The notes beneath the pieces were generated by a model. That model did no database searches. It was not told the DNA's origin and saw only the letters and a program-made list of their open reading frames with translations. Position numbers and translations under genes: made by a program. This document shows, piece after piece, positions 1 to 53,057 of a stretch of 53,057 nt of DNA. Source of the DNA: an uncultured Chloroflexus sp. (lineage in GTDB: Bacteria > Chloroflexota > Chloroflexia > Chloroflexales > Chloroflexaceae); NCBI RefSeq assembly GCF_937129525.1, contig NZ_CAKZNK010000119.1:1-53057 (forward strand), written 5' to 3'. The stretch's first letter is position 1. Every line of letters begins with the position of its first letter.

Positions 1-270
1 GCGACGGCGGTAGGGCCGACGGGCACGGCGACGGCGGTAGGGCCGACAAACACAGCGACGGCGGTAGGGCCGACGGGTACGGCGACGGCGGTAGGGCCGA
101 CGGGCACGGCGACGGCGGTAGGGCCGACGGGCACGGCGACGGCGGTAGGGCCGACAAACACAGCGACGGCAGTGGGGCCGACGGGTACGGCGACGGCGGT
201 AGGGCCGACGGGCACGGTGACACCAGTGGGGCCGACGGGCACGGTGACACCAGTGGTACCAACGAGCACA
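1..270 (+). repeat. 27-bp tandem repeat array, about 10 units, in coding sequence
   Basis: Ten consecutive 27-bp units run from the window edge. Each encodes nine residues of the type ATAVGPTGT or ATAVGPTNT. Units 1-8 are nearly identical, and differences cluster in the GGC/GGT/AAC codon near the unit end. Units 9-10 have drifted to VTPVGPTGT and VTPVVPTST. The array is in frame with the following DUF11 domains and forms a Thr/Pro-rich stalk. It continues off the left edge, so total copy number is unknown. The units abut with no spacers, which excludes a CRISPR. Confidence 0.95.
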
Positions 271-1218
271 CCAATCGCCACGGCAACGCCGACCCCCCAG
301 CTTCCACCGAATGCGCCGGGTATCATTCCCGATCTGGTGTTGACCAAATCGGTGGCGCCTGAGGTTGCTCAAGTCGGCGATCAGGTGGTGTATACCCTCA
401 CGCTTACCAATGCAGGCGGTGCGCCGGCCTTAAATGTAACGATTGCCGATCAGTTGCCGTCCTTCCTGCAACTGATCGATACTCAAGCCTCCAGCGGTGT
501 TGTGCAGATCAACGGCTCAGCGGTAAGCGTAAGCCTGCCGTTGCTTAATGTCGGCGAGACGGTGACTGTCACCATTCAGGCTGAAGTAGTGGCTCTTCCG
601 CTACCGCCCAACAATACAAATGTGGCAATAGCGCGTAGCACCGACACCGAAATCACTACCGATAACAACACAAGCAGTTCAATCCTCCAACCAACATTGC
701 CGGATCTGGTTCTGGCAAAATCGGTTGATCCGGCGGTAGCGCAAGTCGGTGACCGAGTCGTTTACACCCTGGTGATCAGCAACACCGGCTATGCGCCTGC
801 CAGCGATGTGGTGCTCATCGATGATCTGCCCGCATTTCTCACCGTTGCCGGCGCAACCACTACAGCCGGTGAGGTAGAAATTACCGGTAACCAGGTGACG
901 GCAAGGGCTGCGGCGCTCGCTCCCGGTGAGATGATTGTCGTGCAGGTAGCTGCGGTTGTCACGGCTGAGCCTAATGGCGCAAATACGGCTACCGTGCGGT
1001 CGAGTAACACCGAAATTACTACCGATAACAACACTGGCAGGTCGGAATTGCGAGCCGTGCTGCCAACTGTTTCACCTGAAACCGCAGGCGATTCAGCGCG
1101 ACCTTCTATTATGCCTCAAACCGCAGGCGATTCAGCGCGACCTTTGTTCGTTCTTATCGGGCTGGCCATCATTGCGATTGGATTGGGCGGTTTACTGTAC
1201 CGCCGCTCGCATCGCTGA
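1..1218 (+). CDS. surface protein with Thr/Pro-rich repeat stalk and two DUF11 domains (5' partial)
   Basis: The reading frame is open from base 1, so the true start lies upstream and the internal ATG at 172 is not the start. Visible parts in order are the nine-residue repeat stalk, a first DUF11 domain (begins near DLVLTKSVAPEVAQVGD), and a second DUF11 domain (begins near DLVLAKSVDPAVAQVGD). The C-terminus holds two copies of TAGDSARP, a hydrophobic segment and a short RRSHR basic tail. DUF11 domains are beta-sandwich modules of bacterial surface proteins. The tail layout resembles a cell-wall or membrane sorting signal, with PQTAGD as a loose LPxTG-like match; sortase use is unproven. The C25 peptidase starts 13 bp after the stop codon, suggesting one transcript. 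The exact function is unknown. Confidence 0.85.
   Translation, partial: ATAVGPTGTATAVGPTNTATAVGPTGTATAVGPTGTATAVGPTGTATAVGPTNTATAVGPTGTATAVGPTGTVTPVGPTGTVTPVVPTSTPIATATPTPQLPPNAPGIIPDLVLTKSVAPEVAQVGDQVVYTLTLTNAGGAPALNVTIADQLPSFLQLIDTQASSGVVQINGSAVSVSLPLLNVGETVTVTIQAEVVALPLPPNNTNVAIARSTDTEITTDNNTSSSILQPTLPDLVLAKSVDPAVAQVGDRVVYTLVISNTGYAPASDVVLIDDLPAFLTVAGATTTAGEVEITGNQVTARAAALAPGEMIVVQVAAVVTAEPNGANTATVRSSNTEITTDNNTGRSELRAVLPTVSPETAGDSARPSIMPQTAGDSARPLFVLIGLAIIAIGLGGLLYRRSHR
1079..1143 (+). repeat. short direct repeat near the C-terminus of the DUF11 protein
   Basis: A 26-bp sequence at 1079-1104 recurs at 1118-1143 with a 39-bp period. It gives PETAGDSARPSIM followed by PQTAGDSARPLFV. The duplication lies exactly at the presumptive sorting motif, so there are two tandem copies of the TAGDSARP element before the transmembrane segment. 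Confidence 0.85.
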
Positions 1219-1231
1219 GTGACATTGTTGT

Positions 1232-3889
1232 ATGCGGCGACTCCTGCTTATCATAACTGCATGTGCCGCTCTGCTCATCACGGCTGCGCCAGCGTCGCTA
1301 GCGCAGCCAGAGTCTGCTCTCACGCTGATACCCCTCTCTGACGGGGTGGAAGTGCGCTGGCAGTGGCATGGTTCGTTTGCGGCGCAACGGTTTGCCTTGT
1401 ACCTTGCCCCAGGGGCAACGGCCAGGCCCGAAATCCGCGCGCTCGATGATCAGGCGTTAGCCACATCACCCGCGCTGTCAGAATTGCCGGCAATGAATCT
1501 GGCAGGTGAACTTCGCCCGCCATTGCCCGAATTTACTCCAGACCCGCCGCCGGCGCCGTTGCGACTTGTAAGTGAGGGGTGGCAACGTGGCGCTCGTATA
1601 GCCTTGTATGAATTGTCGCCATGGTTCCTGAAGGATGGTGAACCACGACTGACATTGCGTCTGGTTGCCCGCATTGCCAATGCTTCACTGGAACCGCTGC
1701 CACTGACTGATTCTCCTGGCCTGAGCAGTGTCCCTGCGCCGCATCCATTGGCTGCGCGTGAGGCGTGGATAATCGATGTGTCCGCTGAGGGAATTCAGCA
1801 TATCAGTGCCGATATGCTGCGCGCTGTTGGGCTGGATCTGAATGATATCGATCCTGCTCGGCTACGTCTGCAACGCCATGATCAGGTTGTGCTGATTGAA
1901 CCGATCATTGCCGGCTCGACCGTAACAGCGATTCGCTTCTACGCTCCATCACCCGGTGATCGCTGGTCGGCAATTGACCGCTACTGGTTAACGGTCGAGC
2001 CAACCGGCAGCGCTGCCGTGATGTCTACCCGCTCGGCCCAACCCCAAGCTGGCGACGTGACGGGAAATATCCGGGTTGAGGGAGCCGGGTCGCTCATCCC
2101 GCCTGGCATCTACGAATCGACGCTGTCCGGTTTTGATGGTGATCACTTCTTCAGCCGTCAGCTCGATGCGGCAGCGGGCGCTCCGGTAACGACCACGATT
2201 GCGTTGTCTTCCACGCTGCCATTCGCTGCTAGCGGTTCGATGACAGTTACCCTGGAACTGGCGACCCTGGAGAAACATAGTGGCGCTCATCGGCTCCGGA
2301 TCCAGGCTGATAGTGGCTGGAGTGCGCTGATCGAGTGGAGTGGCGCCGGTATGTATCGTCCGACACTGACTCTACCGATGCCTGCTCCGGTGTTAACGGT
2401 GACTCTCGATCCGGTGACGGTTGTTGACCGCGTGTATCTTGATCGAGTGATGTTTAACGCTCCCGCCATTCCCGCCTTTTCCAATCGCGGCGCGATCTTC
2501 ATCGGTCAAGCTGGACGGTACTCTTATCCACTGACTGGCGCGCCTGCCGATGTCACAGTGTACGATGTGAGTAATCCCAACCAGCCAGTTCGGCTCGTGT
2601 TCAGCGGCACTGCTTTCACCGACGATGTTGCCACGCCGCGTCGATACCTTGTAACCGGTACCGATACTCTGCATACGCCAGTGGTTACGCGCTATCAGCC
2701 GGTTGATCTGGCGACTCCGCGCAATGCGCGCGCCGTCTACATCGCGCCGCGCGCATTTCTTGGCGAACTGACACCACTGCTTGCGCATCGCCAGAGCCAG
2801 GGTTGGCCGGCAGTAGCAATCGCAGTTGAAGACATTTACGCCGGATGGAGTGGTGGCGAACCCGATCCAGGCGCGATCCGCTCGTTTCTGCGCTATGCCA
2901 TCGCAACGTGGTCACCGGCTCCGGCAGCAGTCATTCTGGTCGGTGATGGCAGTTCAGATCCACGTGATTATCTGGGTCGTGGTTGGCCAACCTTCATTCC
3001 CCCTTATCTGGCAGTGGTGGATCCCTGGTTGGGTGAAACCGCCTGCGAGAACTGTTTTGTTCAACTCGATGGCGATGATCCGCTCGCCGAAACGCTCTTT
3101 CTGCCCGACCTGTGGCTGGGTCGATTACCGGTGAAGTCGCCATCCGAATTGCGCGATCTGGTGGCGAAGCTGCTGGCTTACGAGCGCAATAATGGCGCAA
3201 TCTGGCAACGCCACGCGATGTATCTTGCCGATAATCCCGATGCAAGTGGCGATTTTGCCGCTCTGCTCGATCAAGCCATTGCCCGCCAGCCGGCCAACAC
3301 CGACACTACCCGCGTCTACTACGATCCGGCAGGGCCTCCTGGTCGCATCGCCAATGCAGTGAGCGCGCGTCAACAGGTTATCGCCACGTTTCAGCAGGGC
3401 GCCGGTTTGCTGGTCTACGCCGGTCACGGTCTTCAGTTCCAATGGGCCTTTACCGACGCCAACGTGAGCGAACCATTCCTGCTCAACGTTGATGATGCTA
3501 CCGATCTGCGAAATGCCCCGGCGCTGCCGGTTGTGCTCAGTATGACGTGTCTGACTGGCGCATTTCAGACCCCCTCTTTCCGCGGCACAACCATTGACGA
3601 AGCGCTGCTGCTCAATCCAGCCGGCGGCGCGATTGCTACCTGGAGTTCAAGCGGTTTTGGCGTCGCTTACGGTCATCGCCAACTGCTTCTCGGCTTTGTC
3701 GAAGCCTTGTGGGCAGCCGGTTCGCGGCGACCGTTGCTTGGCGAGCTGACCCATGCCGGCTACCGTTCCCTTGCCCTCAGTGGCGCAGCGCCAGAGACGC
3801 TGCGCGCGTTCCTTTTGCTCGGCGATCCACTCACACCGGTTACCGCGCAACCACTCTATCGAATTGATTTGCCGTTACTGCAACGCTGA
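1232..3889 (+). CDS. secreted gingipain-like (peptidase C25 family) protein
   Basis: An 885-residue protein with a clear signal peptide (basic MRR, hydrophobic core, Ala-rich cleavage region near residue 25). The N-terminal half looks like beta-rich adhesion or propeptide-like domains. The C-terminal third carries C25/clan CD features: VILVGDGSSDPRDY and LWLGRLPV blocks, then YAGHG with His732 and LSMTCLTG with Cys773. These match the His-Gly and Cys catalytic dyad of gingipains. Family members cleave proteins outside the cell. Activity and specificity here are inferred. It starts 13 bp after the DUF11 surface protein, so it may act on or be displayed with that neighbour. The family's usual type IX secretion signals were not recognised. 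Confidence 0.8.
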   Translation: MRRLLLIITACAALLITAAPASLAQPESALTLIPLSDGVEVRWQWHGSFAAQRFALYLAPGATARPEIRALDDQALATSPALSELPAMNLAGELRPPLPEFTPDPPPAPLRLVSEGWQRGARIALYELSPWFLKDGEPRLTLRLVARIANASLEPLPLTDSPGLSSVPAPHPLAAREAWIIDVSAEGIQHISADMLRAVGLDLNDIDPARLRLQRHDQVVLIEPIIAGSTVTAIRFYAPSPGDRWSAIDRYWLTVEPTGSAAVMSTRSAQPQAGDVTGNIRVEGAGSLIPPGIYESTLSGFDGDHFFSRQLDAAAGAPVTTTIALSSTLPFAASGSMTVTLELATLEKHSGAHRLRIQADSGWSALIEWSGAGMYRPTLTLPMPAPVLTVTLDPVTVVDRVYLDRVMFNAPAIPAFSNRGAIFIGQAGRYSYPLTGAPADVTVYDVSNPNQPVRLVFSGTAFTDDVATPRRYLVTGTDTLHTPVVTRYQPVDLATPRNARAVYIAPRAFLGELTPLLAHRQSQGWPAVAIAVEDIYAGWSGGEPDPGAIRSFLRYAIATWSPAPAAVILVGDGSSDPRDYLGRGWPTFIPPYLAVVDPWLGETACENCFVQLDGDDPLAETLFLPDLWLGRLPVKSPSELRDLVAKLLAYERNNGAIWQRHAMYLADNPDASGDFAALLDQAIARQPANTDTTRVYYDPAGPPGRIANAVSARQQVIATFQQGAGLLVYAGHGLQFQWAFTDANVSEPFLLNVDDATDLRNAPALPVVLSMTCLTGAFQTPSFRGTTIDEALLLNPAGGAIATWSSSGFGVAYGHRQLLLGFVEALWAAGSRRPLLGELTHAGYRSLALSGAAPETLRAFLLLGDPLTPVTAQPLYRIDLPLLQR

Positions 3890-3899
3890 ACGGTTCGCC

Positions 3900-5072
3900 T
3901 TACGGATTGGTGGCCGGCGGTTCAGCAGGTTGCGCTGATGGGGTTTCTTCCGGGGTGGCCGGTCTTGTCTGGTCAGCCCGTACCCAACCGATAAATCGTT
4001 TGTCGCCAACCCGCACCATGGCTTCATACCAATCATCCTGCTGATTGAACACAAAGACCCGACTATCGGCTGGCGCATTGGCCAATGCGCGCGCTGTGTC
4101 TGATGGTCCGGCCCGCACTACAGTTTCGACCCGGGTGTAAAGGATCGGCCATTCGGGGGGCAACAACGCTGCGCCATCATTGGGATCGCGCTGGTTCAGA
4201 TATTTTAAAATCCCCTCGGCAATTCCTCGCGCTGCCAGATCGGGCCGCGCCACAATAATCTCACGGTCAGCCGCATTGGTTAAAAAGCCGGTTTCGACAA
4301 TGATTGCCGGTGTGGTGCGCGCGATAGCGTGGGTGTGACGCCGATAGTTGAAGACGTAATACCCGCGCATATTAATCGTGATTCCATTGCGATCCTCTGG
4401 CAGACCCGTGATGACGCCGTAAGTTGATGCCACTGCCTCCAGCAACATCCGACTCGCCGCCGAAGTCCGCCACGGCGTGGCAATCTTCCACCCCCGCGCC
4501 CCTTCTACCGAACCGTCAGCGTGAATCGCCACGAACGCATCGGCATCATACGAAGGGGGAACGGTTGCCGGTAGCAGATCAACTTCCACTCCAGCCGCTG
4601 TCAAAATGTCGCGAACTCGCACTGCTATCGCCTCATTGACCTGCGCCTCGGTAATCCCGTTCCAACGCGCCCCTGTTGATGTGCGGAGATGCGCCTGTTC
4701 ATCGGGCAACTCATTTGAGCGCAGATGTCCGATCTGCAAGCCTACCCGCGGCGGTGTGCCTGGCAAGCGCGGTGTCGGTGTCGGAATGATGCCGGGAACC
4801 GTCATTGGTGTCGGAGTTGGTGATGGAAGAGCCGGTTCGGCAACGACATCGCTCACCGGTAGCGCAGCTTGAGCGACGCGGGCCGGTGATGCTGTCGGTG
4901 ATGGTTGGTACGTTGGCGAGGGTAACGGTTCCGGAGGCGTGGATGGCGCTGTGGTGGCCGTCGGTAGCAAAGCTTCAGCCGGTTGCAGGTCGGGGGCCGA
5001 CGCGCAGGCGGACACTATGAATAAGTGGAGTAAAATAATGGCGAGTGACTGTCTCATTGCTTCTAATGACAT
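3900..5072 (-). CDS. lipoprotein N-acetylmuramoyl-L-alanine amidase with C-terminal SH3-like domain
   Basis: A peptidoglycan amidase (amidase_3 fold, zinc dependent) that cuts the MurNAc-L-Ala bond. The N-terminus is a lipoprotein signal with lipobox VSAC. It is followed by a Pro/Ser/Thr-rich linker of about 80 residues. The catalytic domain begins at VGLQIGHLR. Likely zinc ligands and catalytic residues are His in IGH, His in AIHADGS and Glu in IVETGF. The last 60-70 residues (VVRAGPSDTARAL to GWVRADQT) look like a bacterial SH3 domain for wall binding. The second ATG (5057, MRQSLAI) would give a more typical signal peptide than 5072, so the start is uncertain. It converges with the C25 peptidase gene and diverges from lysZ. 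Confidence 0.87.
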   Translation of the reverse strand: MSLEAMRQSLAIILLHLFIVSACASAPDLQPAEALLPTATTAPSTPPEPLPSPTYQPSPTASPARVAQAALPVSDVVAEPALPSPTPTPMTVPGIIPTPTPRLPGTPPRVGLQIGHLRSNELPDEQAHLRTSTGARWNGITEAQVNEAIAVRVRDILTAAGVEVDLLPATVPPSYDADAFVAIHADGSVEGARGWKIATPWRTSAASRMLLEAVASTYGVITGLPEDRNGITINMRGYYVFNYRRHTHAIARTTPAIIVETGFLTNAADREIIVARPDLAARGIAEGILKYLNQRDPNDGAALLPPEWPILYTRVETVVRAGPSDTARALANAPADSRVFVFNQQDDWYEAMVRVGDKRFIGWVRADQTRPATPEETPSAQPAEPPATNP

Positions 5073-5198
5073 TCCTTTGCAAACATGCTCGCAGCAAAGC
5101 GCGATGGCGCAATGTTAAACAGGCTATTCGGATCATATCAGCAAAATTGCAATCGTTGTTAGAGAAATTGGTGAGAAATCAGTCAAAGGAGCACAGCT

Positions 5199-6002
5199 AT
5201 GCTAGTGGTAAAGGTAGGCGGCAGCGCCGGCAACGACTACGACGCGCTCTGTGACGATATTGCCGGGCGCTGGCAGGCCGGCGAGCGAATGGTGCTTGTG
5301 CATGGCGGATCGGATCAGACTAACCGTCTGGCCGAGGCGCTTGGCCATCCGCCTCGTTTCGTTACCTCGCCGGGAGGCCACACCAGCCGCTATACCGACC
5401 GCCGCTCGCTCGAAATCTTTATGATGGCAACCGCCGGTCTGATCAACAAACAACTGGTCGAACGGTTGCAAATGCGCGGTGTCATGGCGCTTGGCTTGAG
5501 CGGTATCGATGGGCGATTGCTGGAAGGAAAGCGAAAATCAACCATCAGAGTGATCGAACAAGGTCGCCAAATGATCTTGCGTGATGACTGGACTGGCACC
5601 ATCGATCGGGTCAATGTGTCGCTGTTGCGCGCGTTGCTCGATGCCGGCTATCTGCCAGTTGTGGCGCCGCTGGCCTGTTCTACTGTCGGTGAAGCGGTTA
5701 ATGTCGATGGCGACCGCGCCGCCGCGGCGATTGCTGCCGCGCTGGGCGCTCAGACGTTGGTGTTGCTGTCAAACGTGCCCGGCTTGCTGCGCAACTTTCC
5801 TGATGAGGCGTCACTGATCAGCCACATCCCCCGCGCCGACCTTGAATCGTATCTCGATTACGCCGCCGGGCGCATGAAGAAGAAATTGCTTGGCGCTCAG
5901 GAGGCCCTGGCTGGTGGCGTGCAGCGGGTTATTCTGGCCGACGCCCGCGTTCCGGCCAGTATTTCACAGGCCCTGGCCGGTGGCGGCACGCATATTGATT
6001 GA
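5199..6002 (+). CDS. lysZ: [LysW]-aminoadipate/glutamate kinase-type amino-acid kinase
   Basis: A 267-residue amino-acid kinase family protein (ArgB-like fold) with KVGGS and VHGGSDQTN nucleotide and substrate motifs. GHTSRYTDRRSLEIF and the RDDWTGTIDRVN block are typical of LysZ rather than ordinary N-acetylglutamate kinases. LysZ phosphorylates the alpha-aminoadipate (or glutamate) side chain held on the carrier protein LysW, in lysine or arginine synthesis. No LysW gene is in the window. A LysJ/ArgD-type aminotransferase lies at 44679-45881. The start is supported by AAAGGA eight bases upstream. Annotation as plain acetylglutamate kinase is the main alternative. Confidence 0.85.
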   Translation: MLVVKVGGSAGNDYDALCDDIAGRWQAGERMVLVHGGSDQTNRLAEALGHPPRFVTSPGGHTSRYTDRRSLEIFMMATAGLINKQLVERLQMRGVMALGLSGIDGRLLEGKRKSTIRVIEQGRQMILRDDWTGTIDRVNVSLLRALLDAGYLPVVAPLACSTVGEAVNVDGDRAAAAIAAALGAQTLVLLSNVPGLLRNFPDEASLISHIPRADLESYLDYAAGRMKKKLLGAQEALAGGVQRVILADARVPASISQALAGGGTHID

Positions 6003-6031
6003 TCTCCTCTTAGAGAATGCTCGATTCGGTT

Positions 6032-6046
6032 CAGACCGGAAGTCTG
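6032..6046. terminator. small hairpin between convergent lysZ and LCP genes
   Basis: CAGAC-CGGAA-GTCTG, a 5-bp stem in the 87-bp convergent gap. There is no T run. It is a weak candidate terminator only. Confidence 0.25.
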
Positions 6047-6089
6047 GTGATTGTCGTCAGTTGCGATGATGTATCGTAGCGATGTGGCA

Positions 6090-7478
6090 CTACCGTCCAT
6101 TGATAAACGCCTGCACCAGCGCTGCTACCGCGCCGGGGCGTGGTGTCAAGGCATAGGGGTCGGCTTCGTTTAATCCTTCGTAAACCCCGTCAGGCCCCAG
6201 GGCAAATCGCTCGATGGAGCTCAGGTTCACATCGCGCAATGACCACGCCAGCCCGAGCAGATCATCGGCGCTCAGGTCTGTGCGAATGTGGGGGCGGAGC
6301 GCAGTGGTCACGTGCGCGGCCAGCTCGATCTGCCGCACCGGATCATGTTCGCGGATACGACGGGCAATCGCCAGGATGATCATCTGCTGGCGCGCTTCGC
6401 GCGCATACGCGCTATCGGCGTGGCGCGTGCGGCTCAAAATCAAGGCCTGTTCGCCGTTGAGCCACTGTTTGCCTGCCGGAAAGTAGACCGTAGTGTAACC
6501 GTAATCCATTGTTGGGTAGGCCGGGTCGTAAATTGCCTGTTCGAGTTCAATCTCGATCCCACCGATAGCGTCAACCGCAGCGGTAAAACCGGTAAAATCG
6601 ACCCACACGATATGATCGATCCGCAGCCCCAATAGCGTGCTGACCGTTCGCCGCGCTAGCTCCGCGCCGCCGATGGCCGGGTTCATTTCACCGTAGACTG
6701 TTGCGCTATTGATCCGCCCATACCCGTAGCCGGGAATTTCAACAATGAGATCGCGTGGCAGCGAGAGCAACGCTACTCGCTGCCTTCCTGGTTCGATCCG
6801 TATCAGCATGATCGCGTCAGCGCGAGTGGCCCAACTCTCGCCAGGTCGCCGATCACTGCCCAGCAACAACATGTGAATGACATCGTTATCGTCTGGCAGA
6901 CGCGCGCCAACCGTCGGTATCAGGGTTGGTACCGGCGCTCGGCCATCAATAGCCGGCAATCGGATCGGAGTGGACGATGCCGCAACAGACACTGCGAGCG
7001 TTGCCGGGGTAGGTGAAGGCAGTGCCGGACTTGCGGCGCTGATGACGGTGGAATCAGCAGGGGGTAAAGCCGGTGAAGGCGATGGCTGCTGAGTTGGTGG
7101 CTCTGTGGTTGGCGGCGAAGGCAGGATTGTCGCAATCGTTGGCGGCGTAGCGAGCGATGGTGAAGGCAACTGCATTGCGGCGACATTCTGCTTAATAGTC
7201 ATCGCTGCCAGCACCACCCGCCCCGTCTGAAAGCCCAACCAGCCGGTGAACAGCGCCAGTAGCATGAGCAGGACATATGATCCATACCGCCGTTGCGGTG
7301 ATCGGGCCGGCAGCGGCTTCGCCAGCAGAGCAGCTAACAGTGCCCGATCTGACGCTTCTGCCAGCGCGCGGCACCGCGGGCACTGGGCTAAATGATCGCG
7401 CAACCGCAGTTCTGTTGTCGATCGGGAACCTGGCCGAATGCCTGCGGCAATCAAGGCGCGCGCTTCACTACAGGTCAT
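6090..7478 (-). CDS. LytR-CpsA-Psr (LCP) protein with N-terminal anti-sigma-type zinc finger
   Basis: A 462-residue protein. Residues 1-40 match a zf-HC2 anti-sigma zinc finger (C3, H29, C33, C36 in HLAQCPRC). A transmembrane segment spans about 67-90, then comes a Pro/Ser/Thr-rich linker to about 195. The LCP catalytic domain starts at MLLLGSDRR and includes ALLSLPRDL, GRINSAT and LSRTRHADS. LCP enzymes transfer undecaprenyl-linked glycopolymers onto the cell wall. A cytoplasmic zinc finger on an LCP protein is unusual and suggests a link to a sigma factor or other cytoplasmic partner, but no sigma gene is adjacent. The orientation (cytoplasmic N-terminus, extracellular LCP domain) is consistent. 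Confidence 0.87.
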   Translation of the reverse strand: MTCSEARALIAAGIRPGSRSTTELRLRDHLAQCPRCRALAEASDRALLAALLAKPLPARSPQRRYGSYVLLMLLALFTGWLGFQTGRVVLAAMTIKQNVAAMQLPSPSLATPPTIATILPSPPTTEPPTQQPSPSPALPPADSTVISAASPALPSPTPATLAVSVAASSTPIRLPAIDGRAPVPTLIPTVGARLPDDNDVIHMLLLGSDRRPGESWATRADAIMLIRIEPGRQRVALLSLPRDLIVEIPGYGYGRINSATVYGEMNPAIGGAELARRTVSTLLGLRIDHIVWVDFTGFTAAVDAIGGIEIELEQAIYDPAYPTMDYGYTTVYFPAGKQWLNGEQALILSRTRHADSAYAREARQQMIILAIARRIREHDPVRQIELAAHVTTALRPHIRTDLSADDLLGLAWSLRDVNLSSIERFALGPDGVYEGLNEADPYALTPRPGAVAALVQAFINGR

Positions 7479-7667
7479 AGAAGTGCAATCTGATCACCGG
7501 TTGCAATGTCTGATCTGACAATGCCAGTGATCACATCCAGATGCATACCAGAACAATGGCAAATGAAGTAATATGCTGAGTTGTAGTATACCATTCTGCA
7601 TTTCTATCTGCTATCATAAATCAACGCGGGCTTCAACAGCCTTTCGTCTAAAGCAAGGAGGATTTTT

Positions 7668-10049
7668 ATGCGACTCTCCCGCCAGTTATGGTGGATCGGT
7701 GTGCTGGTCGCGATCGTGGGTTTGGTGGCACCGACAGCAGCGGCGCCCGTTCGGAATAATATCGTCAATGTGGATCAGTTTGGTGATGAAGCGGATTTGC
7801 CTCCCAATCTCCTCAGTGACGAAGAGATTGAGCGGATCGACCGATTGCAAAATGGCGCTTCTTCACCGCTTGCAATCAGCGAAATGAGCCCGGACGATGC
7901 AGCGGTATTCATCAGCTCCAGGGAAGGTTTCGCTTTCCTCTCTATCGAAACCGGTGATACCGTGCCGGTCGATGCGTCCGTGTTCGATGTCGTTGTCCCT
8001 CTTCCCTTCCTCGGAGTGGGGAGCTTTAGCTGGCAAGATGACCGCACCCTTGGCGTGCTGGCGATCAACTTTTTCGCCACCGGCCTGCAAGATGCGCTGG
8101 TTGCGCTGTTGATTGACCGTTTTACTGGCGAGATAAGCGGGTTTCCGGTTGGCATTCCTGACGAAAATATCGGCATCGTCTCGATCTCGCCCAGTCTGAC
8201 CACCTGGCTGATTGTGCGTGAGCCGCCGGAAGCTGAGGATGAAGTGGCAGTGGGCAGCGTGACGCCATTCACCAAACGTTATACCTTTGGGTTGCCGGCG
8301 CCGATCGCGGCTCGCGCCAATCGGATCGAGCTGCCGGCGCGGGTTCAAGCGCGGGTTGATCGCTTCCGGCAAAGCCATGCCGATCTGCTGGCCCGCTTCC
8401 TCTTTCAAGAGCAGACCGATGGCGCTACAGTTGAGGCAACACGCGCGCCGTATGACCTCTTTCTCTACGATGTAACTACAGGTGCAGAGCGTTATATCAC
8501 CAGTATTCCTTACGCTTCTGCCTTGCTCAACGATACCTGGACTGCCGATTCGTCCCAACTGGCAATCTCATTCTATGGCGTGCCCGATGCTGAGGGGCGC
8601 GCCGCCTATTTCGGGGCGCTCTTCTCAGAAGAGATCTATCGCGATGCCAGTGGCAATTTGCCACCGCGCCAGAATCCGTTCATCCAGAATAACAATACCT
8701 ACGTGATCGATGTTGCCAGCGGGCAAACCCAGGTTATTCGCCCCGATACCGCCGCTGGCGCGCCAATTCTCGAAGCGCACGATTGGGCGCCTGGTGGACA
8801 GTCGCTCCTGATCAAAGCTCACCATCCGGCCTATCTCAAAGGCCGGGCGCATCCCGTCTACAATCCGCGCTTTGCCAGCCGCACCAGTTTTCGCTTCTAC
8901 GACCGCGATAGTGATGGTCAGTTTCGCCAGACCGGCACTTTCGAGCATCCGATGCTGTCGGGTGGTGATGTTCTCTTCGCGAGCATTGCCGATTTTGTTA
9001 GCCCTGATGAAATGATTCTGCGCGGTTTTACCGGCAATGATCGCCATCCCTACTACTACAATCGCGTGTCGGGTGAATTGCGCAATCTGGCCGACCGCGC
9101 TGGTTCATATTTTAACGTTGTTGCTACCAGTAGCAGCGCGCGCCAGATCGTCTTTACCTATACCTCTTACACCGATCCACCTGACATCTACCGCCTGCGT
9201 TGGGATGGCAGCGCGCTTTATCGGTTGACGTGGCAAAATGAGGAATTGCGTATCGAGGCCAATCTGCGCCAGGATCCGGTAAGATTCACGCTCCGCAACG
9301 GTCAGGTGCGCGTTGGGACGCTGATCCAATCGGCTGATGCTCCCTTCCCGCCCAAAAATGTGCCGCTGATCGTCTGGCAAGAGGGTGGACCAAATGTGCC
9401 GATGCTGAATCAGTGGGCTGCCAATGTCGAAAATCCATATGCGCTCTTGCCCTCGTTCGGCTTTGCGCTCCTGATTACGCCGGTTGCCGGTCGTCATGGC
9501 TATACGCCGGCAGTATATAATTCACTGGTTGATAATGCTAATTTCGGTCAGATCGATATTGACGAGCAGGCCGAGATTGTGCGGCAGGCGATTGCTCGTG
9601 GCTGGACAAGCGCCGGCAAGGTGGGGATTACCGGTTGTTCGTATGGCGGCTATTTCGTGTTGCAAAGCATCGCGCGTTATCCCGATCTCTACGCGGCAGC
9701 CAACCCGCAGTGCGCATTTATCGACGTGATCAGCGAGTGGACGCTCGGCGTGGTTATCCTCCCGCCCTATCTCGAAGGGTTGCCACCCTACAAGGCGTTC
9801 AATGAGTACGTGAATGACTCGCCAAGTTATGCTGCTGACAAGGTCAAGGCGGCAGTGCTTACCTTCCACGGCACCGAAGACTTCCTGCCTATCGTCCAGA
9901 ACGAAAACTTCCATCTGCAACTGGTCAATCGGGGTGTGCCGGCCCGGATGGTACGTTTCATCTTCGAAGGGCATGGGTTAGGGCTGCCGGAAAACCAGCT
10001 CTACGCAGCGCAAGAGCAGATTAGCTGGTTCCGTACCTATTTGAAGTAG
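7668..10049 (+). CDS. secreted S9-family prolyl-oligopeptidase-like serine peptidase
   Basis: A 793-residue protein with a signal peptide (MRLSRQLWWIGVLVAIVG, Ala-rich cleavage site). The middle is beta-propeller-like. The C-terminal alpha/beta hydrolase domain holds the triad: Ser658 in GCSYGGY, Asp738 in HGTEDF and His769 in EGHGLG. S9C-type enzymes cleave peptides, often dipeptidyl or acyl-aminoacyl substrates; the substrate here is unknown. Export suggests use of extracellular peptides. A strong Shine-Dalgarno AAGGAGG at 7655-7661 fixes the start. It is divergent from the LCP gene and followed by a hairpin terminator candidate. Confidence 0.87.
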   Translation: MRLSRQLWWIGVLVAIVGLVAPTAAAPVRNNIVNVDQFGDEADLPPNLLSDEEIERIDRLQNGASSPLAISEMSPDDAAVFISSREGFAFLSIETGDTVPVDASVFDVVVPLPFLGVGSFSWQDDRTLGVLAINFFATGLQDALVALLIDRFTGEISGFPVGIPDENIGIVSISPSLTTWLIVREPPEAEDEVAVGSVTPFTKRYTFGLPAPIAARANRIELPARVQARVDRFRQSHADLLARFLFQEQTDGATVEATRAPYDLFLYDVTTGAERYITSIPYASALLNDTWTADSSQLAISFYGVPDAEGRAAYFGALFSEEIYRDASGNLPPRQNPFIQNNNTYVIDVASGQTQVIRPDTAAGAPILEAHDWAPGGQSLLIKAHHPAYLKGRAHPVYNPRFASRTSFRFYDRDSDGQFRQTGTFEHPMLSGGDVLFASIADFVSPDEMILRGFTGNDRHPYYYNRVSGELRNLADRAGSYFNVVATSSSARQIVFTYTSYTDPPDIYRLRWDGSALYRLTWQNEELRIEANLRQDPVRFTLRNGQVRVGTLIQSADAPFPPKNVPLIVWQEGGPNVPMLNQWAANVENPYALLPSFGFALLITPVAGRHGYTPAVYNSLVDNANFGQIDIDEQAEIVRQAIARGWTSAGKVGITGCSYGGYFVLQSIARYPDLYAAANPQCAFIDVISEWTLGVVILPPYLEGLPPYKAFNEYVNDSPSYAADKVKAAVLTFHGTEDFLPIVQNENFHLQLVNRGVPARMVRFIFEGHGLGLPENQLYAAQEQISWFRTYLK

Positions 10050-10118
10050 GCGCAGTATTGGAGGCCGGCAAATTGACACCCCGGCAATCCATGCCGCTCC
10101 GACTTCCATCATCGTTTC

Positions 10119-10149
10119 GGCAAGGGCAGTGCAGTTCATTGCCCTTGCC
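10119..10149 (+). terminator. hairpin downstream of the S9 peptidase
   Basis: Perfect 10-bp arms GGCAAGGGCA (10119-10128) and TGCCCTTGCC (10140-10149) with an 11-nt loop, 70 bp after the stop. It lacks a T tract, so it may be a weak terminator or 3'-end stabiliser. Confidence 0.5.
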
Positions 10150-10276
10150 TGCCTATACAACGCCGACAAATCGAGCGCGCAGTCAATGCTGGCAGGAATG
10201 GAGCTGTGGGATCGTTATCCCTGCCGCGACTATCTCCTGATTTGATGGGCATTGTCGTCGCGTACCGCGCCGATTG

Positions 10277-10285
10277 TGGTACACT
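10277..10285 (+). promoter_or_regulatory. possible extended -10 promoter for apaG
   Basis: TGGTACACT matches TGnTAnAnT about 40-50 bp upstream of the apaG start. No good -35 is visible. The rest of the 10050-10334 gap shows only the hairpin at 10119-10149. Confidence 0.3.
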
Positions 10286-10334
10286 TTCATAGCGTAATCG
10301 CGCGCTGCGGTCATTTATGCACCGGGATCATCCT

Positions 10335-10742
10335 ATGCGACGCCCCTTCTATTACCGTCTCAGTGAGGGAATGCGAATCAGTGTGCGCCCGCAGTATCTG
10401 CCGGGCCACTCATTTCCACCGCTGCAACGCTTTGTGTTCGCGTATGAGGTTCGGATCGAGAATATCGGGCGCCGTACCGCTCAGTTGATGAGCCGACGCT
10501 GGACGATTTACGACTCAATCGGCGAGGAACTCGAGGTAGTCGGGGACGGAGTGGTGGGATTGCAGCCGATCTTACACCACGGTGACGTGCATGAGTATCA
10601 GAGCTTTTGTGTGCTCAAATCATCCCGGGGCTGGATGGAGGGCGAATACTACTTCCGGACGCTGGAAAATACCTTCTTCACTGCGATTATTCCGCGCTTT
10701 GATCTGGTCGCCGATCCCGAATGGATCAGCGACGAGGAGTGA
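10335..10742 (+). CDS. apaG: ApaG-domain (DUF525) protein
   Basis: About 135 residues, the usual ApaG size. RISVRPQYLPGHS, FAYEVRIENIG, SRRWTIYDSIGEELEVVGDGVVG and GWMEGEYYF are the conserved beta-strands of the ApaG Ig-like fold. The molecular role is not well defined; in some bacteria it is linked to Co/Mg resistance and diadenosine tetraphosphate. An in-frame ATG at 10317 would add six residues. The 10335 start is chosen because a weak GGA lies seven bases upstream. The gene converges almost end to end with the small minus-strand gene at 10743-11042. Confidence 0.83.
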   Translation: MRRPFYYRLSEGMRISVRPQYLPGHSFPPLQRFVFAYEVRIENIGRRTAQLMSRRWTIYDSIGEELEVVGDGVVGLQPILHHGDVHEYQSFCVLKSSRGWMEGEYYFRTLENTFFTAIIPRFDLVADPEWISDEE

Positions 10743-11042
10743 TCACTGTTGCCGTAGTCGTTGCCGTTCACGCCGATAGGTACGCGCGAAGATAACGGCC
10801 AATAATGGCAACAACCACGGCCAGTCATGCCGTTCTTCGCGCAGCAATCGCCACGTTGCCCGGAGCTGGATTAGAAACGGGAAACGTGCCAGTTGCACTT
10901 CGATCACGGCTTGAAGCTGGCGCTGCCAGTCCGGTCGGTTGTCGGGTATCATAGGTGGTTGTTTGGCTCTTAGACCCGGTAACGGGATGCGCAGCGCATC
11001 GAGCAAACTGGCGCCGGTTGAGGTTGGTTTTGATCGCGACAT
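10743..11042 (-). CDS. small hypothetical protein with C-terminal hydrophobic segment
   Basis: A 99-residue protein beginning MSRSKPTSTG. Upstream AGGAG with 7-nt spacing supports this ATG over the longer open frame starting at 11234, which runs antisense through the ferredoxin region. The N-terminal half is polar and Pro-rich, the middle is amphipathic (WQRQLQAVIEVQLARF), and a short hydrophobic stretch (WPWLLPLLAVIFA) sits near an Arg-rich tail. That suggests peripheral or single-pass membrane association. No family is recognised. It lies downstream of the ferredoxin on the same strand, separated by a hairpin. Confidence 0.6.
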   Translation of the reverse strand: MSRSKPTSTGASLLDALRIPLPGLRAKQPPMIPDNRPDWQRQLQAVIEVQLARFPFLIQLRATWRLLREERHDWPWLLPLLAVIFARTYRRERQRLRQQ

Positions 11043-11087
11043 GCAGTGCTCCTGGCTGCTGCGGGTTTTTCGGTTGCGATAAGAATG

Positions 11088-11113
11088 GCGGGCAAGATGA
11101 ATCTCTTGCCCGC
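11088..11113 (-). terminator. hairpin after the ferredoxin gene
   Basis: Perfect 10-bp arms GCGGGCAAGA (11088-11097) and TCTTGCCCGC (11104-11113) with a 6-nt loop, 11 bp beyond the ferredoxin stop on the minus strand. The following T content is low. It probably ends or processes the short ferredoxin transcript. Confidence 0.6.
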
Positions 11114-11124
11114 GCATTGTTTGA

Positions 11125-11361
11125 TTACGCTCCAAAGAACTTGCGATTCTTCTCGATGTAGCTGCGCCACTGCTCCGGCACCGAGTCGTCGGCGAAGATT
11201 GCCTCGACCGGACACTCCGGCTCGCACGCGCCACAGTCGATGCACTCGTCTGGGTTGATGTAGTATTGATCCTCGCCCTCGTAGATGCAATCGACCGGGC
11301 AAACCGCTACGCATGAGGCGTCTTTGGTTCCAATACACGGCTCAGCAATAATGTACGGCAC
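11125..11361 (-). CDS. fdxA: seven-iron-type ferredoxin
   Basis: A 78-residue electron carrier from a GTG start (VPYIIAEPC), fixed by AAGGAG six bases upstream. The longer open frame upstream is not used. Cysteines fit C9-x7-C17-x3-C21P and C40-x2-C43-x2-C46-x3-C50P. By analogy with Azotobacter FdI, C9/C17/C50 bind a [3Fe-4S] cluster and C21/C40/C43/C46 bind a [4Fe-4S] cluster. The position of the extra first-cluster cysteine is Thr12, consistent with the 3Fe form. It is likely cytoplasmic; the redox partner is not evident from context. Confidence 0.92.
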
Positions 11362-11446
11362 AAACGTCTCCTTCCTGACCTTTGACAGAGAGGAACCTTT
11401 ACCATGGTTGTTTGTATTCAGATTACTATAACCAGCCCGATGGCGT

Positions 11447-13195
11447 CTACCACTTTTGTACCACTTCACCGCAAAGTTGTGGCCGCGCTCGTACTGTGCG
11501 CTCAGGGTGATAGCTGACCAGTCCAACCGGCCCACCGGGTATCTTGCGCACGGCGCGGCGGCGACAGATGTCTACTTCGACTGCTGCATCATGACGGGCC
11601 TGACTGTAATAGGCAGCCAGCGCCGCTGCTTCTGCGATCGTGCGTTCAGGCGGATTATCGGCTCGAATAATGACATGTGCGCCGTGAATGTTGCGCGCAT
11701 GCAGCCAGAGATCGGTGGGTCGGGCCAGGCGAAACGTGACCTCTTCATTTTGGCGCGCAGTGCGACCAACGTATATTGGCAGGCCCTCGCTTGAGCGTAT
11801 CTGCAATGGGCGGGCGCGTTGCAGGCGTCGCCGACCGGTTGATGGGCGCAGGTAGCCCGCCTCTTCCGCTTCGGCGGCAATCAGATCGATCTGAGTGGTA
11901 TCATCAGCGACAGCCAGTAGTGCCAGGAGTTGATCAATCCCGGCCAGCCGGGTCTCCGTTTCGGCCAATCGTTCCGGCAGGATGGAACGGGCACTTTTGG
12001 CTTTTTCATACGCCTTAAAGCGCTCTTGGGCTTGCTCGATTGGCGAGCGGCCCGGATCGAGCGCGATCCGTTCACCTTCCACGATCAGTTCGGTAGCGCC
12101 GCGTGGAATCTGGTGCAGGAAAGCAAAGATCATCTCCCCTTCCCAGCGCAAGCGGTCGAGTTCGTTGACCCGCGCCAGCTCGGCGGCAATCTGCTCGCGT
12201 TGGCGCGCGAGATGTTCGCGACTGTTTTGCAATTGCGCTGCCAGATCGGCCCGTCGCTGATCGCGTCCTGATGGTGGCTGACGAGTGGCGTAAAAGGCAT
12301 CTAACGCTGCGCTCATGCTCGTGACAGGCGCTGCGCCAGGCAGGTGAAGCGGTCGGTAGGGAGCATAGGCGATAGGGCCGTTCTCGTCGCTTGCCAGATG
12401 TGGCGCAGGCGGTTCGGCCACAATCTCGCGCAAACGGGCGGCAATCGTGTAGGCCGGCAAGCCCTGGCCGCTCTTTGGCACGGCGCCACAGGCGCGCATC
12501 AATACCTCGCGCGCGGTCTGTGGCGAGATGCCCCGATAAGCTGCGACCAGCGCCTTGACCGGATCGCCATGCCCTAGCGCCGCTTCAATGTCGGCGGCTG
12601 TGGCGCGTAGCGGGTCGCGTTTGGGTGGCGCCGGCGGCAGCTCATAGGCGCGTCGCGGTAGAATGACGCGGCTGCTCATCCGCGGCGTCACCCGCTTGAT
12701 CGCGTCAAGAATGAGATTGTTGTCGTCAACCAGGATGATATTGCTGCGCCGATCCTGTGGCTCGATAATCAGGTCGCAGTGCAACCATTCCTCGACCTGA
12801 TCCGTCTCATCATCATCCAGATCGTCGATTGTTATTTCGTCGGTGTTGACTGACCGTTTGCGCGACTCCGCTGCTTTCGTTATACTGAACAAAACGACCC
12901 GCTCGTAGGGTGGTTGTTCAATATTCACGATACGACCGCCCAATACATACTTACGCAACAAGAGTAAAAAGGGCGGTTCGCCATCAACACCGCGCGTCAG
13001 GCGCTGATTAACCAGATGAATCCGCGCTGCCTGAGGGTCGGCTGAAGCAAACAGATAGTGGCGCTGGCTATGGGCGTAAACCTCTAACCCAATGGCGAGT
13101 GGGCCAACCAGGACGACACGTTGGATCCGACCTGAGAGCACCGTTGCGCGCAATTCTTCCACAACGGCAGTAAGCGTCAGAGCGTCAAAGTACAT
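11447..13195 (-). CDS. rqcH: RqcH/NFACT family ribosome-associated quality-control protein
   Basis: A 582-residue NFACT protein. It has an N-terminal NFACT-N/FbpA domain ([15 protein letters not shown]), a central helical coiled-coil region with many Arg, Glu and Ala residues, and a C-terminal NFACT-R (DUF814) domain with [17 protein letters not shown]. Bacterial RqcH binds stalled 50S-nascent-chain complexes and recruits tRNA-Ala to add alanine tails. The Asp-Arg pair important for tRNA binding in characterised RqcH corresponds here to Glu98-Arg99 (PPYERVV), a conservative change. Older annotations call this a fibronectin-binding protein. It is divergent from gmk. Confidence 0.9.
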
Positions 13196-13243
13196 CTTTG
13201 AACCGCAAGCTGTAAAAAAATACTGCTAGCAGCATACCACAAG

Positions 13244-13885
13244 ATGGGCGCAGGCATGGAACAGCTTCTCAATCCGATATTGCAAGGGCGACCGCCACAA
13301 CCACTACTTGTCGTCATCTCAGGGCCATCCGGAGTCGGTAAAGACTCGGTGTTGATGCGGATGCGCGAATTGGGTTTTCCCTTTCACTTCGTCGTGACAG
13401 CTAATAGCCGACCGCGGCGACCGGGTGAGATCGACGGAGTGGATTACCATTTTGTGACCACCGAGCGCTTTCGCGAAATGATCGACAATGATGAGCTGAT
13501 CGAGTGGGCCGAGGTGTACGGTCAGTATAAAGGTATTCCCAAATTTGAGATTCGGCAGGCCATGGCGAGCGGGCGTGATGTGATTTTGCGGATTAATGTG
13601 GATGGCGCAGCCACGATCAAACGTCTCGCTCCCGAAGCAGTGTTTATCTTTCTCGCCCCGGCATCGCTAGATGAATTGCGCCATCGCCTGTTGTTGCGCC
13701 GCACCGAGTCGCCAGACGAGGTTGAGCGTCGTCTGGCGATGGTAGCTGATGAGTTGGCGCAATTGCCTAATTTCGATTATGTGGTTATCAATCATGCCGA
13801 TCGCCTCGATGAGGCGGTTGGTCAGATTCGAGCGATTATCAGCGCCGAGAAAGCGCGCGTCTATCCGCGCCGGGTGATATTGTAA
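13244..13885 (+). CDS. gmk: guanylate kinase
   Basis: Phosphorylates GMP to GDP with ATP in the cytoplasm. The P-loop GPSGVGKD spans residues 27-34. GMP-site signatures SRPRRPGEIDGVDYHFV and EWAEVYGQYKG are present, as is the LID-like RLLLRRTESPDEVERRL. The length of 213 residues is typical. A second ATG at 13256 (MEQLLNP) is an alternative start; neither has a strong Shine-Dalgarno. It heads a plus-strand series gmk, yqeY, HD-protein and glucosaminidase, with gaps of 100, -4 and 6 bp. Confidence 0.94.
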   Translation: MGAGMEQLLNPILQGRPPQPLLVVISGPSGVGKDSVLMRMRELGFPFHFVVTANSRPRRPGEIDGVDYHFVTTERFREMIDNDELIEWAEVYGQYKGIPKFEIRQAMASGRDVILRINVDGAATIKRLAPEAVFIFLAPASLDELRHRLLLRRTESPDEVERRLAMVADELAQLPNFDYVVINHADRLDEAVGQIRAIISAEKARVYPRRVIL

Positions 13886-13985
13886 TGATAGCTGGCATCA
13901 AAGCTGTGGTCGCGTAACAGGCGCGCGTTCAATGAGCCGGCGTTTTGGAGTTCTCAGGCCGGTTATGGTTATGCAGGAGACGATG

Positions 13986-14537
13986 ATGAGTATTCAAGAA
14001 CGATTGACCAGCGATCTGAAAGAAGCGATGCGCGCTGGCGATAAAGTGCGCGTGAATGCGATCCGCGCTGCGCGCGCCGCTCTGCAAGCTGCGCAGCTTG
14101 AAGCAGCCAAGCAACGGTTTGATGCCGCTGTGGCTGCGATTGAGGCTGAACATGCCGGCGATCCGGCTGCAATTGAAGCGGCTAAAGCTGCGATTGCGAT
14201 TGACAGCCATGCGCCGCTCAGCGAATCTGAGCAAGAGGCTGTCATTGCCCGTGAGATTAAGCGGCGTCGCGATGCCGCCGACATCTACCATAAAGCCGGT
14301 CGGGCCGATCTGGCGGCTGCTGAAGAGGCTGAAATCGCCGTGTTGAGCGAGTATTTGCCCAAGATGCTCGGCCCAGAAGAATTGCGCCCGCTGGTGGCGG
14401 CAGTCATTGCTGAGCTGGGTGTCAGCGGCCCGGCGGCAATGGGCAAGGTTATGCCGGTCTTGCTGGAACGCTTCAAGGGCAAGGCGGAAAATCGCCTCCT
14501 GAGCCAGGTTGCGCGCGAGTTGTTGAGCGCGTCATGA
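13986..14537 (+). CDS. yqeY: GatB/YqeY-domain protein with an Ala-rich helical insertion
   Basis: About 183 residues. The YqeY start SIQERLTSDLKEAMRAGDKVRVNAIRAARAAL and end GKVMPVLLERFKGKAENRLLSQVARELL are clear. The family is related to the tail domain of GatB and is thought to bind tRNA or an amidotransferase partner. The usual length is about 150. The extra 30 or so residues (QLEAAKQRFDAAVAAIEAEH onward) form an Ala/Glu-rich predicted helix. The start at 13986 follows AGGAGA with good spacing; ATGs at 13932 and 13983 are less likely. The stop overlaps the next start by 4 bp (ATGA), implying translational coupling. Confidence 0.87.
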   Translation: MSIQERLTSDLKEAMRAGDKVRVNAIRAARAALQAAQLEAAKQRFDAAVAAIEAEHAGDPAAIEAAKAAIAIDSHAPLSESEQEAVIAREIKRRRDAADIYHKAGRADLAAAEEAEIAVLSEYLPKMLGPEELRPLVAAVIAELGVSGPAAMGKVMPVLLERFKGKAENRLLSQVARELLSAS

Positions 14538-16738
14538 TCTTCTCGCGTCCAAAGATTGCTATGAAAGCCCTTTCGCGCCATCGTTTCGCTCGCTGGTTTG
14601 TCAAACCGCGAAAGCTGAACCTTGCCCGGATGCAGTTGCGGTCTCTATTGATGGCGCTGTTGTTGTGGGCTGGGCTCTGGTCGGTGTTGGCTTTTCGTCT
14701 CCCCGGCGCCAGTGGTTTGCAGGTCGGCCAGCCCAGCCCATTGAGCATCGCTGCGCCCGCTGAAGTCATCTATACCAGTGAAGTTCTGACTGCTGAACGG
14801 CGTAAGCAGGCGGCAAACAGTTCCGAGAATCTCGTCTATTTCAACGACCCCAAGATTCCCATCGAGCAGCGTCGTAATCTCTTCAACTTACTCGATATGA
14901 TCGGGCGCGCGCGCAATGATCCACTTCTCGATGACGCTGGCCGATTGGCCGCGTTGCGCGACTTGCCGAGTGCCGATATCCGCTTTTCCACCGAACAAGC
15001 TCGCCTTATTCTCTCCCTTGACGATGAGTCCTGGTCGTCGTTGCGCACTACTATCTTGAGCCTGTACGATCGCTCAGTTGAGCGCTACGATTACGCTATC
15101 GATGAGCGCGCGCTGGAACAATTGCGCGAACGCTGGTTGAGCTTTTGGCTGGCAACCACCTCGCTTGATGCGCCCCAGCGTGAGCTGGCCCATACAATCA
15201 TCGTTGCATTTTTGCGTGTAAACCGCACGCTCGATGTGCAGGCTACTGAGGAGCGTCGGGCTGAAGCGGCGTCGAAGATTGAACCGGTTGAGGTGAAGGT
15301 GCTGGCCGGTGAAATGATTATTCGCGCCGGCGAGATCGTGACCCCGGCTCACATCGAAAAATTGCAGGCTACCGGCGCCATGCCTCGCCCGCTCGGTTGG
15401 TCGGAATTAACCGGTTATGGGCTGTTGGCCGCTTTACTCAGCGCCGGTCTCTTCGGCTACCTTAGTGTCTTTCAACCCGCTCTCTCGCAGCAGACGCGAT
15501 CGCTGATGGTATTGGTAGGTTGCGTCATCATCACGCTGATAATAGCGCGGATTATGTTGCTGGTGATTGATGCCCGTCCAATCTTCTTCCCGCTAGCAGT
15601 GCTGGCGGTGGTGGTGACAACTGTCTTTTCCGGACAGATCGGGTTTGCGGTGAGCCTGCTGGCGGCGCTCGCGCTTGGCGTTATGGAGGGCAATGACCTT
15701 ACGCTGACCGTGACCCTCTTTGCCAGTTGTGTGAGCGCGATTTTGCTGGTGCGTTCCGCTGAACGGTTGCGTTCGTTCGTCATCGCCGGTCTGGGAGTGA
15801 CGGTGACCATTGTCGCACTCGAGACTACCTTCTGGCTGAGCCAGCAAGCCATCTTTACCCTCTCTGGTTTTGGTGGCTGGATGGTTACCACGATCCTTAA
15901 TGCGCTGATCAGCGGTGGCCTGACTGGCATCCTTTCGCTCGGTCTGTTCAATGTTGTGGGGCGGATGGCCGGACAGGTAACGGTGTTGCAGTTGATGGAG
16001 CTGGCACATCCGTCACGCCCGTTGTTGCGGAAGCTGATCCGTGAAGCGCCAGGGACTTACTACCATAGTGTGGCTGTTGGTAATCTGGCTGAAGCGGCGG
16101 CTGAAGCAATCGGCGCCGATGCGCTCTTGTTGCGTGTGGCAGCTTACTACCATGACATCGGCAAGACGATTCGGCCCGCGTTTTTTACCGATAACCAGAT
16201 GGGACGCGAAAATGTCCACGATGATCTCGATCCCTACGTTAGCGCGCAGATCATCATCGACCACGTGCGCGAGGGTGTCAAAATGGCGCGCGCTGCCGGT
16301 CTGCCCGAACAGATCATCGATTTCATCGCTACCCATCACGGAACCGGCCTGGTGCGACACTTTTACCAGCAGGCTCTCCAGCGTTACGATCACGTTGATG
16401 AACGCGATTTTCGCTACCCCGGCCCACGTCCGCAAACCCGTGAACAGGCAATTCTGATGCTGGCCGACTCGGTTGAGGCAACCGTGCGCTCCAAGGCCCA
16501 ACACGGCAAGTTAATCGCGAAACGCAATAACGATATGATGGAACGATCCGTCAATGGCGCTGTCACTCTTGATGAATTGGTGCAGTCGATTCTCGATGCC
16601 CGGGTGCGCGAGGGTGAATTGAGCGACGCGCCGCTGACGATGCGCGAATTGGGGCAGATCAAGCAGGTGTTTGTGAATACCTTGCAGTCTATCTATCATC
16701 CACGGGTTGATTATGCGCCGACAATCATGCGGACGTGA
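14534..16738 (+). CDS. 7TM-HD membrane protein, PgpH-like cyclic-di-AMP phosphodiesterase family
   Basis: A 734-residue membrane protein. A first transmembrane segment (about 35-55) leads into a large extracytoplasmic 7TMR-HDED region to about residue 285. Several transmembrane segments follow (about 290-480), then a cytoplasmic HD domain with His511 in YYHSVAVG, His540-Asp541 in YYHDIGKT and THHGTGL. Homologues such as Listeria PgpH hydrolyse c-di-AMP; activity here is inferred. The ybeY gene often found after pgpH is absent. The next gene is a glucosaminidase-like protein 6 bp downstream. Confidence 0.87.
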   Translation: MIFSRPKIAMKALSRHRFARWFVKPRKLNLARMQLRSLLMALLLWAGLWSVLAFRLPGASGLQVGQPSPLSIAAPAEVIYTSEVLTAERRKQAANSSENLVYFNDPKIPIEQRRNLFNLLDMIGRARNDPLLDDAGRLAALRDLPSADIRFSTEQARLILSLDDESWSSLRTTILSLYDRSVERYDYAIDERALEQLRERWLSFWLATTSLDAPQRELAHTIIVAFLRVNRTLDVQATEERRAEAASKIEPVEVKVLAGEMIIRAGEIVTPAHIEKLQATGAMPRPLGWSELTGYGLLAALLSAGLFGYLSVFQPALSQQTRSLMVLVGCVIITLIIARIMLLVIDARPIFFPLAVLAVVVTTVFSGQIGFAVSLLAALALGVMEGNDLTLTVTLFASCVSAILLVRSAERLRSFVIAGLGVTVTIVALETTFWLSQQAIFTLSGFGGWMVTTILNALISGGLTGILSLGLFNVVGRMAGQVTVLQLMELAHPSRPLLRKLIREAPGTYYHSVAVGNLAEAAAEAIGADALLLRVAAYYHDIGKTIRPAFFTDNQMGRENVHDDLDPYVSAQIIIDHVREGVKMARAAGLPEQIIDFIATHHGTGLVRHFYQQALQRYDHVDERDFRYPGPRPQTREQAILMLADSVEATVRSKAQHGKLIAKRNNDMMERSVNGAVTLDELVQSILDARVREGELSDAPLTMRELGQIKQVFVNTLQSIYHPRVDYAPTIMRT

Positions 16739-16744
16739 AGGAGT

Positions 16745-17386
16745 ATGGCAGTGATGTATACCGCCGATAGCCCAATTCTGGGACCGCAAACCGCCGCGAT
16801 GGATCAGATGAGTCGCTACATGCTCTCGCGTCCACACGGTGAATATACTGAAAAGGATATAGCCGATGTTATCATTCCGGCGTATGTCCGTATTTGTCTG
16901 CCGGTGGGAGTTGATCCGGTGCTTGCCGTGGCGCAAATGATTCACGAAACCGGCAATCTAACCAGTTTCTGGAGCCAGCGACCTCAGCGCAATCCCGCCG
17001 GAATCGGCGTGACCGGTCAGTGGCAGCCTCACCAGCCGGCCAATCTGACCGGATGGGCATATAATGTCCAGCGTCAGCGGTGGGAAGCAGGAGTAAGTTT
17101 CGCAACCTGGGCTGACGATGCCATTCCAGCTCAGATTGGTCGCTTGCTGGCCTATGCGCTGCGCGAAGGGGACGAAACGCCACCGCAACGCGAGCTGATT
17201 GCCAAAGCGCTCAGCTATCGGCCATTCCCGCGCGCCTTTCGCGGGAGTGCCCAAACGATCAAACAGTTGGGGCGCGCTCACAATCCACTCGGCGCGCAAG
17301 GCGCCGGTTGGGCCAGTCCCGGTCATAATTATGGCGAGGCAATTGCCCGTATCGCCAACCAGATACTGGCAGTGCCGTTGAATTGA
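16745..17386 (+). CDS. glucosaminidase-domain (GH73-like) protein without visible signal peptide
   Basis: A 213-residue protein with the glucosaminidase core GVDPVLAVAQMIHETGNLTSFWS (candidate catalytic Glu in HETG) and RNPAGIGVTG. The family cuts the glycan strands of peptidoglycan. No signal peptide, membrane segment or wall-binding repeat is present, so export or a non-wall role is unclear. AAGGAG overlaps the end of the HD gene. ATG 16745 is only 2 nt from it, while GTG 16751 or ATG 16754 have better spacing and may be the true start. Tight linkage to the HD protein suggests one operon. Confidence 0.75.
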   Translation: MAVMYTADSPILGPQTAAMDQMSRYMLSRPHGEYTEKDIADVIIPAYVRICLPVGVDPVLAVAQMIHETGNLTSFWSQRPQRNPAGIGVTGQWQPHQPANLTGWAYNVQRQRWEAGVSFATWADDAIPAQIGRLLAYALREGDETPPQRELIAKALSYRPFPRAFRGSAQTIKQLGRAHNPLGAQGAGWASPGHNYGEAIARIANQILAVPLN

Positions 17387-17422
17387 TAAGGTCGGTATAA
17401 TCATCCTGGCTATGGCAAATCA

Positions 17423-17458
17423 GGTAGGGCTGGTTGCAATTGCTTGATTAGCTCTACC
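17423..17458. terminator. hairpin between convergent glucosaminidase and tsaD
   Basis: GGTAGGGCT (17423-17431) pairs with AGCTCTACC (17450-17458), nine pairs with one G-U. The loop contains the palindrome GCAATTGC. It overlaps the tsaD stop codon, so it may serve both genes. Confidence 0.45.
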
Positions 17459-18518
17459 CTGCGCCAAGCGGCAGATTGGCCGTTACATCAACGTCCCAGT
17501 TGTGTTGCACTCCGGCCTCAAACCGGTAGAAAGCCGCTGCTGCCACCATTGCAGCGTTATCGGTGCAGAGATCAAATGCCGGTATTCGCACCGGAACGCT
17601 GGCGCGTCGGATCAGCTCTTCGCGCAAGCGCCGGTTCGCTGCAACTCCGCCGGCCAGTAAGATAGCCTGTGCTTCGTATTTGCGCGCGGCATCAACCGTT
17701 TTGCTCACCAGCACATCAACGACCGATTCCTGAAATGCATAGGCCATTTGCGCGACAAACGGCGCATCAAGCTGTGGTGGCTCGTTGGCGCCTTTGCGTC
17801 CGCTTAGTCGGGCCGCTTGCGCCAGCCGATCTTGCACGCGGTGCAAGACAGCCGTCTTCAGTCCGCTAAACGAAAAGTCGTAGCTATCGCGGAGCCAGGC
17901 CCGCGGCAATACGCCTCCCGGCGTCGCCTGCGCCGCTGCGGCCTGAATCGCCGGTCCTCCTGGGTACCCCAACCCCAGAATCCGCGCTACCTTGTCGAAA
18001 GCTTCACCCGCCGCATCATCGCGCGTTTGTCCCAGCAGTTCGTAGCGTCCATGGTCGCGAATCAGGGTCAGCAGAGTATGTCCACCGCTGACCAGCAGCG
18101 CCACCAGGGGAAATGGCGGCGGTGGCTCATCACCCAACCAGCCGGCATACAGGTGTGCTTCGAGATGGTTCACTGCCACAAATGGTAATCCGCGTTGCCA
18201 GGCCATCGCTTTTGCCGCGTTCAGGCCGGTCAGTAATGCGCCACTCAAACCGGGGCCATGAGTGGCTGCAACCGCATGCACATCGGCCCAGCCTCGTGGC
18301 AGCGCCGCCAACGCAGCGCGTACCACTGGCGCCAGACTAAGAATATGCTGACGGGAAGCAATTTCAGGGACGACACCGCCATATCGCTCGTGCGTCGCCA
18401 TCTGTGATGCCACCACATTGCTGATCACTGTCCGCCCGCCGCGTACTACTGCAGCCGCTGTCTCGTCACACGAGGTCTCGATGGCGAGGATGGTAAAATC
18501 GTCTGAAAGCTGATTCAT
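17454..18518 (-). CDS. tsaD: tRNA threonylcarbamoyladenosine transferase TsaD
   Basis: The catalytic subunit that transfers threonylcarbamoyl from TC-AMP to A37 of ANN-decoding tRNAs. ETSCDETAAAV, ATHGPGLSGALLTGL, the metal-binding VNHLEAHLYAG (HxxxH), LLVSGGHT and FSFSGLKTA are all present. So is the C-terminal LAGGVAANRRLREEL and CTDNAAMVAAA. The start MNQLSDDFTILAIETS at 18518 is preferred; the open frame reaches 18572 but adds an unconserved tail. It is the last gene of the minus-strand group unknown-yggS-tsaD. Confidence 0.95.
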   Translation of the reverse strand: MNQLSDDFTILAIETSCDETAAAVVRGGRTVISNVVASQMATHERYGGVVPEIASRQHILSLAPVVRAALAALPRGWADVHAVAATHGPGLSGALLTGLNAAKAMAWQRGLPFVAVNHLEAHLYAGWLGDEPPPPFPLVALLVSGGHTLLTLIRDHGRYELLGQTRDDAAGEAFDKVARILGLGYPGGPAIQAAAAQATPGGVLPRAWLRDSYDFSFSGLKTAVLHRVQDRLAQAARLSGRKGANEPPQLDAPFVAQMAYAFQESVVDVLVSKTVDAARKYEAQAILLAGGVAANRRLREELIRRASVPVRIPAFDLCTDNAAMVAAAAFYRFEAGVQHNWDVDVTANLPLGAG

Positions 18519-18626
18519 GTTCGTACAATTTCCACCTGTTCTGTCAGTGCCACATCCTGCTGCCCTGGTCACACATACATAAATGTACTTGCACCACTTG
18601 CCGATCGGAGTTTGGAGTAACCGTTT

Positions 18627-19361
18627 TCACCCAATTTGCCGCTCGCCGAAAATTGCTCGCCCGATCCGCACCATTGTAGCGCCTTCAGCAATGGCTGCGG
18701 AGAGATCGTCACTCATCCCCATCGAAAGCTCGCGCCAGTTGATCTGTGGGTAGCGACGGGCCAGATCATCACGCAACTGCCGCAGGGCAGCGAAATAGGG
18801 ACGCGCTTCATCAGCGCGCGCGACGATTGGGGCAATTGTCATCAAACCGCGTACCTCTAGCGTCGGCAAGGCGAGAATGGCTTCGATCTCGCGCAGGAAT
18901 GAACTATAAGCCACGCTATTTGCTATTCCACCCGGCACCCAGAAGCCTTCTTTACTCTCTTCGCCACTGACGTTAACCTGTAATAAAACTGGCAAACGTC
19001 GATCCCGCTCGCGCGCGTGGCGATCAAGGGTTTCAGCCAGCCGTACACTATCGACTGAATGGATGAGATCGAACAATTCAACCGCCAGTTTGGCCTTGTT
19101 GCGCTGCAAATGACCGATCAAATGCCAGCGCGGTTTTGGGTGTAGCGACTGCAATGCGCTAATCTTTTGGTGGGCCTCTTGAACCCGATTCTCACCCAGA
19201 TCGGTCACGCCGGCAGCAACTGCTGCCGCAATCACTTCAGCCGGATGGGTCTTGCTGACTGCGATCAATTGAATCTCGTTCGGGTTGCGTCCGGCAGCTT
19301 CGGCAGCGGCGGCAATCTGCTCGTGTACCGCGACCAGGCGTTGGCGTAACTCTGCGTTCAT
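18627..19361 (-). CDS. yggS: YggS/PLPBP pyridoxal-phosphate homeostasis protein
   Basis: A 244-residue single-domain PLP-binding TIM-barrel protein. The PLP lysine is K37 in [60 protein letters not shown] and [11 protein letters not shown] are family signatures. Members buffer PLP and affect vitamin B6 and amino-acid metabolism without a known enzymatic activity. The start overlaps the stop of the upstream membrane protein by 4 bp (ATGA). Confidence 0.95.
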
Positions 19362-19951
19362 GACGACGTTCCCTGCACATCGATCAGCAACCGTTGTTCG
19401 AGCGGCGGATCCGGCGGTAAATTGGTGATCAGCAATAACCCTCGCCCCGGCGGCAAAGGTACGCTCAACTCGAGCGGCGTCGAGCCTCCCGGTGGCAGGC
19501 TTGCCATTGTCGAACCCGGCGCTCGATAGCTCTCGCCCGCGCTGTCACGCAATTCAAACGCGCTGATCGGCACAATCAAGTCGGCGTTTGTAAGGTTGGT
19601 GACCGTTCCTTTAATTCGAATTCCGTCGCCGGTCGGTTCAAGCGCATTAATCGCGATCCGCAGTCGCTGGTTGCTGGCAATCGGTTCGATCGGTTGACCG
19701 GGATTACCGGTAGTAATCTGCTGCCAGAGCGCGCGCGCTACCGCCTGCGCTTCCGGCCCCAGGTTCTGTAATTCCAGTTGCGGCAATGCTGGCAACGCGA
19801 TTGCCGGCGCAGGCTGGCGGGCAAACTGATCACGCAGTTCAACTGTGCGGAATTGCTGCATCCAGATGCTAATCCCGATCAAAAAGATCGCCCCAAGTAG
19901 ACCGATGATCCAAAACGGGATAGCCGGCGAATTGTCGTGCATCATAACCAT
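19358..19951 (-). CDS. single-pass membrane protein with extracytoplasmic beta domain, unknown function
   Basis: About 197 residues from 19951; ATGs at 19945 and 19942 are equally possible and are better spaced from AGAGG. One transmembrane segment (FWIIGLLGAIFLIGISIWM) is followed by a Pro/Gln linker and a beta-rich domain (RLRIAINALEPTGDGIRIKGTVTNLTNA). That domain resembles Ig-like or DUF4352-type telokin folds. No family is assigned with confidence. It is coupled to yggS by a 4-bp overlap. Confidence 0.65.
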   Translation of the reverse strand: MVMMHDNSPAIPFWIIGLLGAIFLIGISIWMQQFRTVELRDQFARQPAPAIALPALPQLELQNLGPEAQAVARALWQQITTGNPGQPIEPIASNQRLRIAINALEPTGDGIRIKGTVTNLTNADLIVPISAFELRDSAGESYRAPGSTMASLPPGGSTPLELSVPLPPGRGLLLITNLPPDPPLEQRLLIDVQGTSS

Positions 19952-20024
19952 GCGCCTCTGTCGCGACTCACCAGTGTCGCAAGAATCATACACATCTTGC
20001 TTATTGTATTCAAGGCGATAATGC

Positions 20025-20053
20025 TTGACAAACTGGCGCGGATCGCGTATATT
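20025..20053 (+). promoter_or_regulatory. sigma-70-like promoter of the liv operon
   Basis: TTGACA (20025-20030), a 17-bp spacer, then TATATT (20048-20053). The -35 is consensus and the -10 has one mismatch. Transcription should start near 20060, leaving a leader of about 140 nt before the binding-protein gene. Confidence 0.8.
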
Positions 20054-20080
20054 CGCCTACTGTCATCCACGTATGGCTAA

Positions 20081-20146
20081 TTGTTCGTAACGCAATGATG
20101 CGCAGGGCTGATGCCAGGCGAGCCTGCATGGTTGTGTTACGAGCAA
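20081..20146 (+). promoter_or_regulatory. structured 5' leader of the liv operon
   Basis: TTGTTCGTAAC (20081-20091) pairs over 11 bp with GTTACGAGCAA (20136-20146), with one G-U. A nested helix GCAGG/CCTGC sits inside. The structure falls wholly in the predicted leader, about 20 nt after the start point and 55 nt before the ATG. No known riboswitch class was recognised. It could be an RNA regulatory element or an operator palindrome. Confidence 0.45.
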
Positions 20147-20200
20147 CAGCCTGTTGGTGACAGCAGATTACCGGTTTAAAGTTTCAAGGAGAAATCGGTT

Positions 20201-22633
20201 ATGAAGCGTTCGATCAGTCTGTTGTTGCTGGTCGGTATGCTGGCCTCGATGCTCGCCGCTTGTGGCGGCGGCCAGGCCCAGCCGACAGCGACGCCGCAGC
20301 CGGCTGCGCAGGCGACGACGGCTCCTGCCCCCACAGCAGCGCCGCAGCCGACAGCTCCGGCAGCAACTCCCGGTCAGGTGATTAAGATTGCGACTCAAAG
20401 CCCGTTGTCGGGTGGTCAGGCCGCGCTGGGTACCGGTATCAAGAATGCGGCGGAGCTGGCAGTCAAGCAGCTCTCCGGTCCGCTGGCTGAGCTTGGGTTT
20501 ACGGTTGTCCTCGAGCCGTTTGACGACCAGGCCCGGCCAGAGGTTGGTTCGGCCAACGCCAAGAATATCGTCTCCGATCAGGACATTCTCTGCGTAGTCG
20601 GTCACCTCAATTCGGGTGTGGCGCTGGCGGCGCTACCTGATTACAAGAATGCCCGCCTGGCGATGGTTTCGCCAGCCAACACCAACCCGAACATCACCGA
20701 GGGTGGCTATGAAGTGGCCTTCCGCGTGGTCGGTCGCGACGACGTGCAGGGTGCGGTGGCCGAGAAGTTTGCCCGCGAAGAGCTGGGGGTGAAGTCGGTC
20801 TACATCATTCACGACACGACAGCCTACGGTCAGGGTGTGGCCGAGTTCTTCCGCCAGAATGCGCTGGCGAACGGGTTGCAGGTGCTGGGCTTTGAGGGCA
20901 CGGAGGAACGGAGTGATTTCTCGGCCATCCTGACCCCGATCCTGGCAGCCAATCCGGATCTGGTCTTCTTTGGCGGCATCTACGACCAGGCCGGGCCCCT
21001 CTTCCGCCAGGCCCGCGACCGCGGTATTACCGCGCAGTTTATGGGTCCTGACGGTCTCGAATCAGAAGAATTGGTGACCCTGGCCGGCGATGCGGTTGAT
21101 GGGATGTACTACACCACCGTGGCTGCGCCGGTGAGCCAATTCCCCGATGCCGCGAAGTATGCGCAAGACTATCAGGCTGCCTTCGGTGACGCGGCCCCGG
21201 CATTCTCGGCCCAGGCCTACGATGCCACCGGCATCTGCTTGACCGCAATTGCTAACGCCGCGAAGGCTGCCGGCGGCAAGCCGACCCGCGAGCAGGTGTT
21301 GGCGGCAATCAAGGCGCTGACTTCGTATAAGGGCATCACCGGCACTTACACCTTCAGCCCCAAGGGTGACCCCAATCCGGCAACCTATTTCGTGTTGCAG
21401 GTCAATGCGGCCAACTGGAATGAGAACCGGCTGGTGACCCGCCTCGAAATTGCGCCTCCTGGCGAAGCTCCGGCTGGCGGTGCGACGCAATTCGATCTGG
21501 CGGCGCTGGCCGCCCAACTCGGTGCGGTTGCTGGCCGGCTCGGCACAATCAAGATCGCGACGCAGGGTCCGCTGTCAGGTGGTCAGGCCGCGCTGGGTAC
21601 CGGTATGAAGAATGCGGCGGAGCTGGCAGTCGAGCAGCTCAATGCTCAACTGGGCGCACTGGGCATCAAGTTCGAGCTGGTGCCGTTTGACGACCAGGCC
21701 CGGCCAGAGGTTGGTTCGGCCAACGCCAAGAATATCGTCTCCGATCAGGACATTCTCTGCGTAGTCGGTCACCTCAATTCGGGTGTGGCGCTGGCGGCGC
21801 TACCTGATTACAAGAATGCCCGCCTGGCGATGGTTTCGCCAGCCAACACCAACCCGAACATCACCGAGGGTGGCTATGAAGTGGCCTTCCGCGTGGTCGG
21901 TCGCGACGACGTGCAGGGTGCGGTGGCCGAGAAGTTTGCCCGCGAAGAGCTGGGGGTGAAGTCGGTCTACATCATTCACGACACGACAGCCTACGGTCAG
22001 GGTGTGGCCGAGTTCTTCCGCCAGAATGCGCTGGCGAACGGGTTGCAGGTGCTGGGCTTTGAGGGCACGGAGGAACGGAGTGATTTCTCGGCCATCCTGA
22101 CCCCGATCCTGGCAGCCAATCCGGATCTGGTCTTCTTTGGCGGCATCTACGACCAGGCCGGGCCGTTCTTCCGCCAGGCCCGCGACCGTGGTATTACCGC
22201 GCAGTTTATGGGTCCCGACGGCCTCGAGTCGGCGGAACTGGTCGATCTGGCTGGCGATGCAGTCGATGGGATGCACTATACCACCGTGGCTGCGCCGGTG
22301 AGCCAGTTCCCCAAGGCAGCAAAATATGCTCAGGACTACCAGGCTGCCTTCGGCGATGTTGCGCCCGCCTTCTCAGCGCAGGCCTACGATGCGGCCAATA
22401 TCTGCGCCGCAGGCATCCTGTCGGCAGCTATTGCTGCCGGCGGCAAGCCGACCCGCGCTCAGGTGGTAGAAGCAATTCGCAACCTGCCACCGTTTCCTGG
22501 CATCACCGGTACGTTTGACTTCAATGCGGAGGGTGACCCGACTGTGGCAACCTACTTCGTGTTGAAGGTGAATGCGGCTGATTGGAACCAGAATGAGCTG
22601 ATTAGCCGCCTGGAGATTGCGCCGCCGCAATAA
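20201..22633 (+). CDS. lipoprotein with two tandem LivJ-type ligand-binding domains
   Basis: An 810-residue binding protein for the adjacent branched-chain amino-acid ABC transporter. It has a lipoprotein signal with LAAC (lipid Cys21) and a Pro/Ala/Thr linker to about 60. A first Peripla_BP_6 domain runs from VIKIATQSPLSGGQAALGTG to about 430. A short Ala-rich linker leads to a second complete domain from TIKIATQGPLSGGQAALGTG to the end. Usual LivJ proteins have one domain of about 370 residues. The ligand is probably a branched-chain or other hydrophobic amino acid, but is not provable here. CAAGGAG upstream supports the start. The two halves share a perfectly matching 483-bp tract. Confidence 0.9.
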   Translation: MKRSISLLLLVGMLASMLAACGGGQAQPTATPQPAAQATTAPAPTAAPQPTAPAATPGQVIKIATQSPLSGGQAALGTGIKNAAELAVKQLSGPLAELGFTVVLEPFDDQARPEVGSANAKNIVSDQDILCVVGHLNSGVALAALPDYKNARLAMVSPANTNPNITEGGYEVAFRVVGRDDVQGAVAEKFAREELGVKSVYIIHDTTAYGQGVAEFFRQNALANGLQVLGFEGTEERSDFSAILTPILAANPDLVFFGGIYDQAGPLFRQARDRGITAQFMGPDGLESEELVTLAGDAVDGMYYTTVAAPVSQFPDAAKYAQDYQAAFGDAAPAFSAQAYDATGICLTAIANAAKAAGGKPTREQVLAAIKALTSYKGITGTYTFSPKGDPNPATYFVLQVNAANWNENRLVTRLEIAPPGEAPAGGATQFDLAALAAQLGAVAGRLGTIKIATQGPLSGGQAALGTGMKNAAELAVEQLNAQLGALGIKFELVPFDDQARPEVGSANAKNIVSDQDILCVVGHLNSGVALAALPDYKNARLAMVSPANTNPNITEGGYEVAFRVVGRDDVQGAVAEKFAREELGVKSVYIIHDTTAYGQGVAEFFRQNALANGLQVLGFEGTEERSDFSAILTPILAANPDLVFFGGIYDQAGPFFRQARDRGITAQFMGPDGLESAELVDLAGDAVDGMHYTTVAAPVSQFPKAAKYAQDYQAAFGDVAPAFSAQAYDAANICAAGILSAAIAAGGKPTRAQVVEAIRNLPPFPGITGTFDFNAEGDPTVATYFVLKVNAADWNQNELISRLEIAPPQ
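20515..20997 (+). repeat. copy 1 of a 483-bp internal direct repeat
   Basis: Reads base for base the same as 21682-22164, at an offset of 1167 bp (389 codons). It includes synonymous positions. Flanking codons of the two domains differ. Confidence 0.9.
21682..22164 (+). repeat. copy 2 of the 483-bp internal direct repeat
   Basis: Partner of 20515-20997. Identity breaks on the left at GAG versus GTG (codon before CCG) and on the right at CTC versus TTC after GGGCC. Confidence 0.9.
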
Positions 22634-22660
22634 ATAAACGTTCGGTTGTTCTGCACGGCA

Positions 22661-22689
22661 GTGTGCGAGCGTTATTCACTCTCGCACAC
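22661..22689 (+). promoter_or_regulatory. intercistronic hairpin between the binding-protein gene and livH
   Basis: Perfect 9-bp arms GTGTGCGAG (22661-22669) and CTCGCACAC (22681-22689), with an 11-nt loop, in the 81-bp gap. No T run follows. Such hairpins often protect the upstream binding-protein message or attenuate downstream expression, which would give more binding protein than permease. Confidence 0.6.
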
Positions 22690-22714
22690 TTGCCCTATTC
22701 GTTCGGGAGCTTGC

Positions 22715-23881
22715 ATGGCTGTTGATGCAACGGTTGCCCCGGCTGCCGCTCGCCGGTCGCTCGGCGAATTGCTGGGGGTTGTCTTCGGTCCGGTCGGGCA
22801 GTTGCTGGCATTTATTGTTGGTAGCGCCGCCAGCCTGAGCCTGATCGTGATTTTGCTCGCCCTCGTCTTTTCACCCGGCCAGCCTGATATTATGCAGCGT
22901 GTGGTGATCATCCTGCCACAGGTCATTATCGATGGGCTGGTGCGCGGTTTCCTCTTCGCCACCATCGCGCTTGGTTATACGATGGTCTATGGCGTTCTGG
23001 AGTTTATCAATTTCGCCCATGGTGAAGTTTTCATGATCGGTGGCGTTGTTGGCGCAACGGTCAGTTTCTTGCTGGTGAGCGCCGGCGCAATGGATAGTAT
23101 TCCGCCGCTGGTCTTTGTGTTGCTGGTGGTATTGGTTGCTATGGCGTTCTGCGGGATGCTGGCCGTTACTGTTGAGCGGATTGCGTATCGTCCGCTCCGT
23201 GGCGCACCCCGCCTGGTTCCATTGATTTCAGCGATCGGTATGTCGCTGATCCTGCAAGATTTCGCCCGGCTCGTGATGACCAACAGTCCACTTGGTTTCA
23301 ATGCCCGTTACCAGACTCCTGATTTTGGCCAGCCGATTCAATTATTTTCGATGCAGGTTGGCGAGCGAAGTGTGCCGGTTATTTTAGGCCCGCGTGACCT
23401 GATCTTTATTATTACAGCTACGTTAATGTTGATTGTTCTAAACTATATCGTCAATGTGACTAAACTGGGCAAGGCGATTCGAGCGACGGCGCAAGATATG
23501 CCGACTGCCAGCTTGATGGGGATCGATGTCAACCGGATCATTGCGCTGACCTTCCTGATTGGCGGTGCGCTTGGCGGCGCCGCTGGAGCGTTGTTCGGTC
23601 TGCGCATTGGTACTGTTAATCCATATATGGGTCTCATCCCCGGCCTAAAAGCGTTTACTGCCGCCGTGCTGGGTGGGATTGGTAACATTACCGGCGCAAT
23701 GGTTGGCGGCGTGGTGCTGGGCTTCCTCGAAGCATTCGTTGCCGCTTATCTGTCGATTTTCACCGGTGGCAACTTCTCAGGCGCGGCGTATGCCGATATT
23801 GCCGCTTTCAGCATTCTGATCTTGCTATTGATCTTCCGGCCCTCCGGTCTGCTCGGTGAGGCGACCACACAAAAGGTGTAG
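22715..23881 (+). CDS. livH: branched-chain amino-acid ABC transporter permease LivH
   Basis: A polytopic inner-membrane permease of about 388 residues. GYTMVYGVLEFINFAHGEVFMIG, RPLRGAPRLVPLISAIGMSLILQD and the coupling region KAIRATAQDMPTASLMGIDVNRII are LivH hallmarks. GGAG with proper spacing supports ATG 22715; the open frame upstream to 22646 is unlikely. The N-terminus carries an extra 30 or so residues (AVDATVAPAAARRSLGELLG) before the first helix. It pairs with LivM, 3 bp downstream. Confidence 0.94.
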   Translation: MAVDATVAPAAARRSLGELLGVVFGPVGQLLAFIVGSAASLSLIVILLALVFSPGQPDIMQRVVIILPQVIIDGLVRGFLFATIALGYTMVYGVLEFINFAHGEVFMIGGVVGATVSFLLVSAGAMDSIPPLVFVLLVVLVAMAFCGMLAVTVERIAYRPLRGAPRLVPLISAIGMSLILQDFARLVMTNSPLGFNARYQTPDFGQPIQLFSMQVGERSVPVILGPRDLIFIITATLMLIVLNYIVNVTKLGKAIRATAQDMPTASLMGIDVNRIIALTFLIGGALGGAAGALFGLRIGTVNPYMGLIPGLKAFTAAVLGGIGNITGAMVGGVVLGFLEAFVAAYLSIFTGGNFSGAAYADIAAFSILILLLIFRPSGLLGEATTQKV

Positions 23882-23884
23882 CTT

Positions 23885-25234
23885 ATGACTACCGGTGCTT
23901 CGTCGCAAAGCCTCTGGCAACGGGTGACTGCTCCGCTCAGCAGCGGGCCAACGGCGTATGCCTTTCTCGCCTTCTATGTGCTGATCTGTTCCTTTCTCCT
24001 GTTAACCAATCCGCGCACCGAATTGAGCACAGATATTGTCTTTGTCCTCTTCATGCTGTCAATGCTGGTAGCTTATCGGGCGCGGGTGGCAACCTGGTTT
24101 AAGGTAGTGCTCGGAGTGATTGCTTTGGGTATCGTGTTGCCCTATTTCGGCACGCTAAACCCGTTTTATATTGATGTTGCAACCCAGGCTGGTATCTTTA
24201 CCGCGCTGGCACTGGGTTTGAATGTGGTGGTCGGTTTTGCCGGTCTGCTCGACCTGGGTTACGTTGCCTTTTTCGCTGTCGGCGCATATGCCTGGGGTAT
24301 CTTCAGCACAACTCAAATCTCGAATATTAACCCGGCCTGGGGGCCGGTCGATCCGGTGATGTTTTATCCCTTCCTCATCATCGGTTTGATCCTTGGTTTA
24401 ATTACCGGTGTGTTGCTCGGTTTGCCTGTACTGCGGCTGCGTGGTGACTATCTCGCTATCGTGACCCTTGGTTTCGGTGAAGTGATCCGGGTCGTGGCAA
24501 ATAATCTTGACCGACCGATCAATATCACGAATGGCTCGCAAGGGATCCGCGACATCGAGCGTCCGCCGCTCGTCCTGGTCGATCTGGTGCGCAACCTGGG
24601 GGTTGTTGCCGATGATAACCGCCTCTACCAGCTCTTTTTCTATTATCTGGTGCTGATCATTGTGCTGCTGACAGTGATTGTCGTAGCGCGCCTCAAGAAC
24701 TCGCGGATCGGTCGCGCCTGGGAAGCCATTCGTGAAGATGAAGTGGCCGCAGTGGCGCAAGGCATTCCCCGGGTGCGGATGAAATTGCTCGCCTTCGCTA
24801 TCGGCGCGTCATTTGCCGGTGTGATGGGAGTCGTCTTTGCTTCAAAACAGCTCTTTATCAATCCACCAACGTTCGACCTGCTGCGCTCGATCAATATTCT
24901 GGCAATGGTGATCCTGGGCGGGATGGGATCAATTCCCGGTGCGATGCTGGGCGCTATCATCGTCACAATGCTCGATCTGCAAATCTTGCCGCGATTGGCG
25001 TCAGTGCTGCGCGAAGCGCAGGCTGCTGGCGCGCCGATTCCGCGTCAGTTTGATCCGACTCAGTACCAGCGCCTCTTCTTCGGTCTCTTGCTTGTCATTA
25101 TGATGATTTTCCGTCCTGAAGGGTTGTGGCCCGATGAACGACGGCGCGAAGAGCAGCATGAGGTCGAAATTACCGACGAAGAGCTGGAAGCCGATAAGTT
25201 GACGAAACCAACCGGCGCCGAGACGGGGAGATGA
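23885..25234 (+). CDS. livM: branched-chain amino-acid ABC transporter permease LivM
   Basis: A 449-residue polytopic permease. ALGLNVVVGFAGLLDLGYVAFFAVGAY, LPVLRLRGDYLAIVTLGFGEVIRVV, NGSQGI and the coupling segment RIGRAWEAIREDEVAAVAQGI are characteristic. The final 30 residues are charged (Glu/Lys-rich), extending the usual C-terminus. Its stop overlaps the ATG at 25231 in the livG region. Confidence 0.94.
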   Translation: MTTGASSQSLWQRVTAPLSSGPTAYAFLAFYVLICSFLLLTNPRTELSTDIVFVLFMLSMLVAYRARVATWFKVVLGVIALGIVLPYFGTLNPFYIDVATQAGIFTALALGLNVVVGFAGLLDLGYVAFFAVGAYAWGIFSTTQISNINPAWGPVDPVMFYPFLIIGLILGLITGVLLGLPVLRLRGDYLAIVTLGFGEVIRVVANNLDRPINITNGSQGIRDIERPPLVLVDLVRNLGVVADDNRLYQLFFYYLVLIIVLLTVIVVARLKNSRIGRAWEAIREDEVAAVAQGIPRVRMKLLAFAIGASFAGVMGVVFASKQLFINPPTFDLLRSINILAMVILGGMGSIPGAMLGAIIVTMLDLQILPRLASVLREAQAAGAPIPRQFDPTQYQRLFFGLLLVIMMIFRPEGLWPDERRREEQHEVEITDEELEADKLTKPTGAETGR

Positions 25235-25236
25235 TC

Positions 25237-26016
25237 ATGGCGCTTTTAGAAGCTACAAACATTACCAAGGTGTTCGGTGGTCTGGTGGCGGTGAATGATG
25301 TCACTTTCACCGTCGAGCCGGGCAGTATTGTAAGTGTGATCGGCCCAAATGGCGCCGGAAAAACAACTTTCTTCAATGTGCTGACCGGTATCTATAAGCC
25401 AGAGAAAGGTCGGGTTATTTTTGCCGGGCAGGATATTACCGGCTGGCGATCTGATCAGATTGCAGCTCTTGGCATGCGGCGCACTTTCCAGAATATTCGC
25501 CTCTTCGGCAATATGACGGTACTGGAAAATGTCCTGGTCGGGATGCACGTCCATTTACAGGCATCGATCTGGGGTATCATTTCCCGAGGCCGCAATATGC
25601 TGCGTGAAGAGGCGAAGGCGCGCAATAAGGCGATGGAGTTACTCAATTTCGTCGGTATTGCTGATAAGCGCGATGAATTGGCCAAGAATCTGCCCTACGG
25701 CGATCAGCGTCGGCTGGAGATTGCGCGCGCGCTGGCTGGTGAACCCAAGCTCATTCTGCTTGACGAGCCGACTGCCGGTATGAATCCGCACGAAACTGCT
25801 GAGGCAACCCAACTGATCCGGCGGTTGCGCGATGATCGCGGAATTACGGTTATCCTGATCGAGCATGATATGCGGCTGGTAATGTCGATCTCCGAGCGGA
25901 TCTCGGTGCTTGACTACGGTAGCAAGATTGCCGAAGGCGATGTGCAGGCGATCCGCACCAATCCACGGGTGATCGAAGCCTATTTGGGCAAGGGCGCTGC
26001 TGACTATGCGGCATGA
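25237..26016 (+). CDS. livG: branched-chain amino-acid ABC transporter ATP-binding protein LivG
   Basis: An ATPase subunit of about 259 residues. Walker A GPNGAGKTT, signature LPYGDQRRLEIARAL, Walker B LILLDEPTAGMN and switch His in IEHDM are all present. The long insert between Walker A and the signature (FGNMTVLENVLVGMHVHLQ) is LivG-like. GGGGAG ends six bases before ATG 25237; ATG 25231 overlaps the livM stop and is the alternative. It forms a heterodimer with LivF. Confidence 0.94.
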   Translation: MALLEATNITKVFGGLVAVNDVTFTVEPGSIVSVIGPNGAGKTTFFNVLTGIYKPEKGRVIFAGQDITGWRSDQIAALGMRRTFQNIRLFGNMTVLENVLVGMHVHLQASIWGIISRGRNMLREEAKARNKAMELLNFVGIADKRDELAKNLPYGDQRRLEIARALAGEPKLILLDEPTAGMNPHETAEATQLIRRLRDDRGITVILIEHDMRLVMSISERISVLDYGSKIAEGDVQAIRTNPRVIEAYLGKGAADYAA

Positions 26017-26153
26017 CACCATAGTTCGGCGCGCCAGTCAGCGCCTTGTTGCTGCTGTTCTGGCAAGCGTGCCGTTTGTGAATGCTATCGCGTCGGCGTA
26101 ACCTCGCTTGCTGAACGCTGGCGTGACAGGTGGCAGAAAGTTAGAGGATTTCC

Positions 26154-26870
26154 ATGGCGCTGCTCGAATTGCAGAATGTCCATACGTATTACGGCAAAAT
26201 TCATGCCCTTAAGGGTATTTCAATGTCGGTTAATCAGGGTGAGATTGTCACCTTGATCGGATCGAACGGCGCCGGTAAGAGTACAACCCTGCGCACAATT
26301 TCCGGTTTGCTCAAACCGCGTCAGGGCCAGGTTTTGTTCAAAGGCCAGCGGATCGATACCCTACCACCTCACGAGATTGTCAGGCTAGGCATTGCTCAGG
26401 CGCCGGAAGGTCGTCGAATCTTTCCCCGCCTGACTGTGTTGGAAAATCTAGAGATGGGCGCTTTTCTCTATGACACGCGCTCGCCAGAGTATCAGGCTGA
26501 TCTCGACCGGGTGTTAACCCTCTTCCCGCGCTTGCGCGAACGGGTCAGTCAGAAGGGTGGTACTCTGTCAGGTGGTGAACAACAGATGCTGGCCATTGGA
26601 CGGGCCTTGATGACCCGTCCACAGGTGTTGTTGCTCGACGAACCGTCAATGGGGCTGGCGCCGGTCCTGGTTGAGCAGATCTTCGAGATCATTCAAACGA
26701 TCAATCAACAGGGTACCACCGTCTTGCTGGTGGAGCAGAACGCATTGCAGGCGCTTTCCATCGCCCATCGTGGTTATGTGTTGCAGAGCGGCGAGATCGT
26801 GTTGGAAGACACTGCAGCCAATCTGCGCGATAATGCAATGGTTCAGAAAGCGTATCTGGGGTTAGATTGA
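26154..26870 (+). CDS. livF: branched-chain amino-acid ABC transporter ATP-binding protein LivF
   Basis: A 238-residue ATPase, the typical LivF length. Walker A GSNGAGKST, LSGGEQQMLAIGRAL, Walker B LLLDEPSMGLAP and VEQNA are present. It lies 137 bp after livG. That gap has AGAGGA before the start and a doubtful 31-codon open frame (26006-26101). It is the last gene of the liv operon and is followed by a strong hairpin. Confidence 0.95.
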   Translation: MALLELQNVHTYYGKIHALKGISMSVNQGEIVTLIGSNGAGKSTTLRTISGLLKPRQGQVLFKGQRIDTLPPHEIVRLGIAQAPEGRRIFPRLTVLENLEMGAFLYDTRSPEYQADLDRVLTLFPRLRERVSQKGGTLSGGEQQMLAIGRALMTRPQVLLLDEPSMGLAPVLVEQIFEIIQTINQQGTTVLLVEQNALQALSIAHRGYVLQSGEIVLEDTAANLRDNAMVQKAYLGLD

Positions 26871-26919
26871 AGCCAGGGCGGTTGAGTGCAAACTTCCCGG
26901 TAACGATGCGCAAAATATT

Positions 26920-26947
26920 AATCCCCTGACCATTTGGTCAGGGGATT
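26920..26947. terminator. bidirectional terminator shared by livF and tRNA-Gly
   Basis: Perfect 12-bp arms AATCCCCTGACC and GGTCAGGGGATT with a 4-nt loop, 49 bp after livF and 4 bp beyond the encoded CCA of the minus-strand tRNA. Read on the minus strand it is followed by AATATTTTG, so termination is best supported for the tRNA. For livF the tract is shorter (ATTTCG). Confidence 0.85.
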
Positions 26948-26951
26948 TCGT

Positions 26952-27027
26952 TGGAGCGGGAGACGGGACTCGAACCCGCGACATTGTGCTTGGGAAGCAC
27001 ACACTCTACCAACTGAGTTACTCCCGC
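26952..27027 (-). tRNA. tRNA-Gly(CCC)
   Basis: A full cloverleaf on the minus strand. Acceptor GCGGGAG pairs with CTCCCGC, D arm ACTC/GAGT, anticodon stem TGTGC/GCACA with loop TTCCCAA (anticodon CCC), and T arm GCGGG-TTCGAGT-CCCGT. Discriminator U is followed by an encoded CCA (26954-26952). It reads GGG glycine codons. Confidence 0.95.
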
Positions 27028-27042
27028 TCTTTTGCGAATGAA

Positions 27043-27071
27043 AGTATAGCACGTTTGTTGTAAGCTGTCAA
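27043..27071 (-). promoter_or_regulatory. sigma-70-like promoter of tRNA-Gly
   Basis: On the minus strand TTGACA (27071-27066), a 17-bp spacer, then TATACT (27048-27043), with TGC before the -10. Predicted start near 27036, nine bases before the mature tRNA. The -35 directly abuts the stop codon of the response-regulator gene. Confidence 0.88.
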
Positions 27072-27758
27072 TCAGGGCAGTAGTCGATAGCCAATCCCCC
27101 ATTCGGTCAGCAAGAGTTGCGGATTGCGCGGATCAAGCTCGATTTTGCGCCGTAAATGCCAGATATAGACTTTGAGATAATCGTTGTCACGGGCCTGCTG
27201 GCTTCCCCAAACCGTGCGCAGAAGCTGTTCGTGGTCAACCACCGCGCCAGCCTGTTCGGCCAGTACGAGCAGTAACTGATACTCGGTAGGGGTTAGATCG
27301 ATGAGTTCTCCGCGCACTCGCACCTCGCGTTGGCGCGGATCGATACTGATCAGCCCGTTGCCGGCAGTCAGCAGACGATTGACCGCCGGAACGCGCCGCA
27401 GAAGGGCGCGAATGCGCGCGAGCAATTCATCGTAGTTAAAGGGCTTGACCAGGTAGTCATCGGCGCCCTGGTCGAGACCGGTGATGACATCGCCTGGCAA
27501 GGATTTGGCCGTCAGCATCAGGATGGGTATCGAGGAAAATTCGCGCGCGCGCTGGCAGACGGTTAAGCCATCGAGGTCGGGCAACATAATATCGAGGATG
27601 ACAAGGTCAGGACGTTGCTTACGTATCAGCGTAAGCGCCTCTACGCCGCTCAACGTTTGAAGTACGCGATAACCTTCTTGCTCGAGACGAACCCGTACCA
27701 GTTCTTGCAAACCGGTGTCATCATCGACAACCAGAATCGTTTGCGCTTGCTGCTCCAT
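27072..27758 (-). CDS. OmpR-family response regulator (no adjacent kinase)
   Basis: A 228-residue regulator. The receiver domain has acidic pocket DDD at 12-14, phospho-acceptor Asp56 in VILDIMLPD, switch Thr in MLTAKS and Lys in YLVKPFN. The C-terminal winged helix begins near LISIDPRQREVRV, with LTPTEYQLLLVLAEQAG and VYIWHLRRKIE. The start MEQQAQ at 27758 is preferred over the open frame to 27836, which would run into the upstream gene. It begins 28 bp after the J-like/thioredoxin gene, so it is probably co-transcribed with the cytochrome c maturation genes. No histidine kinase gene is in the window. Confidence 0.92.
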   Translation of the reverse strand: MEQQAQTILVVDDDTGLQELVRVRLEQEGYRVLQTLSGVEALTLIRKQRPDLVILDIMLPDLDGLTVCQRAREFSSIPILMLTAKSLPGDVITGLDQGADDYLVKPFNYDELLARIRALLRRVPAVNRLLTAGNGLISIDPRQREVRVRGELIDLTPTEYQLLLVLAEQAGAVVDHEQLLRTVWGSQQARDNDYLKVYIWHLRRKIELDPRNPQLLLTEWGIGYRLLP

Positions 27759-27786
27759 TGATCTCTTCCCCGCAGTGATGATGTCT

Positions 27787-28629
27787 TTACGGTTGCGCGC
27801 CACTGGCAGGACGTAGTTCGGCAAAGCGGGCCGCAATATCGGTCAATGTCAGCTCACCGATGTGGACGTAGCGAATCTGGCCGTCTGTGGTGATAAAAAA
27901 GCTGGTTGGGAGCGGAAAGACCCGGTAGGCCTCGGTGATTTTGCCGTCGAGATCGAGTGCGATTGGGTAGGTCACCCCATATTGGGCCAGAAAAGCAGCC
28001 ACATCTTCAATTGTTTGCCCTTGCATCTGTTCATCATCGGTGAGATTGACGCCGATGATCATGAGACCCTGATCGGAAAATTGCTCGTAAGCTTGTTGTA
28101 ACGCCGGCAGTTCACGTTTACACGGTTCACACCAGGTGCCCCAAAAATTGATCAGCACCACTTTGCCGCGATACTGAGCAAGTTCGATAGTGCCGCCACG
28201 CAGCTCTTGTGCGCTGAAGTTGGGAGCCGGGCGGTTGATTTCACCCATGGCCTGTCCGCTCAGGGTGTTGCGATTGGTAAACACCCAGACGGCCACAACC
28301 AACCCGACGGCAAGCAACGCAAACGTCAATGCGCCAAGCGCTTCGTTACGGCTCAAGCCACGTCGCGCAGGCCGGGACGGTGGCGTGATCAATCCTTGAC
28401 TGATGTCATACTGTCGGCGCCGTTCTGGATCGCTAAGGATACGAAACGCTCGCTCCAGTTCAGCCAGTCGTTCGCGCGCAACTGCTTGCAGCTCGTGATC
28501 GAGATCGACGAGACGTTCAGGCGCGTAGCGCTGGCGCTGTTGTTCGTAGGCAGCCGCAATGGTTGCCTGATCAGCATCAACACTGACCCCAAGCAGATTG
28601 TAGTAATTGTGACCGGTCATTTCCGTCAT
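27787..28629 (-). CDS. J-like domain fused through a membrane segment to a TlpA/ResA/CcmG-type thioredoxin
   Basis: 280 residues in three parts. Residues 8-76 look like a J domain (YYNLLGVSVDADQATIAAAY and FRILSDPERRRQYD), but the HPD motif is replaced by APE at 36-38, so Hsp70 stimulation is not expected. A transmembrane segment spans about 97-118. An extracytoplasmic thioredoxin domain follows, with WCEPC (C167, C170) and a cis-Pro at about 244. CcmG/ResA proteins reduce apocytochrome c cysteines before heme attachment. It lies 33 bp after the J-like/TPR gene in the ccm cluster and is the likely CcmG-equivalent. AAGGA with 9-nt spacing supports the start. Confidence 0.88.
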   Translation of the reverse strand: MTEMTGHNYYNLLGVSVDADQATIAAAYEQQRQRYAPERLVDLDHELQAVARERLAELERAFRILSDPERRRQYDISQGLITPPSRPARRGLSRNEALGALTFALLAVGLVVAVWVFTNRNTLSGQAMGEINRPAPNFSAQELRGGTIELAQYRGKVVLINFWGTWCEPCKRELPALQQAYEQFSDQGLMIIGVNLTDDEQMQGQTIEDVAAFLAQYGVTYPIALDLDGKITEAYRVFPLPTSFFITTDGQIRYVHIGELTLTDIAARFAELRPASGAQP

Positions 28630-28661
28630 TCTAGCATATCCTTAACGATTTGTTTATACCA

Positions 28662-29765
28662 TCATTGACCGTATTCGTTGATCAATATTTGCGCCTGTAG
28701 TTGCAATCCCGGATTCACACCCGGAATTGACAATACCAGTTGCCATTGCTCAATCGCTCGCTCGGTTTGGGGTGGTTCGATAGCGACCAGGCAGATACCG
28801 TGCGAAAGGAGCACCCGCGCATTTTGCGGCGCTGCCTGTAAAGCCTTTTCAGCTTCCGCCAGTCCTTCCTGGGCGCGTTGCGGGTTGCCTGTATCGAGAC
28901 CGTAATAGCAGAGACTGGCGGCAATGTCGGCTCGCACGACATCGTTGTCTGGTTGCAATTCGAGCGCCTTGCGGTAGGCGTCAACGGCTTCAAGCCAGCG
29001 TGGCAGTCGTTCCTGATAGATACGCTGAGTTTCGGCGTCGCCGCTGGCGAGTTGTTCGCGCACATAGACCACGCTATCAAACAGGGCGTTGCCGAGATTG
29101 ATCCAGGCTGCTGGATTATCAGGTACTTGAGCGGTAACTTGCTGGGCCGCAATGACCTGGCCGTCAAACTCGCTCAGAATGTCGCGCAGCGTTGGCGTGG
29201 GTTGCGCTATCGGCGCCGTCGGGTTGATCGGCGCGGCTGGCGCTGGCGCCACGACCATCGTGCTGATCAACGTGCCGAGGACGATGCTAAATGTGGCCGC
29301 GGCAACAATTAACGATGGCAGCAGCCAGACTGGTTGTGATGGTGGTACCGCTCGACCACGTTGAACCGGAGCCGAAGCTGAGCGCGGATTGAGATACGGT
29401 TGTGGATTGAAACCCGGTGGTCGTTCCTGCCGGCGCGCTGGCGGTAGTGGTCGAAAATCGATCAGATCATCATCGGTGGCGGCCTCGGCAAGAGCGGGAT
29501 CGGATTCGCTATGCACTGCCGGCGGTGTGGGGCGCAGCATGTCTTGCAAACGACGATCGTACTCGGCGCGTCGCTGCGGATCGCTCAACACACTGTAGGC
29601 CCGTTCGATTTCATCACGTCGCCGTCGGGCCAATTCAATCAATTCTTCGGCTGCGCCTTCTAGCCGTTCGGGAGCATAGCGTTCGCGCAGGCGCTCATAC
29701 GCAGCCCTGATCGCCTCAGCGTCAGCTTTGGGGTGAACCTGAAGGATTTCGTAATAGTCGTTCAT
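28662..29765 (-). CDS. J-like domain fused through a membrane segment to a TPR domain
   Basis: 367 residues. Residues 3-72 resemble a J domain (DYYEILQVHPKADAEAIRAAY and YSVLSDPQRRAEYD), with APE at 31-33 in place of HPD, exactly as in the neighbouring thioredoxin fusion. A Pro-rich cytoplasmic linker runs to about 145 and a transmembrane segment spans about 147-172. The rest is extracytoplasmic with TPR-like helices (NPAAWINLGNALFDS, AVDAYRKALELQPDN). By position after ccmF and by the TPR domain it may act like the CcmI/NrfG chaperone part of the heme-ligation machinery; this is inference. It has no CxxC motif of a CcmH type. Confidence 0.85.
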   Translation of the reverse strand: MNDYYEILQVHPKADAEAIRAAYERLRERYAPERLEGAAEELIELARRRRDEIERAYSVLSDPQRRAEYDRRLQDMLRPTPPAVHSESDPALAEAATDDDLIDFRPLPPARRQERPPGFNPQPYLNPRSASAPVQRGRAVPPSQPVWLLPSLIVAAATFSIVLGTLISTMVVAPAPAAPINPTAPIAQPTPTLRDILSEFDGQVIAAQQVTAQVPDNPAAWINLGNALFDSVVYVREQLASGDAETQRIYQERLPRWLEAVDAYRKALELQPDNDVVRADIAASLCYYGLDTGNPQRAQEGLAEAEKALQAAPQNARVLLSHGICLVAIEPPQTERAIEQWQLVLSIPGVNPGLQLQAQILINEYGQ

Positions 29766-29814
29766 TACTTTGCCGGTATCAGTCTCACAGTTCGATATTT
29801 CTTATGCAATGCAT

Positions 29815-29852
29815 GATCATGCGCCCCTACGGATTACGCGGGGCGCATGATC
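29815..29852 (-). promoter_or_regulatory. long hairpin between ccmF and the J-like/TPR gene
   Basis: Perfect 13-bp arms GATCATGCGCCCC (29815-29827) and GGGGCGCATGATC (29840-29852) with a 12-nt loop, in the 128-bp gap within the cluster. No T run follows on either strand. It could be an mRNA processing or stabilising element, or a partial terminator separating ccmCDEF from the downstream three genes. Confidence 0.6.
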
Positions 29853-29893
29853 GGCGAGTGCGCCACTCTGGAGCATTTAGCCGCGATCAGCGA

Positions 29894-32287
29894 CTAGCGC
29901 CCGATGCCACGCCAGCCCAGTTGCGCGGCCAGTTCTGGCAATGCTTTGGGCAAGCGCACACGGGCGCCGGCCAGCGCCAGACTTCCTTCGAGGTAACGCC
30001 GCACCAGCGCAATGGCGCCGCCAATCACCATCAAGACAACTCCTACCCAGACCAGTATCACCAGCGGTTTGACACTCACCGCAATGACGGCTTTAGCCGG
30101 CACGACTGGCAGATCGTCGAGACCTGACCCGCTCCCTTCCAGTAACACCATGCGGTTGGTCGGATCGAGTTCAAGCAAGCGCAGTTCGTGGCCACCAGGG
30201 AGCGTAACCGGGATGAATTGCAGCTCGCTCTCATTGGTGGTCGGGTTGATCACCACTTCTACTCGCGGCTCTACCTCGATAGTCTGGCCTTCGTAGATGA
30301 CTTCAACCCGCGCGCCGACCTTTGCTTCACCGCGCATCATCGCTTCACGGTCGATATTGAAGCCGCGGAAGGTGAGGGTATATGGCCCCATCTGGGCGCT
30401 CTGGTCAGCTCCGAGCACTGGACGAGCCGGATTGCGTTCAGGATCGTAGCCAGCCGGAGAGATGTAGAGATCGTGCCAGAAATAACTATGGATGGAAGGA
30501 GTCTGCATGGTTGCGCCCATGCGCTGATTGAAATAGAGGTACGGTTTGGCCGAGAAGGTGCTTGATCCATCGCTGACCGTCAAATCGAGCACACCGCGCT
30601 GCTGATCATCAAGCTGGTAGCCATTGAAAATAAACTCGTAGCCGAACAGGCGGGCCGACTCGCCGGGGGCCAGGGTCAGGCGCGTGTCAGGCGTGGCATA
30701 CGCCGACGATGCCACCATCCCGATTGCCATGACGGTAAAGCCGAGGTGGGCCAGATAGCCGCCAATGCGGAGCCAACCACCGCGTAGTGTGCGTACCAGC
30801 ATGAGCAGATTTGTGCCAAAGGCAAATGCGCCACCTGCTACATAAGCCAGCGCCAGCACATCGCGCACATTGATCAGCATCGCAACGATAGCGGCAACCA
30901 CTGCCAGCGCTGCCGGCCAGCGCAAAGCTCGCAACAGATGGCTGAAGTTGGCATCACGCCAGCCAAGTAACGGGCCGACAATGAGCAGCACAATTGCAAC
31001 TACGCCCAACGGTGGCACAGTGCGCTGATAGAAGGAGGGAGCAAGCGAGAAGCGCCCATCCTCAAACGGCTGCGCTTGCGGATTCATCAATGTGCCATCA
31101 TCAAGCTCAAAGTAGCGCCCCATCCATTCTTGCAGGGTGTGACCAACGCCGGGAATGGCCGAGATGACCGGCATTGAAGTGCCGAGGCCAACCACCAGTG
31201 CCACCATCACAATCGTGATAATTGCCAGCACGAAGAAGCTATCGCGTGAGAAGAATTTATCGCTCAGTGGGCGAGCGGGAATGTCGTTCCAGCGGCTGAT
31301 CAGCGAGATGACGCCGATTGCAAGCAGGACAACCAGAAATCCGACCAGCCCTTCAAAGATGCCTTCGGCTACGAATGAATGCACTGAGAAATTGGCGTAG
31401 ACTCCACTGCGGGTCATGAAGGTAGCGTAGAAGACAGTAATATAGGTTGTCACCCCCAATACCAGATTGGTTTTTCGCAAACCGCCATGAGTGCGCTGCA
31501 CCAGCATACCATGGATCAGGGCAGTGAGGATGAGCCAGGGCACCAGTGACGAGTTTTCGACCGGATCCCATCCCCAGTAACCACCCCAGCCCAGGGTCTC
31601 ATAAGCCCAGTAGCCGCCAAGGAGCAGCGCCAGGCCGAGAAACGACCATGCCGCCAGTGTCCACGGTAGCGCGCGCTTGACCCAGGTATCGTAGTCGCGC
31701 CGCCACAAAGCTGCCAATGCAAAGGCGAAGGGGATCGTTGCAAGGGCATAACCGACGAAGAGTACTGGTGGATGGATAATCATCCAGAAGTTGTGCAGGA
31801 GTGGATTGAGGCCGCGGCCATCACCGGGGGTGAGCGCTACGCCAGTCGTAGGATCGATGAGGGGCTGGAACGGATTGAGCGCCAGCACAAAGCCGATGAT
31901 AGCAGCCTGCACAGTCATCACCACCATCAGCACATACGGCTCAAAATGCTTGGTGCGACGCACCAGCAATGCGCTGGCAATAGCGCCCCATAGCAGCCAG
32001 ATCATGAAGCTGCCTGGTTGTCCGGCCCAGCTTGCGGCGATGGTGAAGAAGAATTCGAGGTCACGCGAACTATAGTTATAGACATAATCGAGATCGAAAC
32101 GGCGGGCCAGGAAGACGGTAATGAGTAGTGTCCACGACATCAGCACGCCGGCCAGCGCTGCGTAGACGCCAAACCGGCCATAGCTCAGCGCGGCCCGCTG
32201 TCCACGGATCACCAATCCGTAGCTAATCGTCGCCAGCAGGGTCATGCCAAGGCTGGCCATCAAAAGGAACGTGCCGAAGAGATACAT
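29894..32287 (-). CDS. ccmF: cytochrome c heme lyase subunit CcmF
   Basis: A 797-residue polytopic heme-handling protein of System I cytochrome c maturation. The periplasmic WWD motif is GGYWAYETLGWGGYWGWDP, followed by NSSLVPWL. It also has IIHPPVLFVGYA and a large extracytoplasmic C-terminal region before a final membrane helix. Length and topology suit bacterial CcmF (about 650 or more; this one is on the long side). It receives heme from CcmE and attaches it to apocytochrome CxxCH. It lies 73 bp after ccmE. Confidence 0.95.
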   Translation of the reverse strand: MYLFGTFLLMASLGMTLLATISYGLVIRGQRAALSYGRFGVYAALAGVLMSWTLLITVFLARRFDLDYVYNYSSRDLEFFFTIAASWAGQPGSFMIWLLWGAIASALLVRRTKHFEPYVLMVVMTVQAAIIGFVLALNPFQPLIDPTTGVALTPGDGRGLNPLLHNFWMIIHPPVLFVGYALATIPFAFALAALWRRDYDTWVKRALPWTLAAWSFLGLALLLGGYWAYETLGWGGYWGWDPVENSSLVPWLILTALIHGMLVQRTHGGLRKTNLVLGVTTYITVFYATFMTRSGVYANFSVHSFVAEGIFEGLVGFLVVLLAIGVISLISRWNDIPARPLSDKFFSRDSFFVLAIITIVMVALVVGLGTSMPVISAIPGVGHTLQEWMGRYFELDDGTLMNPQAQPFEDGRFSLAPSFYQRTVPPLGVVAIVLLIVGPLLGWRDANFSHLLRALRWPAALAVVAAIVAMLINVRDVLALAYVAGGAFAFGTNLLMLVRTLRGGWLRIGGYLAHLGFTVMAIGMVASSAYATPDTRLTLAPGESARLFGYEFIFNGYQLDDQQRGVLDLTVSDGSSTFSAKPYLYFNQRMGATMQTPSIHSYFWHDLYISPAGYDPERNPARPVLGADQSAQMGPYTLTFRGFNIDREAMMRGEAKVGARVEVIYEGQTIEVEPRVEVVINPTTNESELQFIPVTLPGGHELRLLELDPTNRMVLLEGSGSGLDDLPVVPAKAVIAVSVKPLVILVWVGVVLMVIGGAIALVRRYLEGSLALAGARVRLPKALPELAAQLGWRGIGR

Positions 32288-32360
32288 AGCGACTCTTTCC
32301 AGCGGTCGATAGCATCGACCGTGCCTTTAGCAATCGGGTAGCGACATGTGCTCACCGGGC

Positions 32361-32780
32361 TTACGGTTTAGCCTGATCGATCTCCTGGTACTTCGATGGG
32401 CACTTGACCAGCAGATCGTCGGCCATAAATGCCTGCTCTGTGGGATCGTAGCGACCAATGGCTACGATGCTGATGGCCTGCTCGAAGTTGGCCGGACGCG
32501 GATCGTCTGAGATGACCTTGATCATCTTGCCGTTTTCATCTTGCAGCATGAACGTGAAGCGGCCTTGCTCGTCCATTTCGCCGGTGCTACCGAGAAAACC
32601 GGCCAGTTGGACGCTGCGCGCGCTGCTCATCGCCTCATCGACGCTGGTCGTGTAGGCGCGGAAACCATCTTGAAAGCCGAAGAAGCCGTATACCACAGCC
32701 AGCAGAATGATCCCCAGCCCAACGATATGCAGTGGCTTGATGGTCAGACTGCGGCGCACAGGAGTGGTTGCAACAGCCAT
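32361..32780 (-). CDS. ccmE: cytochrome c maturation heme chaperone CcmE, Cys-type
   Basis: A 139-residue protein with an N-terminal membrane anchor (about 17-35) and an OB-fold heme-shuttle domain (RSVQLAGFLGSTGEMDEQGRF). The heme-binding motif is KCPSKY, with Cys127 and Tyr131. Classical CcmE uses His in HxxxY. A CxxxY form is known from Desulfovibrio and some archaea and defines a System I variant. The C-terminus is short after the motif. It takes heme from CcmC and passes it to CcmF. Confidence 0.92.
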   Translation of the reverse strand: MAVATTPVRRSLTIKPLHIVGLGIILLAVVYGFFGFQDGFRAYTTSVDEAMSSARSVQLAGFLGSTGEMDEQGRFTFMLQDENGKMIKVISDDPRPANFEQAISIVAIGRYDPTEQAFMADDLLVKCPSKYQEIDQAKP

Positions 32781-32877
32781 ACACTAATCCTTCAATCTTG
32801 TCATAGTATCTATGCAATGAACGAAGCTTCCCGAAGCTGGAGTGTGTCTAACGGCGCCGGAATCTGTCACAGCGTGT

Positions 32878-33075
32878 CTAGTGACGTTCGACCGGTTCAC
32901 CCGTATCGCGTACCCGGGTCACCTCGGCAGACGGCGGCAATGATTCCCTGCGTTCACGTTCCAGCTCGCGGCGCAATGCCTGCGCTGTGGCATCGATGCG
33001 CCACAGATAAACAAAGATCGCGATCCAGACTGACAACACTGCGGCAGTCGCCACCAAAATTGCTGCATTATCCAT
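32878..33075 (-). CDS. ccmD: CcmD-like small membrane protein
   Basis: A 65-residue protein with one N-terminal transmembrane helix (AILVATAAVLSVWIAIFVYLW) followed by a basic/acidic helix (RRELERERRE). Size, layout and position match CcmD, which helps release holo-CcmE from CcmC. Sequence conservation in CcmD is low, so the call leans on context. It starts 3 bp after the ccmC stop, with GGAGGG inside the end of ccmC. Confidence 0.8.
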   Translation of the reverse strand: MDNAAILVATAAVLSVWIAIFVYLWRIDATAQALRRELERERRESLPPSAEVTRVRDTGEPVERH

Positions 33076-33078
33076 TGT

Positions 33079-34038
33079 TCAGGCCCTCCCGCGTTGCGCA
33101 ACCGCCCACTGCAAGTTTAAGACCAGTGAACGGATCTGCCACATCCAGAAGAAGAGTGCAGTAAAACCAAGGTTGGCAGCCAAGAAGACGTAGAGTGTTC
33201 GCCGGTTTTCCAGCAACTGCGTGCCCGGCGCTTCCATGTTCAGGCGCACAGCGCCGGTGGATTCATCGTATTCTTCTAACCCTAACTGGAAACGCGAACC
33301 GGGAAATTCAGGCCGGGCTGCCATGCCACCGTCAACTAGATCAAGACTGGGGTAGAGAATAGCCTCTTGCTGCAAACCTGGTGTGCTTACTTTGACTTCA
33401 GCCACGATCAGGTTTCCCTGACGCTCTAGGCCAAGCAATTGCACCTTCTGGTCTCCGATCAAACCGACCTTACCGACTTCGAGCACAATCCCATCGCAAT
33501 TGCTGCCCTGAATGAATGCGCAATTTGGATGCAGGGTGCTATCGGCAATGCGTGGAGCAACGAAGAAGAGGAAGGGCATAGTAACGAAGGCGAAGAGGGA
33601 ATAGACGGCGCTCAATTGGCGGCGACGGTCAACATCGTCAATGGCCGCGCGCAGAGCAAAGAGCGCAGCGTAGATCAGCAAGAGCACGAAAATGGATGTC
33701 TGGCGTGGATCCCAATTCCAGAAGATACCCCAGGCTACCTGTGAGAAGATCATGCCGGTAACTGTGGCCAGAATGGTGAAGAGAAGACCGGCTTCAGCAG
33801 CCGCTACAGCCATGTGATCATCGCGTTCACGCCGTCGCCAGAGGTACAAACCGCTGAAGATGGCCGAGATGGTAAATGCGATCACACTGACCCAGGCCGT
33901 TGGCACATGAACGATGACGATCCGGCCCGCTTCTCCTAACCCTTCATACTGCGGCACAATGAGAAAGGTTGCAATGGTAACGCCAGCCATCCACAGGCCA
34001 ATGCCGATCTTTGCTACTTGTGCCAGTCGTTGCGCCAT
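33079..34038 (-). CDS. ccmC: heme-handling protein CcmC with a large extracytoplasmic insertion
   Basis: A 319-residue polytopic protein that presents heme to CcmE. The WWD-type motif SQVAWGIFWNWDPRQT sits at about 99-114. Candidate heme-ligand histidines are H44 (VIVHVP) and H170 (TLHP). Typical CcmC is about 240 residues. Here about 100 extra residues (roughly 172-278) sit between the last two membrane segments. They include a Cys pair (C173, C181) and a beta-rich stretch. It is the first gene of the cluster, with a promoter candidate 50-80 bp upstream. Confidence 0.92.
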   Translation of the reverse strand: MAQRLAQVAKIGIGLWMAGVTIATFLIVPQYEGLGEAGRIVIVHVPTAWVSVIAFTISAIFSGLYLWRRRERDDHMAVAAAEAGLLFTILATVTGMIFSQVAWGIFWNWDPRQTSIFVLLLIYAALFALRAAIDDVDRRRQLSAVYSLFAFVTMPFLFFVAPRIADSTLHPNCAFIQGSNCDGIVLEVGKVGLIGDQKVQLLGLERQGNLIVAEVKVSTPGLQQEAILYPSLDLVDGGMAARPEFPGSRFQLGLEEYDESTGAVRLNMEAPGTQLLENRRTLYVFLAANLGFTALFFWMWQIRSLVLNLQWAVAQRGRA

Positions 34039-34086
34039 GGCAATCTGCTTTCTAGCCCTCCGGGTAGTTGATAACGCTTTTTACGC

Positions 34087-34115
34087 ATCATACAACGTTG
34101 TTGCCTTAAAAGCAA
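34087..34115 (-). promoter_or_regulatory. candidate promoter of the ccm cluster
   Basis: On the minus strand TTGCTT (34115-34110), a 17-bp spacer, then TATGAT (34092-34087), giving a start near 34080 and a 40-nt leader before ccmC. The -35 is poor and the -10 good. The rest of the 34039-34324 gap shows only a small CTGATT/AATCAG hairpin (34149-34163). Confidence 0.5.
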
Positions 34116-34324
34116 GGAACGTTGGTCACAGTGTGGAATGCCCACCGACTGATTGGTAATCAGCAGGTGTTCAATCGTTCTTTTCCATTGTATCATGACT
34201 GGTTGTTATCACGACGGCAACTCTTGCCAGCGCGGTCAGATCGTGATGCTATGCTGATCATATCAGTTGGGATGCGGCCAGATCGCGTTGCGTTGTCAGG
34301 GTTACATTGACCTCTCCGGGCACA

Positions 34325-36256
34325 TTAGCTGATATGTCGCTTCTCCATAATGAAATGATACCATCGCAATGCGACGCTCAGTAGCAGGTATGTGACGGCC
34401 AGGCTGCTCATAGCGCGACCGGGAATGCCCTGCCGCCAGAGCCAATCGAGTGCCAGCGCCAGGCAGATCGCAGCTAGCGGTAGCATGAAAAAGACATGTT
34501 TAAGGATCATGTCGGCGATCGTCCAGTTGACTATTGAATAAAGGATTAAAATCGCCCACCAACTGATCAGGAGCGCATGCGCTCGCCGTGTCGTCGTCCA
34601 GGCCAGCACTGCCCCGCCCAGGATCAGCATGATACCCGGCCAGGTGAGGTGGTTGAGCATAAATGCGCCATCAATCGCCGGGGTTGGCAGAGGCAAGGAT
34701 TCGCCTCGGGCGGCGCGTTGCGATAGCGCCGAAGCAATGACCGGCAGTGTTTCGCTCACGATCACCGGCACATACCAGATGTGGTAGATCAGGAAAGCTG
34801 CCGCTTCAGCAATGATCAGCCCGGCCAGGATCAGCCACCCGCGTTGCTTTGCCGGCGCTTCGCGACGAAAAAGTTCGCAAAGGGCGTAGATGCCCATCAT
34901 GGTAAATGCCATAATGCCGACTACTGTGTACGTCAGCATTGCCAGTGTGGCGGCGGCGGCTACTCCCCAGAGCGCCCGCCGTTCGTCGGGATGATCGTGG
35001 TGCGCCAGCGCCACGGCAATCAGTATCAGCGTGCCCCACAAGCCGAGCTGAGTTGGCCAGTTGCCCCATGAAATCAGAAAATACGGCATTAACAGGAGGT
35101 GGTAACAGCCAGCGGCCATCACCGCGACTCCTGGTTGCCCGAAGAGTCGTAGCGCGATGTAGGCTATCAGCAGGCTGCGCGATACGTCGAGCGCAGTGTT
35201 GAGCGCATTCGAGGCCAGCCCCAGATCGATCCCCACCAGGCCAAATGGCGCTGTGATCAGATACCAGAGTGGCGAGTAGGGGAAGTGTCCGCCTTCAAAA
35301 CCGACAGTATCGCCCAGCAGCGTAACGCGACTCGGCACGATCAGTTCGATAAATCGCCCGTCTAACACCATCTGTGTGCGCGGCACGTGCCAGCGTTCGT
35401 CGTACACAATCGTTTGCGGGTAGATAACGCCGCCAATCTTGACCAGCGCCGCCAGTACCACGATCCGCCATAACCAGGTTTCGTGCCAATGGGGTAAGGT
35501 TTCGCCACCGCGAGCAAAAGCAAAGCGGGTGAACGCGCGGAGTGGACCCAGAGCCAGGTGTAATCCGAGCAGCAGCCCCCACAGATCCGGCGTAAAGATT
35601 GCCCACCAGATCCGGTAGGCTGCCAGCAAACCACCCAGTACCACTGAGATCGATCCGACCAGGATCGCTGCCGGCAGTGGCGCAACTTCAACCCGGCGTG
35701 CTAGCCAGTAGCCCAATACTCCAATCAGCGCCAGGTGCAATGCCTGCCAGAATGGCCAGCCATACTCTACCTGATGTGCCGTCATCCAATCGATGGCAAT
35801 GCCGAGCTGACGGGGATCGGTTACAGTGCTGAAGGTTGAACTGGTAAGGTGTAGGCGAAGATGATCGTCTCCGGGTGGTATGAGAACATAATATCGGGCA
35901 ACGCTATTTCGCAGGTCGATGCGCACCGGCGCCATACCATCGGTCGCGATGGTCAATGTAGCCGGTGATACGTCATCAGGTCGATAGCCACTGGCGCGAA
36001 AGGTGACCGTTGTCCAGTTTGATCCAATGCCGGGGAACTCTACCATTGCTTCAGCTTTGGTAAACGAGTACGAAAAGTCTCGATTGCGTTCCAGACTATG
36101 AAACCCACTAAGGTAGGGCTGGGCATACGTTGTGCCGATGTCGATGTGGCCTGCAGGAAGGGCCAAGCCGGCCAGGCAGGCGCAGACTCCACTCCAGACT
36201 GCAATTAAGAGGCTCATCAATAAGTCGCGTGCCCACTGTGCCTGTTGCAGGTTCAT
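34325..36256 (-). CDS. polytopic membrane protein, GT-C glycosyltransferase-like
   Basis: A 643-residue protein. An N-terminal helix is followed by an extracytoplasmic beta-rich region (about 40-160; DFSYSFTKAEAMVEFPGIG). About ten or more transmembrane segments run from 170 to the end. The acidic pair D286-E287 in IVYDERWHVPR, in the loop after an early helix, resembles the catalytic DE of GT-C enzymes that use polyprenyl-phosphate sugars. No exact family is recognised, so substrate and activity are open. AAAGGAG just upstream of ATG 36256 supports the start. It is divergent from clpC, with a 141-bp intergenic region. Confidence 0.6.
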   Translation of the reverse strand: MNLQQAQWARDLLMSLLIAVWSGVCACLAGLALPAGHIDIGTTYAQPYLSGFHSLERNRDFSYSFTKAEAMVEFPGIGSNWTTVTFRASGYRPDDVSPATLTIATDGMAPVRIDLRNSVARYYVLIPPGDDHLRLHLTSSTFSTVTDPRQLGIAIDWMTAHQVEYGWPFWQALHLALIGVLGYWLARRVEVAPLPAAILVGSISVVLGGLLAAYRIWWAIFTPDLWGLLLGLHLALGPLRAFTRFAFARGGETLPHWHETWLWRIVVLAALVKIGGVIYPQTIVYDERWHVPRTQMVLDGRFIELIVPSRVTLLGDTVGFEGGHFPYSPLWYLITAPFGLVGIDLGLASNALNTALDVSRSLLIAYIALRLFGQPGVAVMAAGCYHLLLMPYFLISWGNWPTQLGLWGTLILIAVALAHHDHPDERRALWGVAAAATLAMLTYTVVGIMAFTMMGIYALCELFRREAPAKQRGWLILAGLIIAEAAAFLIYHIWYVPVIVSETLPVIASALSQRAARGESLPLPTPAIDGAFMLNHLTWPGIMLILGGAVLAWTTTRRAHALLISWWAILILYSIVNWTIADMILKHVFFMLPLAAICLALALDWLWRQGIPGRAMSSLAVTYLLLSVALRWYHFIMEKRHIS

Positions 36257-36323
36257 TACTACTCCTTTGGGTGAGGCGATAACATAAATTAAACGGAAGC
36301 GACCCGTTTTTACTCGCTTACTG

Positions 36324-36332
36324 TGCTATACT
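36324..36332 (+). promoter_or_regulatory. extended -10 promoter of clpC
   Basis: TGC followed by TATACT (36327-36332). The -35 region is weak, as expected for extended -10 promoters. Predicted start is near 36339. Confidence 0.6.
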
Positions 36333-36338
36333 ATCAAT

Positions 36339-36360
36339 GCAGATCAGCGTTGTGATCTGC
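36339..36360 (+). promoter_or_regulatory. palindrome at the predicted clpC transcription start
   Basis: Perfect 8-bp arms GCAGATCA and TGATCTGC with a 6-nt spacer, followed at 36365-36378 by a second hairpin CCGCC-TTGT-GGCGG. It could be a repressor operator or a 5'-end hairpin. It is not a CIRCE element (TTAGCACTC-N9-GAGTGCTAA). Confidence 0.5.
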
Positions 36361-36397
36361 TCACCCGCCTTGTGGCGGATACGCTAGAGGGACGACA

Positions 36398-38878
36398 ATG
36401 AGACTGGAGCGATTCACTGAAAAGGCGCAGAACGCCTTCCATATTGCGCAAGAAATTATGCAGGAGCATCAGCATTCGCAGCTCGATGTTGAGCATCTCT
36501 TCCTGGCGATGCTCCGCCAGCGCGACGGTCTGGCGGTTCGGGCGCTTACTCGCCTGAACGTCGATCCACTTGATGTGGAACGACGCATCGAGCGCGAGCT
36601 GGAGAAGCTCCCCAGAATGTTAAGCTCGCATGGCATTAGCGGTCAAGTGTATATTACACCGCGCACCCAGCGTCTGGTGAAGCGGGCTGAAGATGAAGCG
36701 AACCGGTTGGGCGATCAGTATGTTGGGCTTGATCACCTGTTGATCGGCCTGGCCGGTGAGCGCGACGGCCCGTCGGCGCGGATTTTGCAGAGTTATCAGA
36801 TCGATCAGGAGCGGATTTATCAAGTGTTGATGGAGATTCGAGGCAGTCAACGCAGCGATGATCCGTCGGCTGAAAGCCGCTATGAGATCCTGGCGAAATA
36901 CAGCACCGATTTGACCGAATTGGCGCGAGAAGATAAGCTCGATCCGGTGATTGGCCGCGAAGCTGAAATTGCGCGGGTTATTCGGATTCTCTCGCGCCGC
37001 ACAAAGAATAATCCGGTGCTGGTAGGTGAAACGGGCGTTGGCAAGACGGCCATTGTTGAGGGGCTGGCGCAGCGGATTGCGCGCGGCGATGTGCCGCCAA
37101 CCCTGCGTGACCGCAAGGTGCTGGCGCTCGATCTGGCCGGCATGGTGGCAGGTTCAAAGTTTCGCGGCGAATTCGAAGAGCGGTTGAAAGCGGTGATGGA
37201 CGAGGTGCGCAACGCGAAAGGGCGCATCATTCTGTTTATCGATGAGTTGCATACGGTGGTTGGAGCCGGCGCAGCAACCGGCAGCATCGATGCCTCGAAT
37301 ATGCTCAAGCCGGCGCTTTCACGCGGCGAGATTCAGGTGATCGGCGCAACGACCATCGATGAGTATCGCAAACACATCGAGAAAGACGCCGCTCTCGAAC
37401 GTCGCTTCTCGCCGGTCTTTGTTGAAGAGCCTGATCCCGAAACCACCATCGAGATGCTGCGCGGTTTGCGCAAGCGTTACGAAGAGCATCATCAGTTGAC
37501 GATCAGCGATGAAGCGCTTCGCGCAGCAGTGCAACTTTCGAGCCGCTACATCAATGACCGGTTTTTGCCCGACAAGGCGATTGATCTGATCGATGAGGCC
37601 AGCGCCAAATTGCGCATCGACATCTTCTCAATGCCGCCAGAACTTAAGGCGAAAGAGGAAGAGCTTAAACGTTTGCAGGCCGAAGAGGAAGAGGCCGGCG
37701 CTCGCCGCGACTACGAGCGCGCCGCGTTGCTGCGCGCGCGTTATCTGGCTCTGCAAGCCCAGTTTGAGGCCGAGCGCAGCGAATGGCTGGCCCGCAATAA
37801 CCTTGACGAGGTTGTTGATGACGAAGATGTCGCGCAGATCGTTGCCAGTTGGACGGGTGTGCCGGTCAGCCGAATGCTCGAAACGGAGCGTGAGAAGTTG
37901 ATTAATATGGAAGAGCGGTTGCACGAGCGGGTGATTGGGCAACATGAAGCCATTGTTGCCCTGAGCGATGCTATCCGCCGCGCTCGTTCCGGCCTGCGCG
38001 ATCCTCGCCGCCCAATCGGCTCATTCCTCTTCGTTGGCCCAACCGGTGTTGGCAAAACCGAGCTGGCCCGCGCGCTAGCTGAGTTTATGTTCGATAGCGA
38101 AGAGGCGATGACGCGCGTCGATATGAGTGAATATCAGGAGCAGCATACCGTTAGTCGCTTGATCGGCGCGCCACCCGGCTATGTGGGCTACGATGAGGGT
38201 GGCCAGTTGACCGAGAGTGTTCGCCGGCGCCCCTATCAGGTGGTGCTCTTCGACGAAATTGAGAAAGCGCACCGCGATGTCTTCAACGCCTTGTTGCAGG
38301 TGCTTGATGATGGTCGCCTGACCGATGGGCAAGGCCGCACCGTCGATTTCCGCAACACGATCATTATCATGACCAGCAATGCCGGCACTGAGCATTTGCA
38401 GGGTGGCGGTATCGGTTTCAATGTTGCCGGCAAGGGCACCCGGACAATTGACATGCGCGAGGCGCGCAAGAAGGTCGATGAGGCGCTTAAGCAGACGTTC
38501 CGGCCTGAATTCCTCAATCGGATTGATGAGATTATTCTCTTCCATCCGCTCTCGATGGATGATTTGACCAGGATCGTGGAATTGCAAGTGGCTGAACTGG
38601 TCAATCGGTTGCGTGATCAGCAGATCGGGCTGACGCTGACGCAGGCGGCCAAGGAATATGTGATCAAAGAAGGCTATAATCCAGTCTTCGGCGCGCGCCC
38701 GCTACGCCGCGCCATCCAGCGCCTGCTGGAAACCCCCATCTCGCGTGAATTGCTGCGCGGAACATTCAGGGCTGGCGACCAGATCGAAGTCGATGTTGAG
38801 CACGGCCAGCTTGTTTTTCAGCGAGGGAGTGTACTCACGATGGAAGAACGGCGGCCAGCCGAGCCGCTTGATGCCTGA
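36398..38878 (+). CDS. clpC: ATP-dependent Clp protease ATPase / chaperone ClpC
   Basis: An 826-residue Hsp100 unfoldase. The N-terminal repeat domain spans 1-150 ([19 protein letters not shown]). NBD1 Walker A GETGVGKT is at 210-217 with Walker [12 protein letters not shown] short Glu-rich UVR-like middle region ([25 protein letters not shown]) is typical of ClpC rather than ClpB. NBD2 Walker A GPTGVGKT is at 547-554, then arginine-finger and C-terminal D2 segments. It feeds substrates to ClpP in the cytoplasm. The usual Firmicute neighbours ctsR, mcsA and mcsB are absent. A GAGGGA Shine-Dalgarno precedes the start. Confidence 0.95.
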
Positions 38879-38982
38879 ACTGTAATCTACGACGCCTGGT
38901 TTGTCATCTTGCAATCACTGGCATCGTGATATGATCGAGATCGAAACGCATTCACCTTGCTCGTCTTCGTTCAGGAGTGGCC

Positions 38983-40104
38983 GTGACTGCATCCGATGTC
39001 GCTACCCAACTCGTTACCGTTCAGCGGCGCGCTGCTCGTCTGCGCAATGCGTTGATGACGGTGGGATCATTCTTTGCAACCGCTCGCCAGCCCGATCCGT
39101 TGCCGATGCTGCGTGACCTGTGCAGTGAATGGCTGTTGGCGGATCGGGTAGAAATTATTATTCCCGCCGGCACCGGTAGTTTGCAATCGCATGCGCCCAC
39201 TATGCTGGTAGGCCCGATTACAATCGGGCGGCGTGTCATTGGTCGGATTGAAGTTTCGCGAGCAACGCCGCCGTTTGATAGCGATGATCGCGAGTTATTG
39301 ACTGCATTGGGGCAGATTATTGGCGTCGTTCTCGAGCAATCATCACTACAAGGGCAACTCGATCAGTACCTGAATCAGGCGCGGGCGCATGCCGATACGC
39401 TCGATCAGTTATTGCAGTTTGCCCGGCTGGTGGTTAGCGCGACGACCGATCCGCTCCATCTGGGGTTGCAACTGGCCACTCAGGTGCCGGCAATGGTTGG
39501 CGGCGAGCGGGCTTCTCTCCTGCTAATCCCACTTGATAAAGATAAAGCGCCGATGCTTTTGCTCAGCAATGGCCATATGTCAACCCCCGATCGCGCGCGT
39601 GAGGTGCGCGAACATGGGTTTGCCGGGCTGGTGCTGCGCGAAGGGCAACCATTGATCATTGATGAAACTGACGCAGATCGGCGCTGGTTGTCGTTACGGG
39701 TGCATGAGGTCGATGCTCCAACCCGGTGTGCTATGGCAGTGCCGTTGCGATGGGGACAGCGATTGCTGGGAGCGTTGACGGTAACCACAACGCAGAGTCG
39801 TCGCTTTGGTAGCTCACACCTTAATCTCCTGGAACTGGTCGCCTGTCACATTTCGCTCGCAATCTATGCGGCTGATCTCGATACGCGCCGCAAGCAAAGT
39901 GTTAAGTGGCTGGACGAGATTGAGTCAAAGATGAGCCTCGCTTTGGAAGCTGCGCGGGCCGGTGACATTCAGGCTTTTGCGCAGCTCGAACAGCAGCTTG
40001 CTCGTTTGCGCGAGGTTCAACAGTTATTGACTCTGGAAATGAAATCTGCACCCGTCGGTCAAGGAGACCGGCAGATTGATGATGTTCATCATCCGCCAGA
40101 GTAA
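38983..40104 (+). CDS. GAF-domain sensor-like protein
   Basis: About 373 residues. A weak first GAF-like region (about 30-125) is followed by a helical linker and a clear GAF domain (about 140-300; VSATTDPLHLGLQLATQVPAMVGGERASLLLI and HGFAGLVLREGQPLIIDETDADRRW). A C-terminal coiled coil follows (WLDEIESKMSLALEAARAG). There is no kinase, cyclase or DNA-binding output domain, so it may act through a partner. GTG 38983 has better spacing from AGGAG than GTG 38977. The last 45 or so codons are duplicated just downstream as a decayed fragment. Confidence 0.8.
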   Translation: MTASDVATQLVTVQRRAARLRNALMTVGSFFATARQPDPLPMLRDLCSEWLLADRVEIIIPAGTGSLQSHAPTMLVGPITIGRRVIGRIEVSRATPPFDSDDRELLTALGQIIGVVLEQSSLQGQLDQYLNQARAHADTLDQLLQFARLVVSATTDPLHLGLQLATQVPAMVGGERASLLLIPLDKDKAPMLLLSNGHMSTPDRAREVREHGFAGLVLREGQPLIIDETDADRRWLSLRVHEVDAPTRCAMAVPLRWGQRLLGALTVTTTQSRRFGSSHLNLLELVACHISLAIYAADLDTRRKQSVKWLDEIESKMSLALEAARAGDIQAFAQLEQQLARLREVQQLLTLEMKSAPVGQGDRQIDDVHHPPE

Positions 40105-40143
40105 GAGCGGCAGTCTAACAGGCAACGATCTGGCTCTATTGGA

Positions 40144-40166
40144 GGGGTACGGTCTCACCGTACCCC
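40144..40166. repeat. GGTACGG/CCGTACC palindromic element, copy 1
   Basis: Arms GGGGTACGG and CCGTACCCC (9 bp) with loop TCTCA, 40 bp after the GAF gene. It may terminate that transcript. Shares its core with the elements at 40341 and 41998. Confidence 0.8.
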
Positions 40167-40172
40167 ACATCG

Positions 40173-40312
40173 CTTCTCTGCGCAGCTCGTTCGTTTGCGC
40201 GAAGTTTACCGGTTATTGATGTTGGAAATGCAATCTGCACCTGTTGGGCAGATAGACCGGCAGATTGAGGATGATCATTATCCGCCGGAGAGAGAGCGGC
40301 AATCTATCGGCC
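40173..40312 (+). pseudogene. decayed duplicate of the GAF gene 3' end
   Basis: Matches 39973-40125 with scattered substitutions and a 13-bp deletion. The translated REVYRLLMLEMQSAPVGQIDRQIEDDHYPPE mirrors REVQQLLTLEMKSAPVGQGDRQIDDVHHPPE of the intact gene. The stop codon of the original (TAA after CCAGAG) is AGA here. Similarity continues past the stop, so the duplication included 3' flanking DNA. No promoter or full reading frame is present. Confidence 0.8.
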
Positions 40313-40340
40313 AACGACGTTGCCGTGTACAGAATGTATG

Positions 40341-40368
40341 GTGGGGGTACGGCATGCCGTACCCCCAC
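40341..40368. repeat. GGTACGG/CCGTACC palindromic element, copy 2 (28-bp perfect palindrome)
   Basis: A perfect 28-bp palindrome with half-site GTGGGGGTACGGCA, centred between 40354 and 40355. It lies 12 bp beyond the stop of the minus-strand gene at 40380 and after the duplicated GAF tail. It is a plausible bidirectional terminator and one of three related elements. Confidence 0.85.
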
Positions 40369-40379
40369 CCCCATACCGC

Positions 40380-41630
40380 TTATTCGTCAGGATTACCGTA
40401 TTCGTTGATATTGGTCGGATCTGGGTCGGTGAAGCTCAGATTAGGTGGTGTCGATGGATTGTTGTCTAAACCGACTTGCGGAACCGGTTGTGGATTGGCG
40501 ATAGTGTCGGCTGTTTGCGTGAGGGTAAAGGTGGCGATCACCAGTTGCTGGCTGACAGCGCCTTGGGCTGTCAACTGGTAGAAACCAACCGGCAAGCGCT
40601 CATCGAGAAAGAGTTCTACCATAAACTGACCGGACACTGGATCGGCAAACGTGGAGGGAAAGCCGCGCACCGCGCCATCCGGTAGGGTTAGCCACAGATC
40701 GACCCGCTCACCTGGGAAGAAGAGATCGCCGTTCGCATAGAAGATCGACCGTTGCGGCGCCACCGCTCCGGACGGCACCACTACCGACAGTCGCGCTGGG
40801 CCGCGTTGCGTCACGGGCCGCGAGATAAGTTCGAAGTGAGCGAAGACCCGGAACCCACTGGTATTTCCTAGCGCCGTTACCGTGTAGCGCCCGACCGGAT
40901 TCTTGCCTTCAAACTGGAACGAAGTCGAAACAGCGCCGCTGGGTGTGGCCTGCACAACGGCCTGTCCGGGCGGGAAGTCGATGACCGTGCCATCGGGAGC
41001 GGTCAACCAGAATGAGACCTGTTCGCCACCGATGAAGCCGCGTCCATCAATTTCCAGAATTTGACCTTGCTGAATGACGCTGGTTTCCTGCCCATTTAAA
41101 GTAGCGCGCAGCGTGGCGGTTCCGGTTGGCCCTGGCCGACCACCGGGAATGACGACAAAGAAGGCTGATGCCGTATTGGCGCCACCACTGCTGAGACCGC
41201 GCCCGCTCAGGCGGTAGCACCCATAAGGCCAGGTGCCCGGGATTGTGATGTTGAGGGAAAGTTGACCAGCGTTGTTGGAAAAGCGAGCAAATTGAACGTT
41301 GGTTGGCATGTCGATAACACCGTCGAGAAATTGAGCGGCACTGATGGTAAAGACGCGCCCATCGGGAAAGGTGATGTCTACTTCGACGGGTTCAGGGCCG
41401 AAAGGTGGCTCAAGTACTCGATAGAAGTCAAAACGTGCCAGCAGCGTCTGCGTCTGGAAGATAGCCGGCTCTGGGGTGCGACTGGCTGCGCATGGCGCCA
41501 CTCCTTGCGGCGTAAAGATTTCGACCCGCGCTCGTGAAGCTGCGGCGCCATACGCAAACCAGGCCAGCGTGAGAGCCAGTGCCGCGCTAAAACCGATAGC
41601 GAACAACGAACGTGGCGAAAGGCGTTTCAT
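40380..41630 (-). CDS. secreted protein with Ig-like repeats, unknown function
   Basis: A 416-residue protein with an N-terminal signal peptide or anchor (SLFAIGFSAALALTLAWFAYGAAA). The body is beta-rich. Two repeats are visible: GRGFIGGEQVSFWLTAPDGTVIDFP and ANGDLFFPGERVDLWLTLPDGAVRGFP, each followed by a YTVTALG- or YQLTAQG-like strand. They resemble IPT/Ig-like surface modules. The C-terminal 50 residues are Pro/Asn/Asp-rich and probably disordered. No enzyme motif is seen. A G-rich Shine-Dalgarno (GGGGGT) precedes the start. Confidence 0.7.
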   Translation of the reverse strand: MKRLSPRSLFAIGFSAALALTLAWFAYGAAASRARVEIFTPQGVAPCAASRTPEPAIFQTQTLLARFDFYRVLEPPFGPEPVEVDITFPDGRVFTISAAQFLDGVIDMPTNVQFARFSNNAGQLSLNITIPGTWPYGCYRLSGRGLSSGGANTASAFFVVIPGGRPGPTGTATLRATLNGQETSVIQQGQILEIDGRGFIGGEQVSFWLTAPDGTVIDFPPGQAVVQATPSGAVSTSFQFEGKNPVGRYTVTALGNTSGFRVFAHFELISRPVTQRGPARLSVVVPSGAVAPQRSIFYANGDLFFPGERVDLWLTLPDGAVRGFPSTFADPVSGQFMVELFLDERLPVGFYQLTAQGAVSQQLVIATFTLTQTADTIANPQPVPQVGLDNNPSTPPNLSFTDPDPTNINEYGNPDE

Positions 41631-41747
41631 TGTTACCCCCCGTTTCTGAGACTAACCTGATAACGTAATGAAAATGTATCCCTCGTGGCGAGGAACGAAC
41701 AAGTTGCATAGATTACACTATCGTTACGAGTAGAATTGTTAAACAAG

Positions 41748-41775
41748 TTTACAGATCGTTTCATGTGTTTATAAT
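41748..41775 (+). promoter_or_regulatory. sigma-70-like promoter with no downstream gene
   Basis: TTTACA (41748-41753), a 16-bp spacer, then consensus TATAAT (41770-41775). A transcript starting near 41782 would meet the hairpin at 41998-42023 after about 220 nt and would run through no obvious coding frame. In AT-rich DNA a chance match is possible. Confidence 0.4.
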
Positions 41776-41997
41776 TTATTGATATAACTGGTTTTAAGCG
41801 AAAAACTAATACTTATGTTCCTGGTATTAATTAAAAATATATTTATATTGTAATTTGCCGACTGACACAACATAGTACGTATACAGAAGTATTATCAGGC
41901 CTTGATAGTCTACTTACCTAACAGGCACAGATAACATTTCCACAGCTAACAACTGTTGGAGCGCGCGCAAACAAACAAGCTGCCCGAATAAGCGGCG

Positions 41998-42023
41998 GAT
42001 GGGTACGGTGCTCCGTACCCATC
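41998..42023. repeat. GGTACGG/CCGTACC palindromic element, copy 3
   Basis: Arms GATGGGTACGG and CCGTACCCATC (11 bp) with loop TGCT. Same core as the two elements near 40150 and 40350. Confidence 0.8.
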
Positions 42024-42191
42024 TAATCCATTCCGTGTGTCATTGACCGGCGATAGCATAATGAGCCGGTATCATTTCGCTGCAAGCAGGCTAGCCAGTG
42101 ATGGAGGTTGAGACAGGAGGATTCGGCGGCGCAGTCGCGCATGCGCCAGCTCGTGACAAGAGTCGAAACAGGTCAGGTATGGGGTGGTAAG

Positions 42192-42737
42192 CTACTCAGA
42201 ACGTTGCAGTTCTTCTACTCGTTGGAGCTGGACATACAGTGGTGGCACGCCAAACAGGGCGCGTTCCCAGTCGGTTACGTTGGGATTGACCTCGCCGAGT
42301 GACCAGCGCCCACCGATCCGAATGATCTGGGTGCCGAAGTGTTGTGGACGACCTAATTCGATCAATAGTCGGTCCCAGGCCATTGCGCGCAATGTCCATG
42401 CCCGTTCATCGCCTAGTTGGGTTGCTCGCCTGGCAAAGCGGTGGGCGTGATGAAAATCGGCGACCGATTCGCCGCAGATCATGACCAATCCGGCCAGAAA
42501 GCAGGCGCGCTCATCGTTGACGAATCCTTGCGCCTCTAGTTCTAGCACTCGTTCGCAACGTCGCCGCCGCTCAGCCGAGGTAGCGCCTTTGGCCTGGCCA
42601 TCAATTGCTTCACTGGCGAGGCGACTGAGTTCATTGATCGGATCTTCGGGTAACAGATCGTCATCAGGATCCATCCCAGGCACTCCTTCCAGTTCAAGCA
42701 GACAGGCGGTAATCAATTGATTGCGTATGTCTATCAT
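42192..42737 (-). CDS. hypothetical protein, DUF6624-like C-terminus
   Basis: About 181 residues from [18 protein letters not shown]. The open frame extends to 42851, but the upstream part overlaps the preceding gene and looks non-coding. The protein is helical, and the end AMAWDRLLIELGRPQHFGTQ followed by a Trp-containing strand resembles the DUF6624 signature (DR..G.PQ.YGTQ). Function unknown. It overlaps the upstream gene by 44 bp if this start is right. Fourth gene of a minus-strand operon with a methyltransferase and rnhB. Confidence 0.6.
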   Translation of the reverse strand: MIDIRNQLITACLLELEGVPGMDPDDDLLPEDPINELSRLASEAIDGQAKGATSAERRRRCERVLELEAQGFVNDERACFLAGLVMICGESVADFHHAHRFARRATQLGDERAWTLRAMAWDRLLIELGRPQHFGTQIIRIGGRWSLGEVNPNVTDWERALFGVPPLYVQLQRVEELQRSE

Positions 42738-43260
42738 TAGTAGTGTACCACACTCTGAGATCGGAGCACCGGCGACAGAGAGCGATCCAGCCGAGGCGGT
42801 GATCGTCGCGACGGGGACGGCGGTAGACTTCGACGTGCTGGTGGCTGCCACAGTGACTGCAACGACCTCTGCTGCGCAGGTAAGCTGCCCAGATGAACGG
42901 TAGCGAGACGTGATCGAGCAAGAGGTGAAGGGTAACGCCGATTGCGAACGGACGCAGGCGCGGCCAGCGTTGGGTTAGCGTCCAAAGCGGTGGCAAGACC
43001 AGGAGCGGCTGGTGGAGCCACGAGCGCAGTGAACCGTAGCGCGGTCGATTATCACCGCGCCAGGGCAACCGGTTGCGATAACGGTTGTAGCTCAGCGCGC
43101 CGCTGATGCTCCAATCGCCGGTGCGACAGGCGTACAGGATGAGATGATCGAGATCGATAAGTACGCCGCCAGTAATGAGCAGAGCAGCAGCTTGCGGGCG
43201 ACGGAGGTACAAACCAGCGGCCAGCAGGGTTGAAGTGATGAGGTGTTCACGTAGATTCAT
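42694..43260 (-). CDS. YdjM/DUF457-like membrane protein with a C-terminal zinc-ribbon-like motif
   Basis: 188 residues. The N-terminal half has hydrophobic helices and metal-binding-type motifs [12 protein letters not shown] and [14 protein letters not shown], as in the YdjM family of membrane-bound metal-dependent hydrolases. The C-terminal part carries CSHC and CRRC, separated by about 30 residues ([17 protein letters not shown] and [14 protein letters not shown]), a likely zinc ribbon of HNH or rubredoxin-like type. The combination is not one I recognise by name. Its start overlaps the rnhB stop by 4 bp. Confidence 0.65.
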
Positions 43261-43895
43261 GGATTCTCCAGGGGATGCAATGCTTCCAGCACCGGTTGAA
43301 AAGTCTGGCGGTGGATTGGCGATGGGCCATGTTGCCTGAGCGCGCGCTGATGAGCGGCAGTGCCATACCCTTTATGCAGCGCAAACCCGTACTGTGGATA
43401 GCAAAGGTCGGCGGTTTGCATCAACCGATCGCGCGTAACTTTGGCAATAATAGAAGCGGCAGCAATCGACAATGACCGCGCATCGCCACGCGCCAGCGAC
43501 TCTTGCGGCAGACTCAGGTTGGATAGCCGTTCGGCATCGATCAGCAGCGCATCAACAGCGCAAGGCAGCGATAGTACTGCCAGGGTCATTGCCAGGCGAG
43601 TAGCCGGCAGGATACCGTAAGCGTCGATCAAAAAGGCCGGGACGATACCTACACCGATGCCCTGAGCGCAGGTCTGTATGATGGTGTATACATGCTCGCG
43701 AGCGGCGGCGCTCAACTGTTTCGAATCGTTGACCATTGCCAGCAAATCTGGCTGTTCGTACACTATCGGCGCTAACACGACGGCTGCGGCCACCACCGGC
43801 CCGGCCCAGCAACCGCGTCCGGCTTCGTCAATCCCGGCCAGCGTCTGGTATCCACGGGCGCGAAGCGCGTATTCAAAGCTCAGATCTGGTTTCAT
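43257..43895 (-). CDS. rnhB: ribonuclease HII
   Basis: A 212-residue enzyme that cleaves RNA of RNA-DNA hybrids and single ribonucleotides in [11 protein letters not shown] carries metal ligands D23 and E24. [40 protein letters not shown] and [11 protein letters not shown] follow as in RNase HII. Length is normal. It overlaps the methyltransferase stop by 23 bp upstream and the next gene by 4 bp downstream, so translation is likely coupled. Confidence 0.95.
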
Positions 43896-44502
43896 GCGGT
43901 CTCCCGACCATCACCAACACACTGCTGTCACCGACAAAAACGCGCTGGACGCGCAGGTGAAATACGCCGATCTTGAACTCTGGAGGAAGATCGCGCGCAT
44001 TGCGTCCCAACCAGATCAGCCGATAGACGGCGTCAATCAGACGGCCATAACCCCCCTCAATCCGCCCGCCATCAACGATTACCAGTTGGCCGTTAGGGGC
44101 CAGCACACGGCGGATTTCGGCGTGAGTCGCCGGATCGAGAATATACTCTGCCGGGAAGGTGGCGCAGACTGTATCGAAACTGGCATCGGCAAATGGCAAT
44201 TGACGAGCGTCAGCCTGAACAAGTCGCCTGGTAAAGCGCGCTGCGCGACGTAGCATTGCCGGCGATGAGTCAATCCCGACCACATCAGGGCGTTCGGCCA
44301 GAGCGCGTTGCAAATAACCGGGACCGCATCCCAGCTCCAGCACTCTTCCGTGCAATGACGGCACAGCAGCCTCAACCCAACGTTGCCAATGTCCGGCAGA
44401 GACCAGCCAGGCGATCAAATCGTAACTCCAGGCCAGTTCGTGGTAGAGGCGATGAAACAACCAGCGGATGAGACGTTGATAGAATTTCAGTGCGATGTTC
44501 AC
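43873..44502 (-). CDS. SAM-dependent class I methyltransferase
   Basis: 209 residues. SAM motif I is VLELGCGPG (54-62), followed by [14 protein letters not shown] (acidic motif II), [15 protein letters not shown] and [15 protein letters not shown]. This is the Methyltransf_11/UbiE-like arrangement. An N-terminal amphipathic segment ([22 protein letters not shown]) suggests a lipid or quinone-type substrate, but the substrate cannot be deduced. It is the first gene of the operon with rnhB. Confidence 0.82.
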
Positions 44503-44626
44503 GTTTGCAGCTTATCTCGTCATAGCGTGACACTCGGATGAAAGAGCAATCTGGCTACATTTCCGTTATACCACACAACTGCCCGGAACTGCGTCACAGT
44601 GCGGCTCTACGGTATGACCGCGCCGA

Positions 44627-44635
44627 TGGTATAAT
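44627..44635 (+). promoter_or_regulatory. extended -10 promoter of the aminotransferase gene
   Basis: TGG followed by consensus TATAAT (44630-44635). The -35 is poor. Start is expected near 44642, 37 nt before the ATG. Confidence 0.65.
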
Positions 44636-44678
44636 TGCGCGTAAGTAAGGTTGGCAATCGCGAGGGAAAGGATATGCT

Positions 44679-45881
44679 ATGACCGGCGAGCGCGCCGCAG
44701 ACCTGATTCAGGCCGATCACGATTATCTGTTGCAGAGTTATGTGCGCGCCGATTTTGTGATTGAGCGCGGTGAAGGGGTGTATCTCTACGACAGCGAGGG
44801 GCGGCGTTACCTTGATTTTGTCGCCGGTATTGCCGTCAATGCGCTCGGCTACGGTGATCGAGATGTGTTGAATGCCATCAATGAGCAGGCAGCTCGCTTG
44901 ATTCACGTGTCGAATCTTTACCATACCCGTCCGGCAATCGAGCTGGCAGCATTACTGGTGCAGAGCAGCCCCGCTTTCGAGAAAGCGTTCTTTTGCAATA
45001 GCGGCGCCGAAGCTATCGAGGGGGCGATTAAATTTGCCCGTCGCTACGCCCGCGCTCATTTTGGCGAAGGCAAGACCACATTTGTTGCCTTTGATGGCAG
45101 CTTTCACGGGCGCACGATGGGCGCTGTCGCGATCACTGCCCGCGACAAATACCGTGAACCATTCATGCCGGTCATGCCAGGTGTGCGCTTTGCCCGCTAC
45201 AACGATCTAGCTTCGCTCGAGGCGGCAATGGGTGACGATGTGTGCGCAGTTGTGCTTGAACCGGTGCAGGGTGAAGGCGGCTTGCGCGCTGCCGATCCCG
45301 CTTTTGCGCAAGGCGCGCACGAACTTTGCCAGCGCTACAACGCATTGCTAATCTTTGATGAGATTCAATGTGGGGTTGGCCGCACCGGTACACTCTGGGC
45401 GCACGAGCAGCTTGGGGTACAGCCTGACATCATGACAGTTGCCAAGCCGCTGGCCGGTGGATTGCCGATTGGTGCCGTTTTGATGGGTCAACATGTGGCC
45501 GACGCGATCCAGCCTGGCGATCACGGCACGACTTTCGGGGGCAATCCTCTGGCGACAGCAGTGGGCGCAGTAGTGTTTCGCAAGATTAGCGATCCGGCCT
45601 TCCTGACCCATGTGCAGCAGGTAAGCAATTATCTTGATGAGTCGTTACACGATCTGGCTGCCGAATTGCCCAATACTGTGCTTGAATTGCGCGGACGTGG
45701 TCTGATGCGTGGCCTGCGCATTGCCGGCTCGGCAAGCGCCGCGCGTGAAGCGGCCCATCACCACGGATTGCTGGTTGCTACTGCGGGTGAAGATGTGCTG
45801 CGTCTCTTGCCGCCGTTGATTATCGAACCGCGCCACGTCGATGAGGCACTGGCCAGTCTGCGGGCGGTCTTGCGAGCATGA
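44679..45881 (+). CDS. class III PLP aminotransferase, acetylornithine / [LysW]-aminoadipate semialdehyde type
   Basis: A 400-residue fold-type I aminotransferase. FCNSGAEAIEGAIKFAR, FDGSFHGRTMGA and FDEIQCGVGRTG are present, with the PLP lysine K256 in MTVAKPLAGGLPIGAV and GTTFGGNPLA. It fits ArgD or LysJ, which aminate N-acetylglutamate or LysW-aminoadipate semialdehyde. Given the LysZ-type kinase at 5199, LysJ (or a dual role) is plausible. The two cannot be told apart from sequence alone. AAAGGA 10 nt upstream supports the start. Confidence 0.88.
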   Translation: MTGERAADLIQADHDYLLQSYVRADFVIERGEGVYLYDSEGRRYLDFVAGIAVNALGYGDRDVLNAINEQAARLIHVSNLYHTRPAIELAALLVQSSPAFEKAFFCNSGAEAIEGAIKFARRYARAHFGEGKTTFVAFDGSFHGRTMGAVAITARDKYREPFMPVMPGVRFARYNDLASLEAAMGDDVCAVVLEPVQGEGGLRAADPAFAQGAHELCQRYNALLIFDEIQCGVGRTGTLWAHEQLGVQPDIMTVAKPLAGGLPIGAVLMGQHVADAIQPGDHGTTFGGNPLATAVGAVVFRKISDPAFLTHVQQVSNYLDESLHDLAAELPNTVLELRGRGLMRGLRIAGSASAAREAAHHHGLLVATAGEDVLRLLPPLIIEPRHVDEALASLRAVLRA

Positions 45882-46082
45882 AAGCGGTGTGGCGATCAGG
45901 TTGATAGCCGACGCAAATGATTGCAGCAGGCTATCGGTCTGAACATTGGGAAGCGGTTTGCTGGCCAGCCATCCCATCGGGGCGAATTGCCGGGATACTT
46001 GTATCAATGCGTCAGTACATGGGCACCGTCTCCTGTGACTAAGCAGAGAGTTCAGTCACCGCTCTTGATTCGTCGTGGCGCA

Positions 46083-46091
46083 TGCTACACT
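46083..46091 (+). promoter_or_regulatory. extended -10 promoter candidate of purA
   Basis: TGC followed by TACACT (46086-46091), with TTGATT 15 bp upstream (46065-46070). It lies in the 341-bp gap before purA. That gap also holds a 7-bp hairpin GATAGCC/GGCTATC (45903-45935) after the aminotransferase gene and no gene. Confidence 0.45.
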
Positions 46092-46222
46092 CGCAGGGCA
46101 GCGGTTGGAGGGAAAGAGCTTTTCGGGTTGTCAGAAGCGTCACTATGCAGACTGCGGTTGCGCAAAGCAAAGGCGTTCAACCGTAGTTCGAGCAATGGGC
46201 GCCATCTACAGGGAGAGAGACA

Positions 46223-47515
46223 ATGCCGGTTGTTGCATTAATTGGCGCGCAATGGGGCGATGAAGGCAAAGGCCATCTGGTTGATCTACTGGCGGCCCGC
46301 GCCCGTCTGGTCATTCGCTACGGTGGTGGCAATAATGCCGGCCATACCGTTGTGAACTACCTCGGCACGTTCAAGTTACATCTCGTGCCTTCTGGCATTT
46401 TTGATCCGGGTATCGTCAACGTGATTGGCCCCGGTGTTGTGATTAATCCCGAGGCCTTGATCAAAGAGATTGAGGAACTCGAATCGCGCGGAGTTTCGAC
46501 GGCCAAATTGTTTGTCAGCGATCGCGCGCACGTGATCATGCCTTACCACATTCAGCTTGATCAGTTGCAAGAACAATCGCGCGGCGAGGCGCGGATCGGC
46601 ACCACCGGTCGCGGCATTGGGCCGGCATACGCTGATAAGATGAGCCGTTCCGGCATTCGTATGGGAGATCTGCTGCACGAAGAGACATTGCTCAACCGAT
46701 TGCGGATTGTGCTGGAAGAGAAGAATCGCGTGTTGACCCGGCTCTACGGCGCGCCTGCCCTCTCGTTGCACGATACCTACATGACCTATTTAGAGTATGG
46801 CCGGCGGTTGGCCAATCACATTTCTGATGTGCATCCTATCATTCATCGAGCGCTGGAAAAGGATCTGCCGGTGCTTCTAGAGGGCGCTCAAGGCGCACTT
46901 CTCGATATTGACCACGGTACCTACCCGTTTGTGACTTCATCACCGCCCGGCGCTGCTGGCGCTTGCCAGGGTAGTGGTATTGGCCCAACCCGGCTCAATT
47001 CGGTGATCGGCGTGGTCAAAGCGTATACGACTCGCGTGGGTGAAGGCCCATTTCCAACAGAGGTTGACGGGCCGATTGCCGATACGTTGCGCCAGATCGG
47101 GACGCCGTGGGCCGAGGTAGGCACCACAACCGGGCGGTTGCGCCGGGTGGGGTGGTTTGATGCAGTGATGACACGCTACGCGGCGCAGGTAAACGGGATT
47201 GATACTCTGGCGATTACCAAGCTCGATGTGCTGGATGGGATCGAGACGCTGAAAATTTGTACTGGCTATAAACTAAACGATGCTGTGCTGGAATATCCGC
47301 CGATGACGACGGCTATTCTGGCTCAGGTAGAGCCGATCTACGAAGAGATGCCTGGCTGGTCAGTGCCAACGCGCCATGCGCGGCGGTTTGCCGATCTGCC
47401 AGAAGCGGCGCAGGCGTATGTTGCCCGGATCTGTCAGCTTGTGGGCGCCCGGTTGGGGATTGTTTCGGTTGGGCCAGAGCGTGATCAGGCAATTATGGTT
47501 GCGGATGTGTTTTAA
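46223..47515 (+). CDS. purA: adenylosuccinate synthetase
   Basis: 430 residues; makes adenylosuccinate from IMP, aspartate and GTP in AMP synthesis. The GTP loop GAQWGDEGKGH, catalytic Asp and His in GDEGKGHLVD and NNAGHTV, GTTGRGIGPAYADKMSRSG, LLEGAQGALLDIDHGTYPFVTSS and GTTTGRLRRVGWFD are all present. GKGHLVD replaces the commoner GKGKIVD. GGGAGAGAG lies just upstream. The 3' end overlaps the convergent nucleotidyltransferase gene by 23 bp. Confidence 0.96.
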   Translation: MPVVALIGAQWGDEGKGHLVDLLAARARLVIRYGGGNNAGHTVVNYLGTFKLHLVPSGIFDPGIVNVIGPGVVINPEALIKEIEELESRGVSTAKLFVSDRAHVIMPYHIQLDQLQEQSRGEARIGTTGRGIGPAYADKMSRSGIRMGDLLHEETLLNRLRIVLEEKNRVLTRLYGAPALSLHDTYMTYLEYGRRLANHISDVHPIIHRALEKDLPVLLEGAQGALLDIDHGTYPFVTSSPPGAAGACQGSGIGPTRLNSVIGVVKAYTTRVGEGPFPTEVDGPIADTLRQIGTPWAEVGTTTGRLRRVGWFDAVMTRYAAQVNGIDTLAITKLDVLDGIETLKICTGYKLNDAVLEYPPMTTAILAQVEPIYEEMPGWSVPTRHARRFADLPEAAQAYVARICQLVGARLGIVSVGPERDQAIMVADVF

Positions 47516-48266
47516 TGGCGTTGGCTGCTGCCCACCCCGCTGGTGTGCCGATGTCAAGGGCGCTTCCGGCGGGGAAGGTGACGCCTTCAACCCGCAAGCC
47601 GCGCCTGATTGCCGCTTGAAAGACCGCGCCGATGTGCAACTCGGCGCGGTTTGGATCATGCAGGCGAGCGGTGCGGTCGCGCTGAACTACTTCAGCCAGG
47701 ATGTCAGTTACTGCCGGTGACCAGATCGCAGCCATCCACGTCCAGCGCAGGGTAGTGTGCGATGGTTTGATGTCGATGGCTGTGACCTGGTTGTCTGTGG
47801 TCAGGGCTACCATGTCGGCGGTGTGTGGTCGTTCACACGGGAAGAGGCCAAGGGTCAGATCGGGCTGGCTGCTGGTGTGGTGCGCCTTTAGGGTTGCAAA
47901 GACCTCATCGGGTGTCAGAATCACGTCGGGCAATCCCAGCGCTACTGTCTGATCGCGCAGGAACGGCAATGCGGCGGCCAGCGTATACGCAGCGCCGTGT
48001 GGTTCGTGAACGGTCAGGTAGGCAAGCTGTGGCCCAAATGCCTGACCGTCGCCCAGATAGTTGATGATGTCCCATTTCCCTGGCCGCACGACGATCAGAG
48101 CACGTTCGATACCGGCGCGTTGCCATTGGGCCAGCAGGTATGTGATAACGGGCCTTGGCCGCAAGCCGTTCGGGTCGATAAAAGCGCCCACAGGTAACAG
48201 CTCTTTGCTGCATGGTAATGGGCCAAGACGGGTTGCCATTCCGCCAGCAGGGATAAGACCGATCAT
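47493..48266 (-). CDS. sugar-nucleotide-type nucleotidyltransferase
   Basis: 257 residues with an N-terminal NTP_transferase signature GLIPAGGMATRLGPLPCSKELLPVG, VVRPGKWDIINYL and an ALGLPDVILTPDEVF metal-binding Asp region. It is most like glucose-1-phosphate thymidylyl/uridylyltransferases, but the AGG-x-G-x-R-x-x-P-x-x-K motif is slightly altered (AGGMATRLGPLPCSKE). The acceptor-side motifs are reduced. The sugar and nucleotide are uncertain. Its 3' end overlaps purA convergently. Confidence 0.75.
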   Translation of the reverse strand: MIGLIPAGGMATRLGPLPCSKELLPVGAFIDPNGLRPRPVITYLLAQWQRAGIERALIVVRPGKWDIINYLGDGQAFGPQLAYLTVHEPHGAAYTLAAALPFLRDQTVALGLPDVILTPDEVFATLKAHHTSSQPDLTLGLFPCERPHTADMVALTTDNQVTAIDIKPSHTTLRWTWMAAIWSPAVTDILAEVVQRDRTARLHDPNRAELHIGAVFQAAIRRGLRVEGVTFPAGSALDIGTPAGWAAANAIKTHPQP

Positions 48267-48615
48267 AGGCGTATCTCACTGACGCTGGATATTGAGCCGA
48301 TCATTCTTTTGTCGGTGTGAGGAGGCTGGTTTCATTGTACCGGTTATGGCAAGCACTCGACGATAGTATTGCGCGAGAGGGCCGATCTTGCGGTTGCCGC
48401 TGAGCAATTGTTGCCGGCGCTGGAGCCAGATAAAACGGGCGCATTATAGAGCGTATCACTGCGTTAGTAGCAGGCAGTGTGTAGAACGGGAATGGGTGTT
48501 GTGCCATCGACGTTAACGCCGTGTCGATCTGACAGCGAGCGCGCTTGCTCAGTCTAGTAAGGCGTATGAAGCCCCTGGAGTCGTTATCCAAAACCAGGTC
48601 AGGCGACAGATGGGC
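48267..48615. other. 349-bp intergenic region, nothing recognised
   Basis: No supported gene, strong promoter or hairpin was seen. A 96-codon minus-strand frame (48301-48591) has no Shine-Dalgarno, and its composition is unlike that of neighbouring genes. Confidence 0.5.
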
Positions 48616-49356
48616 TTACAATTGATAGGCGCCGAGCGCAACGTAGAGCAATACTCCCAGACACAGGTAAGCGCCGTAAGGCAAATATTCTGGGGTTTGG
48701 CGACCCAGCCGGCGGGCAATCAGGATACCAGCGGCAACAAAGCCGGCCATGAAGACGCCGAAGATCAGGGCCGGGCCGAGGTGACGCAACCCAAGCGCTG
48801 CGCCGATGAAGATGGCGAGGTAGACATCGCCCAACCCAAAGGGAGCCGATTTGCCTGGAAAGAGGACCAGGGCGAGCAGGTAAAGGAAGAAGAAGCCGAC
48901 CCCGCCGACAAGACCGCCCAGGAGCAGATCGCGCCATCCGGCGCCCACCAGCGATCCCCAGCCGAAGGCGATCAAGGCGCTACCCAGAATGACAAAGGTA
49001 TAGATCCAGCGGTGAAGCCAGTCGATGACGCCGGTAACGATCAAGATGGCGCCAACAAAGGCGAGATAGGCGAAGAGCGGGCTAAGGCCGTAAAGATGGA
49101 ACAGTCGCCAGAGCCAGAGTGCGCTGGCAATTTCGACCAACGGGTAGATCAAGGGCAAGGGTTGACCATTGGCAGCCCGGCCACGTTGCAGTAACCAGCC
49201 CACTACCGGCAGCATCTGCCACCATCGCAATGGCTGGCCAGTGCGAATGCAGCGCGGCCAGCCTAGCAAGCGCTCTTCGCGGGGTAGTCGGATGATGAGC
49301 ACATTGAGCAGACTACCCAGCGCCAGACCGGCTATGACTATGACCACATCGATCAT
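48616..49356 (-). CDS. A24-family prepilin peptidase lacking the zinc cysteines
   Basis: About 246 residues, polytopic. The two aspartates of the A24 protease are D112 in TGVIDWLHRWIYT and D177 in FGLGDVYLAIFIG. The N-terminal methylase-like region (ALGSLLNVLIIRLP to NGQPLPLIYPLVE) keeps the outline of PilD. Of the four zinc-binding cysteines only one remains (PRCIRTGQ, no second CxxC), as in some minimal prepilin peptidases. It would process type IV pilin-like leaders. ATG 49356 follows GAGGA and overlaps the aroE stop by 4 bp. Confidence 0.82.
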   Translation of the reverse strand: MIDVVIVIAGLALGSLLNVLIIRLPREERLLGWPRCIRTGQPLRWWQMLPVVGWLLQRGRAANGQPLPLIYPLVEIASALWLWRLFHLYGLSPLFAYLAFVGAILIVTGVIDWLHRWIYTFVILGSALIAFGWGSLVGAGWRDLLLGGLVGGVGFFFLYLLALVLFPGKSAPFGLGDVYLAIFIGAALGLRHLGPALIFGVFMAGFVAAGILIARRLGRQTPEYLPYGAYLCLGVLLYVALGAYQL

Positions 49357-50192
49357 GGTTTTGGTTCCTCGCCAAATGCAGCCTGCCACATTATCGCTCG
49401 CGGCGCTGAACGACCCGTCCAGCGTTCAAAAGCCAGCGCCCCCTGTTCCACCAGCATCCCGCGCCCATCGCGCGCGCGCGCGCCGCGAGCAGCAGCAGCA
49501 CGGAGCAAAGCGGTTTCGCGGTAGACCATATCGTAGACCAGACAGTGCGGGCCGACCGGTGGATCGGGCAGCGGTATCTCGCCATCGCGCCAGCCGAGAG
49601 CAGTCGCATTGATCAGCAGCGTGCAGTTTGCGACAACCTCTGCCACTACCGGATCGGAGAGGGCCAGTGCCCGCGCTTGCAGCGCTGGCTGGTTAGCAGC
49701 CACTGCAGCCACCAGATCAACTGCCCGCATCAGGTTTCGGTTAACGATCCAGAGACTGGTGACACCGGCATCGACCAGGGCGAAAGCAGCAGCTCGCGCA
49801 GCGCCCGATGCGCCGAGAATAACGACTTCCTGCCTGGTTGCCGTCCAGCCAGCGGCAGCAAGGTCGGCCAGCAGTCCTGGCGCGTCGGTATTGGCGCCTA
49901 TCAGCCGACCATCGGGCTGGCGCACTATCGTATTGACGGCGCCAATGCGGGCCGCCGTCGGTTCTAGTTCATCGAGGAGTGGGATGACGGCTTCTTTATG
50001 AGGCAAAGTCACATTTGCGCCCAGAAATGTCGGTTGACGTAGCGCGGTGATGCGGTCTGGCAATTCAGCGGCGGTTGTCTGCACGGCGCGGTAGTGAGCT
50101 GCAATGCCGAGCGCTGCCAGGGCAGCATTGTGCATCGCCGGCGAGCGAGAATGAGAGACCGGATCGCCGATCAAGATAATCTCTGGTGTCAT
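49353..50192 (-). CDS. aroE: shikimate dehydrogenase
   Basis: 279 residues; NADPH-dependent reduction of 3-dehydroshikimate in aromatic amino-acid synthesis. The N-terminus has PVSHSRSPAMHNAAL, catalytic Lys66 in NVTLPHKEAV and Asp103 in GANTDAPG. The nucleotide-binding loop is ILGASGAARAAA, followed by NRNLMRA and LVYDMVYRETALL. ATG 50192 overlaps the mltG stop by 4 bp (ATGA); the longer open frame to 50285 lies inside mltG and is not used. Confidence 0.94.
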   Translation of the reverse strand: MTPEIILIGDPVSHSRSPAMHNAALAALGIAAHYRAVQTTAAELPDRITALRQPTFLGANVTLPHKEAVIPLLDELEPTAARIGAVNTIVRQPDGRLIGANTDAPGLLADLAAAGWTATRQEVVILGASGAARAAAFALVDAGVTSLWIVNRNLMRAVDLVAAVAANQPALQARALALSDPVVAEVVANCTLLINATALGWRDGEIPLPDPPVGPHCLVYDMVYRETALLRAAAARGARARDGRGMLVEQGALAFERWTGRSAPRAIMWQAAFGEEPKP

Positions 50193-51271
50193 GGTTGATT
50201 CGATTGGCATGCCAGCCACTCTGCTTCGTAGACGCGGAATTCCTCGATTGTGGTTGCAAATTTGTGCGAGCCATCGAGCGCGCAACTGGCAACAAAGAAG
50301 AGATATGGCACCGACTCATCGGGCTGGGCCGCCGCAGTGAGCGCCGCCAGGCCGGGAGCGGCGATTGGGCCGGGTGGTAGACCGGGTGTCACTCGCGTGT
50401 TGTAAGGGCTTTGAATGGCAAGTTCATCGAGGGTTAGTTCGCGTTGCCACCAGGTGCCTTCGCTGGCATCAAAACCCAGCGCGTACTGCACCGTAGCATC
50501 GGCGCCGAGCAGACCGCCACCAAAAATGGGTGCGTATTGGGGTTTGAGCCGATTCCAGAACACGGCGCTAATCTGCGGCATTTCGCTGAGCAGAGCCGCC
50601 TCGCGCTGAATGATCGAAGCCATCGTAACGATCTGATGCACGGTTACTCCGGGCACGCGCACTGAGCGTTCGATGGTACTGTACTGCTCGACAAAGCGAT
50701 CGAGCAACTTGCGAACGATAGTTTCGGCGTTGGCCGAGGGAGCAAAGCGGTAGGTATCAGGGAAGAGATAGCCTTCCAGGGTGGAGCCGGGTGGCAGGCT
50801 GCTAAGCAGGAAATAGTCGGCGCGGAAACGTTCACCATCGCGAGCTACGGCGAGAAACTCCTCTTCGCTGACGAGACCGGCAGCGGCAATGATCGTGGCA
50901 ATCTCTTCAAGGCGAAGACCTTCGGGAATCGTGACCTGCACATCGTTGACCACTCGACCGCTCTGCAAAACGATCAAGATGTCGCTCATCGTCATAGTCG
51001 GACTCAGCACATAGCGTCCAGCCTGGATTTGTTGATCAAGCCCGCGCCACCGCACCAGCGCTCGAAACAGGGCTGGCTGGCGGATCAGGCCGGCTTCGCC
51101 CAGGCGGGTAGCAATAGCGTCAGCAGTCTCGCCGGGAGCAACGATAAACTCAACCGGATCGCCAGCGGTGGCGGGTGTGGCGCGCAATTCACTCAGCAAA
51201 ACGTAGCCGGCGCACGATATGACCAGCGCAATGAGTGAGAGACCAAGCAAGAGTGCGCGGACATGCCGCAT
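50189..51271 (-). CDS. mltG: endolytic murein transglycosylase MltG
   Basis: About 360 residues, membrane anchored (RALLLGLSLIALVISCAGYVLL). A LysM-like region (EFIVAPGETADAIATRLGEAG) precedes the YceG/MltG domain with LEGYLFPDTYRF and catalytic Glu224 in SIIQREAAL. NTRVTPGLPPGPIAAPG is also typical. It cuts nascent glycan strands and sets their length. GGAGG upstream of ATG 51271 fixes the start; the open frame to 51388 is not used. First gene of the coupled mltG-aroE-prepilin peptidase operon. Confidence 0.94.
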   Translation of the reverse strand: MRHVRALLLGLSLIALVISCAGYVLLSELRATPATAGDPVEFIVAPGETADAIATRLGEAGLIRQPALFRALVRWRGLDQQIQAGRYVLSPTMTMSDILIVLQSGRVVNDVQVTIPEGLRLEEIATIIAAAGLVSEEEFLAVARDGERFRADYFLLSSLPPGSTLEGYLFPDTYRFAPSANAETIVRKLLDRFVEQYSTIERSVRVPGVTVHQIVTMASIIQREAALLSEMPQISAVFWNRLKPQYAPIFGGGLLGADATVQYALGFDASEGTWWQRELTLDELAIQSPYNTRVTPGLPPGPIAAPGLAALTAAAQPDESVPYLFFVASCALDGSHKFATTIEEFRVYEAEWLACQSNQP

Positions 51272-51311
51272 TGTGCAAACCTCCCTCACGCCGAACGGCG
51301 CAATGTGAATT

Positions 51312-51340
51312 GTCGTAGTCAGACGGTTGGCGTCTGTCAA
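51312..51340 (-). promoter_or_regulatory. candidate promoter of the mltG operon overlapping a palindrome
   Basis: Minus-strand TTGACA (51340-51335), a 17-bp spacer, then TACGAC (51317-51312). The inverted repeat CAGACG-GTTGG-CGTCTG (51320-51336) fills the spacer and reaches the -35, so it may be an operator. The divergent 51272-51593 region holds no gene. Confidence 0.4.
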
Positions 51341-51410
51341 TTGCCATTGTACACTGATATGGGCAACGCCGCGCGAGAGCGCAGGCATGCCACTACCACA
51401 TTTGAGATGA

Positions 51411-52919
<1,509 letters not shown>

Positions 52920-52942
52920 ATATGCATAATGAGGAGGGCTTT

Positions 52943-53057
52943 GTGCGCATCGATCAACGCCGGTTGGCCTTCATCCTTATGGGGGATGGCTGCATACACG
53001 TTAGGGCGCGGCTTGCTGAATATCATTTTTGGCGATCCGCTGTTGACCATAATACTG
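52943..53057 (+). CDS. start of a membrane protein, 3' partial, with an apparent frameshift
   Basis: GAGGAGG followed six bases later by GTG gives VRIDQRRLAFILMG. After a run of five G at 52981-52985 the hydrophobic coding sense moves to another frame: MAAYTLGRGLLNIIFGDPLLTIIL. Removing one G joins them into a continuous N-terminal membrane segment. The window ends here, so neither family nor integrity can be judged. An in-frame ATG at 52922 lies upstream of the Shine-Dalgarno and is unlikely. Confidence 0.4.
   Translation, partial: MRIDQRRLAFILMGDGCIHVRARLAEYHFWRSAVDHNT

Follow-up and report, generated by a model that had tools for sequence, protein, structure and literature searches.

A bacterial lineage appears to have moved a J domain out of the chaperone system and onto the cytochrome c assembly line, under selection. 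Its hosts, the Chloroflexales, are photosynthetic and related bacteria, and the case described here comes from a 53,057-nucleotide stretch of DNA of an uncultured Chloroflexus sp., referred to below as the window. Two neighboring genes in a cytochrome c maturation (ccm) cluster encode proteins, termed J-TPR and J-TlpA, in which a J-like domain lacking the HPD tripeptide is fused to a CcmI-like TPR domain and to a ResA/CcmG-like thioredoxin, respectively. A J domain is normally taken as a sign of Hsp70 recruitment. HPD has been lost, yet evolution has kept the J part in at least one of the two proteins, which suggests that this part is probably a docking piece. On balance, we favor the interpretation that the J-like parts are an Hsp70-independent cytosolic docking module holding the TPR chaperone and the reductase at CcmF.

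Two J-like fusion proteins in a ccm cluster

In J-TPR, the J-like domain is followed by a linker, a juxtamembrane motif, one transmembrane helix and the CcmI-like TPR domain, while J-TlpA consists of the J-like domain, one transmembrane helix and the thioredoxin (Table 1). Pfam and the AlphaFold models thus agree with an earlier note on this DNA, which had described a single membrane helix in each protein followed by TPR helices or a WCEPC thioredoxin. The same note had considered both N-termini J-domain-like, and this has held up: Pfam DnaJ scores 49.1 bits against residues 3-70 of J-TPR and 45.7 bits against residues 8-75 of J-TlpA, and since both lie above the cut-off of 27.8, the J assignment is not a matter of chance. 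The AlphaFold models contain four J helices in each protein, located at residues 4-8, 16-29, 40-60 and 63-77 of J-TPR (pLDDT 91-98, 10-residue block means) and at 9-13, 21-34, 45-66 and 68-77 of J-TlpA (pLDDT 86-93, 10-residue block means). Scores and models together rule out a chance likeness, and the structure prediction suggested as a check returned J helices with good confidence rather than no J-like hairpin. The arginines N-terminal of the J-TPR transmembrane helix suggest an N-in orientation, and the J part would most likely reside on the cytosolic side of the single membrane helix.

The C-terminal part of J-TlpA matches Pfam AhpC-TSA/Redoxin (AhpC-TSA 116.8 bits), its nearest structure is ResA 2h1b (Z 23.2, rmsd 1.2, 137 aligned), and CcmG 1kng follows with Z 18.1. 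WCxxC occurs in 77 of 81 TlpA frames, duplicate records counted; of the remaining four, two read SSCAPC and two have no match. The structure-search matches (VIA) concern model residues 127-277, i.e. the thioredoxin part, and the Foldseek matches are TPR proteins; therefore, neither informs on the J part.

Table 1. Location of the two fusion proteins, their parts and neighboring genes within the window.
Feature	Residues	Coordinates	Strand	Basis
J-TPR protein	367 aa	28662..29765	(-)	ORF, Pfam, AlphaFold model
J-like domain of J-TPR	3-72	29550..29759	(-)	Pfam DnaJ, model
A-P-E at HPD position of J-TPR	31-33	29667..29675	(-)	sequence, alignment
Juxtamembrane motif DFRPLPPARRQER of J-TPR	103-115	29421..29459	(-)	invariant residues, low pN
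Transmembrane helix of J-TPR	148-169	29259..29324	(-)	AlphaFold model
TPR domain of J-TPR	193-366	28668..29189	(-)	Pfam TPR families, model, Foldseek TPR matches
J-TlpA protein	280 aa	27787..28629	(-)	ORF, Pfam, AlphaFold model
J-like domain of J-TlpA	8-77	28399..28608	(-)	Pfam DnaJ, model
A-P-E at HPD position of J-TlpA	36-38	28516..28524	(-)	sequence, alignment
Transmembrane helix of J-TlpA	94-122	28264..28350	(-)	AlphaFold model
ResA/CcmG-like thioredoxin with WCEPC	130-275	27805..28242	(-)	Pfam AhpC-TSA, structure match
CcmF heme lyase		29894..32287	(-)	Pfam Cytochrom_C_asm 101.2 bits, CcmF_C 83.1 bits
CcmE, C-x-x-x-Y type		32361..32780	(-)	Pfam CcmE 43.1 bits
CcmC		33079..34038	(-)	Pfam Cytochrom_C_asm 84.4 bits
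OmpR/PhoB-type response regulator		27072..27761	(-)	Pfam Response_reg, Trans_reg_C

The ccm genes lie directly upstream, in the order ccmC-ccmE-ccmF followed by the J-TPR and J-TlpA genes, and CcmB is located elsewhere in the genome. Against NCBIfam ccmC, the window CcmC scores 101.5 bits, under the cut-off of 186. All 55 distinct CcmE examined are of the CxxxY type, and CcmH was found in 0/61 genomes, the window's own among them, in a search whose positive controls scored in 4/14. A CxxxY CcmE in the absence of CcmH marks it as a variant of System I. In most of the relatives examined, a response regulator gene follows TlpA, which is an association only.

Loss of HPD, selection and distribution

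Sequence and alignment confirm the A-P-E reported in the earlier note at the HPD position of both window proteins. APE is found in 7 J-TPR and 3 J-TlpA proteins among the eight genomes of the genus and also in some other genera. As a specific replacement motif it can be ruled out, because the triplet varies, even within the genus; the suggested check on its occurrence returned APE as one form among many, and the only constant across the Chloroflexales is the absence of HPD (0/49 J-TPR and 0/42 J-TlpA alignment rows). Among the comparison J domains, HPD is present in 82 of 83 (32/32 DnaJ/CbpA and 50/51 others). Its histidine is kept in only 1 of 91 J-TPR and J-TlpA rows (two rows gapped), and its final aspartate is gone in all J-TPR rows and most J-TlpA rows, being retained in 9 of 40 ungapped rows of the latter. 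The central proline persists in 37/49 J-TPR rows and 34/40 ungapped J-TlpA rows. Helix II has a mean net charge of +0.45 and +0.05 in the two J-like groups, compared to +2.75 and +1.98 in the comparison J domains. HPD is needed for a J domain to stimulate Hsp70, and a positively charged helix II is a feature of J-domain co-chaperones. With both lost, the J-like domain should therefore no longer drive Hsp70, a functional loss presumed from the residues themselves. The J parts of the two proteins have a 23-residue loop in common and fall on the same side of the tree, and they probably have a single common origin.

Selection was estimated from the 28 pairs formed by the eight genomes of the genus. 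For J-TPR, pN is 0.054 in the J part, 0.066 in the TPR domain and ~0.41 in the linkers, with pS at 0.60-0.71; the J part evolves seven to eight times slower than the linkers and, on these estimates, is under strong purifying selection. The region of the juxtamembrane motif (residues 99-124) has a pN of 0.023, and its D103, P106 and L107 are invariant in 41/41 and 44/44 rows.

The genes for CcmF, TPR and TlpA occur together on 46 of the 57 loci with distinct CcmF, and both J parts are also present where the two genes sit on different contigs, e.g. in G018, G028 and G029. Over the 46 loci, 35 have both J parts, 9 the TPR J only, 2 neither and 0 the TlpA J only (two labels were set by hand, and "TlpA only" denotes a TlpA J beside an intact J-less TPR protein). 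On the CcmF tree of these loci, TPR J presence needs one change and TlpA J five, which are most simply losses, and the TlpA J is shortened or eroded in further lineages. In one genus (six genomes), both proteins are without the J part. The motif DYRPLPPARRQER persists where the J part has gone, DYRPLP being present in 6/6 of these genomes, and the ccm cluster is retained in the two examined; therefore, the J part is not essential to the machine. A second J-TlpA family adjoins a second CcmF at 6/6 loci in 5 genomes, has HPD in 0/6 and is without a J-TPR beside it.

A search covered 301 genomes of Chloroflexota, of which 29 belong to the Chloroflexales, with a few best candidates scored per genome; among the matches listed, all fusions of a J part with TPR or TlpA lie in the Chloroflexales. 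Twenty high-scoring J regions from this search were inspected, and all with a J part carry HPD. A species-wide scan, which retained 80 of 188 relatives, pre-selected by two short peptide patterns and could therefore miss distant forms; its J-part-only loci have HPD in 31/31, one of them with a second J reading DPD. Beyond the Chloroflexales, TPR matches occur at L166 and L167, on stretches in which BLAST with the window proteins recognised no ccm gene. The earlier note had named wide occurrence with unrelated partners as evidence against its proposal, and no HPD-less relative of that kind is among the matches listed. Among the titles and abstract openings listed from a library of open-licence papers, none brings a J domain together with either cytochrome c maturation or the Chloroflexota.

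Proposed docking at CcmF and its alternatives

In the docking interpretation, J-TPR and J-TlpA would be apocytochrome-handling subunits, the former a CcmI-like TPR chaperone and the latter a CcmG/ResA-like thiol reductase. Their J-like domains would derive from a J domain after loss of HPD and of the positive helix II. Together with the DYRPLPPARRQER motif, the J-like domain would most likely tether the TPR chaperone, and across many lineages also the reductase, to the heme lyase CcmF, such that reduced apocytochrome and heme could meet outside. The topology, the docking itself and CcmF as the partner are all putative. Selection on an HPD-less J in J-TPR, the order-wide ccm linkage and the second J-TlpA/CcmF family fit such a repurposed, Hsp70-free module, and in this respect the repurposed scaffold proposed in the earlier note is supported, whereas its mutual tethering through the J parts gains no support. 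Co-evolution with CcmF was assessed from distances, over and above those of CcmC and the response regulator (partial r, 1000 permutations). The thioredoxin and TPR parts track CcmF (partial r 0.54 and 0.44, 0/1000 permutations each), the signal is weak for the TlpA J (0.19, 3/1000), and the TPR J has no excess co-evolution with CcmF (0.07, 213/1000). We count against docking that the TPR J is strongly conserved yet without this signal, that the J parts are absent from one genus, and that the TlpA J changes five times on the tree and is shortened elsewhere.

A rival reading is decay, in which an ancestral J protein recruited DnaK to the membrane and, after HPD was lost, the domain became mostly dead weight. 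We consider this unlikely. The lack of a fixed replacement for HPD agrees with it, as do the multiple losses and erosion of the TlpA J and the genus without either J part, but the TPR J evolves as slowly as the TPR domain, far slower than the linkers, and needs a single change on the CcmF tree. Decay is plausible for the TlpA copy and not plausible for the TPR copy. Unlikely, too, is a pairing of the two J-like domains in the manner of Pam16/Pam18, by which reductase and TPR chaperone would be joined on the cytosolic side. Its appeal stems from the mostly adjacent genes, the related J parts, the absence of any TlpA J beside an intact J-less TPR protein (0/46 loci) and the J-like pairs already described, Pam16-Pam18 (PMC3806816) and, by yeast two-hybrid, CJD1-ARC6 (PMC3196505). 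However, co-evolution between the J domains of the two proteins shows no excess (partial r 0.05, 284/1000; 29/46 loci, low power), and the TPR J remains in 9 of 46 loci with a J-less TlpA, where pairing would therefore need another partner; both results speak against the J-to-J tethering of the earlier note. Furthermore, J-TlpA but no J-TPR was found in the fragmented assemblies G015, G342, G343 and G346, even within the 6 kb upstream flank available in G342, and the second J-TlpA family lacks an adjacent J-TPR, though 4/5 of its genomes carry one elsewhere.

That DnaK is still recruited through the J-like domains, by some non-canonical route, is very improbable. The fold is kept, as are the proline in most rows and the aspartate in some J-TlpA rows, but the histidine is nearly always gone, the aspartate mostly so, and helix II is near neutral; the J-like domain of CJD1 likewise failed to substitute for E. 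coli DnaJ (PMC3196505). A more elaborate scheme is quite unlikely as well: a J-like assembly code, in which HPD-less J domains at the cytosolic ends of the single-helix proteins would sort the subunits acting outside, binding chaperone and reductase together and matching them with the CcmF they belong to, with two such CcmF systems side by side in one cell, as a bacterial Pam16/Pam18 counterpart with neither half using Hsp70. If docking at CcmF is true, an HPD-less "DnaJ domain" in a bacterial annotation may point to a docking module, and the question of how CcmF keeps its chaperone and reductase without CcmH would have an answer that can be tested.

Relation to known systems

Variant System I, with a CxxxY CcmE and no CcmH, was reportedly recognized by Allen et al. 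in 2006 (cited in PMC9084895). The Chloroflexales case has these same features along with CcmB, CcmC, CcmE and CcmF, and it differs in its TPR and CcmG/ResA-like subunits, both with J-like domains. Like CcmG/ResA, J-TlpA has one N-terminal helix and a WCxxC thioredoxin fold, but it carries the J-like domain as an N-terminal extra and scores under the cut-offs of NCBIfam ResA (145.3 vs 170 bits) and DsbE (72.6 vs 123.15 bits). J-TPR resembles the CcmI/NrfG-type TPR chaperones in its membrane-anchored TPR domain adjoining CcmF. One source assigns CcmI a role with CcmF and CcmH and gives the Rhodobacter and Pseudomonas proteins two N-terminal membrane helices with a short cytoplasmic stretch in between (PMC3884852), whereas J-TPR has one helix preceded by a J-like domain and motif, and its match to Pfam TPR_CcmH_CycH (32.5 bits) is under the curated cut-off of 42. 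CcmD, CcmH and CcmI are described as missing from archaea (PMC9084895).

With the J-domain co-chaperones (Hsp40/DnaJ), the window proteins have the four-helix J fold in common, while HPD and the positive helix II are absent here. A J fold without HPD is the definition of J-like domain proteins (PMC3196505), and such proteins are thought to bind partners other than Hsp70 (PMC10423991, PMC3196505). According to the same sources, Pam16/Tim16, CPP1/CDF1, CJD1 and ARC6 are, like the window proteins, membrane-associated HPD-less J folds; they are mitochondrial or chloroplast proteins with other roles, although CPP1 also has a cyanobacterial homologue. Unlike those organellar proteins, the J-like domains of the window are fused to ccm subunits, and any pairing between them is putative.

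The locus and its two J-like fusion proteins

The window spans one entire contig from a genome of 4.48 Mb with a completeness of 99.97%. Two adjacent genes within its cytochrome c maturation cluster encode the fusion proteins termed here J-TPR and J-TlpA. Both begin with a J-like region, as the earlier note had read from the sequence: their N-terminal Pfam DnaJ matches score 49.1 bits in the TPR protein and 45.7 bits in the TlpA protein, above the cut-off of 27.8. The models predicted from alignments of 44 and 35 sequences, respectively, have a mean pLDDT of 86.7 for each protein and consist of the J part (pLDDT about 91-98 in the TPR protein and 86-93 in the TlpA protein), one long helix, and then the TPR or thioredoxin domain. 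The thioredoxin part has ResA as its closest structure (2h1b; Z 23.2, rmsd 1.2, 137 residues), with CcmG likewise near (1kng; Z 18.1). A cytosolic location of the J parts is suggested by the arginines that precede the membrane helix in both proteins.

Features of the window; the first six rows follow the gene order on the minus strand
Feature	Positions	Strand	Remark
ccmC	33079-34038	-	
ccmE	32361-32780	-	
ccmF	29894-32287	-	
TPR protein	28662-29765	-	Pfam DnaJ match at N-terminus
TlpA protein	27787-28629	-	Pfam DnaJ match at N-terminus
OmpR/PhoB-type response regulator	27072-27761	-	after TlpA gene
Binding protein	20201-22633		810 aa, two very similar halves

The source genome encodes CcmB and a DsbD/CcdA-type membrane protein at other sites, CcmE carries CxxxY in all 55 distinct sequences, and CcmH was not found in 61 genomes (0/61; control search positive in 4/14). 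Judged by its genes, the machine is the System I variant that PMC9084895, in the part consulted, cites from Allen et al. 2006. Most of the relatives examined likewise have the response regulator gene downstream of TlpA, even where TlpA is apart from other ccm genes; the regulator may control the ccm genes or be a fixed neighbour. Downstream of the binding protein gene lie permease and ATPase genes of the branched-chain amino-acid type.

Hsp70-related features and origin of the J parts

J domains use a positively charged helix II for their work on Hsp70. The HPD triplet, which has its own role in this action (PMC10423991, in part), is absent from all 49 J-TPR and all 42 J-TlpA rows across relatives, two of the latter being gapped at the site; it is present in 32/32 DnaJ/CbpA proteins of the same genome group and in 50 of the 51 other J domains compared (those scoring at least 45 with the J profile of this analysis, plus one from the source genome). 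A separate count on 50, 40 and 35 rows gave the same picture; of the 35, two rows deviated, both of them J-TlpA fragments. Helix II is nearly neutral (net charge +0.45 in J-TPR and +0.05 in J-TlpA; DnaJ/CbpA have +2.75, the other J domains +1.98), so that two of the features with which J domains work on Hsp70 are gone. Six J domains of the source genome exceed the Pfam cut-off: the two described here and four that have HPD, three of these in DnaJ/CbpA-type proteins. The remaining, sixth protein (L130, G000:C40) has a low-complexity stretch behind its J domain and DnaJ as its sole Pfam match.

The idea that APE had taken the place of HPD does not hold across relatives, since the triplet is variable: DPA in 12 J-TPR rows, APE in 9, SAE in 4 and 18 further types; NPE in 9 J-TlpA rows, APE in 5, TPD in 4, DPA in 4 and others. 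Even within the genus (eight genomes) APE is found in 7 J-TPR and 3 J-TlpA proteins. The spacing from the HPD site to the tyrosine of the EAY stretch is 23 residues in 49/49 J-TPR and 38/42 J-TlpA (11 or 13 in the remaining four), 17-18 in 32/32 DnaJ/CbpA, and 23 in 12/51 other J domains. A tree built from 174 J domains has one branch that sets all J-like rows to one side (SH-aLRT 97 with the HPD columns and 94 without). A single origin of both J parts is likely rather than proven, because the alignment columns are few and the tree is unrooted.

Distribution, gain and loss

The search of Chloroflexota covered 301 genomes, of which 29 belong to Chloroflexales; among the matches listed, all full-length ones of either fusion are in that order. 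In a scan of 84,980 species, each represented by one genome, the best 47 loci kept all held the J-TPR/J-TlpA family, and ccmF was on the same stretch in 44; the other three (L201, L203, L210) begin near a contig end. The record titles name 43 Chloroflexota, two 'bacterium', one Cyanobacteria MAG (M5B4, L210) and one Gracilibacteria MAG (SM1_231_1, L226); the last two hold the Chloroflexales J-TPR family and are probably mixed or misnamed bins. The remaining 31 loci kept match in the J part only, with HPD in 31/31. Outside Chloroflexales, the J-like profile has among its best matches a protein of other Chloroflexota (L156, L158-L160, L162, L164, L165) in which a long-loop HPD J domain is joined to an HExxH end, the zincin end having been checked with Pfam on L158 only.

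CcmF, TPR and TlpA genes occur together in 46 of the 57 loci with distinct CcmF. Both J parts are present in 35, the TPR J alone in 9, neither in 2 and the TlpA J alone in none, following hand relabelling of two frame-split loci (earlier 33, 10, 2 and 1). The CcmF tree of these loci requires one change for the TPR J and five for the TlpA J, the latter most simply read as losses. Four fragmented assemblies (G015, G342, G343, G346), with J-TlpA found but J-TPR not, speak against the TlpA J being strictly dependent on the TPR J; in G342, the 6 kb flank upstream of J-TlpA is without J-TPR. J-TPR-family and TlpA genes are on separate contigs in G018, G028, G029, G338 and G340, and the partner gene is absent from the several kb of flank read in G018, G338 and G340. 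Both J parts are retained in four of these genomes (the TlpA J shortened in G340), and the TlpA protein of G338 is without its J part. Some J-TPR or J-TlpA genes of draft genomes (L121-L124, L278) are frame-split, through sequencing error or a real break.

Five genomes carry a second J-TlpA at another locus (L263-L268; G019 twice, G046, G337, G340, G342), each directly after a CcmF 34-39% identical to that of the window over the aligned part (just a fragment of it is present on the L266 contig), so J-TlpA accompanies CcmF twice. CcmF is Pfam-confirmed in the three loci scanned (L265, L267, L268), another CcmF, 49% identical, comes next in L263, and a DUF3105 protein is found after TlpA in L268 and upstream of CcmF in L265. 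HPD is absent from 6/6 of this second family, the J-domain end is eroded, and in 4/4 TlpA proteins scanned the J part scores under the Pfam cut-off or ranks too low to be listed. No J-TPR stands beside a second J-TlpA; four of the five genomes carry one elsewhere.

Constraint, co-evolution and a putative docking role

Most likely, the J-like domain and a juxtamembrane motif form a docking module. This putative module would hold the TPR chaperone at the CcmF lyase, together with the reductase in many lineages, and would take over some of what may elsewhere be done by CcmH and by CcmI's cytoplasmic segment (layout in PMC3884852, in part). Constraint was compared within the genus by pN alone, on 28 pairs from eight genomes, because pS is near saturation (0.60-0.71 throughout). 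In the TPR protein pN is 0.054 for the J part, 0.066 for the TPR domain, 0.407 and 0.415 for the two linkers, and 0.023 for the 26-residue stretch around DYRPLPPARRQER. D103, P106 and L107 of this protein are invariant (41/41 and 44/44 rows), and a stricter pattern search finds the motif in 67/87 TPR frames, duplicate records counted, the misses being broken or cut frames or variants such as DYAPLPPA and DYRPLPPRR. One genus has lost both J parts, and the motif still stands at the start of the TPR protein in 6/6 genomes. That the J parts are a decaying remnant is doubtful overall; it is plausible for the TlpA copy. In the TlpA protein pN is 0.127 for the J part vs 0.065 for the thioredoxin (28 pairs), a weaker constraint than that on the J of the TPR protein. 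Residual work with DnaK is very improbable for domains with neither HPD nor a positive helix II.

Co-evolution was assessed from distances on 29 of the 46 loci, as partial r with the contributions of CcmC and the response regulator taken out (1000 permutations). CcmF is followed by the thioredoxin (0.54) and the TPR domain (0.44; 0/1000 each), and these two follow each other (0.33, 2/1000), results that support one joint machine. The TlpA J has a weak signal with CcmF (0.19, 3/1000), and others with the TPR domain (0.26, 10/1000) and its own thioredoxin (0.22, 29/1000). However, the TPR J has no excess signal with CcmF (0.07, 213/1000), which lends no support to a contact between them, although the test has little power for a domain this short, given that the TPR J does not follow even its own TPR domain (0.09, 207/1000); nor does it follow the thioredoxin (0.00, 457/1000). 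The earlier note had proposed that the J parts tether the two functions to each other or to the Ccm complex. Pairing with each other finds no support between TPR J and TlpA J (0.05, 284/1000, with the same weakness of the test) and is improbable.

No report of J-like domains in cytochrome c maturation was found in the open-licence literature searched (titles and abstract openings). In the parts of PMC10423991 and PMC3196505 consulted, J-like domains without HPD bind proteins other than Hsp70 in Pam16, CPP1 and CJD1/ARC6 (for Pam16-Pam18, also PMC3806816, in part), and it is these that the two fusion proteins resemble in having a J-like domain that lacks HPD.
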